Shown: positions 1 through 64,000 of the stretch, in pieces
Layout of the letters: every line of letters begins with the position of its first letter
How positions within the stretch are numbered: the stretch's first letter is position 1
NCBI GenBank assembly: GCA_944322585.1
Contig: CALUPB010000003.1
Location: forward strand, 62,001-126,000
Length of the DNA: 64,000 nt
DNA from: an uncultured Bacteroidales bacterium
GTDB lineage: Bacteria > Bacteroidota > Bacteroidia > Bacteroidales > UBA932
Reading direction: 5' to 3'
Translations under genes and position numbers: made by a program
Notes under the pieces: model-generated
The model's input: the letters and a program-made list of their open reading frames with translations, nothing else
What the model was told of the DNA's origin: nothing
Database searches by the model: none

Positions 1-174
1 AACGAAATGGCCGGCTTCCGGCACAGCCTCCTCAATGACGTCGATAACTTCTTCTACGGCAGCAGGAAGATTACCCTGTCCATCTTCAGGATCCGGCTTT
101 CCGTCATCAGTGCATGAGTAGAAAAGAGAGGCTGCTACCGCTACCCCTCCCAATAAAAGCAGTCTGTTTTTCAT
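1..174 (-). CDS. Lipoprotein of unknown function, 5' part only
   Basis: The reverse complement reads from an ATG at 174 to the window edge without a stop (58 codons), so only the N-terminus is visible. It starts MKNRLLLLGGVAVAASLFYSC: a basic start, a hydrophobic stretch and a lipobox-like LFYSC, followed by an acidic segment (TDDGKPDPEDG). This is a typical Bacteroidetes outer-membrane lipoprotein signal with a possible surface-export acidic stretch. A TACATTTG sequence, a TAnnTTTG -7 element on the minus strand, lies at 201-208 about 25 bases upstream. The mature protein is outside the window and no function can be given. Confidence 0.6.
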   Translation of the reverse strand, partial: MKNRLLLLGGVAVAASLFYSCTDDGKPDPEDGQGNLPAAVEEVIDVIEEAVPEAGHFV

Positions 175-262
175 TACAATGTCTGTATTTGAGGTTTTAC
201 CAAATGTATGTCGACAAAAATCCGACCTGCTGCAGAATAAAGGTAAAATATCCTTTAATGCC

Positions 263-538
263 TCAGAAATCGAATTTCTCGATCTTCATCTCGGCCAGGC
301 CCTGGATTTTCGGAACGAGGGTCACGAAATGGTCAGCCTTCTCGTGTGCGGCAAGGGCAGCTTCATCGCGCCACGTCTCGCAAATCATAAGCACATCCTC
401 CCGTGTCTCGCTTCCGAAAATATCGTAGGCAATGCAACCATCGTCATTCAATGAAGCCTCAACGAGTTTCCTGGCATCAGCCACCACTGCATCGCGGTCC
501 TTTACATCGACCCTGATAAAAACATTTACTCTGATCAT
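263..538 (-). CDS. Antibiotic biosynthesis monooxygenase (ABM/YgiN-like) domain protein
   Basis: A 91-residue protein beginning MIRVNVFIRVDVKDRDAV. It has the single-domain ABM pattern: a first beta strand (VNVFIRVDV), a helix (VVADARKLVEASLNDDGC), the conserved IAYDIFGS strand, the ETWRDEAALAAHEKADHF segment and a final hydrophobic strand. ABM proteins are small dimeric ferredoxin-like folds that oxidise quinols or other aromatics, or degrade haem. The substrate here is unknown. The open frame continues upstream to 937 but that part is not protein-like, so the ATG at 538 is preferred. The gene shares its strand with the lipoprotein at the window edge. Confidence 0.8.
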   Translation of the reverse strand: MIRVNVFIRVDVKDRDAVVADARKLVEASLNDDGCIAYDIFGSETREDVLMICETWRDEAALAAHEKADHFVTLVPKIQGLAEMKIEKFDF

Positions 539-746
539 GATACTATATATTAATGTTATATTCCGTACGTCCTTCTCCGGAGCGCCCCGATAACATGCCG
601 GATCCGGATACCCGTTCCACATCGTACAAATATAACTCAATTTACCGGTTAAGCAGTAAGAAACAGTTTTGAATTTTTCCGAAAATCGCCTATAAATTAT
701 TATTCCTATCCGCATTATTACCCCTAAAAGGAAGCCGGACCGAGAA

Positions 747-896
747 GTTCGGACGGCGTGGCCGCCCGTGGTCTCGTGAACGGGAGGTCGTGAACGGTTC
801 ATGAGAATAGCCGGTGGACATTTGAAAGTGAGCAGCCGCCATAGTGAACGGGAGGGACCCGCGACGGAGTCGTGGGAGAGATTTACCGGTCCGAAC
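747..896 (+). repeat. Structured repeat upstream of copper regulator copy 1 (with 68-bp insertion)
   Basis: The segment is bounded by GTTCGGAC at 747-754 and its inverse GTCCGAAC at 889-896. It contains an eight-pair hairpin at 858-876 (CCCGCGAC, loop GGA, GTCGTGGG; one G-T pair). A nearly identical 82-bp copy lies at 2592-2673 before the second regulator. This copy has about 68 extra bases bounded by GTGAACGGGAGG direct repeats (about 776-788 and 845-856). It ends about 28 bases before the TTGCGGATAATCATT box. Confidence 0.6.
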
Positions 897-923
897 ATTT
901 CCGGTCTGCTTCTATAAGGTATT

Positions 924-938
924 TTGCGGATAATCATT
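924..938 (+). promoter_or_regulatory. Copper-locus box TTGCGGATAATCATT, site 1
   Basis: A 15-base sequence identical to those at 2701-2715 and 3855-3869 (+) and 2547-2561 (-). Here it ends 33 bases before the -7 element TAGTTTTG (972-979), where an upstream activator would bind. It is inferred to be the operator of the HMA-AraC regulators. Confidence 0.5.
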
Positions 939-971
939 TAAATTACAAAACAGTTTCTGAAGAATTTTCAG

Positions 972-979
972 TAGTTTTG
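972..979 (+). promoter_or_regulatory. Bacteroidetes-type -7 element of regulator copy 1
   Basis: TAGTTTTG fits the TAnnTTTG consensus and lies 14 bases before the start codon. Transcription would begin almost at the AGGAGGG ribosome binding site. No TTTG -33 element is present at the usual spacing, which suggests dependence on an activator. The same arrangement recurs at 2749-2756 before copy 2. Confidence 0.45.
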
Positions 980-993
980 CGACAGGAGGGAAC

Positions 994-1722
994 ATGAAGA
1001 AAATATACATAAAGAATATGGTATGCCCGCGCTGCATCACGTCGGTAAGGGAAATATTCCGGAAGAACGGGATAGAGCCGGCCGGAGTGGAACTCGGCAT
1101 CGTCACTCTTGACAGCGATATTCAGGAGCCGGCAGCATACGGGGGCGACACCGTTACCTGCCTGACACGAGAGGAGACAAGACATCCCATGACCGCAAAT
1201 GCAGAGTCTTTTACAGCCGTGGATGAAGGTCCGGCGACCGGCGGTCCTTCCGTAAGCGGGACAGCAGAAACCTGTACGGAAAACGATATGAATGCCCGGA
1301 TGCGGGAAATCAGGCATGACCTGGAAGGATGCGGTTTCGAGATAATCGATGACAGGAAAATGCAGACAGTGGAACGGATCAGGACAGGAGTGATAGAATA
1401 TGTACGCGGTCCTGAAATCGGGGAAGGGATAAAGCTGTCCGAATTCCTGCAGAAGAAATGCCTGAAAGAATACAGTGCCCTCAGCAAGCTGTTCACGGAA
1501 ATGAAAGGAATGACCATAGAGAAATACTGCACCCTTCAGAAAGTGGAATACGTCAAAGAGCTGCTTTTCTACGGAGAACTGAATATCAGCGAAATTGCCG
1601 ATCTGCTGCATTATTCGAGCACGGCACATCTGAGCGCCCGGTTCAAGTCCGTCACAGGCCTCACTCCGTCACAGTTCCGCCGTCTGAAATCCCCTGCCCT
1701 CTCCCCTATTGACGGGATATAA
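994..1722 (+). CDS. AraC-type regulator with N-terminal heavy-metal (HMA-like) domain, copy 1
   Basis: A 242-residue protein. Residues 1-45 form the first half of an HMA-like fold with a metal-binding MVCPRC motif. Residues about 45-95 are a hydrophilic, poorly conserved insertion. Residues about 96-120 (DLEGCGFEIIDDRK) complete the HMA-like fold. The C-terminal ~100 residues are an AraC helix-turn-helix (ISEIADLLHYSSTAHLSARFK, then the TGLTPSQFRR signature). The start codon follows a strong AGGAGGG site. Proteins of this design are common beside CopA-type ATPases in Bacteroidetes, and the family is expected to sense Cu(I) or a related metal and activate efflux. The copy at 2771-3499 is close to identical outside the insertion. 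Confidence 0.85.
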   Translation: MKKIYIKNMVCPRCITSVREIFRKNGIEPAGVELGIVTLDSDIQEPAAYGGDTVTCLTREETRHPMTANAESFTAVDEGPATGGPSVSGTAETCTENDMNARMREIRHDLEGCGFEIIDDRKMQTVERIRTGVIEYVRGPEIGEGIKLSEFLQKKCLKEYSALSKLFTEMKGMTIEKYCTLQKVEYVKELLFYGELNISEIADLLHYSSTAHLSARFKSVTGLTPSQFRRLKSPALSPIDGI

Positions 1723-1970
1723 CCCCCATGACTCCTCCCCATTAAAAGCATCCTGATTGGGGAAAGTGTCAGAAATGACAGTCTCTTCGATTGGGATTTG
1801 GAGACCGTATTGGAAACGGTTATTATGGTAATCGAAAACTCTGTCATAAACTGACATGAATTTCGATTATCATGATATATTTACGATTTCCTGCTGAAGG
1901 ACAATTCTTTGGAGCTATATACAATATGAGAATCGAAGCAGAAATTCAGGAGCTATTCCTATAAAAATTT

Positions 1971-1978
1971 AGAAGCTG
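1971..1978 (+). repeat. AGAAGCTG dispersed motif
   Basis: TTTAGAAGCTG lies just before an inverted near-match (AATGATTATCCAAAA, 1989-2003) of the copper-locus box. Related motifs occur at 13501-13524, 19967-19983, 25794-25841 and 27978-27996. Confidence 0.35.
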
Positions 1979-2188
1979 CTTTAATTTTAATGATTATCCA
2001 AAAGAATACCCTTTCTATAAGATAAGTCTGACCGGCCAGTGAAAACTTACGGGAACGACATGGTATCATGTCCTGAAAACAAACGGAGCGGCAGTCCTGC
2101 CAACCGGCCATATCCGGAACGGATACCGGTCTTTGACGGGCATCTGAATCATTACTTCAGACCAAGAGACGGAAAATCTGTTCGGTGC

Positions 2189-2422
2189 ACACCTGGAATT
2201 GGATAATACGCATAATCACATATGAAACAAGTAGTTACATGATTTTGTGTCTTCCAGGTGTAATAGTTTCCGGCACACCTGGAAGAGAGAATCGCTCTCC
2301 GGTGGCAGCCAACGGCACATCGGCAATTCCAGGTGTGCTCAAAGATGTTACACCTGGAATTTAGAATAGAACGTAATTTTCTCTAATTCAAAGAATTACG
2401 CAGCAGATCCATTTCCAGGTGT
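2189..2422. repeat. REP/BIME-like palindromic mosaic, copy 1
   Basis: Six copies of a 10-base half-site alternate in orientation: ACACCTGGAA at 2189-2198, 2275-2284 and 2350-2359; TTCCAGGTGT at 2252-2261, 2327-2336 and 2413-2422. This gives units of 73, 13, 62, 13 and 73 bp. The two 33-bp segments at 2252-2284 and 2327-2359 are perfect 10-bp stems with 13-base loops. Copies with the same spacing at 7011-7243 and 8442-8674 flank the RAYT gene. The surrounding stretch 1723-2591 has no credible gene. Apart from this mosaic it holds only copper-locus box variants. Confidence 0.85.
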
Positions 2423-2507
2423 GCTACTGTTCACACAGTATGACAGTAAACATAAGCATTCATACTTCATGGCCTGGAAAACATGACAATGGGAGTCAGG
2501 GATAACT

Positions 2508-2561
2508 TTGCGGATAAGCATTTTAATTTTTGTCATTATAAATTTTAATGATTATCCGCAA
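2508..2561. promoter_or_regulatory. Inverted pair of copper-locus boxes
   Basis: TTGCGGATAAGCATT (2508-2522, 14 of 15 matches) faces AATGATTATCCGCAA (2547-2561, exact inverse of TTGCGGATAATCATT), separated by 24 AT-rich bases. A TAACTTTG (-7-like) ends at 2510. This looks like a two-site operator, or the remnant of the upstream region of a lost gene copy. Confidence 0.4.
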
Positions 2562-2591
2562 GAATACCCCTTAGATAACCAGGCCGTAAAA

Positions 2592-2673
2592 GTTCGGACG
2601 GCGTGGCCGCCCGTGGCCTCGTGAACGGGAGGGACCCGCGACGGAGTCGTGGGAGAGATTTACCGGTCCGAAC
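2592..2673 (+). repeat. Structured repeat upstream of copper regulator copy 2
   Basis: An 82-bp version of the element at 747-896 without its insertion. It has terminal inverted GTTCGGAC/GTCCGAAC and an internal hairpin at 2635-2653. It is part of the tandem duplication that produced the two regulator genes. Confidence 0.6.
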
Positions 2674-2700
2674 ATTTCCGGTCTGCTTCTATAAGGTATT

Positions 2701-2715
2701 TTGCGGATAATCATT
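2701..2715 (+). promoter_or_regulatory. Copper-locus box TTGCGGATAATCATT, site at regulator copy 2
   Basis: Exact 15-base match to the sites at 924-938 and 3855-3869. It ends 33 bases before the -7 element TAGTTTTG at 2749-2756, the same geometry as in front of regulator copy 1. Confidence 0.5.
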
Positions 2716-2770
2716 TAAATTACAAAACAGTTTCTGAAGAATTTTCAGTAGTTTTGCGACAGGAGGGAAC

Positions 2771-3499
2771 ATGAAGAAAATATACATAAAGAATATGGTA
2801 TGCCCGCGCTGCATCACGTCGGTAAGGGAAATATTCCGGAAGAACGGGATAGAGCCTGCCGGTGTGGAACTCGGCGTCGTCACTCTTGACAGCGATATTC
2901 CGGAGACGGCATCATACGTGAGCGACACCGCTACCCGCCTGACGCAAGAGGGAGCAAGACATCACCTGGCCGCAAATGCACAGACTTTCGCAACAGGGGA
3001 TGAAGACCCGGCAGCCGGATTATCTGCCGGAAGCGGAACAGAAGAAACCTGTACGGGAAACGATATGTATGCCCGGATGCGGAAAATCAGGCATGACCTG
3101 GAAGGATGCGGCTTCGAGATAATCGATGACAGGAAGATGCAGACAGTGGAACGGATCAGGACAGGAGTGATAGAATATGTACGTGGTCCTGAAATCGGGG
3201 AAGGGGTAAAGCTGTCCGAATTCCTGCAGAAGAAATGCCTGAAAGAATACAGCGCCCTCAGCAAGCTGTTCACGGAAATGAAAGGAATGACCATAGAGAA
3301 ATACTGCATCCTTCAGAAGGCGGAGTACGTCAAGGAACTGCTTTTCTACGGAGAGCTGAATATCAGCGAGATTGCCGATCTACTGCATTATTCGAGCACG
3401 GCACATCTGAGCGCCCAGTTCAAGTCCGTCACAGGCCTCACGCCGTCACAGTTCCGTCGTCTGAAATCTCCGGGCCTCTCCCCTATCGATGGGATATAA
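2771..3499 (+). CDS. AraC-type regulator with N-terminal heavy-metal (HMA-like) domain, copy 2
   Basis: A 242-residue paralogue of the protein at 994-1722, with the same MVCPRC metal site, split HMA-like domain and AraC helix-turn-helix. The differences are concentrated in the hydrophilic insertion (about residues 45-95), while the sensing and DNA-binding parts are almost unchanged. Promoter, ribosome site and structured upstream repeat are duplicated with the gene. It is the regulator closest to the copper ATPase and probably controls it, but the two copies may be redundant or respond to different metals. Confidence 0.85.
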   Translation: MKKIYIKNMVCPRCITSVREIFRKNGIEPAGVELGVVTLDSDIPETASYVSDTATRLTQEGARHHLAANAQTFATGDEDPAAGLSAGSGTEETCTGNDMYARMRKIRHDLEGCGFEIIDDRKMQTVERIRTGVIEYVRGPEIGEGVKLSEFLQKKCLKEYSALSKLFTEMKGMTIEKYCILQKAEYVKELLFYGELNISEIADLLHYSSTAHLSAQFKSVTGLTPSQFRRLKSPGLSPIDGI

Positions 3500-3637
3500 A
3501 TCAAATCCATAATAATGTAAACGTCACGGGCCGTTTCCGGTTAATTTTGTCATCCGGTAACCGGTCTCCGGACGGCATATGCACAACCGGTCTCGGCCTG
3601 GTCGTTTCTCCGAAACTTTTCTCCGGTGATTTTTTGA

Positions 3638-3775
3638 GGGGGGGGGAGGAAGGAGAGTGGAGGATATGCGCAGCGAGGATGGCACAGGCTGCATATACAG
3701 AGGAACGGATACGCTATCCGTCAGGATACCAGAGGATATGCGCTGTTAGGATGGCACAGAGAACGTATATTGGGA
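3638..3775. repeat. G9 tract followed by a degenerate direct repeat
   Basis: In the 389-bp gap before the ATPase there is a run of nine G at 3638-3646. A 27-bp sequence then occurs twice, 72 bp apart (3661-3687 and 3733-3759; 24 of 27 identical, sharing AGGATATGCGC and AGGATGGCACAG). No convincing gene covers it. The function is unknown. Confidence 0.5.
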
Positions 3776-3854
3776 TGTGACTGCACATAGCGGCAAACGA
3801 TAAGGGCATAGAGGCTTTGAAATTTGAAGACATAAATTTCAAAACAGCTTCCAA

Positions 3855-3869
3855 TTGCGGATAATCATT
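3855..3869 (+). promoter_or_regulatory. Copper-locus box TTGCGGATAATCATT, site at copA
   Basis: An exact copy of the box found before both AraC regulators, here only 20 bases from the ATPase start codon. Inverse-oriented CAAAACAGCTTC (3842-3852) precedes it. The position is closer to the gene than at the regulators, so its mode of action may differ. Confidence 0.45.
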
Positions 3870-3888
3870 AATCATTTAGCAGAAAGAA

Positions 3889-6798
3889 ATGCAGACAAAA
3901 AAGAATTTTCCGGTAACAGGACTCGGCTGCGCGGCATGTGCGGCAAGAGTCACGAAAATCCTGGGCAAACAGCCGGGAATAATTGAGTCAAACGTCAATT
4001 TCGCGACCTCGACGGCACAAATAGTTTATGACACGGACAAATGCGACCTCAAGGCGGTACGGGATGCTGTCCAGGACGGAGGATATGACATCCTGACCGA
4101 TACGGACGATGACGGATCCGATGACGAAGACGGGCAGTATGACAGCGAAGCTGATTCAACGTACACCGGACAACAGAGAGGAGCAGAAAGATGCGGGAAC
4201 AGAGATATGCCTATCAGGGAGCAGTCTGGAAAAGGAGACTCGGCAAAGAGCGACAAAAGCACCGGGAGAGGTAACTGCGGAAACGGCGGGAGGCTTATAC
4301 GGGAGCAGACCGGGAAAGGAGACTCGGCAAAGAATGATGGAAATAAAGGCAACCGGCAGACTATGGCCGGGAAAAGGCCGACGGCGGAAGAAATTGCCGA
4401 GGCCATACATGAACAGGAATACAGGACACTGAAACGGCAGACAATCGGAGCTGTAACCATTGCCATCCCGACAATGGTACTGTCCATGGCCTTTCCGGAT
4501 GCAATATGGGCAAGATATATGACCTGGTTCCTGGCAACCGCAGTCGTGTTCGGATTCGGCCGCAGATTCTATGTCAATGCATGGAAACAGTTGAGACACA
4601 GATCCGCCAACATGGACACACTCGTTGCGAACAGTACCGGAATAGCCTATCTATTCAGCCTTTTCAACCTGCTGTTCCCGGAATTCTGGCTTTCCCGCGG
4701 CATCGAACCGCACCTCTACTTCGAGGCGGCAAGTGTCATCATAGCCTTCATCCTGCTCGGACGGCTCCTTGAGGACAGGGCCAAAAAGAAGACGACTGGA
4801 GCCATACGCAAACTCATAGGGCTCCAGCCCAAGACCGTCACTGTCATCCGTAACAGATATGCTGCCACCCGAGGCGACGGCTCTGCCTGCTGCACGTCAG
4901 GGAACAATTCCGACATGGCGCACAAGGAACCGTCATACATATCAGCTTATGACTGCATGTCAGGACAGCCATATGGAACTGGCACAATGGAAATGACGAT
5001 ACCGGCAGAGCAGGCCATACCGGGAGACATCATAATTGTCCGTCCAGGAGAAAGAATTGCAGTAGACGGAACCGTTACGGACGGTGAATCCTATGTGGAT
5101 GAGAGTATGCTGAACGGAGAACCTGTCCCGTCTTTCAAGAAACCGGGAGAGAAAGTCCTTGCCGGTTCCATCAACCAGTCCGGAGCATTCAGGTTCAAGG
5201 CAGAGGAAACAGGAAAGGATACCGTGCTGGCGCAGATAATCAGAATGGTGCAGGACGCGCAGGGCAGCAAGGCTCCCGTACAGAATATGGTAGACAAGGT
5301 AGCGGCAGTATTTGTGCCGGCCATTATCGGAATCGCAGTCATTGTCTTCGCATGCTGGTGGATATTTGCCCCGGATGAAGGCTTCATCCACGGACTTCTG
5401 TCCATGGTGACAGTCCTCGTAATTGCCTGTCCGTGCGCTCTCGGGCTTGCCACCCCTACGGCTGTCATCGTCGGCATCGGGAAAGGGGCGGAATACGGTA
5501 TCCTGATCAAGGATGCAGCCAGTCTGGAAATCGCGAAAAAGGTGGATACAGTCGTTCTGGACAAGACGGGCACGATTACGGAAGGCCATCCTGCCGTAGC
5601 CGGACAATGTTGGACAAATTATTCAGACCGTTACAGGGATATCCTGTACAGTCTGGAAAAGCTTTCCGCACATCCTCTTGCCAAGGCTGTTACAGAATTC
5701 TTCGAAACGTCATATTCAGCAGCCGGGCCCGGCACCGTCCCGACGACAGACGCCACAGAAAGCACTGCACCGGCCGTGCATGACATGAACATCAATGCAG
5801 GAAACAGCACCGGGCTGAGCATGCATGACTTGAACGGCAGTACCAAGGACATCACCGGAATGGCAGGGCATGACATGGACACCGGAGCCGCAGCAATAAG
5901 ACCCGACAGACAGGCGACTGACACAGGGGCAGAGCAAATAACAATCAAAGGATACGAAAATATTCCCGGCAAAGGCATCAAAGGGTCGGTATGCTTTTCG
6001 ATGGGACAGACATCAACAGCCGGAGGCAAAGACAGTGACGGCACACCTGTCGGACAGTCATGCGAATCCGCCGTATATTATGTCGGCAACATTGCACTGA
6101 TGCTTGAGCAGGGCATCAGAATTGACGACAGGCTGAAGTCCCAGGCCGACAAATGGGAATCGGAAGCAATGACGGTGATATGGTTTGCCGACGGGAATTC
6201 GGCACTGGCAGTCATCGCCATCACGGACAACATCAGGGAATCTTCAGCCGAAGCAATAACTCTTCTTCACAGAATGGGGTTAGACACCTGGATGCTGACA
6301 GGTGACAACGAGGCATCTGCGGCCGCTATAGCAGGCAAGGCAGGAATAAGGCATTATAACGCAGGAGTACTTCCTCAGGACAAGGCCCTGTTTATAAAAC
6401 GGCTCCAGTCGGAAGGGCATACGGTGGCAATGATCGGGGACGGCATCAACGACAGTGCAGCCCTTGCACAGGCAGACCTGAGCATTGCAATGGGCAAAGG
6501 GAGTGACATAGCCATTGACACGGCAATGATGACCATCCTCGCGTCCGACCTGATGAAGGTCCCGCAGGCAATCAGGCTGTCCAGACTGACCATAAGGACC
6601 ATCAGACAGAACCTGTTCTGGGCTTTCATCTATAATCTGATTGCCGTCCCGATAGCAGCAGGTATCCTGTACCCTGTCAACGGCTTCCTCCTAAATCCGA
6701 TGATAGGCGGTGCCGCCATGGCTTTGAGCAGCGTAAGCGTCATCTCCAACAGCCTCAGACTCCGTCGCAAATCACTGGAGGACAAGCAGAAGCCATAA
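3889..6798 (+). CDS. copA: Copper-translocating P1B-type ATPase
   Basis: A 969-residue inner-membrane pump, expected to export Cu(I) from the cytoplasm. It has an N-terminal HMA domain with GCAAC (C14, C17), then a hydrophilic linker (about residues 70-160) with repeated GKGDSAK segments. Eight membrane segments are expected, with the CPC metal motif at C514-P515-C516. The phosphorylation site is D558 in DKTGT, followed by the HP motif (SAHPLAK) and GDGIND at 850-855. It is longer than usual CopA proteins (about 740-830) because of the linker and a ~50-residue insertion in the nucleotide-binding domain. That insertion starts near residue 630 and contains HDM, HDL and HDM repeats. It lies downstream of the two metal-sensing regulators. 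Confidence 0.92.
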   Translation: MQTKKNFPVTGLGCAACAARVTKILGKQPGIIESNVNFATSTAQIVYDTDKCDLKAVRDAVQDGGYDILTDTDDDGSDDEDGQYDSEADSTYTGQQRGAERCGNRDMPIREQSGKGDSAKSDKSTGRGNCGNGGRLIREQTGKGDSAKNDGNKGNRQTMAGKRPTAEEIAEAIHEQEYRTLKRQTIGAVTIAIPTMVLSMAFPDAIWARYMTWFLATAVVFGFGRRFYVNAWKQLRHRSANMDTLVANSTGIAYLFSLFNLLFPEFWLSRGIEPHLYFEAASVIIAFILLGRLLEDRAKKKTTGAIRKLIGLQPKTVTVIRNRYAATRGDGSACCTSGNNSDMAHKEPSYISAYDCMSGQPYGTGTMEMTIPAEQAIPGDIIIVRPGERIAVDGTVTDGESYVDESMLNGEPVPSFKKPGEKVLAGSINQSGAFRFKAEETGKDTVLAQIIRMVQDAQGSKAPVQNMVDKVAAVFVPAIIGIAVIVFACWWIFAPDEGFIHGLLSMVTVLVIACPCALGLATPTAVIVGIGKGAEYGILIKDAASLEIAKKVDTVVLDKTGTITEGHPAVAGQCWTNYSDRYRDILYSLEKLSAHPLAKAVTEFFETSYSAAGPGTVPTTDATESTAPAVHDMNINAGNSTGLSMHDLNGSTKDITGMAGHDMDTGAAAIRPDRQATDTGAEQITIKGYENIPGKGIKGSVCFSMGQTSTAGGKDSDGTPVGQSCESAVYYVGNIALMLEQGIRIDDRLKSQADKWESEAMTVIWFADGNSALAVIAITDNIRESSAEAITLLHRMGLDTWMLTGDNEASAAAIAGKAGIRHYNAGVLPQDKALFIKRLQSEGHTVAMIGDGINDSAALAQADLSIAMGKGSDIAIDTAMMTILASDLMKVPQAIRLSRLTIRTIRQNLFWAFIYNLIAVPIAAGILYPVNGFLLNPMIGGAAMALSSVSVISNSLRLRRKSLEDKQKP

Positions 6799-6846
6799 GA
6801 ACGAATATTCCGTAAACCGTTCATCCGGCCACTGACAGCCACACCG

Positions 6847-6965
6847 AGGTCGACCCCAAAGGATGCTTTCTGCGTTACGCTTGCTTCGAAAATCCTCATG
6901 TACACCAATATACTGCGGTTTTCTCATCTTCGCAAGCCTTGAAATTCCTCCTTTGGGATCGACCT
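6847..6965. repeat. Inverted-repeat structured element, copy 1
   Basis: The 16-base arms AGGTCGACCCCAAAGG (6847-6862) and CCTTTGGGATCGACCT (6950-6965) pair at 15 of 16 positions around a core containing TTTCTGCGTTACGCTTG and TCTTCGCAAGCCTTGAAA. The core is shared almost exactly with 24120-24240, but the arm sequences differ with pairing preserved. It lies about 50 bases after the stop codon of copA. It may act as a terminator, an RNA structure or a miniature mobile element. Confidence 0.7.
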
Positions 6966-7010
6966 TAACCTGTTGTCACCTGAAATTAAATCACCAACAC
7001 TTTTTCATTG

Positions 7011-7243
7011 ACACCTGGAATTGATATTTTTGCTAAGTCTATAACAAACAATCGATTAAAACAATCTCACAATTCCAGGTGTAACGTTTGCCGACACACC
7101 TGGAAGAACGGATCGGGCTCAGACAGCTGCCGGTGGCACATCTGTCACTCCAGGTGTATCACTATATGTGACACCTGGAACAAGCTTTTGTCGATAAAAC
7201 ATTGTAAATAAACAACTTATACAAATTATCCAATTCCTGGTGT
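7011..7243. repeat. REP/BIME-like palindromic mosaic, copy 2
   Basis: Half-sites ACACCTGGAA at 7011-7020, 7096-7105 and 7171-7180 alternate with TTCCAGGTGT (or one-base variants) at 7073-7082, 7148-7157 and 7234-7243. The units are 72, 13, 62, 13 and 73 bp. The central 62-bp unit contains inner inverted repeats (GACAG/CTGTC and TGCC/GGCA). A tail similar to 8857-8911 follows at 7296-7350. The copy lies downstream of the RAYT gene. Confidence 0.9.
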
Positions 7244-7423
7244 GTCGTATAGCAAACAGAGCCAATACTCTCATAGACAGAAAACCAAGAGCCATCTGCT
7301 GAAGAATCCGAAGAGATGAACGACAGCTTAAACGGAGCCGGAAACAGAATGCGGACAATAGGGAACCTATCAGAACCACCATTAGCCATCAGTAATCACT
7401 ATATGGAACCTCTCCATTATATC

Positions 7424-8299
7424 TCAATCAGGCAACAATCCTAAAATACGTCGGACTATTGCTTCATCCGTCCCGTACTTGACAATGAGTTCCTCCATCA
7501 GTTCTCTTTTCTGTGATTCTTCCAGTTCAAGGACATTACCTACACCGTATTTGAGTGCAGATATTCTCCCTGCTATTTTCAATGCGGAAATGTCACAGCA
7601 CAGATTTTCCTCCTCCATGTCAAGTCTGACTACACTTCTGCCTGAACTGTCACGTTCGCGTCTCTGTATAAAATAATTGAAACTTCTTTCCGTCCTGAAG
7701 ATACTCTCCACAATTGATGTATCAATAAAGGAACTGAATGTCAGCATGCCTTCAGAATTTATAATCCATGCTTCCGGAATTTCATCCTTGGTATGTAGAA
7801 TAGCTCTTTTCTCCCATGGATGCAATAAGTTCACATCTACAGTCTGACCTTTATATGAAAAATAATACGGTGATGTATGACCCTCTTCTGTAAAATGCAC
7901 TTTAATCGAACTCCACGGATAATAATACGGATTATTAGTCTCGGAATGGCCGACAGGATTCCTGTAAACATAACTTATGACTGATTTCATATAATCATTT
8001 CCCGCACATCTTATTATGCTATGCGGCCATCTTCGGAAAACCTTGGTAACACCGTACCTTGAAGCCATCCACATGCTGTACGTCTTTTTGAATTTTACAA
8101 TGGACATCTCGACCTTATCCTCATCTCCGATTGCTATAAAGTGTACATGATTCGACATAAGACACATTGCAGCAATACGGCAATTCCCGTTAAAAGCCAG
8201 AGCCGCCCGGTTAATTCCTTGAATAAAATCCTTACGGTCCCGAAAAAGAAGTCTGTCTGAAAACCCTTTGGTGCAGACATGAAACATTTGATTCTCCAT
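7424..8299 (-). CDS. REP-associated tyrosine transposase (RAYT, Y1/HUH family)
   Basis: A 291-residue protein of the IS200-like Y1 transposase fold used by RAYTs. It has the HUH metal motif in SNHVHF (H51, H53). The catalytic tyrosine is expected in the SYVYRNPVGH segment (probably Y110), followed by YYYPWSS. The C-terminal ~100 residues form an extra, probably helical domain (RISALKYGVGNVLEL...EAIVRRILGLL). The ATG at 8299 follows a GAGGAGG site. RAYTs nick single-stranded DNA and act on REP-type palindromes; here the gene lies between two copies of such a mosaic. It is full length with all motifs present, so probably active. Its base composition is AT-richer than the neighbouring PUL. Confidence 0.9.
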   Translation of the reverse strand: MENQMFHVCTKGFSDRLLFRDRKDFIQGINRAALAFNGNCRIAAMCLMSNHVHFIAIGDEDKVEMSIVKFKKTYSMWMASRYGVTKVFRRWPHSIIRCAGNDYMKSVISYVYRNPVGHSETNNPYYYPWSSIKVHFTEEGHTSPYYFSYKGQTVDVNLLHPWEKRAILHTKDEIPEAWIINSEGMLTFSSFIDTSIVESIFRTERSFNYFIQRRERDSSGRSVVRLDMEEENLCCDISALKIAGRISALKYGVGNVLELEESQKRELMEELIVKYGTDEAIVRRILGLLPD

Positions 8300-8402
8300 C
8301 CTCTAATCCTCCTCATTAAATTGACAGATTTGCCATTGAAAACAGTCAGCTCATTATTATGACATTTCAGGTCAAGTTTTAACAGTCTTCAAATGACAGT
8401 TA

Positions 8403-8432
8403 CAAAGCTAAAAAAGATTATCCGTTTTCAAA
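8403..8432 (-). promoter_or_regulatory. Promoter of the RAYT gene
   Basis: Read on the minus strand: TTTG (8432-8429), an 18-base spacer, then TAGCTTTG (8410-8403). This fits the Bacteroidetes TTTG/TAnnTTTG promoter. It lies just outside the mosaic copy at 8442-8674 and gives a leader of roughly 95 bases. Confidence 0.6.
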
Positions 8433-8441
8433 AATGATGTT

Positions 8442-8674
8442 ACACCTGGAATTAAAATTTCTATCAAATTAATGATAAACAATTAATTAAAACAATTAGC
8501 CAATTCCAGGTGTAACGACTGTCGACACACCTAGAAGAATGGAACGGGCTCAGACAGCTGCCTATGGCACATCTGTCATTCCAGGTGTGTCAGGACATGT
8601 GACACCTGGAACAAACATAAATCCGCAAAAACGTATGAATAAACGATTTACATCGAAATATCTATTCCAGGTGT
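8442..8674. repeat. REP/BIME-like palindromic mosaic, copy 3
   Basis: Half-sites at 8442-8451, 8504-8513, 8527-8536 (one change, ACACCTAGAA), 8579-8588, 8602-8611 and 8665-8674 alternate in orientation with spacings 72, 13, 62, 13 and 73 bp, exactly as in copy 2. It is in direct orientation relative to copy 2 and has a related tail at 8857-8911. The RAYT gene lies between them. The remainder of 8675-9158 has no credible gene. Confidence 0.9.
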
Positions 8675-9019
8675 GCAATTGCCGGATTTTCTGTCGGAAG
8701 AATCGGACCGGATACAGGCTCACAATAGACAGCAGGCAATAAACAGCATATAGCAGCATACACATGGCTCGAAAAAATCCTGACGAAAGAAAGTAATAAG
8801 GAGCGACGGAACCTTATGGGCTCATATACGAGGAAGGATATAGCCTACAACTGAACCTGCTGAAGACTCCGAGGAGATGAATGACAACATAAAGGAAATC
8901 GGAACAGATTACAGTATAGTCCACTCACAGACTGAGCATATGAAAGTTATGACCAGAAACGAATTGAGAGTCACAGGAGAGCCGCTGAACAATATCATAA
9001 GTGATAAGGAACAGGGCAA

Positions 9020-9170
9020 GGGGGGGGGATATGAGCCACAAACATGAGTGAATGACAGTAACGAACGGGACTGGGTAACAGTCATGAATGAGACTGGGGC
9101 ACAGTAACGAACGGAACCGGGCATAAACGAAACTGACACGAACAGAACCGGATAACGGTCATGAATGAGA
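9020..9170. repeat. G9 tract and short degenerate repeats
   Basis: Nine G at 9020-9028 are followed by imperfect repeats of AGTAACGAACGG and CAGTCATGAATGAGA running into the 3' end of the HTCS gene (stop at 9159). No gene is apparent, though a 35-codon frame crosses the G tract. Confidence 0.4.
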
Positions 9171-12100
9171 GTGTCCGTAGTCGGACGGGGAGACACCGAA
9201 CTTGTCCTTGAAACATTTGGCGAACCAGGACGCAGTCGTGAAGCCCACCTTGTACATCACCTCGGTGACGGAAAGCTTGCCCTGGGACAGATAAATGGCA
9301 GCCTTGCGGAGACGGGTATCACGGATAAACTCCACGATACTCATTCCCGTAAGCTGCTTTATCTTACGGTATATCTGCTTGCTGCTATACCGGCTCTCAC
9401 CGCACAGGACAGACGCCGAGAAATCAGGATCTTCAAGATGCCGGGAAACAATGTCCACGACTTCCTGCAGAAGTTTCTCGTCAAACGACTTCTCTTCCTC
9501 CACGGCTCCGGGTTCCAGCATCTGCTGCTGCCTCATCCTCGCCAGATAATGCTCATGCTTGATAAGCAGCTGTATGATCCGGTTATTCAGATAATTGAGA
9601 CTGAACGGTTTGGAAATGAACGCATCGGCATACTCGAATGACTTCATCTCCGTCTGCTCGTCATTCTTACCCGTCAGGACAATTATCGGGAGGAATGCGG
9701 TCTTCAATGAATTGCGTATGGCCCTGCTCATGGTGAGACCGTCCATTCCACCCGGCATGGCTATATCCGTTATCACCAGATCTATCTTCTCCCCGGCGAG
9801 CAGATCAAGTCCGGCCTGCCCCTCGTCAGCTACAAGAAAGACATAATCCTTGCCAAGGGATGCAGTAATGAAATCCCTTATATCATAATTGTCCTCCACC
9901 AGAAGGATGACAGGCTTGCGCTGATGCTGCCATACATTGGAAAGACTGTGAAGGGAATATTCCTCGCGGCCGGCAGACTTGAGGACGAAAGAATCGGCCT
10001 TCATCGTAGACAGACGCACCGTGAATGCCGTCCCCTTACCGGGTTCTGAAGACACGGTTATCCTGCCCTTGTGCTGTTCCACTATCTCCTTGACAAGAGC
10101 CAGCCCTATCCCGGACCCGCCAGGGCTGTTCTTCCTGCTGGAAGCGGTCCTGTAATAACGGTTGAATACAAGAGGCTGCTCCTCAGGTGCTATTCCGCAC
10201 CCTGTATCCTCCACCCTGATGTCGGCATACAGCATTTCAGGAGTTTCTTCCCCGACCGTCACACTTACGAGTACACTGCCGCCTGACGGAGTGAAATTGA
10301 GTGCATTGGACAGCAGATTCTGGATGACAGATTCCATTTTCAGCCTGTCCACCATGAAAATATAGCCTATATCGTCCGAAACGAATCTCGAACTTATCTC
10401 TTTCCGGGCGAAAGCATCGGCATACCGGTCATACACGGACTTTACAAGTTCCTGAATAGATGTCGCTGCAGGAATAAACAGGGATGTCCCTCCATTCTCG
10501 TTGAACTGCACCATCTGATCAAGAAGCAGATGTATCTTTTCCGCATTCTTCTGAACAGTATTCAGCTCCCTTGTGCGGAGCGAATCGGCTTCAGACGCAA
10601 TCATCCTTCCGACAAAACCGAGAATAATGCTCAACGGACTCTTGAACTCATGCGAGACATTCGCAAGGAATTCCGTCTTCATGTCAGCCATTTTCAGTGC
10701 CCTGTCCCTTTCCGCATGTTCCATCTGCAACTGATGTTTCATCCTTATATAATAAATGACCGCGATGCACATCCCGACAATCAGCAGGAAATAGACAATA
10801 TAGGCAAACGGAGTCGCATACCACACCGTACGCACCCTCACAGGAAACGAAGTGACAATGCCCGGACAAGAGCCGTCAGCGGGAGCCACCGCGACCTCAA
10901 AGACATATCGGCCTCCCGGGACATTCAGGAACACGGCCCTGTTGTCCGAAGTCAGCTGCCATGTGTCGTCAAAACCGGTCAACCGGTACATAAACCTGTT
11001 CCTGCTGTCTGAAAAACTGAAATCGGAATAGACTATGGTAAAAGAATTCTGATCCGATTTCAGGTCTATTCCGGACATCATGGCCATGTTCTTTCCGAGA
11101 ATGAGGTTACCGTCATATTCCCGGCCTACCCTGACCAGGGCATTGTCAAGAAAAAGCCCTGTCACCGAAACCCGTCCCCGACGCTCTACACAAGGAAGAG
11201 ATTCCATATCAAGCCTGTAATAACCGTCCTTGCTCCCGAGAAAGACTGTACCGTCCTCCGCTGCAAGCCCGCATAGTACCGGATTGTCCGAAAACATGGA
11301 ATACATCCATGCATCTTCAGAAGAATCATATACGTAGACATCCCTGTCGGAAACAACCAGCAGCCTGTCACCTGCCGGAGCGACAGTGCCGGCAGACAAG
11401 CGGAATCCGGCCGCCTGCACCGCCCTGCCATCCTCCGAAAGCCGGAAAAGTCCGCCGCTCGTACCTGCCCATATGCAATCCTTACCCGCCACGAGCGTAC
11501 TGGCATACAGGCCTGAAGGCAACCCGACATAGGTGACATCGCCCGATGTCAGATCGATCATATCCACCATTCCGTTGGAAAGCACCGCCGCGAAGTTTCC
11601 CGTAACTGCAATATCCATCACCGCATTGCCGGCTATCGGAGGATCCGACTCAAGGTCATACTGTCTGTCTGCAGGATACGGAGTACCATACGAAGACAGC
11701 AGGGACTCCATATCCTCTATCATCAGCAATCCGTCATACGTACCGAGCCACAGACGGCCGAGACTGTCCGTCGCGACACTGTACATCCATGTAGAAAGAT
11801 ATGTTCCTGACGGGTCGGTAATATCATAGTGCCTGACCAGCCCGGTCGCGTAGTCAAGTCTGTCCAACCCTCCGTCCGAGACGATAAGCAGACCCGTGCC
11901 GTCATCGGACAGATCCCTTACCTTGTTGTGGGACAGCCTCATTCCAGGCTTTCCGGTATCCGACCGGTACCACCTGGCATATCTCCCGTCAGCACTTTTC
12001 ATGACAAGGCCGCCCATTCCGCCCATCCACAGATTCCCCGCCGGATCAGTCTCCATCACCATGATATCCTGCCCCTCCCTGCTGCCTGTAAAGGAAGCCA

Positions 12101-13232
12101 ACGGACAGAATGTCACTCCGGGTGTAACGGACGTAAGCGCAACCCCGTAATCCGTGCAGATGAAGACCTCCCCTGTCATGGACCTGAAAATGGACCACAC
12201 CACGTTGTTCGGAAGAGAGGCACTGCTGCCTGCCTCATGGCTGAAACGGACGAATCCTGACCCTTCCTTTATGAACAGTCCGTTATCCGTGCCTATCCAT
12301 GTCTGCGACCCGCTGTAACGGAAAAAATATTTGACAGGAATATTGTCGAGGGCAGTGCCGGCAACAGAGGGGACTTCCATATCATAGACGACAATCCCCT
12401 GCTCCGTGCCCAGCCACAGAAGCGAAGGGTCATCCGGAGATTCCGCTATGTCAAGCACCAGTTTCCTGTCCGTCCCCAATCCGTAACGAACAAATCCGTC
12501 CGCAGGGCTGTAACGGTAGAAACAGTCATATGCGCCGAAATATACATAGTCCCCTATCTTCCTGGCACAGGCGATATGGTCCGAGAAGGGCGACTGGCCT
12601 GCATCCCGGAGCGGTTCCATGTCAGAGACGATTCCTTCCGAAATGTCGAAACACATAAGCCCTTCCACCGTTCCTATCCACAGCCTGCCCCCATCCGAAA
12701 GCAGGGTCTTGACCTGGCGGTATCCGCACGCCTGGAGGGAAGCAAAACTGTCCGATCCGAAATCATATACGGACACCCCGACATCCGTACCCACCACCAT
12801 CTTTCCATAATCCGGGAAATACAGCAGCGCACTTACATGGTTGTTGCACAATGAGCGGGAATCTCCCGGGATAAATGTATAGCTGTACACATCGTACCCG
12901 TCGTATTTAAGAAGTCCGGAATCCGTCCCGATCCAGAGGAACCGGCTTGTATCCTGTACGGCGGCATAGGCTGGTGAAGTGTACTCCTCCATTCCAGAAG
13001 GCACACGGAAACCGGAGGGCAGAGGACTATCCGGAACGACAGCGCGACCTGTCCGGGCCGAGTTCCGGAATATGCCCGAAATGACCGCCTCGGATCCGGA
13101 AGAGACAGCCGTCGGATTAGCGGCGACAGCGACCAGAGAGACCGTCCCGGCCATAAGACCGGCAATGGCTGCCAGACACAGCAATATACGACGGGCGATA
13201 GTATTTACCATACAATATGTATTCTTGTCCAC
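9159..13232 (-). CDS. Hybrid two-component system regulator (HTCS) of the galactan PUL
   Basis: A 1357-residue single-chain sensor and transcription factor. An N-terminal signal/anchor (residues ~10-37) is followed by a long periplasmic region of two-component propeller repeats (ILWIGTxxGL-type motifs) and a Y_Y_Y domain (about 700-780). After one membrane segment (AYIVYFLLIVGMCIAVIYYI) come a histidine kinase with H861 in the VSHEFKSPLS box, an ATPase domain (DTGCGIAPEE, GGSGIGLALVKEI), a receiver domain with D1156, and a C-terminal AraC helix-turn-helix. It is divergent from the SusC gene at 13547. In B. thetaiotaomicron an HTCS sits beside the equivalent galactan PUL. The likely ligand is a galactooligosaccharide in the periplasm. 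Confidence 0.93.
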   Translation of the reverse strand: MDKNTYCMVNTIARRILLCLAAIAGLMAGTVSLVAVAANPTAVSSGSEAVISGIFRNSARTGRAVVPDSPLPSGFRVPSGMEEYTSPAYAAVQDTSRFLWIGTDSGLLKYDGYDVYSYTFIPGDSRSLCNNHVSALLYFPDYGKMVVGTDVGVSVYDFGSDSFASLQACGYRQVKTLLSDGGRLWIGTVEGLMCFDISEGIVSDMEPLRDAGQSPFSDHIACARKIGDYVYFGAYDCFYRYSPADGFVRYGLGTDRKLVLDIAESPDDPSLLWLGTEQGIVVYDMEVPSVAGTALDNIPVKYFFRYSGSQTWIGTDNGLFIKEGSGFVRFSHEAGSSASLPNNVVWSIFRSMTGEVFICTDYGVALTSVTPGVTFCPLASFTGSREGQDIMVMETDPAGNLWMGGMGGLVMKSADGRYARWYRSDTGKPGMRLSHNKVRDLSDDGTGLLIVSDGGLDRLDYATGLVRHYDITDPSGTYLSTWMYSVATDSLGRLWLGTYDGLLMIEDMESLLSSYGTPYPADRQYDLESDPPIAGNAVMDIAVTGNFAAVLSNGMVDMIDLTSGDVTYVGLPSGLYASTLVAGKDCIWAGTSGGLFRLSEDGRAVQAAGFRLSAGTVAPAGDRLLVVSDRDVYVYDSSEDAWMYSMFSDNPVLCGLAAEDGTVFLGSKDGYYRLDMESLPCVERRGRVSVTGLFLDNALVRVGREYDGNLILGKNMAMMSGIDLKSDQNSFTIVYSDFSFSDSRNRFMYRLTGFDDTWQLTSDNRAVFLNVPGGRYVFEVAVAPADGSCPGIVTSFPVRVRTVWYATPFAYIVYFLLIVGMCIAVIYYIRMKHQLQMEHAERDRALKMADMKTEFLANVSHEFKSPLSIILGFVGRMIASEADSLRTRELNTVQKNAEKIHLLLDQMVQFNENGGTSLFIPAATSIQELVKSVYDRYADAFARKEISSRFVSDDIGYIFMVDRLKMESVIQNLLSNALNFTPSGGSVLVSVTVGEETPEMLYADIRVEDTGCGIAPEEQPLVFNRYYRTASSRKNSPGGSGIGLALVKEIVEQHKGRITVSSEPGKGTAFTVRLSTMKADSFVLKSAGREEYSLHSLSNVWQHQRKPVILLVEDNYDIRDFITASLGKDYVFLVADEGQAGLDLLAGEKIDLVITDIAMPGGMDGLTMSRAIRNSLKTAFLPIIVLTGKNDEQTEMKSFEYADAFISKPFSLNYLNNRIIQLLIKHEHYLARMRQQQMLEPGAVEEEKSFDEKLLQEVVDIVSRHLEDPDFSASVLCGESRYSSKQIYRKIKQLTGMSIVEFIRDTRLRKAAIYLSQGKLSVTEVMYKVGFTTASWFAKCFKDKFGVSPSDYGHSHS

Positions 13233-13427
13233 AAAAAATCCTCTCTTCGCATTATTATCTTAACGTCACTTAGACGAGTTGTCTGATTAGTATCATATTG
13301 TCAATTTATTCAACGGCCGGGATCCGTCATTACGGCAGCGGATCCGGTCATCCCCGCCTTCTCTTCTCGCCGGCATAAACGGCAGACATGCACTGTACAA
13401 TGTCCAAAGTTAGGAATTTTCGGTGAA

Positions 13428-13456
13428 TTGTCCGATTCCGTCTACAAGTTGTCCGA
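13428..13456 (+). promoter_or_regulatory. Candidate HTCS operator: direct repeat TTGTCCGA
   Basis: TTGTCCGA occurs at 13428-13435 and 13449-13456, exactly 21 bases apart (two helical turns). Degenerate copies are at 13400-13407 (ATGTCCAA) and 13279-13286 (TTGTCTGA). The pair ends about 30 bases before the -7 element TAACTTTG. The spacing suits a dimeric AraC-type activator. The 314-bp gap 13233-13546 holds only these signals. Confidence 0.5.
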
Positions 13457-13486
13457 AATGTTGCAACAGCGAATATACTGTAAAGG

Positions 13487-13494
13487 TAACTTTG
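13487..13494 (+). promoter_or_regulatory. -7 element of the galactan PUL promoter
   Basis: TAACTTTG matches TAnnTTTG. The nearest TTG (13461-13463) is slightly too far upstream for a standard -33 element, as expected of an activated promoter. The transcript would begin close to 13501. Confidence 0.5.
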
Positions 13495-13500
13495 TGTCCG

Positions 13501-13524
13501 TTTAGAAGCTGACAGCTTCTTAAA
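13501..13524. repeat. AGAAGCTG palindrome in the SusC leader
   Basis: AGAAGCTGACAGCTTCT (13504-13520) is a near-perfect palindrome flanked by TTT and TAAA. It lies at the predicted 5' end of the galactan PUL transcript. It belongs to the dispersed motif family seen before several genes here. Confidence 0.45.
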
Positions 13525-13546
13525 TAACATTTAAAACAATAACTGT

Positions 13547-16525
13547 ATGGATCATTCAATTTTCAGGGCTGCCGGCGCAGCGATGCTGGCTCTGTCCGCT
13601 TTCCTGTTCCCGTCGGCAGCATGGGCACAGGAAGGGCACAAGGTGACAGGGACAGTTACCGACGAGACGGGAGCCACCATGATCGGAATGACGGTCATAG
13701 TAACAGGCACAACCACAGGTGCCACGACTGACATCGACGGGCATTACGAGATAGAGGCCCCGGCTGACGGAAGCCTTACATTCTCCTACCTCGGCTACCA
13801 TTCGCAGGTAGTGCAGATAGACGGACGCACCGTCATAGACATCAGGATGCAACCGGATGCGGAAGTGCTGACGGATGCTATCGTAATCGGCTACGGGACG
13901 ACGACAAAGAGGGACATGACCGGCTCCCTGTCATCCGTAAGCACCAAGGATTTCAACGAAGGGCTCATATCATCTCCTGAGCAGCTCATCAACGGCAAGG
14001 TGTCCGGAGTCCAGATTCTCTCTTCCGGAGGATCTCCTACAAGCGGAAGTACAATCAGAATCAGGGGGGGCGCTTCGTTAAACGCATCAAACGACCCTCT
14101 GATTGTACTTGACGGCGTGCCTCTCGAAAGCGGAGGCGTCAGCGGGATGGGCACCAATTTCCTGTCCCTAATAAACCCGAACGACATTGAATCCATGACA
14201 GTGCTCAAGGATGCATCCTCCACAGCCATCTACGGTTCAAGGGCATCGAACGGCGTCATCATCATCACTACCAAGAAAGGGCGCAGCGAGAAGATAGACA
14301 TCAGCTTCAACACGACCCTTTCCCTCCAGAACAAAATCAGGACCCCGTCAATGCTCGCTCCGGAGCAGTTCGTGGACATCGCGACGGCACAGGGCTATGC
14401 AGACCTGATGGGAGACTGGCAGACCAACGGGTTCACGGACTGGAACGACCAGATTTACCGGACCGCATTCGGAACGGACAACAACCTCAGTGTGGCCGGG
14501 CAGTTCACACGTAACTTCCCTTTCCGTGTCTCCCTCGGCTACTACAATCAGGACGGTATCGTAAAGACCGACAACGCCACGAGATACACGGGAAACATCA
14601 ACCTCAGTCCTTCATTCTTCGACGGGCTGCTGCAGGTAAACTTCAGTCTTAAGGGGGCCGTCAACAGGAACCGATACGCCCCTACGGGACTGACCATCTA
14701 CAATGCCACTACAGGAGACCCTACAAGACCGGTCTATTCCGGAAATGACGCTTTCGGAGGCTATTCCGAAATACTTTCCGGAGAAGTCCCTGCCGGCTCT
14801 GCCCTCAACCCGCTCGGACTGCTCATGCAGACCGACAGCAGGGAAAGGATGAGCCGTATCGTCGGAAACATCGATATTGACTACAAGATGCATTTCCTGC
14901 CCGAGCTGAAACTCCATGTGACGGGAGGATACGACTATGCCTCAGGCAGCAGCGAGGTGTTCGTCCCGGCCGAAGCCGCGGAGCACTATCTCAACGGCGG
15001 TCTGTACACCCCGTCAGGACCGAATACCGCCGAGAACAGACTGCTGACGATATACCTTAATTACAACAAGGAAATAAAATCCCTCAAATCCCGCGTGGAC
15101 GCGACCGTAGGATATGACTGGCAGTACTGGAAATCATATGTCCCGGCCGGAGACAGCTACCGGGCGGACAAGGTCACAAGCCTCAATTCGGCATGGACGG
15201 CCAATGACCAGAGACACGTACTGCTCTCTTACTATGCCAGACTCAACTGGTCGGTGGACGGAAGATATATGCTGACCGCTACCATACGCCGGGACGGCTC
15301 ATCGCGTTTCGCGCCAGACCAGAGATGGGGTACATTCCCGTCAGTCGCGCTCGCATGGAATATTGCAGAGGAAAAATTCCTCAGGAACAACGGCATTCTC
15401 AACAATCTCAAGCTCCGTGCATCATACGGTATCACTGGCCAGCAGGACGGCATAGGCAACTACGGATACATGCCTGTCTACTATCCGTCAGGCTCCAATT
15501 CACAGTATGTCACAGGCGTGGACGACAGCGGGAACATACTGTACAGCACTTATTACCAGCCGGGGTCGTACATTTCCGACCTGACATGGGAAACTACGGA
15601 ATCGTGGAACTTCGGACTCGATTTCGGGTTCCTTGATGACAGGATAAGCGGAAGCATCGACTATTATACCCGAGACACCCGCGATCTTCTTGCCACCGTC
15701 CCGGCCGCAGCGGGAACCAATTTCACCCGCACCGTCACGACCAATGTCGGGAATGTCTACAGTTCCGGCGTTGAAGTCAATCTGAATGCCACTCCTGTCG
15801 ACACGAGAGACTGGACATGGAACCTCGCAGCCAACCTCACATGGCAGAAAGTAAAGATTACCAATCTCTCACTGATAGAAAACGCGAGTGTCGCCCCTAC
15901 ACTTGTGGGGTCATACATCGACGCCCAGCAGGTACAGGCTTTCGCCGAAGGCCAGACCCCGTACGCTTTCTACGTATATAAACAGATATACGACACCGAC
16001 GGCAAGCCGATCGAAGGAGGATATGCAGACCTGGACGGAGACGGGACCATAACTACAGAAGACCGTTATTTCTACCATTCCCCTACTCCGGACTACATGC
16101 TCGGCTTCAGCACTTCAGTACGGTGGAAGAACCTCACCCTGAGCACATCTCTCCGCGCCAATATCGGCAACTACGCCTACAACGCCACGGCTGCCAACAA
16201 CGGTGCGCTGGAGACGATGAAATATGTGGACGACGCCCTCTTCAACCTCTCTACAAGCTATCTGGATACCGGTTTCCGGACAAGGCAGCTTCTCTCGGAC
16301 TATTATGTGGAAAACGCATCATTCCTGAAGATGGACAACCTCACGCTCAACTACAATTTCGGGAAAATCAAGGACACCGTCGGACTCAATCTGTCCTTCA
16401 TGATACAGAATGTGTTCACGATAACGAAATATTCCGGAATAGATCCTGAAATCTACCTCGGTGTGGACCAGAACTTCTATCCGCGCCCGAGGATATATTC
16501 CCTCGGAATAGGTCTCACTTTCTAA
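13547..16525 (+). CDS. SusC-family TonB-dependent transporter (galactan PUL)
   Basis: A 992-residue outer-membrane importer of glycan fragments. A signal peptide is cleaved near A27 (PSAAWAQ). Residues ~33-110 are a carboxypeptidase-regulatory-like domain (VTGTVTDETGATMIGMTVIV). Residues ~115-235 are the plug, with the SusC signatures DAIVIGYGT, GVQILSSGGSPTSGSTIRIRG, DGVPLESG and IYGSRASNGVIIITTKKG. The rest is a 22-strand barrel ending in an aromatic residue (GIGLTF). It is the first gene of an operon, with a 12-base gap to SusD. By comparison with the known pectic-galactan PUL, beta-1,4-galactooligosaccharides are the likely cargo. Confidence 0.95.
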   Translation: MDHSIFRAAGAAMLALSAFLFPSAAWAQEGHKVTGTVTDETGATMIGMTVIVTGTTTGATTDIDGHYEIEAPADGSLTFSYLGYHSQVVQIDGRTVIDIRMQPDAEVLTDAIVIGYGTTTKRDMTGSLSSVSTKDFNEGLISSPEQLINGKVSGVQILSSGGSPTSGSTIRIRGGASLNASNDPLIVLDGVPLESGGVSGMGTNFLSLINPNDIESMTVLKDASSTAIYGSRASNGVIIITTKKGRSEKIDISFNTTLSLQNKIRTPSMLAPEQFVDIATAQGYADLMGDWQTNGFTDWNDQIYRTAFGTDNNLSVAGQFTRNFPFRVSLGYYNQDGIVKTDNATRYTGNINLSPSFFDGLLQVNFSLKGAVNRNRYAPTGLTIYNATTGDPTRPVYSGNDAFGGYSEILSGEVPAGSALNPLGLLMQTDSRERMSRIVGNIDIDYKMHFLPELKLHVTGGYDYASGSSEVFVPAEAAEHYLNGGLYTPSGPNTAENRLLTIYLNYNKEIKSLKSRVDATVGYDWQYWKSYVPAGDSYRADKVTSLNSAWTANDQRHVLLSYYARLNWSVDGRYMLTATIRRDGSSRFAPDQRWGTFPSVALAWNIAEEKFLRNNGILNNLKLRASYGITGQQDGIGNYGYMPVYYPSGSNSQYVTGVDDSGNILYSTYYQPGSYISDLTWETTESWNFGLDFGFLDDRISGSIDYYTRDTRDLLATVPAAAGTNFTRTVTTNVGNVYSSGVEVNLNATPVDTRDWTWNLAANLTWQKVKITNLSLIENASVAPTLVGSYIDAQQVQAFAEGQTPYAFYVYKQIYDTDGKPIEGGYADLDGDGTITTEDRYFYHSPTPDYMLGFSTSVRWKNLTLSTSLRANIGNYAYNATAANNGALETMKYVDDALFNLSTSYLDTGFRTRQLLSDYYVENASFLKMDNLTLNYNFGKIKDTVGLNLSFMIQNVFTITKYSGIDPEIYLGVDQNFYPRPRIYSLGIGLTF

Positions 16526-16537
16526 ACAATCGAAAAT

Positions 16538-18151
16538 ATGAAAAAGATAATATATACGATACTGGCCGTATCGGTGCTCGCCGGAAGCACATCCTGCGTC
16601 GGGTCATTGGACCAGTATCCGCACAGCACATCCACTTCCAACGACGTGTACACCTCGGCAGAAGGATACCAGCAGGTACTGAGCGGCATCTATGCAGCCT
16701 TCATACAGAGAATAAGCAGCGTGTCTTCCGAGGCCCGCAGCCAGAACTACCTCAGGACACTGACCATGTTCCAGGATTGCTCCACAGACTCATGCGACCC
16801 GATATGGCTTTCCGGCGAGACGCTGACCGATGTCAACGGTCTCTCATGGACCGCAAGCAACATGTGGTGCTCCGCCATGTACTACCACATCTACAACATA
16901 GTGGCCATGTGCAACGACTTCATCAGCAGCGCAAGCAATGAGGAGTTCCTTTCCAGACTGAGTGAAAGCGACAGGGCAAGGGTGGAGGAATTCAAGTCGG
17001 AAGCCCGCTTCCTCAGGGCATATGCATATTCCCACGCCATAGACTTCTACAACAAGATGCCCTTTGTCACCGAGGCCGACGGTGTAGGATCCTACATTCC
17101 GCAGACATATGACAGACAGCAGATGTTCGGCTTCCTTGTACAGGAACTGTCGGAAATTGCCGGGACATTGGACACCGACAACTACGGGCATGCGACAAGA
17201 GGGGCCGCATACGCGCTGCTTGCCAGGATATACCTCAACGGTGAGACCTGGACCGGAACCCCATACTACACGGAATGCATCAGCGCCTGCAAGGAAGTCC
17301 TGAAGGACGGCTACCAGCTTGCGGACAACTACAGCAGGCTGTTCAACGGGGACAACCACCTCAGAGCCATGAAAGGCGGTGAAATCATCTTCACCCTCGC
17401 CTGCGACGGGACCTACACGACGACATGGGACGCCACCACATTCCTCGTATGCGGACAGGTCCTGGACGGATATGCCGATGCAGTGAATGTATACGGCAAT
17501 GACGGGGCGAATGCATGGAACAACCTGCGTGCCCGTCCTCAGCTTGCCGACATCTTCGAATACGGCGACAGCAGGAATCTGATTATCGGCACCGACAGGG
17601 AAAGCAACGTGGACGGCTCCTACAGCGAAACCGACAGGAGCAAGGACATCACTGCCCATGACGACGCCACGACAGGATACCGTATCTACAAATGGACCAA
17701 CACTACAGACTCCGGCGAACCTGCAAGTTTCTGCGGGGAAGGAGGCGGAGCCGACACCGATTTCCCTGTCCTCAGACTGGCCGAAGTCTACCTGACGATA
17801 GGGGAAGCCTTCCTCCGTGGAGGAGAAGGAGTCTCCAGGTCGGAAGCCTTGGGATATGTCAATGAAGTCAGGACAAGGGCATTCGGATCCAATTCATACA
17901 ATATCGGAGACTCCGATTTCGACCTCGATTTCATCCTTGCCGAAAGGCTCAGGGAATTCTATCTGGAATGCATCCGCCGTACAGACCTGATAAGGTTCAA
18001 CCGCTACACAGCAGGATACAACTGGCAATGGAAAGGCAATGTGCAGGAAGGAGAGGATGTGGACAGCAAATACCGTTTCCTCGCCATCCCGGAAGCGGAA
18101 TATTCCGTGAACCCCAATACGCAGACTATAAACAATGAACTCGGTTTCTGA
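16538..18151 (+). CDS. SusD-family surface glycan-binding lipoprotein (galactan PUL)
   Basis: A 537-residue lipoprotein with an N-terminal signal and lipobox (LAGSTSC). It has the SusD pattern: a TPR-like helical part early (EARFLRAYAYSHAIDFYNKMPFV, YALLARIYL) and a C-terminal RagB/SusD domain (FPVLRLAEVYLTIGEAFLRGGE, LAERLREFYLECIRRTDLIRFNRY). SusD forms the lid on the SusC barrel and captures oligosaccharides. It is translated from the same message as SusC and the downstream SusE-like protein. Confidence 0.95.
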   Translation: MKKIIYTILAVSVLAGSTSCVGSLDQYPHSTSTSNDVYTSAEGYQQVLSGIYAAFIQRISSVSSEARSQNYLRTLTMFQDCSTDSCDPIWLSGETLTDVNGLSWTASNMWCSAMYYHIYNIVAMCNDFISSASNEEFLSRLSESDRARVEEFKSEARFLRAYAYSHAIDFYNKMPFVTEADGVGSYIPQTYDRQQMFGFLVQELSEIAGTLDTDNYGHATRGAAYALLARIYLNGETWTGTPYYTECISACKEVLKDGYQLADNYSRLFNGDNHLRAMKGGEIIFTLACDGTYTTTWDATTFLVCGQVLDGYADAVNVYGNDGANAWNNLRARPQLADIFEYGDSRNLIIGTDRESNVDGSYSETDRSKDITAHDDATTGYRIYKWTNTTDSGEPASFCGEGGGADTDFPVLRLAEVYLTIGEAFLRGGEGVSRSEALGYVNEVRTRAFGSNSYNIGDSDFDLDFILAERLREFYLECIRRTDLIRFNRYTAGYNWQWKGNVQEGEDVDSKYRFLAIPEAEYSVNPNTQTINNELGF

Positions 18152-18191
18152 CGTACGCTGTGGCGACAACGGATGACACCGGACAACAAAA

Positions 18192-19961
18192 ATGCAGACA
18201 ATGAAAAGAACGATATACACTATAATGGCAGCCGTCTCCCTGCTCGCAGTCTCATGTGCCAAGGACGGGGAAATGCTGACAGCGACCATGACAGGAGACG
18301 GGACGCAGATAGGAAGTGCGGACGACAACATAGTCCTCGACATCGATGCGCCATCCGCCCTTGCCCTGACAATCTACTGGGACGCCCTCGGGAATGCCAC
18401 ACTCAGCAACCCGGATGCCCAGTTCGCCGACAACTTCGTGGTCAACGCGATACAGTTCTCGGCAACGGATGATTTCAGCACCGTAGTGGAACAGACAGTT
18501 GACAATGACGCATCCTTCATCCAATATACTGCAATGAGGCTCAACAGCATAGTAACCCAGCTCGGACTCGAAAGCGGGGTTGCCGGCACGGTCCATATCA
18601 GGATGAGAAGTTCGCTCGGAACTGGAGCCGGAGCCGAGGAAACATTCGGCAACTCCATAAGCATCACAGTCACTCCGTACTTCATCGACATGAGTTTCAT
18701 CACCCTTACGGGGAAAGCTGACGGGACAGAGCTGACTGTTCCTGCCGCTTCCGGGGAAGGGATATACCAAGGCTTTGTCAATGTCCCGTCCTCATGGTGG
18801 AACTTCTTCTTCAGCGAGGGAGACGGGACCATCTGGGGTACTGTCCCTGACTCCGGAGCCTTCCTCCTGGAAGAAAAAGCCGACATGTCCAGCTGGAACG
18901 TATGGTTCCCTGCCGCGACCGGATGCTATTATGTCAATGTAGACACTGTTGAAGGACAATGGGAATGCTCGTCCCTCTCAGGCGTGACAGTCACTCCGGA
19001 AGGAGGGGAGGCAACCGTCATGAGGTATGATGCCGAGAACAATTCTTACACCGCCACGTTCGTCACTTCAGTCGACAATGCGCCTCTGCAAGTGGAGTAC
19101 ACAGGGACAATCTACAACAATGAATACGGAGACTCGTCCACCGAAGGTACGTCCGCCTCTTTCATAGGAGGCACAGACGGGAACCTGTCTCTCGGGACAT
19201 CCGGAACGGCAAGCGGCATTACTGCAACCGGAGCCGCCGGAACATATACACTCACACTCGACCTGACCGGCATGAAATGGTCGATTGAAACCGGAGGTGA
19301 AATCACCGTCACATATCCTGAAAGCATATCAGTCCATTATTATAACAGTACGACAAATGAAGAATGCGGACTGGCTGCAGTGCTGGCTTCGACAGGAGAA
19401 GGCATATATGACGGCTTCCTTTACAATGATGTCATAGGATGGGCAGCAGACAGAAGCAATTTCAGATTCCACGCCACTGTCGGAGGAGAAGATATAGTAT
19501 ATGGCTACCGTTGGGATGAAACTGCCGGAGGAGACCAGTATGCCCTTTCCGATGAACCTACAGGCAACTTCTGGAGCGGATTCGAATCCTCCGGTGTCAC
19601 CTACAGCAGGATCAGGGTTGACCTCATCAACCTTACATGGTCGGAAACCCCGATAGACCAGGTATTCCTGTCAGGAAACTTCAACAACTGGTCCACTACA
19701 GCCAACCCTATGACTTACGATTTTGACACCCGCACATGGAGCGGCATCTGCACTTTCACTGACGCCGACTATGAAGCCGGAGCGCAGATGGTGTTCGACA
19801 ACTCGGCTACAGATGCATGGGACTACAGATACCATGGGTACGACGATATCATATACGAAGGTGATGGCGGAACCCCAATAACGGCTCCCGGGACCTACAG
19901 AATATCCATAAATGTCTCCGACATGACAAATCTCACCTACTCTGTCGAGACTGCCGAATAA
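18192..19961 (+). CDS. SusE/SusF-like surface glycan-binding lipoprotein
   Basis: A 589-residue lipoprotein beginning MQTMKRTIYTIMAAVSLLAVSC. An in-frame ATG at 18201 gives an equally good signal. The first ~140 residues resemble the SusE N-terminal domain. Several beta-sandwich modules follow, each with a conserved LTLDLTGMKWSIE or VDLINLTWSE type strand, as in SusE/SusF carbohydrate-binding repeats. The last module (QVFLSGNFNNWS) looks like a starch-binding-type fold. Its place between susD and GH53 matches the SusE-like protein of the B. thetaiotaomicron galactan PUL. It probably holds galactan at the cell surface. Confidence 0.85.
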   Translation: MQTMKRTIYTIMAAVSLLAVSCAKDGEMLTATMTGDGTQIGSADDNIVLDIDAPSALALTIYWDALGNATLSNPDAQFADNFVVNAIQFSATDDFSTVVEQTVDNDASFIQYTAMRLNSIVTQLGLESGVAGTVHIRMRSSLGTGAGAEETFGNSISITVTPYFIDMSFITLTGKADGTELTVPAASGEGIYQGFVNVPSSWWNFFFSEGDGTIWGTVPDSGAFLLEEKADMSSWNVWFPAATGCYYVNVDTVEGQWECSSLSGVTVTPEGGEATVMRYDAENNSYTATFVTSVDNAPLQVEYTGTIYNNEYGDSSTEGTSASFIGGTDGNLSLGTSGTASGITATGAAGTYTLTLDLTGMKWSIETGGEITVTYPESISVHYYNSTTNEECGLAAVLASTGEGIYDGFLYNDVIGWAADRSNFRFHATVGGEDIVYGYRWDETAGGDQYALSDEPTGNFWSGFESSGVTYSRIRVDLINLTWSETPIDQVFLSGNFNNWSTTANPMTYDFDTRTWSGICTFTDADYEAGAQMVFDNSATDAWDYRYHGYDDIIYEGDGGTPITAPGTYRISINVSDMTNLTYSVETAE

Positions 19962-19966
19962 TGCAG

Positions 19967-19983
19967 TTTAGAAGCTGTTTTGA
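19967..19983 (+). repeat. AGAAGCTG dispersed motif before the GH53 gene
   Basis: TTTAGAAGCTGTTTTGA lies between the SusE-like stop and the GH53 start. It is identical to the left arm of the palindrome at 25794-25841. It overlaps a spurious upstream ATG (19980). Confidence 0.5.
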
Positions 19984-20003
19984 TTTTTTCAAAAACACAT
20001 ATC

Positions 20004-21107
20004 ATGAAAAAGAATTCGATAAATATGTTTACGACACTGATTGCCGCAGCAGCCCTTCTTTCGGGCTGCACGGCCGAACCTAACCCTACATACACTCCTC
20101 CCGCACCGGAGGAACCGGCAACGGCCAGCACAGGATTCGCTCTCGGGGCGGACATAAGCTGGATGACGAAACTCGAATCCGAAGGGGAAGTCTTCTATAA
20201 TTCCGACGGAGACAACATGGAATGCACTGCCCTGATGAAGGAAATCGGAATGAATGCCATACGTCTGCGGGTGTGGGTAGATCCCGAAGACGGCTGGTGC
20301 AACAGAAGCGACGTGCTCGCAAAGGCTCTCCGCGCAAAGAAACTCGGGATGAGGCTGATGATAGACTTCCATTACAGCGACACATGGGCAGACCCCGGGA
20401 AACAGGTCATTCCGGCAGCATGGCTGGACTTCGCCTCCGATACGGAACAGCTTGCACAAGCCGTGGCCGATCATACGACCGATGTCCTTACTCTTCTTAA
20501 AGATAACGGCATCGACGTGGAATGGGTACAGGTAGGTAATGAAACGACCAACGGAATGCTCTACACTTCAGGCTCTGACGGGAACGACGGCTGGATAGAT
20601 TTCGAAAACGGAGGAGGAAGCGTATGGGATCATCCGGAGAACTATGCCGCCCTCACGGATGCGGGATGCAAAGCGGTAAAGTCCGTATATCCCGATGCAA
20701 AGACCATCGTACACGTAGATCAGGGACATAACATAGGCAGAGGCGAAGCCGTATTCCGCGCCCTGCAGAATGCCAATGTGGACTACGACATCATCGGCCT
20801 GTCCCTGTACCCTAACGGTGCTGTCGAGCGGATAGGACAATGTGTAGCCAATATCACGACACTGTACGAACAGTACGGACACGATGTGATGATATGTGAA
20901 GTGGGAATGCCTTATGACAATCCGGATGCTGCATACAGCCAGCTGGAAGAACTGATAACAGGTGCGGAAAATTCAGGACACTGTCTCGGAATATTCTATT
21001 GGGAACCTGAAGCCCCCGCAGGATACAACAGCGGATACACCCTCGGTGCATTCGAGAACGGTGCTCCGACACACGCCCTTGACGCATTCACGGAAGCCGC
21101 CGAATAG
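20004..21107 (+). CDS. GH53 endo-beta-1,4-galactanase, lipoprotein
   Basis: A 367-residue protein. The ATG at 20004 is chosen because it begins a clean lipoprotein signal (MKKNSINMFTTLIAAAALLSGC). A TIM barrel follows with GH53 hallmarks: GADISWM, MNAIRLRVWVDP, LMIDFHYSDTWADPGKQ. The acid/base is predicted at E180 (VGNET) and the nucleophile at E299 (ICEVG). GH53 enzymes cut beta-1,4-galactan of pectin (rhamnogalacturonan I side chains) internally. As a lipoprotein next to SusCD it is probably displayed on the cell surface to make oligosaccharides for import. Confidence 0.93.
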   Translation: MKKNSINMFTTLIAAAALLSGCTAEPNPTYTPPAPEEPATASTGFALGADISWMTKLESEGEVFYNSDGDNMECTALMKEIGMNAIRLRVWVDPEDGWCNRSDVLAKALRAKKLGMRLMIDFHYSDTWADPGKQVIPAAWLDFASDTEQLAQAVADHTTDVLTLLKDNGIDVEWVQVGNETTNGMLYTSGSDGNDGWIDFENGGGSVWDHPENYAALTDAGCKAVKSVYPDAKTIVHVDQGHNIGRGEAVFRALQNANVDYDIIGLSLYPNGAVERIGQCVANITTLYEQYGHDVMICEVGMPYDNPDAAYSQLEELITGAENSGHCLGIFYWEPEAPAGYNSGYTLGAFENGAPTHALDAFTEAAE

Positions 21108-21118
21108 ATCCTACGGTC

Positions 21119-24034
21119 ATGACAAGACAATTGACAATAACCACTGCTCTGCTGGCATTCCTGTCTTTCTCAGGACAGTGGCACGACAGTGCAGCCGCAT
21201 TCAGCCCGGCATGGGCACCGTCTAACGGCACGGACAACGGCGGGCGGACACCTGCCTGCGTCATCCGGAACGGGAGCGGGCAGGAAGCAGGAGCCATACC
21301 AGCCTGTGCAACCAGCGGGCAGCGTTCAGTGCAGTTGCTGACCGAATGGGAATTCCGCCGTGACCATGACATGCAGGCTGCTGAAGGCTGGGAAAAGGTC
21401 ACGATCCCTCACGACTGGGCGATATACGGACCTTTCGACAGGGCGAACGACCTTCAGGAAGTCGCCGTGGTGCAGAACGGGGAGGAAATCCCGACTGTCA
21501 AGACAGGACGTTCCGGCGGTCTGCCGTATATGGGCAAAGGCTGCTACAGACGAACCGTGGAGATTCCCGGAGAGGCCCTTGCCGACAGCTGCCGGTATAT
21601 CCTGCTGTTCGACGGAGCGATGAGCGAGGCCCGCATCTTCGTGAACGGGCGTGAAGTATGCTTCTGGCCGTACGGATACAACTCTTTCCACTGTGACATC
21701 ACCGATGCGGTACATCCTGGAGAAAACAGCATGGCGGTACTGCTTGAAAACAGGCCGCAGTCATCCCGCTGGTATCCCGGTGCCGGACTGTACAGGAAAG
21801 TCAGGCTTGTGAAAGTACCCGCCGTACATATCCCGGTATGGGGGACATATGTCACCACTCCGTATGTAAGCAGTGAATATGCCTGCGTAAGCATAAAGAC
21901 AGAGGTGGCAGGGATGAAGGCCGGGGATACCGTCACCGTCAGGACTGTCATTGAAGATGTCTGCGGGAAGGAGGTGGCCTCCTCGACCGATACCAGGCCA
22001 CTTGCCGAAGGAATGCCGTTCGAACAGCAGTTCATCGTGACGGACCCGCTGCTATGGTCTCCTGAATCCCCTGCACTCTATACCGCCCGCACTGAAATCC
22101 TTACGGGAGGCTCCATCAAGACAGACTGGACAGGACGGCATAAAATCACAGTAACGGACGGCACTGAAGTGCAAGACAGCATCTCTACCCGGTTCGGTAT
22201 ACGCAGCATAGAGATCCGTCCGGGGAAAGGCTTCTTCCTAAATGGAGACATGCGCAAATTCAAGGGAGTATGCCTGCATCATGACCTCGGTCCGCTCGGG
22301 GCCGCAGTAAACACCTCCGCCATAAGGCACCAGCTTACCATGCTCAAGGACATGGGCTGCGATGCAATCCGGACCTCGCACAACATGCCAGCCGAAGAAC
22401 TTGTGGACCTGTGCGACGAAATGGGTTTCATGCTGATGGCAGAAACTTTCGATGAATGGGACGTAGCGAAGTGCGAAAACGGATACCACAGATTTTTCGA
22501 TGACTGGGCGGAAAAGGATGTCGTCAATCTTATCAGACATTTCCGCAACAGTCCTTCCATAGTGATGTGGAGCATAGGAAATGAAGTGCCTTCCCAGTGG
22601 ACTGAAGGCGGATACCGGACAGCAATGTCCCTTCAGGACATCTGCCACAGGGAAGATCCGACAAGGCCGGTCACCTGCGGCATGGACCAGTTCGATGCCG
22701 TCCTCGGCAACGGGTTTGCCGCCAGAATGGACATAGCGGGTTTCAACTACAAGCCGGGACGCTATACCGAAGCCAGAAGGCTTCTGCCCCAGGGTCTGGT
22801 ACTCGGAGCGGAGACCGCTTCTACGGTAAGCTCCCGCGGGACATATCATTTCCCTGTCACTGTGGGATATGATCTCCTTCATCCGGACAACCAGTCATCC
22901 TCATACGATGTGGAATTCTGCTCATGGTCGAACATCCCTGATGACGATTTTGCCGCCGATGAAGACTACGGATGGGTAATGGGGCAGTTCATGTGGACAG
23001 GTTTCGACTATCTCGGGGAACCTTCTCCCTATGACACTGATGCGTGGCCGAACCACTCATCCATGTTCGGGGCAATCGATCTCGCCTCCATACCTAAAGA
23101 CAGGTTCTGGCTCTACAGGAACATCTGGAACACGAAATCTCCCACCCTCCATATCCTCCCTCACTGGACGTGGCCCGGACGTGAAGGAGAGAGGACCCCG
23201 GTATTCGTATATACCTCCTGGCCCGAAGCCGAACTTTTCGTCAACGGAGTAAGCTACGGCAGGAAATCCCGCATCACAGGTGACGAAGCGGTCCGGGAGC
23301 ACGGACTGTACGGACTGAGAAGCTGCGGGAAGGGAGACGGGAATGCATGGAAAATAATGGAACGGTTCCGCCTGATGTGGAATGATGTCGTCTATGAACC
23401 TGGAGAGATACGGGTCGTGGCATACGATGCCGACGGGAATGCAGTTGCCGAAAAGACAGTCCGTACCGCAGGCAAGGCCCGTTCACTGAAAATAGAGGCA
23501 GACCGGTGGAACAGTCTTCCGCATGACATGGCCGCTGCCGGAGAAAAGGAAATGTTTCCGGACGGAGTATCATATCCGTCATCCGGAAAGCCGGCAACAA
23601 AGGAGACAGTGACGTCAGCACCGGTACCGGCGTGCAGGACAGGCAATACTGACGTGGAAATGTCCGGAGACCCGGAACTGATATACCTTAATGTCAGCGT
23701 CGTGGACAAGGACGGCAATCCTGTCCCTACGGACAGCCGCAGTGTCAAGGTAGATGTAAAGGGTGCCGGCAGGTTCAGGGCCGTGGCAAACGGGGACCCG
23801 ACCTGTCTGGAAATGTTCCACCGGCCGCAGATGCATCTGTTCAACGGACAACTGACTGTCATCATCGCACGGGACTGTATTTCAGGATCTGCCGATGCAT
23901 CCGACCGGCCATCCGGGAACACTACTGCTTCAGGCAGGACTTCCGGTCATAAAAAACCGGAAGGAGCCGCTGAAGGAATAACGGTGACTGTCACCGCACG
24001 CGGACTCCGTCCGGCTGCCGTCACCATCCCGTAA
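21119..24034 (+). CDS. GH2 beta-galactosidase
   Basis: A 971-residue exported enzyme (MTRQLTITTALLAFLSFSG...). The order is an N-terminal sugar-binding jelly roll (WEKVTIPHDWAIYGPF), an immunoglobulin-like domain, a TIM barrel (GVCLHHDLGPLGAAV, IRTSHNM) and C-terminal beta domains. Acid/base E489 lies in WSIGNEVPSQW and the probable nucleophile E565 in GAETAS. It should release galactose from oligosaccharides in the periplasm, after GH53 cleavage and import. Three hydrophilic stretches (about residues 30-65, 800-850 and 925-955) look like low-complexity additions. It is the last gene of the galactan operon. Confidence 0.92.
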   Translation: MTRQLTITTALLAFLSFSGQWHDSAAAFSPAWAPSNGTDNGGRTPACVIRNGSGQEAGAIPACATSGQRSVQLLTEWEFRRDHDMQAAEGWEKVTIPHDWAIYGPFDRANDLQEVAVVQNGEEIPTVKTGRSGGLPYMGKGCYRRTVEIPGEALADSCRYILLFDGAMSEARIFVNGREVCFWPYGYNSFHCDITDAVHPGENSMAVLLENRPQSSRWYPGAGLYRKVRLVKVPAVHIPVWGTYVTTPYVSSEYACVSIKTEVAGMKAGDTVTVRTVIEDVCGKEVASSTDTRPLAEGMPFEQQFIVTDPLLWSPESPALYTARTEILTGGSIKTDWTGRHKITVTDGTEVQDSISTRFGIRSIEIRPGKGFFLNGDMRKFKGVCLHHDLGPLGAAVNTSAIRHQLTMLKDMGCDAIRTSHNMPAEELVDLCDEMGFMLMAETFDEWDVAKCENGYHRFFDDWAEKDVVNLIRHFRNSPSIVMWSIGNEVPSQWTEGGYRTAMSLQDICHREDPTRPVTCGMDQFDAVLGNGFAARMDIAGFNYKPGRYTEARRLLPQGLVLGAETASTVSSRGTYHFPVTVGYDLLHPDNQSSSYDVEFCSWSNIPDDDFAADEDYGWVMGQFMWTGFDYLGEPSPYDTDAWPNHSSMFGAIDLASIPKDRFWLYRNIWNTKSPTLHILPHWTWPGREGERTPVFVYTSWPEAELFVNGVSYGRKSRITGDEAVREHGLYGLRSCGKGDGNAWKIMERFRLMWNDVVYEPGEIRVVAYDADGNAVAEKTVRTAGKARSLKIEADRWNSLPHDMAAAGEKEMFPDGVSYPSSGKPATKETVTSAPVPACRTGNTDVEMSGDPELIYLNVSVVDKDGNPVPTDSRSVKVDVKGAGRFRAVANGDPTCLEMFHRPQMHLFNGQLTVIIARDCISGSADASDRPSGNTTASGRTSGHKKPEGAAEGITVTVTARGLRPAAVTIP

Positions 24035-24119
24035 CGTCCGGCAGACATGATTCCAAATACATGCAAGCGGTCATTGCAGGACTAACCTACTTACCATAAC
24101 CTACACATACACACCAACC

Positions 24120-24240
24120 GAGGATGACTCAAAAGGGTATTTTCTGCGTTACGCTTGATGCGAAAATCCTCATGTACATCAGTACACTGCGGTTTTCTTA
24201 TCTTCGCAAGCCTTGAAACTTCTCCTTTTGGGTCATCCTC
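24120..24240. repeat. Inverted-repeat structured element, copy 2
   Basis: Arms GAGGATGACTCAAAAGG (24120-24136) and CCTTTTGGGTCATCCTC (24224-24240) pair at 16 of 17 positions around the same core as 6847-6965. Arm positions that differ between the copies change together, so pairing is kept. It follows the GH2 stop by 85 bases and could end the galactan transcript. It is the main content of the gap 24035-24395. Confidence 0.7.
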
Positions 24241-24307
24241 AAATTTTTTCATATGAAAAAACATACATAAAAAACAGCAAAATCCGACATTGTCCGCCAT
24301 GTACCCC

Positions 24308-24338
24308 TTGATTTATCGGCAACTTCTCCATAGTTTTG
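24308..24338 (+). promoter_or_regulatory. Promoter of the GNAT toxin-antitoxin pair
   Basis: TTG at 24308-24310, a 20-base spacer, then TAGTTTTG at 24331-24338. This fits the Bacteroidetes promoter and lies about 58 bases before the antitoxin start. Confidence 0.55.
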
Positions 24339-24395
24339 CAGCACTGACCGACAACAGTGCATATTGCTATGACAAACCGGAAAAGGAGGAGAAAT

Positions 24396-24572
24396 ATGGC
24401 CAGACCCATCAGAGAGACCCCTATCCTATACGGGGAAGACGCCCGCCGCTTCGAAGAAGAAATGAAGCGCGTCGAAAGCATGAGCGACGAAGAAAGGAAA
24501 TCCAACAGAGAACAACTTCTCAAGGATTACGAAAATATCTGCAGGACCTGGAATTTAAAATTTAGAATTTGA
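24396..24572 (+). CDS. Small probable antitoxin paired with GNAT toxin
   Basis: A 58-residue charged protein (MARPIRETPILYGEDARRFE...). The start at 24396 is supported by AGGAGG eight bases upstream; a longer frame from 24357 lacks such a site. It stops four bases before a GNAT acetyltransferase gene. Small partners directly upstream of stand-alone GNAT toxins usually bind and neutralise them. No classic ribbon-helix-helix is obvious. The N-terminal PIRETPILYGEDARRFEEEM may be the operator- or toxin-contacting part. The role is inferred from context. Confidence 0.6.
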   Translation: MARPIRETPILYGEDARRFEEEMKRVESMSDEERKSNREQLLKDYENICRTWNLKFRI

Positions 24573-24576
24573 ATTC

Positions 24577-25086
24577 ATGGAGATTGTCAGATTGACTGCA
24601 GAATCCCAGCTCGGAGCATTCGATTGTCTTGATGAAGATTTAAACAGTTTCCTGATGCATGATGCAATATCGTATGCGGAAAAGAAACTTGCCTACACAT
24701 TTATCCTTCAAGATCAAGGCAATATTATAGGTTATTACAGTCTGTTAAATGATAAAATATCCCGACAGGACGTAGCAAACGCAATCTGGAGAAAAGTAAA
24801 GAAACTTTTTCCGCACGGCAAACATTTCAGCAGTTATCCTGCTGTCAAAATAGGCCGACTCGCAATAGCATCCCGATATAAAGGAAAAGGTATAGGGCGA
24901 AATCTGATAAAAATCATCAAGATGACGCTGTCTGAAACACAAACGATCTCAGCATTCCGGTTCCTGACTGTGGATGCATATCTGTCAGCGACTGCATTCT
25001 ACGAAAAGAACGGTTTCAGGATGATGGTAGCGGATGACGATGACAGACATACACGTCTGATGTTCTTCGACATGATGGAACTATAA
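24577..25086 (+). CDS. GNAT-family acetyltransferase, probable toxin
   Basis: A 169-residue protein with a GNAT fold: an N-terminal segment (EIVRLTAESQLGAFDCLDEDLNSFL), the core strand VKIGRLAIASRYKGKGIGRNLI carrying the acetyl-CoA loop (RYKGKGIG), and a C-terminal YEKNGFRMM motif. The opening LNSFL and the downstream VKIGRLAI resemble TacT/AtaT-type toxins that acetylate the amino group of charged tRNAs. The small gene directly upstream fits an antitoxin. The pair is AT-richer than the PUL genes, suggesting transfer. An ordinary protein or metabolite acetyltransferase remains possible. Confidence 0.75.
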   Translation: MEIVRLTAESQLGAFDCLDEDLNSFLMHDAISYAEKKLAYTFILQDQGNIIGYYSLLNDKISRQDVANAIWRKVKKLFPHGKHFSSYPAVKIGRLAIASRYKGKGIGRNLIKIIKMTLSETQTISAFRFLTVDAYLSATAFYEKNGFRMMVADDDDRHTRLMFFDMMEL

Positions 25087-25665
25087 CATGCTGAACTCGC
25101 AGCCGCAGTATTGCTGGTTATAGAAACCGTATTCCCTGATGATTTCCCCGCGCCGCTCCTGAAGTCCGCCCCTACGCCAGTTCTGATCCCACCACAGCAC
25201 TCCAGGATGACGGGACACCGCCCAGAACCCGGCTGCATTTATCTGATCCAGACTTTTCCACCGCGATGAAGCAAGAGTGGTAGTCAGTACTCTGAAACTG
25301 TGCCCGGCAGCATATTCCGCAGCCCTATTGAGACGGAAACGGAAACATTGCAGGCACCGCCCTCCCCTTTCCGGTTCGTCCTCAAGCCCTCTCACCGCAT
25401 CGAGCCATTTCACGTGATCATAATCATCATCCACGATCTCTATCCCGAGCGCATCCGCATAACGGGAACATTCATTTTTCCGGATGAAATATTCCTTTTC
25501 GGGATAAATATTCGGATTGCAGTAATATATGACTGGTGTTATCCCGCTCCGCATCATGCATTCGATTATTGCCGAACTGCACGGAGCACAGCAGGTATGC
25601 AACAGCACTCTGGTCTCGCCTTCAGGCGCCGTTACAGTCAGAAGACCGGTCGTATCTTTACCCAT
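25081..25665 (-). CDS. queH: Epoxyqueuosine reductase QueH
   Basis: A 194-residue cytoplasmic enzyme for the last step of queuosine tRNA modification (epoxyqueuosine to queuosine). Its cysteine pattern identifies the family: HTCCAPCSS (C25, C26, C29), CLQCFRFR and the C-terminal YNQQYCGC, which hold an iron-sulphur cluster and another metal. Also conserved are YYCNPNIYPEKEY and TTTLASSRWKS. The ATG at 25665 is chosen; the frame extends to a TTG at 25746 but that addition is not family-like. The 3' end overlaps the GNAT gene by six bases in convergent orientation. Confidence 0.92.
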   Translation of the reverse strand: MGKDTTGLLTVTAPEGETRVLLHTCCAPCSSAIIECMMRSGITPVIYYCNPNIYPEKEYFIRKNECSRYADALGIEIVDDDYDHVKWLDAVRGLEDEPERGGRCLQCFRFRLNRAAEYAAGHSFRVLTTTLASSRWKSLDQINAAGFWAVSRHPGVLWWDQNWRRGGLQERRGEIIREYGFYNQQYCGCEFSML

Positions 25666-25793
25666 AATCAACACATATGTCCGGAGGCCGCATGCCCCGC
25701 CGGGAGAACTCCCCGGATCCTTTGCCGGAACAGCAACTGCCAACAATACAAATCTCCGGCAAAAATAATGAAAATCACTGAACGTTGAAGGCG

Positions 25794-25841
25794 TTTAGAA
25801 GCTGTTTTGATTATTGAAAAAATTCAAAACAGCTTCTTAAA
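25794..25841. repeat. AGAAGCTG long palindrome between queH and the antiporter
   Basis: TTTAGAAGCTGTTTTGA (25794-25810) and TTCAAAACAGCTTCTTAAA (25823-25841) form an almost perfect inverted repeat with a short AT-rich loop. It lies in the divergent intergenic region. Each arm recurs alone elsewhere (19967-19983, 27978-27996). Confidence 0.6.
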
Positions 25842-25896
25842 TTTATGATGACAAAAACTTCAATCCGGTGGTATTCCTTATATCATTGCAAATGAC

Positions 25897-25904
25897 TACC
25901 TTTG
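25897..25904 (+). promoter_or_regulatory. -7 element before the antiporter gene
   Basis: TACCTTTG fits TAnnTTTG, about 72 bases before the preferred ATG at 25977. No good -33 element is visible. Confidence 0.35.
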
Positions 25905-25976
25905 CAGGCATTATGACTGTCCGGACATTTCAGGACAGTTTTACAGACAACATTGTCCGCAAAAGACACAGACGGG

Positions 25977-27299
25977 ATGGGAACGACACGAACGGATTCA
26001 AAGGAGCCCGTAAAGGGCGGCAGGACAAACGGCTGGCTCGCATTGAGTCCGCTGGCCGTATTTCTCGTCGTGTACCTTGTCTCCTCGGTCATGGCAGGGG
26101 ATTTCTACAGCATCCCGATAGCCTCCGCCTTCCTCATCGCTTCATGCTATGCCATAGCCATCACCAAGGGGGAGAAGGGCATCGAAGGGCGCATCGCCAT
26201 ATTCTCCAGAGGAGCCGGGGACAGGAATGTCCTCCTGATGATATGGATATTCGTTCTTGCGGGAGCGTTCGCCAGCACGGCCAAGGATATCGGTGCCATA
26301 GAAGCCACTGTCAATCTCACCCTCAGAATCCTCCCGGGGAATCTGCTCTATGCCGGGATTTTCATTGCCTCATGTTTCATCTCGATGTCCATAGGTACGA
26401 GTGTGGGCACCATAGTGGCACTCATTCCGGTAACGGCCGGGCTCGCCGCAGAGACAGGGACTTCCGCTGCATTCATGGCCGCAATAGTGACGGGAGGAGC
26501 CTTCTTCGGAGACAATCTGTCTTTCATATCCGACACCACCATCGCCTCCACCAGGACACAGGGCTGCTCCATGCAGGACAAGTTCAGGGTAAACATAATG
26601 CTTGCCGCCCCGGCCGCAATACTCGTGGCGGCGGTCTATATCCTTATGGGTCAAGGAATCGAGACCACCGCACCTGCAGAACCTGTAGAATGGTTCAGAC
26701 TCATCCCTTACATTCTCATAATCGTACTGGCCGTATCCGGCATCAATGTAGTGCTCACCTTAGCGGTCGGGATAGGCGTCAATGCCGTGATAGGCTTCAC
26801 CGACGGTTCGCTCACATGGTCGGGCTGGCTCAGTGCGATCGGAGACGGTATAGGCAGCATGGGAGAACTGATAATAGTCACGATGCTTGCCGGAGGCATG
26901 CTGGAACTCATAAGGCATAACGGAGGAATAGATTTCATTATCAGACTGATGACAAGACATATCAAGGGCAAGCGCGGAGCGGAGTTCAGCATCGCGGCCC
27001 TCGTAAGCCTTGCCAACCTCTGCACAGCCAACAACACCATCGCCATCATCACCACGGGAAGCATGGCAAAGGACATCACGTCCCGATACGGTCTCGATCC
27101 CCGCAAGAGCGCCAGTATCCTCGATACGTTCTCATGTATCGTCCAGGGCTTTCTGCCATACGGAGCCCAACTGCTGATGGCTTCGGGACTCGCCTCTGTC
27201 TCCGCGATAGACATCATCCCCCACCTCTACTACCCTGCCGCCCTCGGAGCCGTCTCCATACTCGCCATCCTCTTCCGCTACCCTAAAAAATACTCATGA
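25977..27299 (+). CDS. NhaC-family Na+/H+ antiporter
   Basis: A 440-residue inner-membrane protein with about 11 hydrophobic segments. It has the NhaC-like pattern: ISMSIGTSVGTIVALIPV, GGAFFGDNLSFISDTTIAST, and a pseudo-repeated C-terminal half with LANLCTANNTIAIITTGSMAKDI. It should exchange sodium (or an organic cation/anion pair) for protons. The start is uncertain: an upstream TTG at 25953 adds eight residues, but the ATG at 25977 is ordinary. It ends 36 bases before the sigma factor gene, with no evident functional link. Confidence 0.85.
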   Translation: MGTTRTDSKEPVKGGRTNGWLALSPLAVFLVVYLVSSVMAGDFYSIPIASAFLIASCYAIAITKGEKGIEGRIAIFSRGAGDRNVLLMIWIFVLAGAFASTAKDIGAIEATVNLTLRILPGNLLYAGIFIASCFISMSIGTSVGTIVALIPVTAGLAAETGTSAAFMAAIVTGGAFFGDNLSFISDTTIASTRTQGCSMQDKFRVNIMLAAPAAILVAAVYILMGQGIETTAPAEPVEWFRLIPYILIIVLAVSGINVVLTLAVGIGVNAVIGFTDGSLTWSGWLSAIGDGIGSMGELIIVTMLAGGMLELIRHNGGIDFIIRLMTRHIKGKRGAEFSIAALVSLANLCTANNTIAIITTGSMAKDITSRYGLDPRKSASILDTFSCIVQGFLPYGAQLLMASGLASVSAIDIIPHLYYPAALGAVSILAILFRYPKKYS

Positions 27300-27335
27300 A
27301 CGAACATAAGGATTTCCAGCCAGTTTCCACTGCCT

Positions 27336-27920
27336 ATGACCGAAAACATAAATATAGATGAAACTGTCATTGCCGGCATCAACAGAGGCAATGAAGATGC
27401 TTTCACACAGCTTTACAATGCATATTTCACATATCTGTGCATATGTGCGACCGCATTTATCCATGACAGTTCCAGAGCCCAGGACATTGTGAACGAACTG
27501 TTTGTCAGAATATGGCTCCACAGGGGGTCTTTGCGGTGGCCGGTTCACGGCTACCTGACAAGTTCACTGCGCAATGCATGTCTGAACGAACTGCGTAACA
27601 GGAAGGAAAAGAACAGTCCCATTGACAGTGAACTTCTGGAATTCGCATGCGCCCAATGTTCGCACACCCCATTACAATACACTGAATATCTGCAACTTGT
27701 ATCCACTGTCAATAAAATATCCGCATCTTTGCCGTCCAAATGCAGGAACATATTCCGCATGTATTTCCATGAAGGCCTTTCCTCCAAGGAAATAGCGACC
27801 AGACTACATCTTTCACCGAGCACCGTCCGTGTACAGATAAAAATTGCCTTGGACAGGATACGCGAAGAAATCGGGCAGACATATCTGATACTGCTCCTGC
27901 TGAACGGTCTTTTACATTAA
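27336..27920 (+). CDS. ECF sigma-70 factor (Bacteroides expansion type)
   Basis: A 194-residue sigma factor with sigma region 2 (FTQLYNAYFTYLCICATAFIHDSSRAQDIVNELFVRIW) and region 4 (LPSKCRNIFRMYFHEGLSSKEIATRLHLSPSTVRVQIKIAL). The hydrophobic C-terminal tail is typical of the group paired with FecR anti-sigma factors. It probably transcribes the downstream beta-glucan PUL when the SusC STN domain signals substrate through FecR. A 126-base gap separates it from fecR. Confidence 0.92.
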   Translation: MTENINIDETVIAGINRGNEDAFTQLYNAYFTYLCICATAFIHDSSRAQDIVNELFVRIWLHRGSLRWPVHGYLTSSLRNACLNELRNRKEKNSPIDSELLEFACAQCSHTPLQYTEYLQLVSTVNKISASLPSKCRNIFRMYFHEGLSSKEIATRLHLSPSTVRVQIKIALDRIREEIGQTYLILLLLNGLLH

Positions 27921-27977
27921 TACAGGTTACGGTGACATTTCCTGAAAAATCATGGCCGTACAGAATTTTTGAAAAAA

Positions 27978-27996
27978 TTCAAAACAGCTTCTTAAA
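27978..27996 (-). repeat. AGAAGCTG dispersed motif before fecR
   Basis: TTCAAAACAGCTTCTTAAA, identical to the right arm of the palindrome at 25823-25841, lies 50 bases before the anti-sigma factor start. Confidence 0.5.
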
Positions 27997-28046
27997 CATT
28001 TACTGCCGCTCATGTGTATTATAGGCGATATCTATAATACTACATA

Positions 28047-29063
28047 ATGAAAGACTCGGGGACAAAAGATTTCAATCTGCTGGCAACAGGTTACCTTTCA
28101 GGAACATTGACCGATCAGGAAAAAAGGGAATTCCTGACAATGATACGGTCTTCCAGACAATATGCCGGACAATTCAGAAAAATAAGTGCTGCATATGCCG
28201 GCTCATACATATCCCATTTTGAATCCGTCAAAAACGACAATCTGCATAATATAACCCGCATCCTGTCCTTCAGGACAGAAAAGGATCGGATGCGTACGGC
28301 GAAGAGAAGACGCCGGCTGTTCAGCGCCGCCGCCATTATAGTATTCGTATTGGCCACCTTTACTGCCGGATATTACATGCTGTACGATATACAGGCATTG
28401 CGGATAGCGGAAAACAGGACAGTCGAATTTACGGTACCGCTTGGTTCCCGATCCAAGGCAATGCTTCCCGACAGCAGCACAGTATGGCTCAATTCAGGCT
28501 CAATCCTCAGGTATACAGCCGATTTCGGAAGAAAAAACAGGAAAGTCACTCTTGACGGCGAAGGCTATTTCGAAATTGCGGAAAACAGGACAAAACCTTT
28601 CATCGTGACTGCCGACAATATAGACGTCAAAGTTACCGGGACAGTCTTCAATCTGCGGAATTATACGGGTGACAACACTATCGAACTGGATCTGCTCGAA
28701 GGCAGCGTATCTGTCACCGAAACGGGATCCGGCAAGACATTCAACCTGACTCCGGACCAGAACATGACATACGACAGGGGATCCGGCCGGTTAGACATCG
28801 TAAATACGGATGCCTCCAAATCTGCTCTATGGACGACAGGGAAACTCTATTTTGTCAATACACCGCTTTCTGAACTGCTCAAAGACATAGAACGCAGCTA
28901 TGACGTACAGATTTCAATCCATAGCCGCCATATCCCTGAAGAGCGGTTTTCAGGAAGTATCAGTCTGTCTCTCCCTATAAACGAGGTACTCGACTACATA
29001 GATGTGGACAATAAGTATGAAAAAGTCTTCCACGGGAACAGAATTACCATGACTGACAGATAA
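28047..29063 (+). CDS. FecR-family anti-sigma factor
   Basis: A 338-residue inner-membrane protein. The N-terminal ~90 residues face the cytoplasm and bind the sigma factor. A single membrane helix follows basic residues (RRRRLFSAAAIIVFVLATF). The periplasmic part carries the FecR domain (VPLGSRSKAMLPDSSTVWLNSGSILRY, LDGEGYFEI, VTGTVFNLRNY) and the C-terminal domain ending KVFHGNRITMT that contacts the STN domain. It lies between the sigma factor and the STN-containing SusC. Confidence 0.92.
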   Translation: MKDSGTKDFNLLATGYLSGTLTDQEKREFLTMIRSSRQYAGQFRKISAAYAGSYISHFESVKNDNLHNITRILSFRTEKDRMRTAKRRRRLFSAAAIIVFVLATFTAGYYMLYDIQALRIAENRTVEFTVPLGSRSKAMLPDSSTVWLNSGSILRYTADFGRKNRKVTLDGEGYFEIAENRTKPFIVTADNIDVKVTGTVFNLRNYTGDNTIELDLLEGSVSVTETGSGKTFNLTPDQNMTYDRGSGRLDIVNTDASKSALWTTGKLYFVNTPLSELLKDIERSYDVQISIHSRHIPEERFSGSISLSLPINEVLDYIDVDNKYEKVFHGNRITMTDR

Positions 29064-29098
29064 CGATACGGGAACACTATAACTAATACACCATAACG

Positions 29099-32000
29099 AT
29101 GAAAACTCAAATCTTCCGAAACTGTCTTGCAGACATTCTCTGCACTATGGCAGTATTCCTGTCATTCATCTGGAGTATTCCCGATGCATATGCCACGGAC
29201 TCCGGACAGGTACAGGAGCCAAAGATCACCGTAATCTGTTCCGGGAAGACCGTAGAATGGGTTCTGGATCAGATCCGGGAACAGACACAGTACAGCATTC
29301 TGGTACGTAACAATGATGTCGACCTGAAACGGGAGGTCTCTCTTGATGCGAAAGAATGGACTATCAGCCGGATTCTGAAAACCATGTTCGGAGAAACCGA
29401 CATCAGATGGGAAATATCGGGAACACGTATATCCATCTACAGACCGATGAATTCCCATGTCAGGAAAGATGAAAATCTCATCCGTATTTCAGGTAAAGTC
29501 TCAGACAGACAAGGAAATCCCGTAATCGGAGCTACTGTAATGGTTGAAGGTACGACAAACGGGACTTCAAGCGACTCCGAAGGAATCTGGACATTATATA
29601 TTGATGATACGGATCAGCATCTGGTCGTCTCCTGCATAGGATACAAGACCGGAAGGACCGGTATAGGTTCCGACAGGGAATTCTACATTGTTCTGGACGA
29701 AGACACCGCCATGCTTGACGAGATTGTCGTAGTAGGGTATGGAATCCAGAAAAAAAGCGTAGTGACTGCGGCAATAAGCAGTGTAAAGGGAGACGAACTG
29801 TCAATTGTCACCCCGACAAGCATGGACAACGTACTCAAGGGTATGGTCTCCGGAGTCAGTATAATTTCGGCTTCAGGACAACCGGGAGAAGGTGCCAGAA
29901 TAAGGGTCAGAGGTACCGGAACCATCAATGACAGCAATCCCCTGTATATCGTGGACGGGATGCCCGTATCCGGAGGCATTGCCTATCTGAATCCTGCCGA
30001 TATAGAATCTGTTGAAGTGTTGAAAGATGCCGCTTCCGCTGCAATCTACGGATCGAGAGGTGCAAACGGTGTTATCCTCGTGACGACCCGTCGTGGAACG
30101 GAAGGGAAAGCATCCGTCTCCTATAATTTCTCCTATGGATGGCAGAATGCATGGAGGAAACTTGATATGCTGAACGCCACGGAATACGCCGTGCTTGCCA
30201 ACGAGATGGCCATGAATGACGGCAACGCCCCGCAATATCCGGATCCTGCATCATTCGGAGACGGGACAGACTGGCAAAAAGAAATCGAGAACAGGAATGC
30301 ACCAGTCATCAATCACAATATCAGTGTATCAGGAGGCAACAACTGGAGCAATTACTATATCTCCGCCGGCTATCTCTATCAGGAAGGTATCATAGGAGGA
30401 AACTATAACAACTCCAATTATGAACGTCTGACGTTGAGAGCCAACAACAACTCCAGCCTTTTCGACGTATCGGACAAACGGGACTGGCTGAACTCCATGC
30501 GTATCGGAACAAACATCTCATATACCCATGACAAATCACGGTCCATCTCGTCAAACAGCGAGCGGGGTACCGTACTCGGAAGTGCCCTTGCACTGTCTCC
30601 GATGTTGCCGGTCTATGCAGAAAACCCCGAAGAACTTCTTGCCGAACATCCTGCTGCTGTAACCGATGCTGACGGACGTCCGTTCGCCATTGCCGGAGAC
30701 AGTTTCGCAATGATGCCTAACCCCGTAGCCCTGCTCAACATCCCGTCGGACACGAATCTGTCAGACAAACTCGTTGCAAACATGAATCTCGAATTGGAGA
30801 TATACAGAGGGTTGATCTTCAAGACCTCAATAGGCGGTACATTGGAAATATACTCCAATGATGGCTATGAACTGCCGTATTACCTCAACAGCAACAAACA
30901 AAGCGAATCATCTTCAGTGTGGTCGACTGTCACCAAAGGCTTTTCCTGGCAGATAGAAAACACCCTGTCCTATAATTTCACCTTATCAGGCAGGCATAAC
31001 TTCTCTCTTCTCGCCGGGCAGAGCGCCTCATCCCAATGGGACAGTTACCTCAGCGGGACGAGTTTCCAGATAAGGGATGCCTCACAGCCATGGATCGACG
31101 CCACGGACCAGGACATCTACATGAGAAGCACAAGCGGCTCCCCGTCCCCATACAGCAGGCTCGCATCATATTTCGGCAGGATAGGATACAATTTCGATGA
31201 ACGGTACATGATAGAGTTCACTTTCCGCCGGGACGGCTCCTCCAATTTCTCCCCCGAGAACAAATGGGCAAACTTCCCGTCCGTCTCTGCGGGATGGAAC
31301 ATCACCAACGAACCCTTCATGGCAAACAGACCATCATTCCTGACAGCTCTGAAACTCAGGGCAAGCTGGGGTCTGAACGGCAACCAGAATATCAGTGCAT
31401 TCCGCTATACATCAATGATGGAAGGAGGTGCAGACTATATTCTCGGTATCGGAGACATGACAGCAATAGCGCCGGGATCGGTTCCACAGACCTATGCGAA
31501 TGCCGACCTTAAATGGGAAGAATCCGAGCAAACCGACGTAGGACTTGATGTCCTGCTGTTCGACAACCGTCTTTCTCTCGGGCTTGACTGGTACAGAAAA
31601 CGCACAAACGGAATGCTCATGGAAATGGCTCTTCCGGGATATATAGGAAACAACAGACCTTACGGCAATGTCGGAGACATGCAGAACAGCGGTTTCGAAT
31701 TCGACATCTCGTTCCGAACCTGCATTTCAGAGGTCAACATCAATATTGGAGCCAACGGCTCATACAATAAAAACCGGCTTATCCGGCTCGGAAATGAAAC
31801 AGGGACACAGAACTACGATGAAGTTCTCGGACTCGGAGTCATTTCAAGAGCCGAAAACGGAGAACCGTTCCCGTTCTTTTACGGGTGGAAGACAGCCGGC
31901 ATATTCCAAAACAAAGAACAAATTGCCGGATATGTCAATTCCGACGGAGAACTTCTCCAGCCCGATGCAGTGCCGGGAGACGTCATCTTCATAGACTATA

Positions 32001-32545
32001 ACGGAGATGGGGTCATTGATGACGGAGACAGGACAAAACTGGGCAAAGGCACGCCGGACTGGACTTTAGGATTCAACATCGGTCTGGAATGGAAAGGAAT
32101 AGATTTCAACGCCTTTTTCCACGCCATGGCAGGCAATGACATTTATGATGCATCCCGCAGATATGACAATTCATACGTGAACATGCCGAGTTACATGCTG
32201 AACCGCTGGTGCGGACCGGGCACTTCAAGCCGCTGGCCGAGACTTACTTCATCCGGAGGAGGAGGCCCTAACCAGAACTACCGTTCTTCCGACCTGTTCG
32301 TATATGATGGCTCGTTTCTCAGGCTGCGCAGCCTCCAGATAGGCTATACAGTTCCTGACGGACTGACACGCAAGATCTTCATAAAGAGATTCCGCATATA
32401 CTTCAGTGCTGAAAATCTCTTCACTTTGACAGGATACCACGGACTGGATCCTGAAATATCCTCAGGAGGCACGTCCGTAGGTATAGACAAAGGTATCTAC
32501 CCTCAACCGAGGACACTTACCGTAGGTGCCAATATCATTTTCTGA
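29099..32545 (+). CDS. SusC-family transporter with STN signalling domain (beta-glucan PUL)
   Basis: A 1148-residue outer-membrane importer, longer than the SusC at 13547 because of an STN domain (about residues 42-115; KITVICSGKTVEWVLDQI...). The STN domain touches FecR in the periplasm and reports ligand. A carboxypeptidase-regulatory-like domain (ISGKVSDRQGNPVIGATVMV), the plug (EIVVVGYGIQKKSVVTAAIS, IYGSRGANGVILVTTRRG) and a C-terminal barrel ending in ANIIF follow. Gene order and the GH16 enzyme suggest a beta-glucan such as laminarin or lichenan. Confidence 0.95.
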   Translation: MKTQIFRNCLADILCTMAVFLSFIWSIPDAYATDSGQVQEPKITVICSGKTVEWVLDQIREQTQYSILVRNNDVDLKREVSLDAKEWTISRILKTMFGETDIRWEISGTRISIYRPMNSHVRKDENLIRISGKVSDRQGNPVIGATVMVEGTTNGTSSDSEGIWTLYIDDTDQHLVVSCIGYKTGRTGIGSDREFYIVLDEDTAMLDEIVVVGYGIQKKSVVTAAISSVKGDELSIVTPTSMDNVLKGMVSGVSIISASGQPGEGARIRVRGTGTINDSNPLYIVDGMPVSGGIAYLNPADIESVEVLKDAASAAIYGSRGANGVILVTTRRGTEGKASVSYNFSYGWQNAWRKLDMLNATEYAVLANEMAMNDGNAPQYPDPASFGDGTDWQKEIENRNAPVINHNISVSGGNNWSNYYISAGYLYQEGIIGGNYNNSNYERLTLRANNNSSLFDVSDKRDWLNSMRIGTNISYTHDKSRSISSNSERGTVLGSALALSPMLPVYAENPEELLAEHPAAVTDADGRPFAIAGDSFAMMPNPVALLNIPSDTNLSDKLVANMNLELEIYRGLIFKTSIGGTLEIYSNDGYELPYYLNSNKQSESSSVWSTVTKGFSWQIENTLSYNFTLSGRHNFSLLAGQSASSQWDSYLSGTSFQIRDASQPWIDATDQDIYMRSTSGSPSPYSRLASYFGRIGYNFDERYMIEFTFRRDGSSNFSPENKWANFPSVSAGWNITNEPFMANRPSFLTALKLRASWGLNGNQNISAFRYTSMMEGGADYILGIGDMTAIAPGSVPQTYANADLKWEESEQTDVGLDVLLFDNRLSLGLDWYRKRTNGMLMEMALPGYIGNNRPYGNVGDMQNSGFEFDISFRTCISEVNINIGANGSYNKNRLIRLGNETGTQNYDEVLGLGVISRAENGEPFPFFYGWKTAGIFQNKEQIAGYVNSDGELLQPDAVPGDVIFIDYNGDGVIDDGDRTKLGKGTPDWTLGFNIGLEWKGIDFNAFFHAMAGNDIYDASRRYDNSYVNMPSYMLNRWCGPGTSSRWPRLTSSGGGGPNQNYRSSDLFVYDGSFLRLRSLQIGYTVPDGLTRKIFIKRFRIYFSAENLFTLTGYHGLDPEISSGGTSVGIDKGIYPQPRTLTVGANIIF

Positions 32546-32614
32546 ATCAATGCCAATCATTCGTACCGGCATGACACCGTGCAATTTGCCGGGCTGACAT
32601 CAAATTATAATGAC

Positions 32615-34147
32615 ATGAAGAAAACACTTTGTATCTGTATAACGGTCCTGAGTTTCACCTGTTGTACCACCGCTTTTCTCGAGGTGGAGCCTACAACTAC
32701 AATTCCTACTGATAATTTCTACAGGACTGAAGACGACATGACAAAAGCTCTGATTGCAGCCTATGCGCCTATGCAATGGCTCGACTATTCATACGGAGAA
32801 TACCATCCTGTACAGTTCCTTTCAGACATCATCGCCGACGACTACAACGGAGTAGGAGGAAGCAGTGAGAATGACAACCCGTACATGCACCTCATCCGCC
32901 GGTTCCAGCTTACAGCCGAAATGTCCCCCATAGGACTTTGGAACACTCTTTATGCCGGGGTCTACAGGGCCAACCAGGTAATAGACAACATGGATAAGGC
33001 GGAGGGCATATCCGGACAGGCCCGCAACAGGATACTTGCCGAAGCCCATACACTCAGAGCGTTCTATTATAACTGGCTATGGAGGTTCTGGGGCAACATA
33101 CCATATTACACTGAAAACCCTGACGGATACGAAACAGACTATATTGTCACTCAATATACTGCTGATGAAGTATACGCAAAGATTATGGAAGACCTTGATT
33201 TCGCCACATCCGCGGGATACCTGCCGGAAGCTGTTCCACGCAGTGAAGTCGGACGGTTTACACGATATGCGGCATACATGCTGAGGTCAAATGTAATCAT
33301 GCTTCAGGGAGACGAGACGCAATACGGTTCCGCGCTGAATCAGATGCGTGAAATCATATCATCCGGAATCTATGCCCTGACACCTCGGTTTGCCGACATA
33401 TGGACTGACGGAGAAGAATGGAATTCCGAATCCATCTTCGAGATCAATTATTCGGACAAGCCTTCGAACAGGACATGGGACAATCCCTATAATCCCGGAG
33501 GAACCGTATATCCTACCTTTATCTGTCCGGATTCATATAAAGGGTCTCTCCTCGCCAGCGAAGGATACGGCTTCGGCCCTGTTTCACCTGCACTGTATGC
33601 CCTCTATGACGCGAGAGATTCCAGGCGGGACGGTACGATACTGGATTTCGCAATACGGAAGACTTTGGGAGAGAGCTATAATGCAAGACTTGACGACAGC
33701 GGATATTTCAACATAAAATATGCAGGCCGGAACGGAGGACACAGCGATTATATAGGTTCCGAGGGAGGCGAACTGAATTTCCGTACCAACATAAGGGTAT
33801 GGAGATATTCTGAAACCCTGCTGACAGCAGCCGAACTGATAATAAGAACCGGAGGCAGCCAGAACGAAGCAGACGAACTGCTCAACAGGGTCAGGGCAAG
33901 GGCATTCAACACCACTGTCGACAGACTTTCATCAGAACTGAAAAGGGCAGCCACATTGGACAATCTCCTTGAAGAAAACCGGCTGGAATTTGCCTGTGAA
34001 GGGCACCGTTTCTGGGATCTTGTCCGTTTCGGGAAAGATATTGAAGTGCTCGGGAGCCGTGGGTACACAGCGTCAAAGCGCTATCTGCCGATCCCTCAAT
34101 CCGAAATCGACAGGGCGGAAAATACCCTGACACAGAATCCGTATTGA
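32615..34147 (+). CDS. SusD-family surface glycan-binding lipoprotein (beta-glucan PUL)
   Basis: A 510-residue lipoprotein. The ATG at 32615 begins MKKTLCICITVLSFTCC, a good lipoprotein signal, so the longer frame from 32579 is rejected. SusD features are FYRTEDDMTKALIAAYAPM, EAHTLRAFYYNWLWRFWGNIPY and ENRLEFACEGHRFWDLVRFGK near the end, finishing LPIPQSEIDRAENTLTQNPY. It works with the SusC at 29099-32545. Confidence 0.95.
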   Translation: MKKTLCICITVLSFTCCTTAFLEVEPTTTIPTDNFYRTEDDMTKALIAAYAPMQWLDYSYGEYHPVQFLSDIIADDYNGVGGSSENDNPYMHLIRRFQLTAEMSPIGLWNTLYAGVYRANQVIDNMDKAEGISGQARNRILAEAHTLRAFYYNWLWRFWGNIPYYTENPDGYETDYIVTQYTADEVYAKIMEDLDFATSAGYLPEAVPRSEVGRFTRYAAYMLRSNVIMLQGDETQYGSALNQMREIISSGIYALTPRFADIWTDGEEWNSESIFEINYSDKPSNRTWDNPYNPGGTVYPTFICPDSYKGSLLASEGYGFGPVSPALYALYDARDSRRDGTILDFAIRKTLGESYNARLDDSGYFNIKYAGRNGGHSDYIGSEGGELNFRTNIRVWRYSETLLTAAELIIRTGGSQNEADELLNRVRARAFNTTVDRLSSELKRAATLDNLLEENRLEFACEGHRFWDLVRFGKDIEVLGSRGYTASKRYLPIPQSEIDRAENTLTQNPY

Positions 34148-34169
34148 AAACCATATAATTTTAATAAAC

Positions 34170-35423
34170 ATGAAATACACAACCATATTTACTGTACTGG
34201 CATTATCTGCTTCATTAATGTTCCACAATTCCTGCAAGATGGAGACGGGCTCTCTCGGGGAGGTTCCGGTCGTGACGGAAGACATGTATTCCATAGAAGT
34301 GGCATCCGACGGTTCAGGAACTGTCTCATTTGAATTTACAGGATATGGAATGACACCATATTGGAAAATCACCAGATCTGAAGACAATGTCTACACCTCT
34401 ACGGAACGGTCCTTTACCCTGACATTCCCCCTGAGCGGGACTTACACAGGCTCGATAAGCGCCTACGGTCCGGGAGGAACAGGCAACTCCTTGGACTTCT
34501 CGTTCTCGGTCGAGGTCACCGTTCTGTCGGAAAATGAAAGGATACTCACAGCCCACAGCTGGAAAATCACAAACTATGGATGGTACGGAGATGGCTGGGA
34601 ATATTTCACGGGTGAAGTTCCTGATTTCAATTCCGATGATATCCTCACATTCAATGAAGACCATTCATTCACCCTTGATGTCGGAGACACTCCTAAAATA
34701 TACAGGGATGATTCTCAAGAATATGAATATACACCGACAGGCAACGAGACATGGGTGCTTATGGAAGACGGATCATCGGTATCTCTCCAGTTCGGTGGAG
34801 GCGGGTTTCCGGGAATGCTGTCGGATGATACCGGCATCAACGGTCTGTACTCCATAACGGCCCTGACCGACAATGAAGTACGCATAGAATTCTGGCAGGC
34901 AGACAAAGATCAATATCTTGTAGTATTTCTCGGCCCTCTCGATTCAGTTCAAGAACCTGAACCGGATCCGGAACCCGAAATCGCCCCTGTCGCCCCTTCC
35001 GATGAAAAGATTGCCATACTTACCGGGAGCATATGGAAACCGGGACCGGAATATGGATATAATTATGGGTCAGATGATTTTTACACGACTGCTCCCGAAA
35101 GCCATGACGACCGCCTGACATTCCAAGCAGACGGAAGACTTACAATCAGTGCCGGTGAAGATGGAATAATGTACACCGACGAAGGATTCGTGAGAGACTT
35201 CCATGCTACCGGAGAGGAAGGATGGATTCTGGGGACAAATGCCGACGGCGTCCTCTGTCTGCAATTTACGAATGGCGGGTTCCCTCTTATCAGACCAGGC
35301 TATTCAACTGACGGCCAGACATATGAAGTCAATACTATAACAGAAGAAACCCTGCGTCTGCACTGGCCATACGGAGACGGAGGCTATCTGGTAATCATCC
35401 TTGTCCCGGCCGATGAACAATAA
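34170..35423 (+). CDS. Surface glycan-binding lipoprotein with PKD-like domain and two repeated modules
   Basis: A 417-residue lipoprotein (MKYTTIFTVLALSASLMFHNSC). A PKD/Ig-like domain (about 40-120) is followed by two homologous ~130-residue modules. Each opens with a W-containing strand (ILTAHSWKITNYGWYGDGW; ILTGSIWKPGPEYGYNYG), then DDILTF/DDRLTF, GNETWVL/GEEGWIL, LQFGGGGFPGM/LQFTNGGFPLI, and a terminal hydrophobic strand. A proline/acidic linker (EPEPDPEPE) separates them. Position after susD and before the GH16 gene is typical of a surface glycan-binding protein. Binding is inferred; no catalytic motif is visible. Confidence 0.7.
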   Translation: MKYTTIFTVLALSASLMFHNSCKMETGSLGEVPVVTEDMYSIEVASDGSGTVSFEFTGYGMTPYWKITRSEDNVYTSTERSFTLTFPLSGTYTGSISAYGPGGTGNSLDFSFSVEVTVLSENERILTAHSWKITNYGWYGDGWEYFTGEVPDFNSDDILTFNEDHSFTLDVGDTPKIYRDDSQEYEYTPTGNETWVLMEDGSSVSLQFGGGGFPGMLSDDTGINGLYSITALTDNEVRIEFWQADKDQYLVVFLGPLDSVQEPEPDPEPEIAPVAPSDEKIAILTGSIWKPGPEYGYNYGSDDFYTTAPESHDDRLTFQADGRLTISAGEDGIMYTDEGFVRDFHATGEEGWILGTNADGVLCLQFTNGGFPLIRPGYSTDGQTYEVNTITEETLRLHWPYGDGGYLVIILVPADEQ

Positions 35424-35469
35424 GGAGGACAAACCAAATGAAAATCATGTATCAAAACAATACATCAAT

Positions 35470-36435
35470 ATGAAAAATATCATGATACTTATACCCTCAG
35501 CCCTGGCTACAATATTATGTACCGTACAGTGCTACCCGGAAGACCGCGTATACCGGCTTGTCAAACAGGATACGGATACAGGAGACAACAGCCTGTATTA
35601 TCCGGAAAAGCCAATAGAAAATATTGACACAGGTGATGGATTCGCACCTGAAGGATACGAACTGGTCTGGAGCGATGAATTCGACTCCCCTGCCTCCCTT
35701 TCCTCCAAATGGCGTTTCGAGGAAGGCGGTACAGGATGGGGCAATGAAGAACTTCAATACTATTGTGCCGACGGCATCTACAGCCCTACCGGACAAGAAA
35801 CGGCACGCATTTCCGACGGGTCACTGCTCATAACGGCATATAAGATCAGGCCGTCCGCCTCATCCGACAACAGGGAATACATCTCCACAAGGATGAACAG
35901 CAAAGAATCCTGGACATACGGATACTTCGAAATGAGGGCAAAACTTCCAGCTGTCAGGGGAACATGGCCGGCATTCTGGATGCTTTCCCAGGACGGGAAT
36001 TATGATGTATCCGACGGAGGAGGTGAACTCGACATCATGGAATGGGTCGGGAACGAACCGGACAAAGTATGGTTCTCCGCCCACTGCCAACATGTCACAA
36101 CCGGATCAGGAGAATATTACCGGGATCCGGCAACCGGCAAGGATTACCCTCACACTGCATCCATTGACATAGTCGATCCGGGATCCCAATTCCACTGTTT
36201 CGGAATGGAATGGACACACGAATATGTCAGGGCGTTCATGGACGGAGTAGAATACTATTATGCTCCGAATCCTGTTCCTGACAAAACTGACATTACATGG
36301 TGGCCGTTCGACAAGGATTACTACCTCAAGCTCAATCTTGCAATAGGAGGCGGATGGGGAGGCGATGTAGATCCCGATTTCTCTTCGGCAGTCTACGAAA
36401 TAGACTGGGTACGTGTCTTCCAGAAGAGCGAATAA
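35470..36435 (+). CDS. GH16 endo-beta-glucanase (laminarinase/lichenase type), lipoprotein
   Basis: A 321-residue protein starting at the ATG at 35470, which gives a lipoprotein signal (LATILCTVQC). An ATG-less longer frame from 35401 overlaps the previous gene and is rejected. The GH16 jelly roll shows ELVWSDEFD, MRAKLPAVRGTWPAFWML and the catalytic ELDIMEW with nucleophile E186, D188 and acid/base E191; the intervening extra residue is typical of laminarinase-like GH16. WWPFDKDYYLKLNLAIGGGWGG follows. It cleaves beta-1,3 or mixed-linkage glucan, probably at the cell surface. Confidence 0.92.
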   Translation: MKNIMILIPSALATILCTVQCYPEDRVYRLVKQDTDTGDNSLYYPEKPIENIDTGDGFAPEGYELVWSDEFDSPASLSSKWRFEEGGTGWGNEELQYYCADGIYSPTGQETARISDGSLLITAYKIRPSASSDNREYISTRMNSKESWTYGYFEMRAKLPAVRGTWPAFWMLSQDGNYDVSDGGGELDIMEWVGNEPDKVWFSAHCQHVTTGSGEYYRDPATGKDYPHTASIDIVDPGSQFHCFGMEWTHEYVRAFMDGVEYYYAPNPVPDKTDITWWPFDKDYYLKLNLAIGGGWGGDVDPDFSSAVYEIDWVRVFQKSE

Positions 36436-36468
36436 ATCATTTATCCTGACCCATATATAGTTACGCCT

Positions 36469-36505
36469 ATGCAATGAGATTTGAATAAGTTCATTTGCAT
36501 TGCAT
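36469..36505 (+). terminator. Possible terminator or hairpin after the GH16 gene
   Basis: ATGCAATG (36469-36476) and CATTGCAT (36498-36505) form a perfect eight-pair stem, followed by a moderately T-rich stretch. It lies 34 bases after the GH16 stop, in the 187-base gap before the acyltransferase gene. Confidence 0.4.
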
Positions 36506-36622
36506 CAGGCTTCTTTCTATATTTGCTTTCGGCATTTATACCGTAGCACCACGGCAAAGCAAATCTGCTCTGCTCTTGGTTTCTGCCTATATATGTTATC
36601 AGGCTGCTGTAAATTTTATATT

Positions 36623-37732
36623 ATGGACCAGAACAAAAGACTCGCATCACTCGATGCCCTGAGAGGTTTCGACATGCTGTTCATCATGGGGCTTACGCCA
36701 CTGATCATTTCTGTCTGCGGGCTGTTTCCGGGAGGCGACAGCTGCTGGCTGACGGAGACCATGCAGCATGCATCATGGCACGGTTTCCATCACCATGACA
36801 CGATATTCCCTCTCTTCCTGTTCATCGCAGGCGTGTCTTTCCCTTTCTCCTACAGCAAACAGATGGCATCGGGGGTCTCTAAAGGACATATATACGGCAG
36901 GATTTTCAGGAGAGCCGGCATGCTGGTTCTCTTAGGTCTTGTCTACAACGGACTCTTCAACCTGGATTTCAAGGAACTGCGGGTTGCGAGCGTACTCGGC
37001 CGCATAGGTATCGCATGGATGTTCGCAGCCCTGCTGTTCATCAATTTCAGGACCGGGACCCGGGCCGTCATAGCCGCAGCTATCCTCATAGGGTACTGGC
37101 TTCTGCTGTGGCTGACACCTGTTCCTGACGTTCCGGCCGGCACCGACCCGTATTCATTCGAGGGCAATCTTGCAGGATATGTCGACAGGCTTATCCTGCC
37201 AGGCAAACTGTATCAGGGTACCTTCGACCCTGAAGGCATTCTCAGCGCGGTTCCCGCCATAGTAACCGCAATGCTCGGAATGTTCACCGGGGAATTCGTC
37301 AGACTTCCGGAATCCTGCATATCAGGCAAGAGGAAAACCCTGTATATGGCTTTGGCAGCAGTCGCATTCCTTGCCGTCGGACTGCTGTGGAGCACCGTTT
37401 TCCCTGTCAACAAGCAACTGTGGACCAGCTCGTTCGTATGTCTTATGGCAGCATATTCCCTCGGTCTGTTCGCCCTGTTCTACTATCTCGCGGACGTAAG
37501 GGGATGGCAGGAGTGGACTTTATGTCTAAGAGTCGTCGGAATGAACTCCATTACCATCTATCTCGCCCAGGCTATAATCAGCTTCTACGGCATCAGCAAT
37601 TTCTTTCTGGGCGGTCTTGCAGGTCTGTGTCCTCCGGACTGGGGAGCAGTCATCAGCAATACCGGCTACCTTGCCGTCTGCTGGCTGTTCCTTTATTTCC
37701 TCTACCGCCACAAGGTCTTCCTCAAAGTATAA
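36623..37732 (+). CDS. HGSNAT-like membrane acyltransferase (DUF5009 type)
   Basis: A 369-residue inner-membrane protein. It starts MDQNKRLASLDALRGFDMLFIM, the characteristic N-terminus of the heparan-alpha-glucosaminide N-acetyltransferase-like family, so the ATG at 36623 is preferred over the longer frame from 36500. About ten membrane helices follow, with HHHDTIFPLFLFIAGVSFPFSYS. Relatives occur at the ends of Bacteroidetes PULs and are thought to acylate sugars across the membrane; the substrate here is unknown. The last eleven codons (LYRHKVFLKV) are repeated at 38532-38567, beyond the AbiE-like cassette. Confidence 0.85.
   Translation: MDQNKRLASLDALRGFDMLFIMGLTPLIISVCGLFPGGDSCWLTETMQHASWHGFHHHDTIFPLFLFIAGVSFPFSYSKQMASGVSKGHIYGRIFRRAGMLVLLGLVYNGLFNLDFKELRVASVLGRIGIAWMFAALLFINFRTGTRAVIAAAILIGYWLLLWLTPVPDVPAGTDPYSFEGNLAGYVDRLILPGKLYQGTFDPEGILSAVPAIVTAMLGMFTGEFVRLPESCISGKRKTLYMALAAVAFLAVGLLWSTVFPVNKQLWTSSFVCLMAAYSLGLFALFYYLADVRGWQEWTLCLRVVGMNSITIYLAQAIISFYGISNFFLGGLAGLCPPDWGAVISNTGYLAVCWLFLYFLYRHKVFLKV
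37701..37730 (+). repeat. 30-bp direct repeat flanking the AbiE-like cassette, left copy
   Basis: The last coding bases of the acyltransferase gene. It matches 38535-38564 at 29 of 30 positions, and both copies read YRHKVFLKV followed by a stop. Confidence 0.75.
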
Positions 37733-37746
37733 TACGCAAGCGGAAG

Positions 37747-38174
37747 CTATCCCATCATTTCTCTTACACAATCAGAGACTCTCCTCTTTACATTTTCCCA
37801 GGATATATTCCGAAACATCAAAGGCATAGGATCAGTCTCCGCATCATCATAATATGTCAGACTCTTGACTGCCATAAACAAAGATGCGTCATTGTACTTC
37901 CCTGTATATAATGACAGGATATCCGGAAGAGAGAACAGCTCCAATAAATAGAATATATCGATAAAATCCTTTTTAGTTCCACGATTGACTATAGCGGCGA
38001 TTTTCATTGCCGCTATATCTTTTACGGATGCTAGTCTCAGACTGTCTTCACATACAGGGGCATCAATCCATGGATACGGATAATTCACCGTATCGACTTT
38101 GATCCCATCAATAATGACTGGATACTTCTCAAGAGAGTCAAAGTCTCGTCTGTAATTGTCTCATAGTGCAACAT
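37747..38174 (-). pseudogene. AbiEii-type nucleotidyltransferase toxin, internally deleted
   Basis: The N-terminus begins at 38174 with MLHYETITDETLTLLRSIQS, a standard AbiEii start. A second frame then continues with DGIKVDTVNYPYPWIDAPVCEDSLRLASVKDIAAMKIAAIVNRGTKKDFIDIFYLL and ends at 37747. In full-length relatives about 75-90 residues with the GGTALALQLGHR.S.DIDLF catalytic region lie between these parts; they are missing and the frames do not join. The toxin is therefore almost certainly inactive. It overlaps the end of the DUF6922 gene, the usual operon arrangement. The region is AT-rich. Confidence 0.7.
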
Positions 38175-38434
38175 CTGAACTGCTCCTTTGGTATATGCGA
38201 TACAACTGATATAAAAGACAAGGCATGAGGCTCCAATGTACGCAATTTCTTTGAGATTTCCGCTATCCGCGAGACTCCGTAATAATTTCTCAACGCTTCC
38301 CAGTCTGAAATGCGACCATACTCAAGTATCCTCTGAACAACATACGGAGCATTCTTCTCCATGTCAATCGTATCTGCACTGACATCCCAGAACAGATTCT
38401 TTGAGAATTTCCGAACATATGACATATTGTCCAT
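38138..38434 (-). CDS. DUF6922-like protein, antitoxin partner of AbiEii
   Basis: A 98-residue protein (MDNMSYVRKFSKNLFWDVSADTIDMEKNAPYVVQRILEYGRISDWEALRNYYG). The pattern NLFWD, APYVVQRILEYG and DWEALRNYYG belongs to a small family that precedes AbiEii-type toxins in Bacteroidetes and probably acts as antitoxin and repressor. Its 3' end overlaps the toxin start by 37 bases. The frame is intact although the toxin is broken. Confidence 0.7.
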   Translation of the reverse strand: MDNMSYVRKFSKNLFWDVSADTIDMEKNAPYVVQRILEYGRISDWEALRNYYGVSRIAEISKKLRTLEPHALSFISVVSHIPKEQFRCCTMRQLQTRL

Positions 38435-38534
38435 ATCAACTTGTTTTCACGAAACACTATTCTACAAATTTATAATAAATTTCTGATTTCTATACTATAA
38501 AACCACAAGCAGTCTTCAAAATACAATCAGTTGT

Positions 38535-38564
38535 TCTACCGCCACAAGGTCTTCCTCAAGGTAT
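38535..38564 (+). repeat. 30-bp direct repeat flanking the AbiE-like cassette, right copy
   Basis: Matches 37701-37730 with one change, and the preceding TTGTTC keeps the reading frame (LFYRHKVFLKV, stop). It looks like the displaced original 3' end of the acyltransferase gene. Apart from this repeat, 38435-38694 is AT-rich with nothing recognisable. Confidence 0.75.
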
Positions 38565-38694
38565 AGTCGCGACACCGGGGCAATGTGGCCGGGAGCATAC
38601 CAGAAATAGGTCTCAAGATATTCAATTTTTTTAAGATGATATGTATTTATCCAAATTTTATACAAAAATATCATCCCCGTACTTTATTTTTTCA

Positions 38695-38702
38695 TAATTT
38701 TG
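38695..38702 (+). promoter_or_regulatory. -7 element of the DUF1080 locus
   Basis: TAATTTTG fits TAnnTTTG and lies 87 bases before the start codon, just upstream of the hairpin at 38720-38746. Confidence 0.45.
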
Positions 38703-38719
38703 TGCACGTATGATTTTGG

Positions 38720-38746
38720 CGGCAGCCATTATATAAATGGCTGCCG
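38720..38746 (+). promoter_or_regulatory. Leader hairpin of the DUF1080 locus
   Basis: CGGCAGCCAT and ATGGCTGCCG form a perfect ten-pair stem with a TATATAA loop, in the predicted untranslated leader. There is no T tract after it, so it is not an obvious terminator. It could stabilise the message or bind a regulator. Confidence 0.5.
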
Positions 38747-38788
38747 GATGTTATATATTGAATTTACCACTAATATTACGTCACTCAA

Positions 38789-40066
38789 ATGAAAGCCACA
38801 ACATTAGCTGTCCAGGCAGGACTTCTTGCCATTGCAGCGATTCTTGCATCCTCCTGCTCGGGAGGCAACAACACATTGACTGACAAGGAAAAGGAAGAAG
38901 GATGGGAACTCCTTTTCAACGGGAAGGATCTCACCGGATGGAGAGACTACAACGGTACGGAACTGACCGTGCCATGGCATGTAGTGGACGGCTGCATCCA
39001 GGCGAAAGGCTCAGGCAGCGACGCCAGCGGCTATATCGTGACCGACAAGGAATACGAGAATTTCATCCTCTCATGGGACTGGAAACTATCCAAGGGAGGC
39101 AACAGCGGAATGCTCTATCATGTGGTGGAACGGCCTGAATTCGCTGTCCCTTATGTAACGGGACCGGAATACCAGCTTATAGACGAGCCGAACTTCCCCG
39201 AAAAACTCGAAGAATGGCAGAAACTCGGGGTGGACTACGCCATGTATCTTCCTGACAAATCGAAGATGAAGGTCAACCCTTACGGAGAATGGAACAATTC
39301 CATGATAGTGTTCGACAACGGACATGTGGAGCACTGGCTCAACGGGGAGAAGATCCTCGAATTCGAAGCCTGGACGGACGACTGGTTCGCACGCAAGAAC
39401 AGCGGCAAATGGGCCGACGCTCCTGAGTACGGTCTCGGGAAAAGCGGCGTAATCTGTCTCCAGGACCATGGCTATCCGGCATCTTTCCGTAATATCAAGA
39501 TAAAGGAGCTTCCGCGCAAGGCCGGCAAGGAGGTCAGTCTCTTCAACGGCAAGGATCTCACTGGATGGGAAGTCTACGGGACTGAGAAATGGTATGTCGA
39601 CAACGGGCTTTTAGTATGCGAAAGCGGACCGGACAAGGGTTACGGCTATCTTGCCACCCGTGAATACTATGATGATTTTGACCTTACCGTAGAATTCAAA
39701 CAGGAAAAGGACGGCAACAGCGGAGTGTTCATCCGCTCATGGGTGAAACCTGTGGCCATTGTCAACGGCTGGCAGGTGGAAGTCGCACCGCCGAACTGCG
39801 ACACCGGCGGCATCTATGAATCATACGGACGCGGATGGCTCGTACAGATACCTGAAGAGAAGGAGAATATCCTGAAATACGGGGACTGGAACACCATGAG
39901 GATCAAGGCGCAGGGAGACAACGTACAGACATGGCTCAACGGACAGGAGATGGTCAATATCAACGATGAGCTCATCGGCAAGGGCAAGGGACGCATCGCC
40001 CTCCAGATCCATGACGGTGGCGGCATCAAGGTATATTGGAGGAATCTCAGGCTTACGACCCTGTAG
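38789..40066 (+). CDS. Tandem DUF1080 (3-keto-disaccharide hydrolase family) lipoprotein
   Basis: A 425-residue lipoprotein (lipobox LASSC near residue 23) with two DUF1080 domains, about 38-245 and 250-425. Each begins with a WELLFNGKDLTGW or EVSLFNGKDLTGW strand and contains the GGNSGMLY/DGNSGVFI motif, a jelly-roll fold related to concanavalin-like lectins. The Pfam family is named 3-keto-disaccharide hydrolase and is thought to split or eliminate glycosides whose C3 hydroxyl has been oxidised. The Gfo/Idh/MocA oxidoreductase directly downstream would supply that oxidation. Confidence 0.85.
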   Translation: MKATTLAVQAGLLAIAAILASSCSGGNNTLTDKEKEEGWELLFNGKDLTGWRDYNGTELTVPWHVVDGCIQAKGSGSDASGYIVTDKEYENFILSWDWKLSKGGNSGMLYHVVERPEFAVPYVTGPEYQLIDEPNFPEKLEEWQKLGVDYAMYLPDKSKMKVNPYGEWNNSMIVFDNGHVEHWLNGEKILEFEAWTDDWFARKNSGKWADAPEYGLGKSGVICLQDHGYPASFRNIKIKELPRKAGKEVSLFNGKDLTGWEVYGTEKWYVDNGLLVCESGPDKGYGYLATREYYDDFDLTVEFKQEKDGNSGVFIRSWVKPVAIVNGWQVEVAPPNCDTGGIYESYGRGWLVQIPEEKENILKYGDWNTMRIKAQGDNVQTWLNGQEMVNINDELIGKGKGRIALQIHDGGGIKVYWRNLRLTTL

Positions 40067-40136
40067 GCCGTTCTCCGGCAGGACATGACATACCAATCCA
40101 AATTAAATAATTCAAGTTTATAGGAGATTTTCCAGT

Positions 40137-41435
40137 ATGGACAAAAGCAGACGAAGTTTTCTGAAAAAGGCTGGAGCAGGTGTGGCTCTTTTCACGATAT
40201 TGCCGAGAAACGTACTCGGAGCGATGAACGGGGACAAGAGATATGTGGCACCGAGCGACCAGCTTACAAGAGGTATAATCGGAGTAGGAGGCATAGGGAA
40301 GTCGGCATCCCATTTCGTAAGCGACAGCAATTGCCGCCTGGTTGCCCTGTGCGATGTGGATTCCGAACATCTGAAAGGAGCCGTCGAACTCGGGAAGCAG
40401 AAATTCGGTGAGACACTCAAGACATATCACGACTACAGGGATCTTATCAACGATCCTAATGTTGACATCGTACACATTGCAACCCCTCCGCACTGGCACG
40501 GGCTCATGGCACTGGAGGCCGCACGTGCAGGCAAGGACATTTTCTGTGAGAAGCCGATGACAAGGACCATCGGCGAGGGCAAGAGAGTCAGGGAGGCAGT
40601 GCAGCGCAACGGCAGGATATTCAGGCTCAACACATGGTTCCGCTTTGCAGACACATTCTACGGGTTGGGCACCACAGTGGAGCCGCTGAAGAAACTGGTC
40701 GACAGCGGGCTTCTCGGATGGCCACTTACCGTGCGCATCTCCGGCGCCACCGGATTCGTATGGAAATTTTTCTGGACCGGCCGGGAAAATCTCATTCCTC
40801 AGGCAGTGCCTTCATGCCTCGACTATGACATGTGGCTCGGGCCGGCACCATACAAGCCTTACAATCCTCACCGTGTCCACCAGACATTCCGCGGATACTG
40901 GGACTATGACGGAGGCGGACTGGCCGACATGGGACAGCACTATATCGATCCTGTGCAGTATTTCCTCGGGAAGGACAACGACTTCCCTGTCAAGGTGGAA
41001 GTGGACGCTCCCCAGCAGCATCCGGATGCCGTCGGTATCTGGAGAAGCATCACCTACACGTATGCGGACGGCTGCAAAATCATTCTCGAAGGAGAAGGCT
41101 ACGAAAGCAAAGGGAAGGTCCCGTATATCGAAGGCCCGAACGGGAAGGTATACCAGGGTTTCGAATGCACGATACCAAATGTGATGGAACTCATATCGCA
41201 GATGCCTGACCCGGAACCTCAGAACACGGATTTCCTCAGCTGTGTGCGCAACAGGCAGAAGTTCGCCCTGAACGAGGACAACGGCTACCACAGCTCTACA
41301 ATAGTCAATATGGGAGTGTGTGCCCTCCGCCTCGGCAGGACCCTGAATTTCGACCCGGCATCCCAGCTCTTCGTGAATGATGATGAAGCCAACAGGCTGA
41401 TTGAACAGCCTGTACGCGGCACATGGAGCATGTAA
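40137..41435 (+). CDS. Tat-exported Gfo/Idh/MocA-family oxidoreductase
   Basis: A 432-residue protein with a twin-arginine signal (DKSRRSFLKKAGAGVALF). A Rossmann fold follows (RGIIGVGGIGKSA, VALCDVDSEHLKGA, DIVHIATPPHWHGLMALEAARAGKDIFCEKPMTRT with the conserved EKP lysine). The C-terminal domain includes GGGLADMGQHYIDPVQY, which carries the usual catalytic Asp and His. The cofactor is NAD(P), carried into the periplasm with the folded protein. The probable reaction is oxidation of a sugar hydroxyl (C3) of a glycoside, upstream of the DUF1080 proteins. Confidence 0.88.
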   Translation: MDKSRRSFLKKAGAGVALFTILPRNVLGAMNGDKRYVAPSDQLTRGIIGVGGIGKSASHFVSDSNCRLVALCDVDSEHLKGAVELGKQKFGETLKTYHDYRDLINDPNVDIVHIATPPHWHGLMALEAARAGKDIFCEKPMTRTIGEGKRVREAVQRNGRIFRLNTWFRFADTFYGLGTTVEPLKKLVDSGLLGWPLTVRISGATGFVWKFFWTGRENLIPQAVPSCLDYDMWLGPAPYKPYNPHRVHQTFRGYWDYDGGGLADMGQHYIDPVQYFLGKDNDFPVKVEVDAPQQHPDAVGIWRSITYTYADGCKIILEGEGYESKGKVPYIEGPNGKVYQGFECTIPNVMELISQMPDPEPQNTDFLSCVRNRQKFALNEDNGYHSSTIVNMGVCALRLGRTLNFDPASQLFVNDDEANRLIEQPVRGTWSM

Positions 41436-41520
41436 CAGCACGTTACGACACGGTGTACATCATTATCCTGAGCGCAAGCGAAGGAACTGTTGAACAAAGA
41501 ACAAACAACCGATCATAATA

Positions 41521-44337
41521 ATGAAAAAGAGAATATCCTTAATAATACTGTCCTGCCTTGCCCTGATATTCCTCATGCCGGCACAGGCACAGGATGCCCG
41601 TCAGAGGACTGTGTCCACCATTGTGCAGGATGCGCTTGCCCTGCTTCCGGCCAGGACTGCCGAAGACCTTGCCGAACCGGTGGGAGATCTTGCCGCATCC
41701 GCTCCGGAATCGATAGAGATCCTCGCCGGGATGATGGCCCCTTCCGACAAGGGACTCAACAACAAGATAGAATATGCCCTTAACGGGGTGGTCAACCATG
41801 TAGCTGCGGATGCCGGGGCACAGTACCGGGATGCCGTATGCAAGGGTCTGACCGATGCGATAAAGAAAAGCCAGGATCCTGTCAATACGGATTTTCTGCT
41901 TTCAAGGCTTGCCCTGGTGGCCGGACCTGACTGCATACCTGTATTCACAGAATATGCGGAAAACCCTGAACATGCATCCGTAGCCATCGGAGCCCTTGCA
42001 GGAATCGACGGCAGCGAAGATGCCCTGCTGTCCCTGATCGCAGGGGACAAGGCATCAAGACCGCTTCTCGCCTATGCCGCTGCCGAAAAGGGACTGGAAG
42101 CAGCAGAGCCTTATATCACGGGCTGGCTCGAAGAACTTGCCGGGAACACGGAGGAAGACTCCGATGCCACAAGTCCGTCGGACACTCCTGATTACAGGAC
42201 TTACTGCCATGCACTCGCACTCTGCGGAACGGCGGCATCCGCCAAAATATTGGAGAAATATTCGATAGACGACTACATGATCCTCCTCGGCAGGCTGGCT
42301 GTAACCGACAGCAAGACAGCCATCGCAGGAGCGAAGAAATATCTGAAGAACGCCGAAACCGACATCAGATGCTCTGCACTTTCCGCCCTGGCCACAGCCC
42401 AGGGAGCAGACGCCAGAAAGACCCTGCTCGCCGCCCTGAAGGACAACGACAGGGAATACCGGAATGCCGCCCTGGAATATGCCGCGATATACTCCAATGA
42501 GGCTGAATTCTGCGGAAAGATAGAGAAACTGTTCCCGAAACTCGGTGAAGAGGCACAGACTGACATAGTCAACTGGGCCGGAACAAATACCGTTTCCGGT
42601 CTTCTTGACCTCGTGCTCGCGACAATTCCCGAAGCAGAAGCCTCCGGCAATGAAGAACTTGCCGTAGCCGCCATCGCCGCTGCCGGCAAACTGGGAGGGG
42701 ATGCTTCAGCCGCTGCCCTGGCCGCCAGACTGGGAGGCGCACCTGCATCCGCCAACGCTGCCTACCGGGCACTTCTCTCATTCAACGGAAACATCGGGAA
42801 AGACATACGGTCTGCCCTTGAAGGGAACAGCCAGTCAAAGGTCTATGCCATGAAGATCGCATCCCTGCGCAGGATGCATGACCTCGCACCGGACATCTTC
42901 GGTCTGCTTGACGCCGAGGACAATGCCGTAAAGTCCACAGCCTATACCGCCCTGCAGGGAGTCGTATCTGCTGAAGATGCAGACAAGGTCAACGGCCTCC
43001 TTGCCGAAGCTGAAGATGCAGACACCATAGGGAAACTTCAGGCGGCCCTCTGCTCGGCTCTCGCATCACTTTCTCCGGAAGAGAGGTTCAATGCAGTCAA
43101 CAGGATGATGCAGGGGACTGATGACAGGACAAAATATTACCCGGTTATTGCCTTCTCGGGGACCAAGGATGCCGTGGCAATGCTCGACACGGAATATTCC
43201 GCACATCCGGACGCAGCTTTCAAGGCTCTCAAGACTGTCGGCAATCTTGCGGCAGCCGATGTCCTCTACCGCATAGCAGGACAGGATGCAGCCAGAAAAG
43301 ACGAAGCCCTCTCCCGCTTCACCGATCTGATAGCCGCCGCACAGGCAAATGACCTGTACAAGGTGGAGAGACTTGACGCAGCCATGGCGCTGGAGCCTTC
43401 AGCCGCTGTCAGGAACAAGGTACTGAACGTGCTTGCGAACATTCCTACTCTCCCTGCATTCGACCTTGCCGCGAAATATCTCGACAATAAGGAGACTTCC
43501 TATGCTGCAGCCGCAGCCGTAAAGACAATCGTTTCCAAGACAGAGGATGAAATCGACTACTATGCCCTCAAGTCAGCGCTCGAGAAAGCCAGGGACGTAT
43601 ATGCTGCCAGCTGGGGAGCCGACAACGGCTATGCCGTGGACGAGATAAACAAGATGCTCGGAGAGCTCCAGGCACCGGCTCCGAAGTTCGAACTGCCTGA
43701 AGACGAGGCAAAGGCAGGGTATGAAGTCCTGTTCGACGGAACCGACATGTCACAGTGGACAGGAGACCTGAGGAGATATTCTCTCATCAACGGCACCATC
43801 TATGTGACTGCCAACTACGGCAATGCCAACAATCTCTATACGAAGAAAGAGTACAGCGACTTCATACTCCGTTTCGAATTCTGCTTCGAGACTCCGGGAG
43901 TCAACAACGGCGTAGGTATCCGTACTCCGAAAGATGTGGATGCAGCCTACTACGGAATGTGCGAATGCCAGATTCTCGACCATGACGACCCTATCTACAA
44001 GGACCTGAACGTATATCAGGTACATGGTTCCGCATACGGCATCATTCCTGCCAAGAGGATCGTGCACAAGCCTCTCGGGACATGGAACCAGGAAGAGATA
44101 AAGGTTGTCGGAGACCACATCACCGTGACTCTCAACGGTGAAGTAATCCTGGACGGCAATCTGCGCGAAGCCTGCAAGGGACACAACGTAGCCCCTGACG
44201 GCAGCGACTACAACCCTTACACCGTCGACCACCGGAACCACCCGGGCATGTTCAACGAGAAGGGATACATCAGTCTCTGCGGCCACGGCCCGGGCATCCG
44301 CTTCCGCAACATCCGTGTACTCGACCTCTCGAAATGA
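41521..44337 (+). CDS. HEAT-like repeat protein with C-terminal DUF1080 domain
   Basis: A 938-residue exported protein (signal cleaved near A23, MPAQAQ). Residues ~30-715 are alanine-rich helical repeats of HEAT type (e.g. DIRCSALSALATAQGADARKTLLAALKDNDREYRNAALEYAA). The last ~200 residues are a DUF1080 domain (YEVLFDGTDMSQWTG, GVNNGVGIRTP, CECQILDHDD). The helical part may be a binding scaffold, the C-terminal part the catalytic or sugar-binding unit. It forms a locus with the oxidoreductase at 40137-41435 (85-base gap). Confidence 0.82.
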   Translation: MKKRISLIILSCLALIFLMPAQAQDARQRTVSTIVQDALALLPARTAEDLAEPVGDLAASAPESIEILAGMMAPSDKGLNNKIEYALNGVVNHVAADAGAQYRDAVCKGLTDAIKKSQDPVNTDFLLSRLALVAGPDCIPVFTEYAENPEHASVAIGALAGIDGSEDALLSLIAGDKASRPLLAYAAAEKGLEAAEPYITGWLEELAGNTEEDSDATSPSDTPDYRTYCHALALCGTAASAKILEKYSIDDYMILLGRLAVTDSKTAIAGAKKYLKNAETDIRCSALSALATAQGADARKTLLAALKDNDREYRNAALEYAAIYSNEAEFCGKIEKLFPKLGEEAQTDIVNWAGTNTVSGLLDLVLATIPEAEASGNEELAVAAIAAAGKLGGDASAAALAARLGGAPASANAAYRALLSFNGNIGKDIRSALEGNSQSKVYAMKIASLRRMHDLAPDIFGLLDAEDNAVKSTAYTALQGVVSAEDADKVNGLLAEAEDADTIGKLQAALCSALASLSPEERFNAVNRMMQGTDDRTKYYPVIAFSGTKDAVAMLDTEYSAHPDAAFKALKTVGNLAAADVLYRIAGQDAARKDEALSRFTDLIAAAQANDLYKVERLDAAMALEPSAAVRNKVLNVLANIPTLPAFDLAAKYLDNKETSYAAAAAVKTIVSKTEDEIDYYALKSALEKARDVYAASWGADNGYAVDEINKMLGELQAPAPKFELPEDEAKAGYEVLFDGTDMSQWTGDLRRYSLINGTIYVTANYGNANNLYTKKEYSDFILRFEFCFETPGVNNGVGIRTPKDVDAAYYGMCECQILDHDDPIYKDLNVYQVHGSAYGIIPAKRIVHKPLGTWNQEEIKVVGDHITVTLNGEVILDGNLREACKGHNVAPDGSDYNPYTVDHRNHPGMFNEKGYISLCGHGPGIRFRNIRVLDLSK

Positions 44338-44357
44338 CATCGGGATAACACAAGCAG

Positions 44358-44389
44358 AAAATGGCGGCCAGCTTCATGACCGCCATTTT
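44358..44389. terminator. Bidirectional intrinsic terminator
   Basis: AAAATGGCGG (44358-44367) and CCGCCATTTT (44380-44389) form a perfect ten-pair stem with a 12-base loop, followed by ATTGTTTCTTG. It lies between the convergent DUF1080 and GH92 genes and can serve both, since the other strand also ends in T-rich sequence. Confidence 0.8.
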
Positions 44390-44412
44390 ATTGTTTCTTG
44401 CATATCCGCGAA

Positions 44413-46749
44413 TTACTTGTCTGTTCCCCAGTCTTGATTCGCGCTTTCTCCCATAAACAGTTCCAGAATCCCTCCCGCTGCGATATCGTCATAGCTCAGA
44501 TGACACAGGTCATATTCCCGACCGTTCAGACGGGCCGACTGAATATATATGTTTTCAGGACTGTTGTCATGTGCTATGATCCTGAATGCCGTTCCTTCAT
44601 GGTATTCCGGATCAAGGATGAATTCCACACTATCGAACACCGGACTCGTGATTTCCATCCTCTTGTCTCCCGGACATACAGGATGGATACCGGCAGCAGC
44701 CAGAACATACCAAGCCGACATCTGGCCTACATCCTCATTCCCGACCAGGCCTTCTACCCGATTCGAATAGGCATGGGAACATACGAACCGCGTCCATTTC
44801 TGCGTAAGCCACGGTTTGTCAAGCCGGTTGAACAGGAAAGGCACAAAATGCACGGGCTCATTGGCATGATTGTAATATTCATTCCACAACATGTCTTCAG
44901 GAGTGTTTTCAAACATAGATTCAAGGTCTTCAAGGACCGTATCCCTGCCACCCATAAGGGAAACCATGCCGTCTACGTCATGAGGTACGAACCACCCCTG
45001 CTGGTAAGGATTGCACTCTATGCATCCGTACCATTCCTTCAGACGGGCATTCTCAGGCCATTCTTCCCAGGAACCGTCTGCAAGACGGGGACGGAACCAG
45101 CCTTTCTCCGGATCGAATACATTCTTATAGGCCATGCTCTGCTCAAGATAATATTCCGACTCTTCGGGATGGCCGAGCGAGTCCGCCAACACCGATATGC
45201 ACCAGTCACCGTAGGCATATTCCAATGTCCTGGAAATACTGAGCGGCTCCGGTGTATAACCGAGAGGAGCATTGCCTGTCTCAGAAGAAGTGTTCATTGC
45301 ATACCGGAAGGCTTTCTCCGCATCATATGACCTTATGCCCTTGACATAGGCATCGGCCAGCACCGGCAGGGCCGGATTGCCGAGCATGCATCCTGAATAT
45401 GAATTGAGAAGTTCCCATCTCTCGAAATATTCCCTCCCGCTCTGTTCCGCCATGGAAACGAGTGAGGATATCATGTCGTCCACCATGTCCGGATTGACAA
45501 TCGTCTGGAGAGGGAACTGGCTGCGGAATACATCCCATCCGCTGAATATCGTCCGTTTGGTGAAATCTCCAGTGCTCTGATGGACTTCCAGGTCTCCTCC
45601 GACATAACGCCCGTCCGCATCCTGGTATATCCTGGGATCTATCATGGTATGGTACAAGGCCGTATAGAAAACAGCCTTTTCTTCATCCGTGCCGCCGCTT
45701 ATGCGCACCTTACCTAAGGCACTGTTCCACAGTTCCTTCGCATCAGCACGGACTTCGTCGAATGTCTTCCCCTCAATTTCATGCGCATAGTTCTTTCCGG
45801 CACCTTCCATATCCACGAACGATATACCGACCTTCATCTCTACGACATCTCCTGAATCTGCCGGGAATTCAGTAAAGAAACCTATATGCTTTCCCTGCAT
45901 CTCCTTCCTGTCTCTAACCACATCCGCCTCCGCCACTCTTTCAAGATACTTGAGGGAGGTCACATCTTCCAGTTTTCTGGACCAGTCGTCCGGAATGTCC
46001 GCCGACCAGAAACCGTAATCCTCCATAGGACGGCTGAACGTGGCATGGAAATATACAGTATAACGGGCATTGCCTTCACCGTTACCCCAGCCGCCTCCGT
46101 CCGGAGAGCATTTCATCCATCCCCGCACGGTCCTTTCATCCAAGACTTCGACATATTCTTCATCGGCCGTTCCGCCTACCCTGCGGGCAAGATCTATCTG
46201 TATCCGGGACAGGCTGTCCTGCGGGAATGTAAACCTGAGCATGCCGCATCTTTGTGTGGCGGTACATTCCGCCCTTATGTCATAATCGGCAAGTACGACT
46301 GAATAATACCCCGCTTCTGCCGTTTCCGATTCCTTATCATAAGATGAACGGTAACCGCTTATACTGCCGTCTTCCTTGCCTGCTACAGTCTTGAGAGGGC
46401 CTGTCGTCGGCATTACCAGGAAATTCCCGAGATCCCCGTTCCAGCCCACACCGCTCATCTGCGTCATGGCAAAACCTTCTATTGTCCTGTGCTCATAGCT
46501 GTATCCGGATCCGTTATCCCCTCCGGTTATCGTATTCGGACTCACCTGAACCATTCCGAACGGGACCACGGCCCCCGGAAATGTCTTCCCCAATCCATGA
46601 TAGGCTCCTGCCGCACTGATGCTTGTACTTGCACCGATGAACGGATTCACATAATCTGCAGGATGCTCCACATAATCCGGTCCCGAAGAGCAGGACAGGA
46701 CAAGACAGAAAAGCGGCGCTGCATTGAACAGCTGCATCAATTTACTCAT
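44413..46749 (-). CDS. GH92 alpha-mannosidase, lipoprotein
   Basis: A 778-residue lipoprotein (lipobox CLVLSC, C20). It has the two-domain GH92 structure: an N-terminal beta-sandwich (VNPFIGASTSISAAGAYHGLGKTFPGAVVPFGMVQVSP) and a C-terminal alpha/alpha barrel with YTALYHTMIDPRIYQD, SGWDVFRSQFPLQTIV, NPYQQGWFVPHDVDGMVSLMGG and GNEDVGQMSAWYVLAAAGIHPVCPGD. GH92 enzymes are calcium-dependent exo-alpha-mannosidases acting on N-glycans or yeast mannan. It is divergent from the SGNH and GH38-like genes. Confidence 0.93.
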   Translation of the reverse strand: MSKLMQLFNAAPLFCLVLSCSSGPDYVEHPADYVNPFIGASTSISAAGAYHGLGKTFPGAVVPFGMVQVSPNTITGGDNGSGYSYEHRTIEGFAMTQMSGVGWNGDLGNFLVMPTTGPLKTVAGKEDGSISGYRSSYDKESETAEAGYYSVVLADYDIRAECTATQRCGMLRFTFPQDSLSRIQIDLARRVGGTADEEYVEVLDERTVRGWMKCSPDGGGWGNGEGNARYTVYFHATFSRPMEDYGFWSADIPDDWSRKLEDVTSLKYLERVAEADVVRDRKEMQGKHIGFFTEFPADSGDVVEMKVGISFVDMEGAGKNYAHEIEGKTFDEVRADAKELWNSALGKVRISGGTDEEKAVFYTALYHTMIDPRIYQDADGRYVGGDLEVHQSTGDFTKRTIFSGWDVFRSQFPLQTIVNPDMVDDMISSLVSMAEQSGREYFERWELLNSYSGCMLGNPALPVLADAYVKGIRSYDAEKAFRYAMNTSSETGNAPLGYTPEPLSISRTLEYAYGDWCISVLADSLGHPEESEYYLEQSMAYKNVFDPEKGWFRPRLADGSWEEWPENARLKEWYGCIECNPYQQGWFVPHDVDGMVSLMGGRDTVLEDLESMFENTPEDMLWNEYYNHANEPVHFVPFLFNRLDKPWLTQKWTRFVCSHAYSNRVEGLVGNEDVGQMSAWYVLAAAGIHPVCPGDKRMEITSPVFDSVEFILDPEYHEGTAFRIIAHDNSPENIYIQSARLNGREYDLCHLSYDDIAAGGILELFMGESANQDWGTDK

Positions 46750-46902
46750 AATCTATAATTTATAATACCGACAATATGATGAATAATGTTGATCCGGCAA
46801 GAGGGGGATGACTTGTCCGCAAATATATGAAAAAAGCGGCCGCTTCATACAGCTGTATACTTTTTTGAACAAATAGGATACTCTTTTGACATGCACAAGG
46901 GA

Positions 46903-46910
46903 TATTTTTG
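46903..46910 (+). promoter_or_regulatory. -7 element of the SGNH hydrolase gene
   Basis: TATTTTTG fits TAnnTTTG and lies 14 bases before the ATG at 46925. This supports 46925 or 46931 as the start rather than the longer frame from 46886. Confidence 0.45.
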
Positions 46911-46924
46911 CGAAAAATCATTTT

Positions 46925-48316
46925 ATGACCATGAGACGTATAATTTCAGCTTTTATCGGATTCGCCTTTCTCGGGCTTGTCTCCGCGATGTCCCAGACAG
47001 TAGCGCCTTTTGAAGATGACGACAGGGCGGTATTCCTCGGGAACAGTATCACGGACGGCGGACATTACCATTCATATATATGGCTTTATTATATGACAAG
47101 GTTCCCGTACATGAACCTTGAAATATTCAATGCCGGTATCGGAGGGAATACGGCCGGGGACATGTACGAAAGACTTGACGGGGATGTCTTCAGCAAGCGG
47201 CCTACTGTACTTATGGTAACTTTCGGCATGAACGATACCGGCTACATGGAATATAACGGAGACGATGCCGCCGGGTTCGGTGAAAGGAAATACCGGGAAT
47301 GCAAGCGCAATTTCGAGAAAATAGAGAAAAGGCTTCTCGGGCTGAAAGACGTGAGGATCGTGATGGTGGGAGGTTCGCCCTATGACGAGACCTCAAGGAT
47401 AGAAGGGAATACCCCGTTCCGGGGGAAAAACGCTGTCATGGACAGGGTCGTCGCTTTCCAGAAGGAAGCGGCAGAGAGGAACGGATGGGAATTCATGGAT
47501 TTCAGCAAGCCTCTGGCGGAAATTGCGGAAAGAGAACAGGCAAAGGATTCCTCCTTCACTCTGACGATGGGTGACCGCATACATCCGGACAATGACGGAC
47601 ATATGGTCATGGCGTATCTTTTTCTCAAGGCACAGGGATTTGCCGGACAGAAAGTTGCGGACATGGAAATAAATGCAGGGACAGGAACCGTGTCAAAGTC
47701 CGAAAACTGCATTGTGTCCGCAATAAGAAAAGACCGTCGCGGAATTTCATTCGACTATCTCGCGAACTCTCTCCCTTATCCGATGGACACTGTTTCCAGA
47801 GGTTTCGAAGCGAGAAGGCCGCAGTCGGGAGCCAAGAAGCTTGTCCCTTTCGTGGAAGAGATGAATCAGGAAATCCTGAAGGTAAACGGACTTGAAGGAG
47901 AATACAAGCTGTACATAGACGATGAACTTATCGGCATCTGGAGCGGGGAGGAACTCGGAGAAGGCATCAATCTGGCCGAAATCACATGGACTCCGCAATA
48001 TCAGCAGGCACTCGAAGTAATGTTCCTCAATGAGTGGAGATGGGAGCTTGAGCGTAATTTCAGGGACTATGCATGGATGCAGTACGGATTCCTCAAACCG
48101 CTCGGTCTGCTGGATGCCAATGACAGACGTGCAGTAGAGGCCATTGACAAAGGGAAAACCAAAGAAATCTGGGCTGAAATCCACAGGGACAACTATTCAA
48201 AACTTATGCATGACAATGTACGTCAGGCACGCCTGGACGAAATAAAGCTCCTTCAGGACAGAATGTACGAAATAAACAAGCCTGCCGTTCACAGGATATC
48301 CCTGCAGAAAAAATAA
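46925..48316 (+). CDS. SGNH/GDSL-family hydrolase
   Basis: A 463-residue exported protein (MTMRRIISAFIGFAFLGLVSAMSQ signal region). SGNH blocks are visible: the nucleophile S41 in FLGNSITDGG, the glycine block GIGGNTAGDM, the GMNDTG block, and DRIHPDNDGHMV with catalytic Asp and His. The C-terminal ~200 residues are an extra helical part. Such enzymes remove acyl groups from carbohydrates; here it may deacetylate a mannose-containing glycan before the GH38-like and GH92 enzymes. There is a 21-base gap to the next gene. Confidence 0.85.
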   Translation: MTMRRIISAFIGFAFLGLVSAMSQTVAPFEDDDRAVFLGNSITDGGHYHSYIWLYYMTRFPYMNLEIFNAGIGGNTAGDMYERLDGDVFSKRPTVLMVTFGMNDTGYMEYNGDDAAGFGERKYRECKRNFEKIEKRLLGLKDVRIVMVGGSPYDETSRIEGNTPFRGKNAVMDRVVAFQKEAAERNGWEFMDFSKPLAEIAEREQAKDSSFTLTMGDRIHPDNDGHMVMAYLFLKAQGFAGQKVADMEINAGTGTVSKSENCIVSAIRKDRRGISFDYLANSLPYPMDTVSRGFEARRPQSGAKKLVPFVEEMNQEILKVNGLEGEYKLYIDDELIGIWSGEELGEGINLAEITWTPQYQQALEVMFLNEWRWELERNFRDYAWMQYGFLKPLGLLDANDRRAVEAIDKGKTKEIWAEIHRDNYSKLMHDNVRQARLDEIKLLQDRMYEINKPAVHRISLQKK

Positions 48317-48337
48317 ATCAGCCGTACAATCCAGACA

Positions 48338-50947
48338 ATGATCATATCATCCAGCCACATACCGAAAACCGTGAAAGCGATCCTTTCTTTCATGATGCTT
48401 CTGTCTGCCGTCCCTTCCGCCCTTTCCCAGAACCGGAGCGGCGGAGAAGGAATATACTTTGTAGACGGTTTCCATGGCGGCATCTACGGACATTATCCTG
48501 TAGACAGCTACACGGACTACCTTTCCGGTCTGCTGGAAAAATATCCGGAATGGAGCATGTGCCTTGAAATCGAGCCGGAGACCTGGGATACGGTCATGGT
48601 CAGGACACCGGAAGCATATGCGAGGTTCAGGGAATGGACGGGAAGCGACAGGGTGGAATTCACAAATCCCACATATGCCCAGCCTTATATGTACAATATC
48701 TCCGGAGAAAGCATCATCAGGCAGTTCACCTACGGCATGGAAAAGCTCCGGAAGCATTTCCCGCAAGTAGAGTATACGACTTATGCAGTCGAGGAACCTT
48801 GCTTTACAAGTGCGCTCCCGCAGATCCTTTCACAGTTGGGATTCAGGTATGCATCTCTCAAATGTCCCGACACCTGCTGGGGAGGCTATACTTCGGCTTA
48901 TGGAGGGGAACTGGTCAACTGGACAGGTCCTGACGGGACTTCAATCCTGACATCGCCCCGTTATGCATGCGAAGAACTCCAGCCGGGAAGCGTATGGCAG
49001 ACGACGGCCTGGGGGAACAGGGATGAATACATCCGTGCCTGCAGGGAAAGCGGTATCCGGAATATCGTAGGGATGTGCTATCAGGATGCGGGGTGGACCT
49101 ACGGGCCATGGATAGGATACGGAAACCGCACCCGGAACCGGTCCGAATATGTGACATGGAAGGAATATTTCGAAGAGAAATCTTCCGGCAGATCAGATGA
49201 TTACTGGCATTTCTCCCAGGAAGATGTACATCCGGGCCTGATGTGGGGTTCCCAGGTTCTGAACAGGATTGCAAGACAGGTGCGCAGGACAGAGAACATG
49301 CTGGTACAGACAGAGAAGGCAGGGGTCATAGCCTTTCTTGACAATGGATACAGGTACAGCCGTACGGACATTGACGAGGGCTGGAGGACACTGATGCTTG
49401 CCCAGCATCACGATTCTTGGATCGTACCGTACAACAGACTTAACGGAAACGGGACATGGGCGGACAATATCACCCGTTGGACAGAGACCTCGGACAGCAT
49501 TTGCGCCCGCATTACGGATGAAATCCTCGGTTCCTTTTCAGACGGGCCCGGGACGGGTACGGAAAAGGGATATGCAGTGAGGGTCATCAACACTTCAGGC
49601 TTCCCGAGGTACGAAACAGTAAGCGTAATGCTGCCGGACAACGGTCCGGAGGGACCGGTAAAGGTAAAAGATGCAGAAGGGAAGACCCTGCAGTCCCGCA
49701 CCGATACCCTCTCCGGTCGGAGATGGCTGACTTTCATGGTTCCGGTACCGTCATTCGGTTATACGACCTGCTCCCTGGAAGAAGATCCGGTACAGGAGTC
49801 CGGCATTCACCGCTGTCCGGCCGCTCCCGCCGGCAATACATATACGGAAGGAAAAGTCACTGTGGAAAACAGCATGTACAGGCTCGTGTTCGATGCTGAC
49901 CACGGCGGCGTGATAAGAAGCCTTGTCGCTTCCATTCCCGAGAAAACGGAATTCGCTGACAGCACATCGGCACATGCCATATGCGAACTCAGAGGGTTTT
50001 TCTACGACGAGGGATGCTTCCATTCATCCGCAGAATCCCCTGCTTCGATCAAGGTAACGGACAGAGGCCTGATAAAGACCGTGGAAATCAAAGGCAAAAT
50101 CGCCTCAGTCCCGTTCACCCAGACAATAACCCTCAGAGAAGGGGACAGGAAAATCGGAATCGGTCTCAGGATAGACTGGACACAGGACACAGGGATCGGC
50201 AAATATGTCCAGGACGACACCTATGCTGCCAACAGGAGGGCGTTCTACGATGACCGATACAAGCTCAATCTTCTGCTTCCAGTATTCTCAGGCAAAGCCT
50301 CCCTCTATAAGGACGCCCCGTTCGATGTATGCAGGAGCAGACTGGAGGATACCTATTACGAAACGTGGGACAACATCAAGCATAATGTCGTCCTGCACTG
50401 GCTTGATATCGTGGAACAGGACGGAGACCGGGGTCTTGCCGTGCTCACAGACCATACGGGCTCCTATTCATTCGGGAAACAGGATCCTCTGTGCATGACA
50501 GTACAGTTCTCCGGCAAGGGACTATGGGGAAGGCATTACGGGATAAGCGGCCCCGAGGAAATGTCTTTTGCGCTGATACCTCACTCCGGAGACTGGCAGG
50601 AAGCGGGAATATATGAAGAAAGCCTTGCATGGAACGAGCCGCTCATCTGTGACATACAGAAGGGAGCCGGCATGAAGACGGCATCCTTCATGGATTCCGG
50701 GAAGGCCGGATATGAGATTTCCGCCGCATATATGACGGATAAAGGACTTACGGTACGGCTGTTCAATCCGTCAGACACCAAGTCGGCAGGTACAGTCAGG
50801 TTCGGGATACCGGTCAGGGAAATAATCGAGACGGATCTTAACGGGAATCCTGTCGGGAAGCCGGAGACCGCTGTCCGGAAACGGGCGACAGAGATGGAAG
50901 CGGAAATCCCTCCTTTCGGCATCAGGACTTACCTGATCAGGTTATGA
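48338..50947 (+). CDS. GH38-like alpha-mannosidase family protein
   Basis: An 869-residue exported protein (signal residues ~1-30, SAVPSALSQ). The N-terminal region resembles the GH38 catalytic barrel, including the ALPQILSQLGFRYASLK segment and the QHHDSW motif matching GH38 HHD. C-terminal beta domains follow. At the position of the GH38 nucleophile Asp (D-x-F-G-x-S in canonical members) this protein has E152-E153 (VEEPCFTS). It may therefore be a divergent subfamily with a different nucleophile or specificity. It is cotranscribed with the SGNH hydrolase. Confidence 0.7.
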   Translation: MIISSSHIPKTVKAILSFMMLLSAVPSALSQNRSGGEGIYFVDGFHGGIYGHYPVDSYTDYLSGLLEKYPEWSMCLEIEPETWDTVMVRTPEAYARFREWTGSDRVEFTNPTYAQPYMYNISGESIIRQFTYGMEKLRKHFPQVEYTTYAVEEPCFTSALPQILSQLGFRYASLKCPDTCWGGYTSAYGGELVNWTGPDGTSILTSPRYACEELQPGSVWQTTAWGNRDEYIRACRESGIRNIVGMCYQDAGWTYGPWIGYGNRTRNRSEYVTWKEYFEEKSSGRSDDYWHFSQEDVHPGLMWGSQVLNRIARQVRRTENMLVQTEKAGVIAFLDNGYRYSRTDIDEGWRTLMLAQHHDSWIVPYNRLNGNGTWADNITRWTETSDSICARITDEILGSFSDGPGTGTEKGYAVRVINTSGFPRYETVSVMLPDNGPEGPVKVKDAEGKTLQSRTDTLSGRRWLTFMVPVPSFGYTTCSLEEDPVQESGIHRCPAAPAGNTYTEGKVTVENSMYRLVFDADHGGVIRSLVASIPEKTEFADSTSAHAICELRGFFYDEGCFHSSAESPASIKVTDRGLIKTVEIKGKIASVPFTQTITLREGDRKIGIGLRIDWTQDTGIGKYVQDDTYAANRRAFYDDRYKLNLLLPVFSGKASLYKDAPFDVCRSRLEDTYYETWDNIKHNVVLHWLDIVEQDGDRGLAVLTDHTGSYSFGKQDPLCMTVQFSGKGLWGRHYGISGPEEMSFALIPHSGDWQEAGIYEESLAWNEPLICDIQKGAGMKTASFMDSGKAGYEISAAYMTDKGLTVRLFNPSDTKSAGTVRFGIPVREIIETDLNGNPVGKPETAVRKRATEMEAEIPPFGIRTYLIRL

Positions 50948-51061
50948 AGATATGTTTAACCCAAAATACCACTGATAATGAAATGTATATAGACAAAACG
51001 CCACATTAATTCCATCAGGAAGAAAAACACATCGATTTATTAATAACTTACTAATGTTCAG

Positions 51062-54000
51062 ATGAAATTTCAGATTTTACAAAAACTGGCCGGTATTCTG
51101 GCAGCCGCAGTGCTGACAGTAATGCCTACGTTTACGCTGTCCGCCCAGGAATCCGCTACCGTCACAGGTACGGTCACGGATGAAACAGGAGCACAGCTTC
51201 CGGGAGTAGTCGTCATGGTAAAAGGAACATCTGACGGCACAATCACCGATACAGAAGGACGGTACACCCTCCAGCTTTCGGGGGGGGGGTAAATTCCGAC
51301 ACTGTCCTTGAATTCTCATGCCTCGGATTCGCTACCGAGGAAATCCAGGTGGGAACCAGATCCGTCATCAATGTAGTCATGCAGACCACATCCATCGGAC
51401 TGGACGAAGCAGTCGCTATCGGATACGGTACGATGATCAGGAGAGACCTTTCTTCTGCCGTATCTTCTGTCGAAAGCGAAGCCCTGAACGAAAGGGCGAC
51501 TTCGCTCAACATCATGCAGAGCCTCGCCGGTAAGGTAGCCGGAGTCAGGAGCGCTTCATTCTCAGGTCGTCCTGGCGGCACATCTGCCATACAGATCAGG
51601 GGAATGGGATCCATCAATGCCGATTCCGATCCTATCTATGTCATGGACGGCATTGTAGACATCGATCCGTCCCTCATCAATCCTTCGGATATCGAAAGCA
51701 TAGATGTCCTCAAGGATGCGGCAGCCACCGCCATGTACGGAGCCAAGGGAGCCAATGGAGTCATAATTGTCACCACCAAAGCCGGGAAGAAAGGCAAGGG
51801 TTCGGTAACTTATGACGCCAAATTCGGTGTCAGCATGCTCAACCGGAGGATGGATCTTATGAATTCCGCAGAATATATGGAGATGCAGAGGCGGGCATAT
51901 GCCTACAGCGGAGCCACCATGCCGCATCTGACCGACCCGATGGAAAATCTTTTCTATTACGCCAAGGATGCATCAGGCAACTATCTCTATGACGAAAACG
52001 GGCTTCTCATCGCATCTCCGAAATACGATACCGACTGGCAGAAAGTCATGACCCAGAATGCCCTCGTGCAGGATCATTCACTCTCATTCTCATCAGGAGG
52101 GGACAGGACGTCAGTCTATGCCAGCCTTTCATATCAGGACGTAAACGGTCTTCTCAGAGGAACATATTCCAACCGTCTGAACGGGACCATCAATGTCCAG
52201 TCACAGATTACAGACTGGCTTGACATCCAGGCAGTCGCTACCGGAGGAGCTACAGAATCCAATAACTCCGACAGCGAAAACGGGATGGGACAGGGAGCAC
52301 TCCGCAACATGATGGAGATGCCTCCGATCGTTCCTGTAAGATATGAAGACGGCACATGGGGGCGCAAGGACGACTATCCTCTCGGAGAAGAGGCCGAAAA
52401 CCCGCTGAGACTAATGCAGTCGGTATTCAATATCCAGAAGAACAACTACTTCGTAATGAGCCTCTCTGCCAACATGAAACTCTGGAAAAACCTTACGCTC
52501 ACAGTGAAAGGCGATTACCAGATGAACAACGGCAAGAATATAAGCTATGCCATGGAGAAAGACCTCGTGCAGGTAACGGAAACCAACAACGGTTACGCCA
52601 CCATCACATATTCAGACACCAGAAACTGGTCGAACGAGGACTACCTCACATGGTCACCGACATTCTTCGACGGCAAGCTGAGGTCATCGTTCGTACTGGG
52701 AGCCAGCTGGTACTACTATCACACCGAGAGTGCCAGAGCCGGGGCGGAGGACTTCTTCGACGGTTCGTTCGACTATCATAACCTCGCTGCAGGAGAAGTG
52801 AGGCAGCAGCCGGCTTCAGGCATGAGCCAGACCACGATGAATTCATACTATTTCAGGATGAACCACACTTTCCTGGACAGGTACATGCTCGGCTTTACAT
52901 TCCGTGCCGACGGAGCATCCAATTTCGGAGACAACAACAAATACGGATATTTCCCGTCCGGTTCCGTAGCATGGCTGATTTCAGAGGAGCCGTTCTTCCA
53001 ACCGATACGCGACTACGTCAGCAACCTCAAGCTGCGTGTCAGCTACGGTGCGGTCGGCAACGCCTCGATACCTACATATCAGACCATATCCCAGTACGGG
53101 ACCGGCACCAGCTATTTCGGCGGGGATGCGGCATCCAATGTAACTCTTTCCCTTCTTGGGAACGAAGACCTTAAATGGGAAACCTCGACACAGCTGAACG
53201 TCGGACTCGACTTCAGTCTGTTCAAGGACAGGATCGAAGTAATGGCGGACTGGTACGACAAATCCACTACCGACCTGCTCTTCCAGAAGCAGGTGCCTTA
53301 TACGACAGGCTACACGACATCATGGACCAACCTCGGAAAGATAAGGAATACCGGATTCGAACTCACGCTCACTTCCCACAACATCAACAACAGGGAATTC
53401 CAGTGGGACACCGACCTCATCTTCGCCACCAACAAAATCGTTGTGGTAGACATCAATGATGAAATCATAGAGCTCGGGAACAATGCCAGGGCGGTGGAAG
53501 GTCTGCCGTGGGGTTCATTCTTCGTCCTCAACCGCCTCGGGACATGGGGACTCGATGAAGTGGAAGAAGCATCCAGGTACGGGAAGCGTCCGGGCGACAT
53601 CAAATACGAAGATGTCAACCATGACTACGTGATCGACGACAACGACCGTATGTATATGGGCTCCGGTACTCCTAAGGGTGAGATTTCGATGGTAAACACA
53701 ATTTCATGGAAAGGATTCACTTTCATGCTCGACCTCAACTGCCAGTATGGAGCGACCATAATGAACATTTCAACTACAATGATGGAAAACAGGCAGCTGT
53801 ATGCCAACTCCATGAAGACAGTGCTCCAGGCATGGACTCCTGAAAACCAGAACACGATGATCGCAGCCATCCGCAGACCTTCGGATACCTATTGGGGAGA
53901 AAATGAAAAAGACTCAAGGATGCTCTACGACGGGACTTTCCTCAGGATACGCAATGTCATGCTGTCATATGATTTCAAGAGGTCGGTCCTGAAGAATTTC

Positions 54001-54180
54001 AGGTTCATCAAGGGGCTCAGCCTCGGAGTCACAGTCGAGAACCCATACATTTTCACCAATTATCCGGGCTATGACCCTGAAGTGGGGGCATTCGGTAACG
54101 TGAAGACCGGTTCCGGCATCGATTTCTATTCATACCCGAGACCTACGACAGTATCGGGCAACATTAAAATCACTTTCTAA
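51062..54180 (+). CDS. SusC-family transporter, frame broken at a G10 tract
   Basis: The first 76 codons (51062-51292) encode a signal peptide (VLTVMPTFTLSAQ) and most of the carboxypeptidase-regulatory-like domain (VTGTVTDETGAQLPGVVVMV). They then hit TAA just after ten G at 51280-51289. The rest continues in another frame from about 51290 (NSDTVLEFSCLGFATEEIQV, then AVAIGYGTMIRRDLSS and a complete barrel to KITF at 54180). Losing two G or gaining one restores a ~1038-residue protein. The break is a slipped-strand phase switch, a recent mutation or a sequencing error. It is the first gene of the third PUL. Confidence 0.88.
51280..51289 (+). repeat. G10 mononucleotide tract in SusC
   Basis: Ten consecutive G within the codons following QLS of the SusC N-terminal domain. 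Tract lengths of 8 or 11 keep the gene in frame; the 10 seen here do not. Confidence 0.85.
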
Positions 54181-54192
54181 TCGGAGACAGAC

Positions 54193-55704
54193 ATGAGAAA
54201 GACAATATTATTATCCGTTTTATGTGCAGGCGCCATGATGGCTGTCTCCTGCACGGGCTTCCTCAAGGAAAATCCGAAGACGTTCCTTTCACCGGATACT
54301 TATTTTACGACTGAAGCCCAGATGCAGGCCGCTGTCGACGGTCTCTATACATTCCTGGACGACATCTTCGATTCCGACGTGGAAGTCGGCACCCAGAGAT
54401 TCGTATTCCTCGAATATCTGACCGGATACGGACAGAGGATGAGGGCCGCATCGGGGATTTATATGGACCAGGCCAATCTCCTGACAATTACGGAAGAGAA
54501 CACACAGGTAGAGGCTCTGTGGAAAAGTGCATATCTTGCTCTGGAGAACTGCAATGTAGCCATAGCAGGGATCGAGGCTTCCACTGCGGAAGTGTCGGAA
54601 TCATCCAGGAACTATCTGCTCGGCCAGTCCTATTTCATGAGGGCCTACCATTATTTCAACCTTGTCAGACTGTGGGGAGACATTCCGCTCAAGATAACCC
54701 CTACGACCGACCTTTCAGACACACAGATACCGCTGACTTCCGTATCCGGAGTATACGACCGGATTGTCAAGGACCTTACCCATGCGGAAGAACTGATGGA
54801 AGGACAGGACTGGAACTGTACTGACGGACATGTAGGACTGTCGGCTGTCAAGGCACTTCTTGCAAAGGTGTACATCACCATGGCAGGATATCCTCTCCAG
54901 CTCGGCAAGGACTATTATGACCTTGCATATGAGAAGGCAAAGGAGATATACCAGAATGCCGGCATAACACTTTACAGCAGCTATGATGCGATGCGCACGG
55001 CCAAATACGCCTGCGGAGGAGAAGTGATACTCACCATCGAAAGGGAAGCCGACAATGCGGGCGCCCCTATGCATACGGCACTACTCCCTTATCCGGAAGT
55101 AAGCAACATCTCCCAGAATTCAGCCTACGGTGGAGCCATCGCCTCTACAGAAGAATTCTATGACTCATTCACCGCAGGTGACCTGAGGAAAACCGACTAC
55201 GGTTATCTCACGAAACATTACCACGCCCTTGACGGAAGTGCCGACATAGCAGTGAATGCACCGTATATCTACAAATACTGGGACAATGATGCCGCCAGGA
55301 ATTCGGGGAAATCGGCTATGGCATATCCTCTTATAAGATATGCCGATGTCCTCCTTCTGATGGCTGAAGCCAAAGTGATGGCCGACGGAGGGAACACTAC
55401 AGACACCGATGCCATACAGGCCTATACGCTTGTACGCCAGAGGGCAATCCCTTCAGACCAGGCACCGGCAAGTCTCGATTTCGACACTGTATACAAGGAA
55501 CGTCTGTGGGAACTCTGTTTCGAAACACAGACATGGTATGACATGCTGCGCACCCGCAAGGCTCTTGACACAGCCACAGGCAATATCGTGGATCTTGTCG
55601 GATACCAGACTCCCGGACATGAAGCGGCTTTCGAGGAGGAAGACCTTCTCCTGCCTTATCCTCTCCGTGAAAAGAGGCTCAACCCGAACCTTGTAAGAGA
55701 ATAA
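54193..55704 (+). CDS. SusD-family surface glycan-binding lipoprotein (third PUL)
   Basis: A 503-residue lipoprotein (MRKTILLSVLCAGAMMAVSC). SusD signatures are TYFTTEAQMQAAVDGLYTFL, QSYFMRAYHYFNLVRLWGDIPL, YPLIRYADVLLLMAEAKV and ERLWELCFETQTWYDMLRTRK. The C-terminus ends LPYPLREKRLNPNLVRE. It starts 12 bases after the SusC stop, and the pair would form one importer when SusC is in frame. Confidence 0.95.
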   Translation: MRKTILLSVLCAGAMMAVSCTGFLKENPKTFLSPDTYFTTEAQMQAAVDGLYTFLDDIFDSDVEVGTQRFVFLEYLTGYGQRMRAASGIYMDQANLLTITEENTQVEALWKSAYLALENCNVAIAGIEASTAEVSESSRNYLLGQSYFMRAYHYFNLVRLWGDIPLKITPTTDLSDTQIPLTSVSGVYDRIVKDLTHAEELMEGQDWNCTDGHVGLSAVKALLAKVYITMAGYPLQLGKDYYDLAYEKAKEIYQNAGITLYSSYDAMRTAKYACGGEVILTIEREADNAGAPMHTALLPYPEVSNISQNSAYGGAIASTEEFYDSFTAGDLRKTDYGYLTKHYHALDGSADIAVNAPYIYKYWDNDAARNSGKSAMAYPLIRYADVLLLMAEAKVMADGGNTTDTDAIQAYTLVRQRAIPSDQAPASLDFDTVYKERLWELCFETQTWYDMLRTRKALDTATGNIVDLVGYQTPGHEAAFEEEDLLLPYPLREKRLNPNLVRE

Positions 55705-55722
55705 CCAATACAACAGAACACA

Positions 55723-57168
55723 ATGAAATATAATTCTACAATACTTTTGGGTGCTCTGGCACTTGCCTCGATTTTCCAGGCATGTGCCGGCACCGGAGAA
55801 ACGATACTCGACAACCCTTTCGGTGAAGGAGGAACAGCCGATGTAAAGGCCGGATACACTTCCAACGCCGATACTGTCTTCCTGACTTGGAGCCTGAACG
55901 GGGACATCGCCTTCGATTCCTACCTTATCCAGGATCAGGCAGGGAAGAACAGCATAACACTTCCCAAGGAGGCTACGGAATGTGAACTCACCCACATCCC
56001 GTACAATCAGAGAGTTACGATATCCATCTCCCTTATGTCAGGCAGCACTGTCCTCTCAAGGACCGACGTACCTGTCCAGATAGACGGACTGGACTCGTAT
56101 ATCGCATCCGTCATCATCCCGGACAAGGGAAGCGTAGTGGAAGGTGACGGTATGTATTCAATCGATCTCGGTGACGGGAAAAGCATTTTCCTGATGGGAG
56201 ACTCATATATCGGTGAAGTATCAGGGCAGCAACGTGTCAGCGGAGATCATATGTACAGGAATACATACTCCATATTCGACTACAACGACATGTCATCCCG
56301 AGCACTGGCCAATGAAAAAGGGACGAACACATCGGCAGCGGTGCCTGACGGTGTGACGAATGAAGGAGAACGCTGGTACTGGCCCGGACACGGTTTTGTC
56401 GTCGGGGATAACCTTTATATCATGCAGCAGCTCATGTTCACAGGAGACGGACCTTCCGGATGGAACTTCTACTATGACGAAACCCATATCCTACAGTACA
56501 GCGTAGAGAATATTCTCGGCATCAGTGACCAGAAGTCACCTGTACCTTCAAGGACAGGCGCCATACCGTACCAGGATGAACCGCCTCTCACACCTTCCTA
56601 TGAGGAGCCTCTCGTCCATTTCGGTGCAGCCGCGCTCAATGACCTCGACGGAACAGGATATCTCTACATCTATGCCCAGACAGACCTGGAGAACTCACTC
56701 ACCCCTGTCACTGAAGTATATGTGGCAAGAGCACTCGAATCAAACCTCTACACTTCATGGGAATACTATAACGGAAGTACATGGAGCCCGGATCAAAATA
56801 CTGCCAGTGCCATGGCGGGACTGGAGACTGTCGCGGTGTCTTCACAGTTCAACGTATTCAAGCTAGAGGACAAGTATGTTCTGATAGCACAGGACAAGTC
56901 ATGGAACAGCGGTCTCATCTACACTTTCATATCCGACAATCCTTACGGTCCGTGGGGCCACAAGACACTGATATACCAGATACCGCCTCTGACAAACGAG
57001 AACTGGTACACATATAACGCGATGGCCCACCCTCAGATCGAGAAGGACGGAATGATACTGGTTTCCTACAATGTCAACACCCAGGAATTTTCAGAGCAGC
57101 AGTCCAATGTATACAGCTACCGTCCGAGATTCTTCTGGGTCGAGAAAGACACGATCCTGAACAGATAA
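55723..57168 (+). CDS. PUL lipoprotein with probable beta-propeller (DUF4185/DUF5005-like)
   Basis: A 481-residue lipoprotein (ALASIFQAC). An N-terminal Ig/fibronectin-like domain (about 35-120) precedes a region with propeller-like repeats: SIDLGDGKSIFLMGDSYIGEV, WYWPGHGFVVGDNLYIMQQLMF, HFGAAALNDLDGTGYLYIYAQ, SSQFNVFKLEDKYVLIAQDKS, MAHPQIEKDGMILVSYNVN. This resembles DUF4185/DUF5005-type proteins whose fold is akin to GH43 or sialidase propellers. It could be a glycan-binding protein or an uncharacterised hydrolase; family assignment is tentative. Confidence 0.55.
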   Translation: MKYNSTILLGALALASIFQACAGTGETILDNPFGEGGTADVKAGYTSNADTVFLTWSLNGDIAFDSYLIQDQAGKNSITLPKEATECELTHIPYNQRVTISISLMSGSTVLSRTDVPVQIDGLDSYIASVIIPDKGSVVEGDGMYSIDLGDGKSIFLMGDSYIGEVSGQQRVSGDHMYRNTYSIFDYNDMSSRALANEKGTNTSAAVPDGVTNEGERWYWPGHGFVVGDNLYIMQQLMFTGDGPSGWNFYYDETHILQYSVENILGISDQKSPVPSRTGAIPYQDEPPLTPSYEEPLVHFGAAALNDLDGTGYLYIYAQTDLENSLTPVTEVYVARALESNLYTSWEYYNGSTWSPDQNTASAMAGLETVAVSSQFNVFKLEDKYVLIAQDKSWNSGLIYTFISDNPYGPWGHKTLIYQIPPLTNENWYTYNAMAHPQIEKDGMILVSYNVNTQEFSEQQSNVYSYRPRFFWVEKDTILNR

Positions 57169-57188
57169 TATAAACAACAGTGACTATT

Positions 57189-57650
57189 ATGAAAAAGATT
57201 ATGACATATCTGGCCGCTGCGGCAGGACTTCTGCTTGCCGCATCCTGCCAGCCCGTATCCACAGAGATGGATCCTGACTATCCGTCTGACTATGACATCA
57301 GCTATGCCCTCGGCAAAGTGCTGGAGAAGGATCCGGTAAACGTTACAGGCATCGATGTATGCCCTTATTTCGACTTCTTCAAGACATTCCGTTTCACGAT
57401 CCATGTGAGAGGGGGCAAGATGTCGAGTTTCACGATCGAAAACGGAGATGTCCCTTTCTATCCGTTCAACTGCGTGGAAGGAGAAGAGATAGAGTGCCGG
57501 TTCGACGGGGAGAGTTCTCCGAACGTCCTCAGGATCAAGGAGACCGATGAAGTGATAGCGATATTCGACCGCGGAGAATGCTATCTTCCGTTCCAGCTCG
57601 ACTGCGAACAGTTGAATTATGAATACAGATTCAGGGAAATTGCGGAATAA
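57189..57650 (+). CDS. Small PUL lipoprotein of unknown function
   Basis: A 153-residue lipoprotein from the ATG at 57189 (MKKIMTYLAAAAGLLLAASC). The mature part contains predicted strands (FDFFKTFRFTIHVRGGKMSSFTIENGDVPFYPF) and four cysteines. I do not recognise the family. Its tight spacing (20 bases after the previous gene, 10 before the next) places it in the SusCD operon, and it is likely at the cell surface. Confidence 0.7.
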   Translation: MKKIMTYLAAAAGLLLAASCQPVSTEMDPDYPSDYDISYALGKVLEKDPVNVTGIDVCPYFDFFKTFRFTIHVRGGKMSSFTIENGDVPFYPFNCVEGEEIECRFDGESSPNVLRIKETDEVIAIFDRGECYLPFQLDCEQLNYEYRFREIAE

Positions 57651-57660
57651 CATTTTAAAC

Positions 57661-58707
57661 ATGATGATTATGAACGGAATAATTAATTTCTTCAACAGAT
57701 ACAAGTTCGTATGTCTGGCATTGAGCACGGTGTTCATGATGGCCGGCATGTGCCGCATGAGCATAACGGAGGTCACGATACCGGACTCCGGCAACCTTAA
57801 GGCAAACCAGACCGTGCCTATCCAGGTAGTAGGAGAATACGAACCGGGTGCCAAGGGAAATACACAGGTGGTATTTGCCATTCTGGCCCCCTCATATCTC
57901 AACCTTTATGAAACGGCCAGTCTCACTTTCTCTTCCTCCGGGTTCAACTATTTCGGAGAGACGGATGTAACCGACATCGAAATGATCCCTGTACCTGACG
58001 GAGAGACGGAGGTATCCACATCGTTGGACTGGTCATCCGCCTATCTTGCAAGAGAAGGTGTCCAGGGAAATATCGGAGGCGATGTGAAATGGTTCGTATT
58101 CCGTACGGAACGCACTTTCACGATTGACGACAAGGCCGATGACAGCCTCGGAGACGACAAGTTCATTATCGGAACCGTAAAGATCCGTTTCAATACCGGC
58201 AGCAGAAATGCCAAATTCTATATGGGATTCAGTTTCTGCGGGACAGAAAAAGGACTTACATTGAAATATTCCGACACAGAAGAATACGGTTACAACCCTG
58301 ACCTCAAGAAAGTAGTGCCTGTGGAAATTACAGGAGGGGAAGGAGAGACTGATGACTATACTGTCCTCAAACTCATCTCAACCACTCCTACAGTATTCGG
58401 CTTCGGAGACATATTCGCCATCAACTTCGATGCAGGCTCCACATTCTCGGAAGATGATAACGTGTATCTCTGCGGCAAGGCTGTCCTCTCGGACGGGACG
58501 GAAAAGACAATGGAGGAAAAAGTCTCCAAGGCACTCATGGAAAAAACCGGGACGAGCACATACCGCAGGTATATCTACCCCAAGGATTTCTTCTCTCTCG
58601 GACAGGGAGAAGAAATATCGGAACTCTACGTATGGTTCTCCAATGAAGACGGGAGCAAAATCTCCAAGGAAGGAGAGAACGGACACCAGATTCAGGAAGC
58701 TGAATAA
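57661..58707 (+). CDS. PUL-associated exported protein, DUF4961-like
   Basis: A 348-residue protein starting at 57661 (MMIMNGIINFFNRYKFVCLALSTVFMMAGMC); the longer frame from 57619 overlaps the previous gene. A hydrophobic segment ends in AGMC, a possible lipobox. The mature part is beta-rich (MSITEVTIPDSGNLKANQTVPIQVVGEYEPG; FNYFGETDVTDIEMIPV). The opening matches my recollection of DUF4961 proteins found in Bacteroides PULs. No catalytic residues are evident; a surface or periplasmic binding role is likely. It is convergent with the HTCS gene, 16 bases apart. Confidence 0.6.
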   Translation: MMIMNGIINFFNRYKFVCLALSTVFMMAGMCRMSITEVTIPDSGNLKANQTVPIQVVGEYEPGAKGNTQVVFAILAPSYLNLYETASLTFSSSGFNYFGETDVTDIEMIPVPDGETEVSTSLDWSSAYLAREGVQGNIGGDVKWFVFRTERTFTIDDKADDSLGDDKFIIGTVKIRFNTGSRNAKFYMGFSFCGTEKGLTLKYSDTEEYGYNPDLKKVVPVEITGGEGETDDYTVLKLISTTPTVFGFGDIFAINFDAGSTFSEDDNVYLCGKAVLSDGTEKTMEEKVSKALMEKTGTSTYRRYIYPKDFFSLGQGEEISELYVWFSNEDGSKISKEGENGHQIQEAE

Positions 58708-58723
58708 TATCTTAGTTAAGGGT

Positions 58724-61700
58724 TCAGGTCATCTTGAATCCTTTTCTGTATTCTTTCGGAGACATATGATACCGCGCAGCGAATTCTCTGAAAAAATATG
58801 ACTTGCTGTTGAAACCGCTGCTGTACATAATCTCCTGGACCGTAAGCCTTGTGGTACACAAAAGATGTTCAGCATGCTTCAGTTTCACGGAACGTATGAA
58901 CTCACTCGGGGTCATCCGGGTGAGTTCCTTTATTTTACGGTACAGCTGAGTCCTGCTGAGCAGCATCTTTTCACACAGCCAGTCCGGAGAAAGTCCTTCA
59001 TCGGACAGATTCTGCTCTACGAGCCCTGTCATCTTCACTATGAATTCCTTGTCATCATTGTCCACCACCGTGCCGTCATAGATATCGGTCGATGAAACGG
59101 CGGAATTATAATAATCCTTGAGCATGGATCTGTTGTCGAGTATCCTGTGGACTACAGCCCTGAGGTGGTCAGGATAGAACGGCTTCGGAATGAATACCTC
59201 GCTCCCGGTCTCATACGACTCGATTTCTTCTCCGATATCTGTCTTGAAAGCCAGGAAAATGACAGGGACCGACCTCGTTATCTCATTCCCCTTCAGATTT
59301 CTCAACAGTTCCATACCGTCCATGCCAGGCATATTGAGATCCGTAATAATCAGATCGGGAATGCCGTTCGCCAGTTCGGCCAGGGCTTCTTTCCCGTCGC
59401 CTGCCTGTATGACACGGAAATCATGGCCGAGAATGTCGGACACAAGTTCCCTTATCTGAGGCTCATCATCCACGATCATGACATCACGGTCCGGGACCTG
59501 CACTTTTGTCCGCTCATGGATTTCCGCTTCCACCGGCCGGCGGGGGACGATATCCGGAATGCCGGCACTGACAGGATCCGGGAAGACCGGAGAACCGTCC
59601 GCCAATGCTCCGCCACCGATCTTATCTTCCCCTGCATCCGGTATGGAAAGAGTAAATACCGTAAACTTTCCGGGCTCGCTCGAAACCGTCAGATCTCCTT
59701 CCAGAGACTTCACGAGACTGTAAGCCAGTGCCATACCTATACCGTTGCGCATTATTTTACCGGACTTTGCCTGATTCTCATAATTATCAAGTACAACGAA
59801 CCTGTCGAATACTTTCCCGAGCTGTTCGGGCCTTATTCCCTTTCCCGAATTCCTTACCGTCATCATGAACTTTCCTGACGGATCAAGAGCCGCACCTACA
59901 GTTATCTCCCCTCCGTCCGGAGTATATTTATACGCATTGGAAACAAGGTTATAGACAACTTTCTCTACCGCATTCCTGTCTGTCACCAGCCTAATGTCCT
60001 GCCCGATGTCCAACGTAAGGTTGATCTGTTTCTCCTCATTCATTTCAGAGAAATTATCCATGACAGTAAGCATCATTTCAGACATGTTCACCTTAGAGTA
60101 CTCAAGTTTCTCCATGCCGGTATCAGCCTTCCGGAATTCGATAAGTTCACGCAACAGGCGGAGCATCCTTTCGGAATTGCTGCGGACGATACGCAGATAC
60201 CTTTCAATTTTCGGAGGGAAACTGAAGCCGCTCAGGAGCTGTTCCACCGGTCCGCATATCAGTGTCAGCGGAGTCGTGAACTCATGGGCGATATTGGTAA
60301 AGAACCCGAGCTTGGCCTCATATGTCTCCGTCATCTGTTTTCTCTTGAGTTCCTCTATCTCAAGCCTGTGTCTTTCAGCGATCCTGTAACTTACAGCCCG
60401 CTGTATGGAATATGCCATAGCCGCGACCGCCAGAACATATGCAATATATGCCCACACTGTCTTCCACCATGGAGGCAGTACCCTTATTTCCATAGTCGAA
60501 ACCCTGTCGCTCCAGACCTTGTCGCCATTGGTACAGCGGACCATAAAAAGATATTTCCCCGGCGGCACATTCGTAAACGACGCGGTATGTTCCGGTCCGA
60601 TGTCCATCCAGCCGGAATTGAAACCGTCGAGCCTGTATGAATACTCGCAGTTGCTGTTATTGATATATTCCATTGCAGTGAAATGGACATCGAAGAAATT
60701 GTCATCATGCCGAAGCACTACCTTCCCCGTACCGTCCATGATATCCGCCTTCGGATTTTCCGCCAATGTAACACGGCTTATGATGACTTCAGCCTCGAAA
60801 TCCCTGAGACTGACATCTGAAGGATTGAACCAGTTATACCCGTTTATACCCCCGAAATAGATCATTCCGTCTGAATCCCTGTAAGATGCTCCGTCCGAAT
60901 ATTCATTGTTCTGAAGCTTGTCATCATCAAAGAAATTGGTAGCCTTCCCTGTAGCGGCATTCAGGACCGAAAGTCCGTGATTGGTACTCAGCCAGAGATT
61001 ACCGCTGTCATCCTCCTCTATTCCGTGCACCGTGTTGTTGTGGAGCTCTCCCCTTGTGGTAAAAGACCGGAAACCGTATTCACCGTCTTCGTCCCGCTCC
61101 ATTCTGTTAAGGCCGAACCCTGTTCCGATCCATAATGTGGAATCCTTTCCGTACAGCAGGCACAGTATCTCATCGCTGCTTATAGGACGCCTGCCGTCAT
61201 CCATCGTAAAATGGGTGAATTTTCCGGTCCTTATGCTGAACCTGTTGAGTCCTCCTCCCCGCGTTGCCACCCAAAGGACGGAGTCCGACTCTGCCACAAT
61301 GGACTGGACTATATTGTTGCTGATGGAGGCAGAATCGAGCCTGTCATTCCTGTATATCTTCTGCCTCCGCACCGTATACCTGCTGCCGTCGTATCCGAGT
61401 TCAAGCCGCACCATCCCATAACCGTATGTTCCCAACCACAGACATCCGTTGTCAATGTCTTTCAGAAAGCAATATACCGAGCCGAAATGTTCCCCTCCGG
61501 CAGGCATGACCGATGATACGTTTCCTGTCTTCTGTGAAATGACATTGAACCCGATCCCGGCGTGCCCTACAAATATATCATCGGAATATCCCTCGGCAAG
61601 AGCATATACAGAGTTATTGTCAAGACCGTCGGAGACATCGATTACCCCTGCCGGCTTCCCGTCCCTGACGATAAAAATGCCATCCCCTTTCGTAGCGGCA

Positions 61701-62803
61701 TACAGCCTTCCCTCCTTGTCCTTATAGAAGGCTCTCACAGGACGCGGGACCGCCGCTCCGGACATCTGCATGTATGTCATTTTGTACATTTTGAACGGAT
61801 CATCATACAGTGCCCACAGTCCCTGTCCGTCTGTTCCTGCCCAGAGGATATCCTGACTGCCATAATAAAGGGAAAGGATGCTCATACCGTCCGTTTCAGG
61901 CTCTTCCGTAATCTTTCCAGACGCAATGTCAAGCCGGCATACGCCGTCCGACGCAAAACCTATGGCAATTTCCCGCTCCCCTATCCCGGCAATGGCCGTT
62001 ATTTCGTTTCCATGGGGTACATGCACCTTGTAATCTACCGTATCCTCCTGTACATCATATCTCATAAGGGAATTGTCTTCCGACACCATATACACGGCAT
62101 CAGGGCATTCGGAAATGAAGATTACACCTGTCGGAGCCAGAACATCCGGCTTGTCGGATACGGAAATCTTTCCGGGCTCCGTAAATCCGTACCTTATTAC
62201 AGACACTTTCCCGTGACGGGAATGCAGCATTATCCGGTCCTTTCCCATACAGTATATTCCGGTTATGTCAGCCGTGCTCAACCCCGGAATATTGACTGCC
62301 TCCATCCTGCCGGCGTCCTCGTCATAGAATGCTATTCCCCAGTCCCTTGCGCCACAGAAGACCTTGCCGTCCTCCGACACGGAAAGCATGAACTGGTTCT
62401 CCTCTGTCGGCCTGCGGCTTTCATAACCGGGAAAGAACTTGTCGATTCTTCCCGTCTGGGCTTCGATACGGTTTATCCCGTAGTCCGTACATACCCACAT
62501 TATTCCTTCCTTCTGCTCATATATCTTCCTTATAATATTGTTTGACAAGGAATTAGGATTATCCGCCTCTGACTGCCATATCCAGAATTCATTGGAATCA
62601 TACACATTGAGTCCGTCCCATGTCCCTACCCACAGCCTGCCGAGCGAATCCTGGGTTATGCTCGAAATGCTGCTGCTGGACAGGCCGTCCGCATTGGTCC
62701 TGACATAATGCCCGGACGAAGCATATATTTGAACAGAGAACAGGACGGAGAATATCACTCCAGCCACAACAGATTTCAGAGACATAAATGATCCGGATTT
62801 CAT
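58724..62803 (-). CDS. Hybrid two-component system regulator (HTCS) of the third PUL
   Basis: A 1359-residue sensor-regulator. A signal peptide (VFSVLFSVQIYASS) precedes about 14 propeller motifs (GRLWVGTWDGLNVYD, GIMWVCTDYGINRIE and others) and a Y_Y_Y domain (about 700-770). After one membrane helix come a histidine kinase with H840 in AHEFTTPLTLICG, an ATPase domain (NSGKGIRPEQLGKVFDRF), a receiver domain with D1155 (LIITDLNMPGMDG) and an AraC domain. It faces the third PUL tail to tail. TAATTTTG on the minus strand (62821-62814), a -7 element, implies a leader of only a few bases. Confidence 0.92.
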   Translation of the reverse strand: MKSGSFMSLKSVVAGVIFSVLFSVQIYASSGHYVRTNADGLSSSSISSITQDSLGRLWVGTWDGLNVYDSNEFWIWQSEADNPNSLSNNIIRKIYEQKEGIMWVCTDYGINRIEAQTGRIDKFFPGYESRRPTEENQFMLSVSEDGKVFCGARDWGIAFYDEDAGRMEAVNIPGLSTADITGIYCMGKDRIMLHSRHGKVSVIRYGFTEPGKISVSDKPDVLAPTGVIFISECPDAVYMVSEDNSLMRYDVQEDTVDYKVHVPHGNEITAIAGIGEREIAIGFASDGVCRLDIASGKITEEPETDGMSILSLYYGSQDILWAGTDGQGLWALYDDPFKMYKMTYMQMSGAAVPRPVRAFYKDKEGRLYAATKGDGIFIVRDGKPAGVIDVSDGLDNNSVYALAEGYSDDIFVGHAGIGFNVISQKTGNVSSVMPAGGEHFGSVYCFLKDIDNGCLWLGTYGYGMVRLELGYDGSRYTVRRQKIYRNDRLDSASISNNIVQSIVAESDSVLWVATRGGGLNRFSIRTGKFTHFTMDDGRRPISSDEILCLLYGKDSTLWIGTGFGLNRMERDEDGEYGFRSFTTRGELHNNTVHGIEEDDSGNLWLSTNHGLSVLNAATGKATNFFDDDKLQNNEYSDGASYRDSDGMIYFGGINGYNWFNPSDVSLRDFEAEVIISRVTLAENPKADIMDGTGKVVLRHDDNFFDVHFTAMEYINNSNCEYSYRLDGFNSGWMDIGPEHTASFTNVPPGKYLFMVRCTNGDKVWSDRVSTMEIRVLPPWWKTVWAYIAYVLAVAAMAYSIQRAVSYRIAERHRLEIEELKRKQMTETYEAKLGFFTNIAHEFTTPLTLICGPVEQLLSGFSFPPKIERYLRIVRSNSERMLRLLRELIEFRKADTGMEKLEYSKVNMSEMMLTVMDNFSEMNEEKQINLTLDIGQDIRLVTDRNAVEKVVYNLVSNAYKYTPDGGEITVGAALDPSGKFMMTVRNSGKGIRPEQLGKVFDRFVVLDNYENQAKSGKIMRNGIGMALAYSLVKSLEGDLTVSSEPGKFTVFTLSIPDAGEDKIGGGALADGSPVFPDPVSAGIPDIVPRRPVEAEIHERTKVQVPDRDVMIVDDEPQIRELVSDILGHDFRVIQAGDGKEALAELANGIPDLIITDLNMPGMDGMELLRNLKGNEITRSVPVIFLAFKTDIGEEIESYETGSEVFIPKPFYPDHLRAVVHRILDNRSMLKDYYNSAVSSTDIYDGTVVDNDDKEFIVKMTGLVEQNLSDEGLSPDWLCEKMLLSRTQLYRKIKELTRMTPSEFIRSVKLKHAEHLLCTTRLTVQEIMYSSGFNSKSYFFREFAARYHMSPKEYRKGFKMT

Positions 62804-62876
62804 ATGGTATATGCAAAATTAACCAAATATATGCATAAATCCACCATGAAATCCGGCAAATTAATTGTGTTCCAGC

Positions 62877-64000
62877 CTAAATAGACATCAGCAGGGTGAT
62901 ACGGTAGGTCGCGAAAGCGGCGAGCCAGGCGACAAGGATGGTGTAGACCGCCGTGATGACGGCCCATTTCCAGCCGCCCGCCTCATTTTTGATGGCTACA
63001 AAAGTAGCGATACAAGGGAAGTAAAGCAGGACGAACACCATATAGGCAAGGGCGGCTGCCGGGGTGGTCGTCCGCTGGAGAGCCCGCTGCAGGGCCGTGT
63101 CCCCGTCCACCTCCACAGATGATAACGTCAGTTGATCTTCAGATGCATCTGATTGCCCGTTTACACCATTAACCGTCCCTGTATCCGTTCCTCCATTCGG
63201 CAGAAGACTGTCGGACCGCATTCCTTCCTCATCATGGACGGACGGTCCATTATCAATTCCGGCTTCCGCCGCCACGGGGATATCGCTCCCGGAAAGGTCA
63301 CCCGACAATGCCGTTTCCCTCTCCTCGGAGCCGACATTGTACATCACGCCGAGCGTACTGACGACCAGTTCCTTGGCTCCCACACCGGCTATAATTCCGA
63401 CTCCCATCTTCCAGTCGAAGCCGAGCGGTTCCAGCACAGGCTCTATGGCCTTGCCGACATAGCCGATATATGAATTCTCCTGCTGCTCGGCGGCGGATGC
63501 ATATCCGTCATGATGAGGGAAATATCCCAAGGCCCAGATTATTATGGAACATATGAGAATCGTACCGGCCATCTTCTGCAGGTACTGTTTGCCTTTCTCC
63601 CATGTATGACGGAATACGGACTTTGCTGTCGGGACCCTGTACGGAGGAAGTTCCATCACGAACGGGAGGTCGTCATCCTTCACGAAATAACTGAAAATCC
63701 TGGCCGAAATCACTGCCAGAACTATTCCAAGGGCATACAGGCCGAGCAGGACGAGGCCTGCATTGCGAGGAAAGAATGCCCCCGCAATCAGGATATATAC
63801 AGGAAGTCTCCCGGCACACGACATGAACGGGATAACGAGTATCGTGATAAGCCTGCTTTTGCGGCTCTCGATGGTTCTTGTGGCCATCACTGCAGGCACA
63901 TTGCACCCGAATCCCATAATCATGGGTATGAAAGACTTGCCGTGCAGCCCCATCTTGTGCATCAGCTTGTCCATGATGAATGCCGCACGGGCCATGTACC
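62877..64000 (-). CDS. feoB: Ferrous iron transporter FeoB, C-terminal part
   Basis: The frame runs off the right edge, so only the last 374 residues are seen. They are the FeoB membrane domain: HGKSFIPMIMGFGCNVPAVMATRTIESRKSRLITILVIPFMSCAGRLPVY, the second Gate region (GVGIIAGVGAKELVVSTLGVMYNVG) and the final helices (AALAYMVFVLLYFPCIATFVAIKNE). FeoB imports Fe(II) across the inner membrane, driven by its N-terminal GTPase outside this window. An acidic, low-complexity insertion of about 70 residues follows YNVGSEE, in the loop before the last helices, longer than in common FeoB proteins. Confidence 0.95.
   Translation of the reverse strand, partial: YMARAAFIMDKLMHKMGLHGKSFIPMIMGFGCNVPAVMATRTIESRKSRLITILVIPFMSCAGRLPVYILIAGAFFPRNAGLVLLGLYALGIVLAVISARIFSYFVKDDDLPFVMELPPYRVPTAKSVFRHTWEKGKQYLQKMAGTILICSIIIWALGYFPHHDGYASAAEQQENSYIGYVGKAIEPVLEPLGFDWKMGVGIIAGVGAKELVVSTLGVMYNVGSEERETALSGDLSGSDIPVAAEAGIDNGPSVHDEEGMRSDSLLPNGGTDTGTVNGVNGQSDASEDQLTLSSVEVDGDTALQRALQRTTTPAAALAYMVFVLLYFPCIATFVAIKNEAGGWKWAVITAVYTILVAWLAAFATYRITLLMSI

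Follow-up and report, generated by a model that had tools for sequence, protein, structure and literature searches.

The DNA analysed here, a stretch of 64,000 nucleotides from a gut bacterium referred to throughout as the window, contains what is best explained as a divergent Bacteroidales REPtron, that is, a single-copy gene for a RAYT-type HUH nuclease together with its cognate palindromic repeats, and a probability of roughly 0.68 is assigned to this reading. It is built on the gene, the repeats flanking it, a private half-site, the layout conserved at the orthologue and a 51-53 bp register that recurs next to numerous RAYTs of the genus. What is chiefly new concerns the genus as a whole: in the host genus, presumably Cryptobacteroides, RAYTs occur frequently, and many of them have a private repeat in a constant register. 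The reason for which domesticated Y1 transposases are kept, and their choice of palindromes, is an open question that has been studied mainly in proteobacteria. The features of the window are as follows.

1989..2522, no strand assigned: MITE-like element of 534 bp with terminal inverted repeats AATGATTATCC.../...GCGGATAAGCATT
2189..2422, + strand: third mosaic, 234 bp, six half-sites with spacing 63/23/52/23/63, inside the MITE-like element
7011..7243, + strand: mosaic A, downstream of the RAYT gene; half-sites at 7011+, 7073-, 7096+, 7148-, 7171+ and 7234-
7296..7350, + strand: tail 1, related to 8857-8911
7424..8299, - strand: gene for the RAYT-type HUH/Y1 protein, 291 aa, with H51-V-H53, Y110 and a helical C-terminal domain (residues ~155-291)
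8403-8432, - strand: promoter-like TTTG-N18-TAGCTTTG preceding the RAYT gene and separated from mosaic B by nine bases
8442..8674, + strand: mosaic B, upstream of the RAYT gene; half-sites at 8442+, 8504-, 8527+, 8579-, 8602+ and 8665-
8857..8911, + strand: tail 2, related to 7296-7350 and lying ~130 bases further from its mosaic

The RAYT gene is enclosed by two direct 233-bp mosaics, each made of six alternating ACACCTGGAA/TTCCAGGTGT half-sites in the order + - + - + -. All twelve half-sites of this arrangement, which had been noticed in the preliminary description, were recovered as 10-mers at up to one mismatch, with a start-to-start spacing of 62/23/52/23/63 that is identical in mosaics A and B. 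The direct repeat (7011-7219 / 8442-8650) is 78% alike, and the window holds 23 half-sites at up to one mismatch compared to 4.3 +/- 2.1 in shuffles, none of 100 shuffles reaching 23. Single-strand folding of the mosaics was much better than that of shuffles (z -6.35 and -5.94). Seven half-sites of the mosaics are one-base deviants and, by eye, none of them has a compensating change in its partner; consequently, a paired-hairpin constraint is not favoured. Likewise by eye, no canonical REP foot GT[AG]G was seen at the half-site hairpins of mosaics A and B. The related tail that had been described after each mosaic is 81% alike over 48 bases (7296-7343 / 8857-8904), but its distance is not the same, since 53 bp separate it from the end of the first mosaic but 183 bp from that of the second, which gives copy 2 about 130 extra bases. 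Two further repeats were observed in the vicinity: an inverted repeat of 17 bases (AGGTCGACCCCAAAGGA) at 6847-6965, whose arms are separated by 85 bases and which lies in the interval from a P-type-ATPase-like gene to mosaic A, and degenerate short tandem repeats of the ACGAACGGGACTGGGTAACAGT.. type with a spacing of ~23 bases (9038-9173), which adjoin the 3' end of a 1357-codon ORF on the minus strand (9159-13232) that by eye has the look of a hybrid two-component regulator.

The reading frame of the RAYT gene is intact over 291 aa. H51, H53 and Y110, the residues by which it had been recognised as a Y1/HUH gene, are invariant among 16 and among 69 aligned sequences, and N114 is likewise invariant in the 69 rows of alignment A2; the tyrosine is followed by NP, and Y110 is the presumed catalytic residue. 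The window protein falls below the curated cut-offs of both Pfam Y1_Tnp (21.8 bits vs 23) and NCBIfam REP_Tyr_transpos (31 bits vs 80) and is at best a divergent member of the family. All 69 members of A2 matched the NCBIfam RAYT model (E <= 0.01), and an AlphaFold2 model made from this alignment (mean pLDDT 86.8) had as its top Foldseek match in the PDB 4er8, a RAYT with a REP hairpin (E 2.5e-4, probability 1.00), which upholds the RAYT identity claimed earlier. Its single-copy status was borne out as well, the genome having one copy of this RAYT and two other Y1 genes that are ~30% alike; an IS200/IS605 insertion sequence was considered and rejected, as near-identical multiple copies of the transposase are not present. 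The ~135 C-terminal residues are mostly helical and appear HTH-like from their sequence by eye (..QIARVTGL..). HTH models gave scattered weak matches, each to at most 5 of 40 members and amid many non-HTH models. Since the C-terminal domain alone had no match among PDB folds and nothing convincing in a profile search, the C-terminal HTH is considered putative. Searching solved structures by sequence returned only chance matches or weak IS200-type matches (E ~0.5), nothing matched in Rfam at E <= 1 or among plasmid and phage records, and a viral collection yielded a single distant match. In a contig collection, no match was obtained with the single window protein as query, and matches were obtained with the alignment.

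The gene had also been credited with its own promoter, and the element at 8403-8432 agrees with this, as we take TTTG-N18-TAGCTTTG to resemble the Bacteroidetes promoter consensus; a similar promoter-like element precedes the orthologue locus L196. The MITE-end-like CGGATAA in the spacer of the promoter was set aside as not general (12 of 182 upstream regions).

In the own genome (2.87 Mb, 33 contigs), exact copies of the half-site number 25 on each strand, compared to 1 and 3 for a reversed control pattern. The pair TTCCAGGTGT-N13-ACACCTGGAA at up to one mismatch has 15 sites (12 exact, 3 with one mismatch), all of them mosaic sites; at up to two mismatches there are 24, the 9 additional ones, all with two mismatches, coming from the family of the second RAYT. 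Beyond the pair at the RAYT, full six-half-site mosaics with the spacing of the window were found at five loci (L056, L057, L058a, L059 and L061). Reduced mosaics were found at four others, L060 keeping four half-sites and L062, L065 and L066 keeping two. The third mosaic within the window had gone unmentioned in the preliminary description. According to a comparison by eye, 86 or 161 bp were lost from the reduced mosaics with a junction at same-orientation half-sites, that is, at direct half-sites of 10-12 bases, L066 having a second junction inside a linker; these junctions fit equally with slippage and with cutting and rejoining at repeats.

A MITE-like sequence is common to seven of the nine dispersed mosaic loci (L056, L057, L058a, L059, L060, L062 and L065), L066 having only short stretches of extra sharing and L061 none. 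Consequently, the number of mosaics is no measure of RAYT activity, and in this genome it is mainly the copy number of a MITE. This element measures 533-534 bp, and both of its inverted ends were recognised in three loci, L057 and L058a, where exact 8-bp target duplications border it (ATTTGTAA, TTAATTTT), and L060, where no matching duplication was found; the window element is bordered by TTAATTTT direct repeats at 1981-1988 and 2523-2530. L056, L059, L062 and L065 share parts of it, and its left end has 18 matches in the genome (E < 0.01), several at places with no mosaic. All this makes it somewhat short of an even chance that the mosaic family travels with a MITE mobilised by a DDE-type transposase, the RAYT contributing nothing to its spread. 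This explanation does account for the spread here but not for the link between RAYT and repeat: the MITE ends are absent from both RAYT mosaics and from L061, two mosaics also lie at the orthologue of another species, and no evident carrier was found for the fetched dispersed units of another genome (G065) or of the second RAYT. Beside the first MITE-like element (1989-2522), a second one was observed at 2547-2715, with related inverted ends AATGATTATCC.../...GGATAA(G/T)CATT.

The closest orthologue, 58% identical, is found in another species (G029; L077, also L196). It lies between two direct mosaics that are 90% alike, whose half-site ACACCTGCAG/TTCCAGGTGT is shifted with the 13-base gap kept. 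By eye, with two related 10-mers, the first flank of a relative that is 36% identical (L079) shows half-sites in the order - + - + at 23/52/23. Searched in the 150 congeners at up to one mismatch, TTCCAGGTGT-N13-ACACCTGGAA had one site, in G044. With 15 sites in the own genome and one in 150 congeners, the mosaics are thus neither equally abundant elsewhere nor absent from the rest of this genome. The proposal of an own REP family stands as regards this near-exclusive occurrence, but not as regards the GT[AG]G foot. At up to two mismatches, 1-13 sites were found in nine other genomes and none in 141, compared to 1 in each of three genomes for the reversed control. The 13 sites belong to G053, seven of them being of the orthologue's type by eye, and G068 has 2 sites of this type; no close orthologue of the RAYT was detected in either draft assembly. 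These sites are either evidence against a strict RAYT dependence or the trace of a loss.

Further palindromes were observed in these genomes, namely six sites of the TGCCAGGTGG-N13-ACACCTGGAA type in G053 (contigs C15, C16, C18 and C47) and, flanking a RAYT of G044 (L078), repeats with a palindromic core near TGAATATTCA, a spacing of ~63 bp and a half-site unlike the others. A search for empty sites by means of the neighbouring P-type ATPase found it in no other genome at E <= 1e-150, a threshold too strict for this outcome to be informative. An order-wide profile search (E <= 1e-15) of 148 sampled genomes had matches in two, each belonging to the own genus. Among the best 80 of 429 matches of a pattern search in another collection were loci titled Coprenecus, Merdivivens and Muribaculum and one titled Cryptobacteroides; thus the RAYT family is concentrated in its own genus without being confined to it.

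Other RAYTs have private repeats of their own. The palindrome of L105 has 10 sites in its genome, G065: 4 at the RAYT and 6 in other places, some of them paired at a distance of 51 bp. It was found in none of the 150 other genomes, and its reversed control gave no site. Among the fetched copies, homology mostly ends at ~85 bp, L343 and L344 sharing 156 bp. In the own genome, the second RAYT (C2:195; L075, G000:C2:1-2534) lies beside 73-bp arrays of CCAGGTCTG-N11-CAGACCTGG, of which one is immediately downstream, at the end of the contig, and another ~1.4 kb upstream. Its half-site AGACCTGGAA is one base off that of the window and has the same 13-base gap. At up to two mismatches, CCAGGTCTG-N11-CAGACCTGG has 61 sites in the own genome; of the other genomes, 16 have 1-7 sites and 134 have none. 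The reversed control matches once in each of 18 other genomes, so that a lone match outside the own genome is what chance would give. At up to three mismatches it has 76 sites and also matches the mosaics of the window, for which reason the count of 61 is used. The fetched arrays of this type share the array with no evident carrier, considering the two best alignments per pair. Such 73-bp arrays were observed at about a dozen places (L061, L065 and L348-L356 among them), several of them at the ends of contigs, the assembly having probably been interrupted by them; at L061 and L065 they adjoin mosaics of the window's family. For the third RAYT of the genome (L074, G000:C1:102323), no recognisable flanking palindrome array was found.

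Across the genus, 115 of 151 genomes have at least one RAYT (E <= 1e-10), and the largest number in a single genome is 12. The 152 RAYT loci were reduced to 125 distinct ones (<95% identity), of which 115 had at least 600 bp on both sides and 10 were dropped. For each locus, the inverted 10-mer (<=1 mismatch) most repeated across both flanks was taken, spacing being ignored in the choice. At least three inverted half-sites per flank were obtained in 54 of the 115 loci, compared to none of 115 dinucleotide shuffles and none of 20 control regions of the own genus, and a same-orientation pair at 51-53 bp was present in 42 of these 54, with a half-site that differs between RAYTs. An earlier count with 1500-bp flanks had given 43 of 65 RAYT loci against 1 of 20 controls. 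Considering all same-orientation distances up to 110 bp, 174 of 290 fall at 51-53 bp (69 at 51, 96 at 52 and 9 at 53) and 47 more at 102-105 bp; the shuffles gave 8 distances in all and the controls 3. In an enlarged set (184 distinct loci, 167 used), 74 of 167 qualified and, counted once per locus, 51, 52 and 53 bp occurred in 26, 34 and 5 loci respectively. The remaining 48 same-orientation distances tend towards multiples of a helical turn (R 0.49 at the best period, 10.5-10.75), a preference that is suggestive only, its p value going from 5e-4 to 0.03 once RAYTs are grouped by identity into 11 groups; opposite-orientation distances show little phase (R 0.17).

The register is not universal: 52 of the 115 loci have no clear flanking array, and 12, the window's among them, have another register, a label that clusters in the RAYT tree, where it changes 8 times compared to a shuffled mean of 11.6 (0 of 500 shuffles being as low). 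The spacing of opposite half-sites varies widely between families. In 33 doublets of the genus, self-complementarity outside the half-sites was 0.371 compared to 0.232 in shuffles, exceeding their own shuffles in 27. Half-sites track RAYT similarity weakly, from 5.15 matches out of 10 below 30% identity to 7.0 at 70% or more (n=4), a comparison that is noisy because the chosen 10-mer may fall on different parts of the repeat. The six-half-site repeat proposed as the building block of the family is indeed present at the window's RAYT, but it is a special case, the commoner unit of the genus being a doublet with a 51-52 bp register.

A constant distance between repeats could come from a palindromic unit that has merely duplicated in tandem and slipped and that has no function for the RAYT, and the junctions at direct half-sites in L060, L062, L065 and L066 (which has a further one in a linker) go in this direction. 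It is nevertheless very improbable given that the 51-53 bp register is found in 6 of 13 RAYT groups (single linkage, 40% identity) and that the spacers of neighbouring units are poorly conserved (per-locus median identity 0.53, lowest 0.34) despite their exact spacing; half-site identity is 0.91-0.98, half-sites having been chosen for likeness. Furthermore, 101 of the 122 flanks with at least two register units have exactly two.

Where both sides show the register (41 loci), the closest site downstream lies at a median of 22 bp past the stop codon and the closest one upstream at a median of 141 bp before the start codon. The mosaics might be an operator, bound at its half-sites by the RAYT protein in control of its own promoter, the other copies being by-products. 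The position of mosaic B next to the promoter-like element, the arrangement of half-sites as inverted pairs with a gap fixed within a family and, weakly, the HTH-like C-terminus agree with this proposal, which we judge quite unlikely since an operator is unneeded downstream of the gene, where the second direct copy lies, and since the dispersed doublets lie far away from that gene. When upstream and downstream repeats were compared over the 115 loci, 59 were direct, 11 inverted and 45 without match. The predominance of direct repeats among the 70 matched loci, together with neighbours of the L077 orthologue that differ by eye from those of the window, would suit a RAYT moving as one unit with its two direct repeats, in the manner of the left and right ends of IS200/IS605. 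This seems doubtful for an enzyme found once per genome with paralogues only ~30% alike.

The comparison with the literature covered the accessible parts of PMC6006769 (Quentin et al. 2018), PMC3733652 (2013) and PMC8266576. The divergent REPtron proposed here resembles REPtrons, or TnpA_REP (RAYT) systems with REP or REPIN doublets such as E. coli TnpA_REP (4er8), by its HUH-Y1 core, a single-copy gene between private palindromes, palindromes dispersed in the genome and inverted doublets. As in REPtrons, the flanking repeats of the single-copy gene recur in the genome, here dispersed mostly by the MITE, and the repeat family is specific to the RAYT with the exceptions of G053 and G068. The differences from these systems are the lack of a GT[AG]G foot, ~135 extra C-terminal residues, the 51-53 bp register, the six-half-site mosaics and 73-bp arrays as variants and a spacing of opposite half-sites that varies by family. 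Relative to a REPIN, in which two inverted palindromes form one larger hairpin, the mosaics of the window would be an enlarged form.

Within the TnpA_Y1 classification, as far as the accessible parts of PMC6006769 describe it, subclass 2.1 has C-terminal HTH-like domains and no REP-like sequences by automatic or manual searches, REP flanks are reported for five subclasses and atypical structures for subclass 2.6 of Bacteroidetes, and the table gives a core length of 111 residues for 2.1 and 135 for 2.6. From core length and tail, we infer that the present proteins are nearer to 2.1, with which they share a short core (~114 residues in the model) without the 2.6 insertion, a long helical C-terminal domain and the NHVH and Y..NP motifs; they differ from it by the REP-like repeats frequent in the present genus, none being reported for 2.1 in these parts of the paper. 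Subclass 2.6, described there with a median of 179 aa, a 21-aa insertion and WQ and YIH[QN]NP motifs, shares with them the phylum and a gene placed between atypical secondary structures with copies elsewhere, whereas the window protein has 291 aa, lacks the 21-aa insertion and carries RWP and YVYRNP motifs. In TIRtrons, according to the accessible parts of PMC3733652, a RAYT-like gene (TIRYT) lies between non-REP repeats, some of which form families; these are terminal inverted repeats, and a TIRYT was rejected here as the window copies are direct and those of the genus mostly so (59 direct, 11 inverted). In the literature searched, mostly without subscription papers and preprints, no title or abstract mentions a fixed register or RAYT doublets in Bacteroidales.

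As a mechanism for the divergent REPtron, the RAYT protein would recognise pairs of half-sites, probably by means of the helical C-terminal domain as the likely half-site reader, HTH-like as its residues are, and would use Tyr110 to nick one strand close to a repeat that is folded or exposed. Rejoining of the ends could then copy, move, homogenise or delete repeat units. The mosaics beside the gene would be its substrate and possibly an operator, mosaic B abutting the promoter-like element, and in the own genome the mosaic has in addition been taken up by the unrelated MITE-like element, to which most copies owe their spread. More tentatively, and on balance rather less than probable, the repeats could be read as duplex, the C-terminal HTH binding identical half-sites on one face of the helix, for which 51-53 bp would be five turns, and the HUH core nicking the strand exposed there; the RAYTs of the genus would bring along half-sites of their own and evolve them anew, so that the lineage as a whole would have radiated into orthogonal enzyme-repeat pairs.

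Taken together, the RAYT of the window is a divergent one that has a palindrome family to itself and belongs to a large radiation in the genus; binding, cleavage and a role of the register are proposed on the grounds given above. Some three quarters of the 151 species sampled have RAYTs, and the genus offers dozens of natural enzyme-repeat pairs for specificity swaps, and the register is a ruler that every mechanism must explain. The genus-wide occurrence of such pairs, often on the same 52-base ruler, suggests a lineage of enzymes and repeats of this kind.
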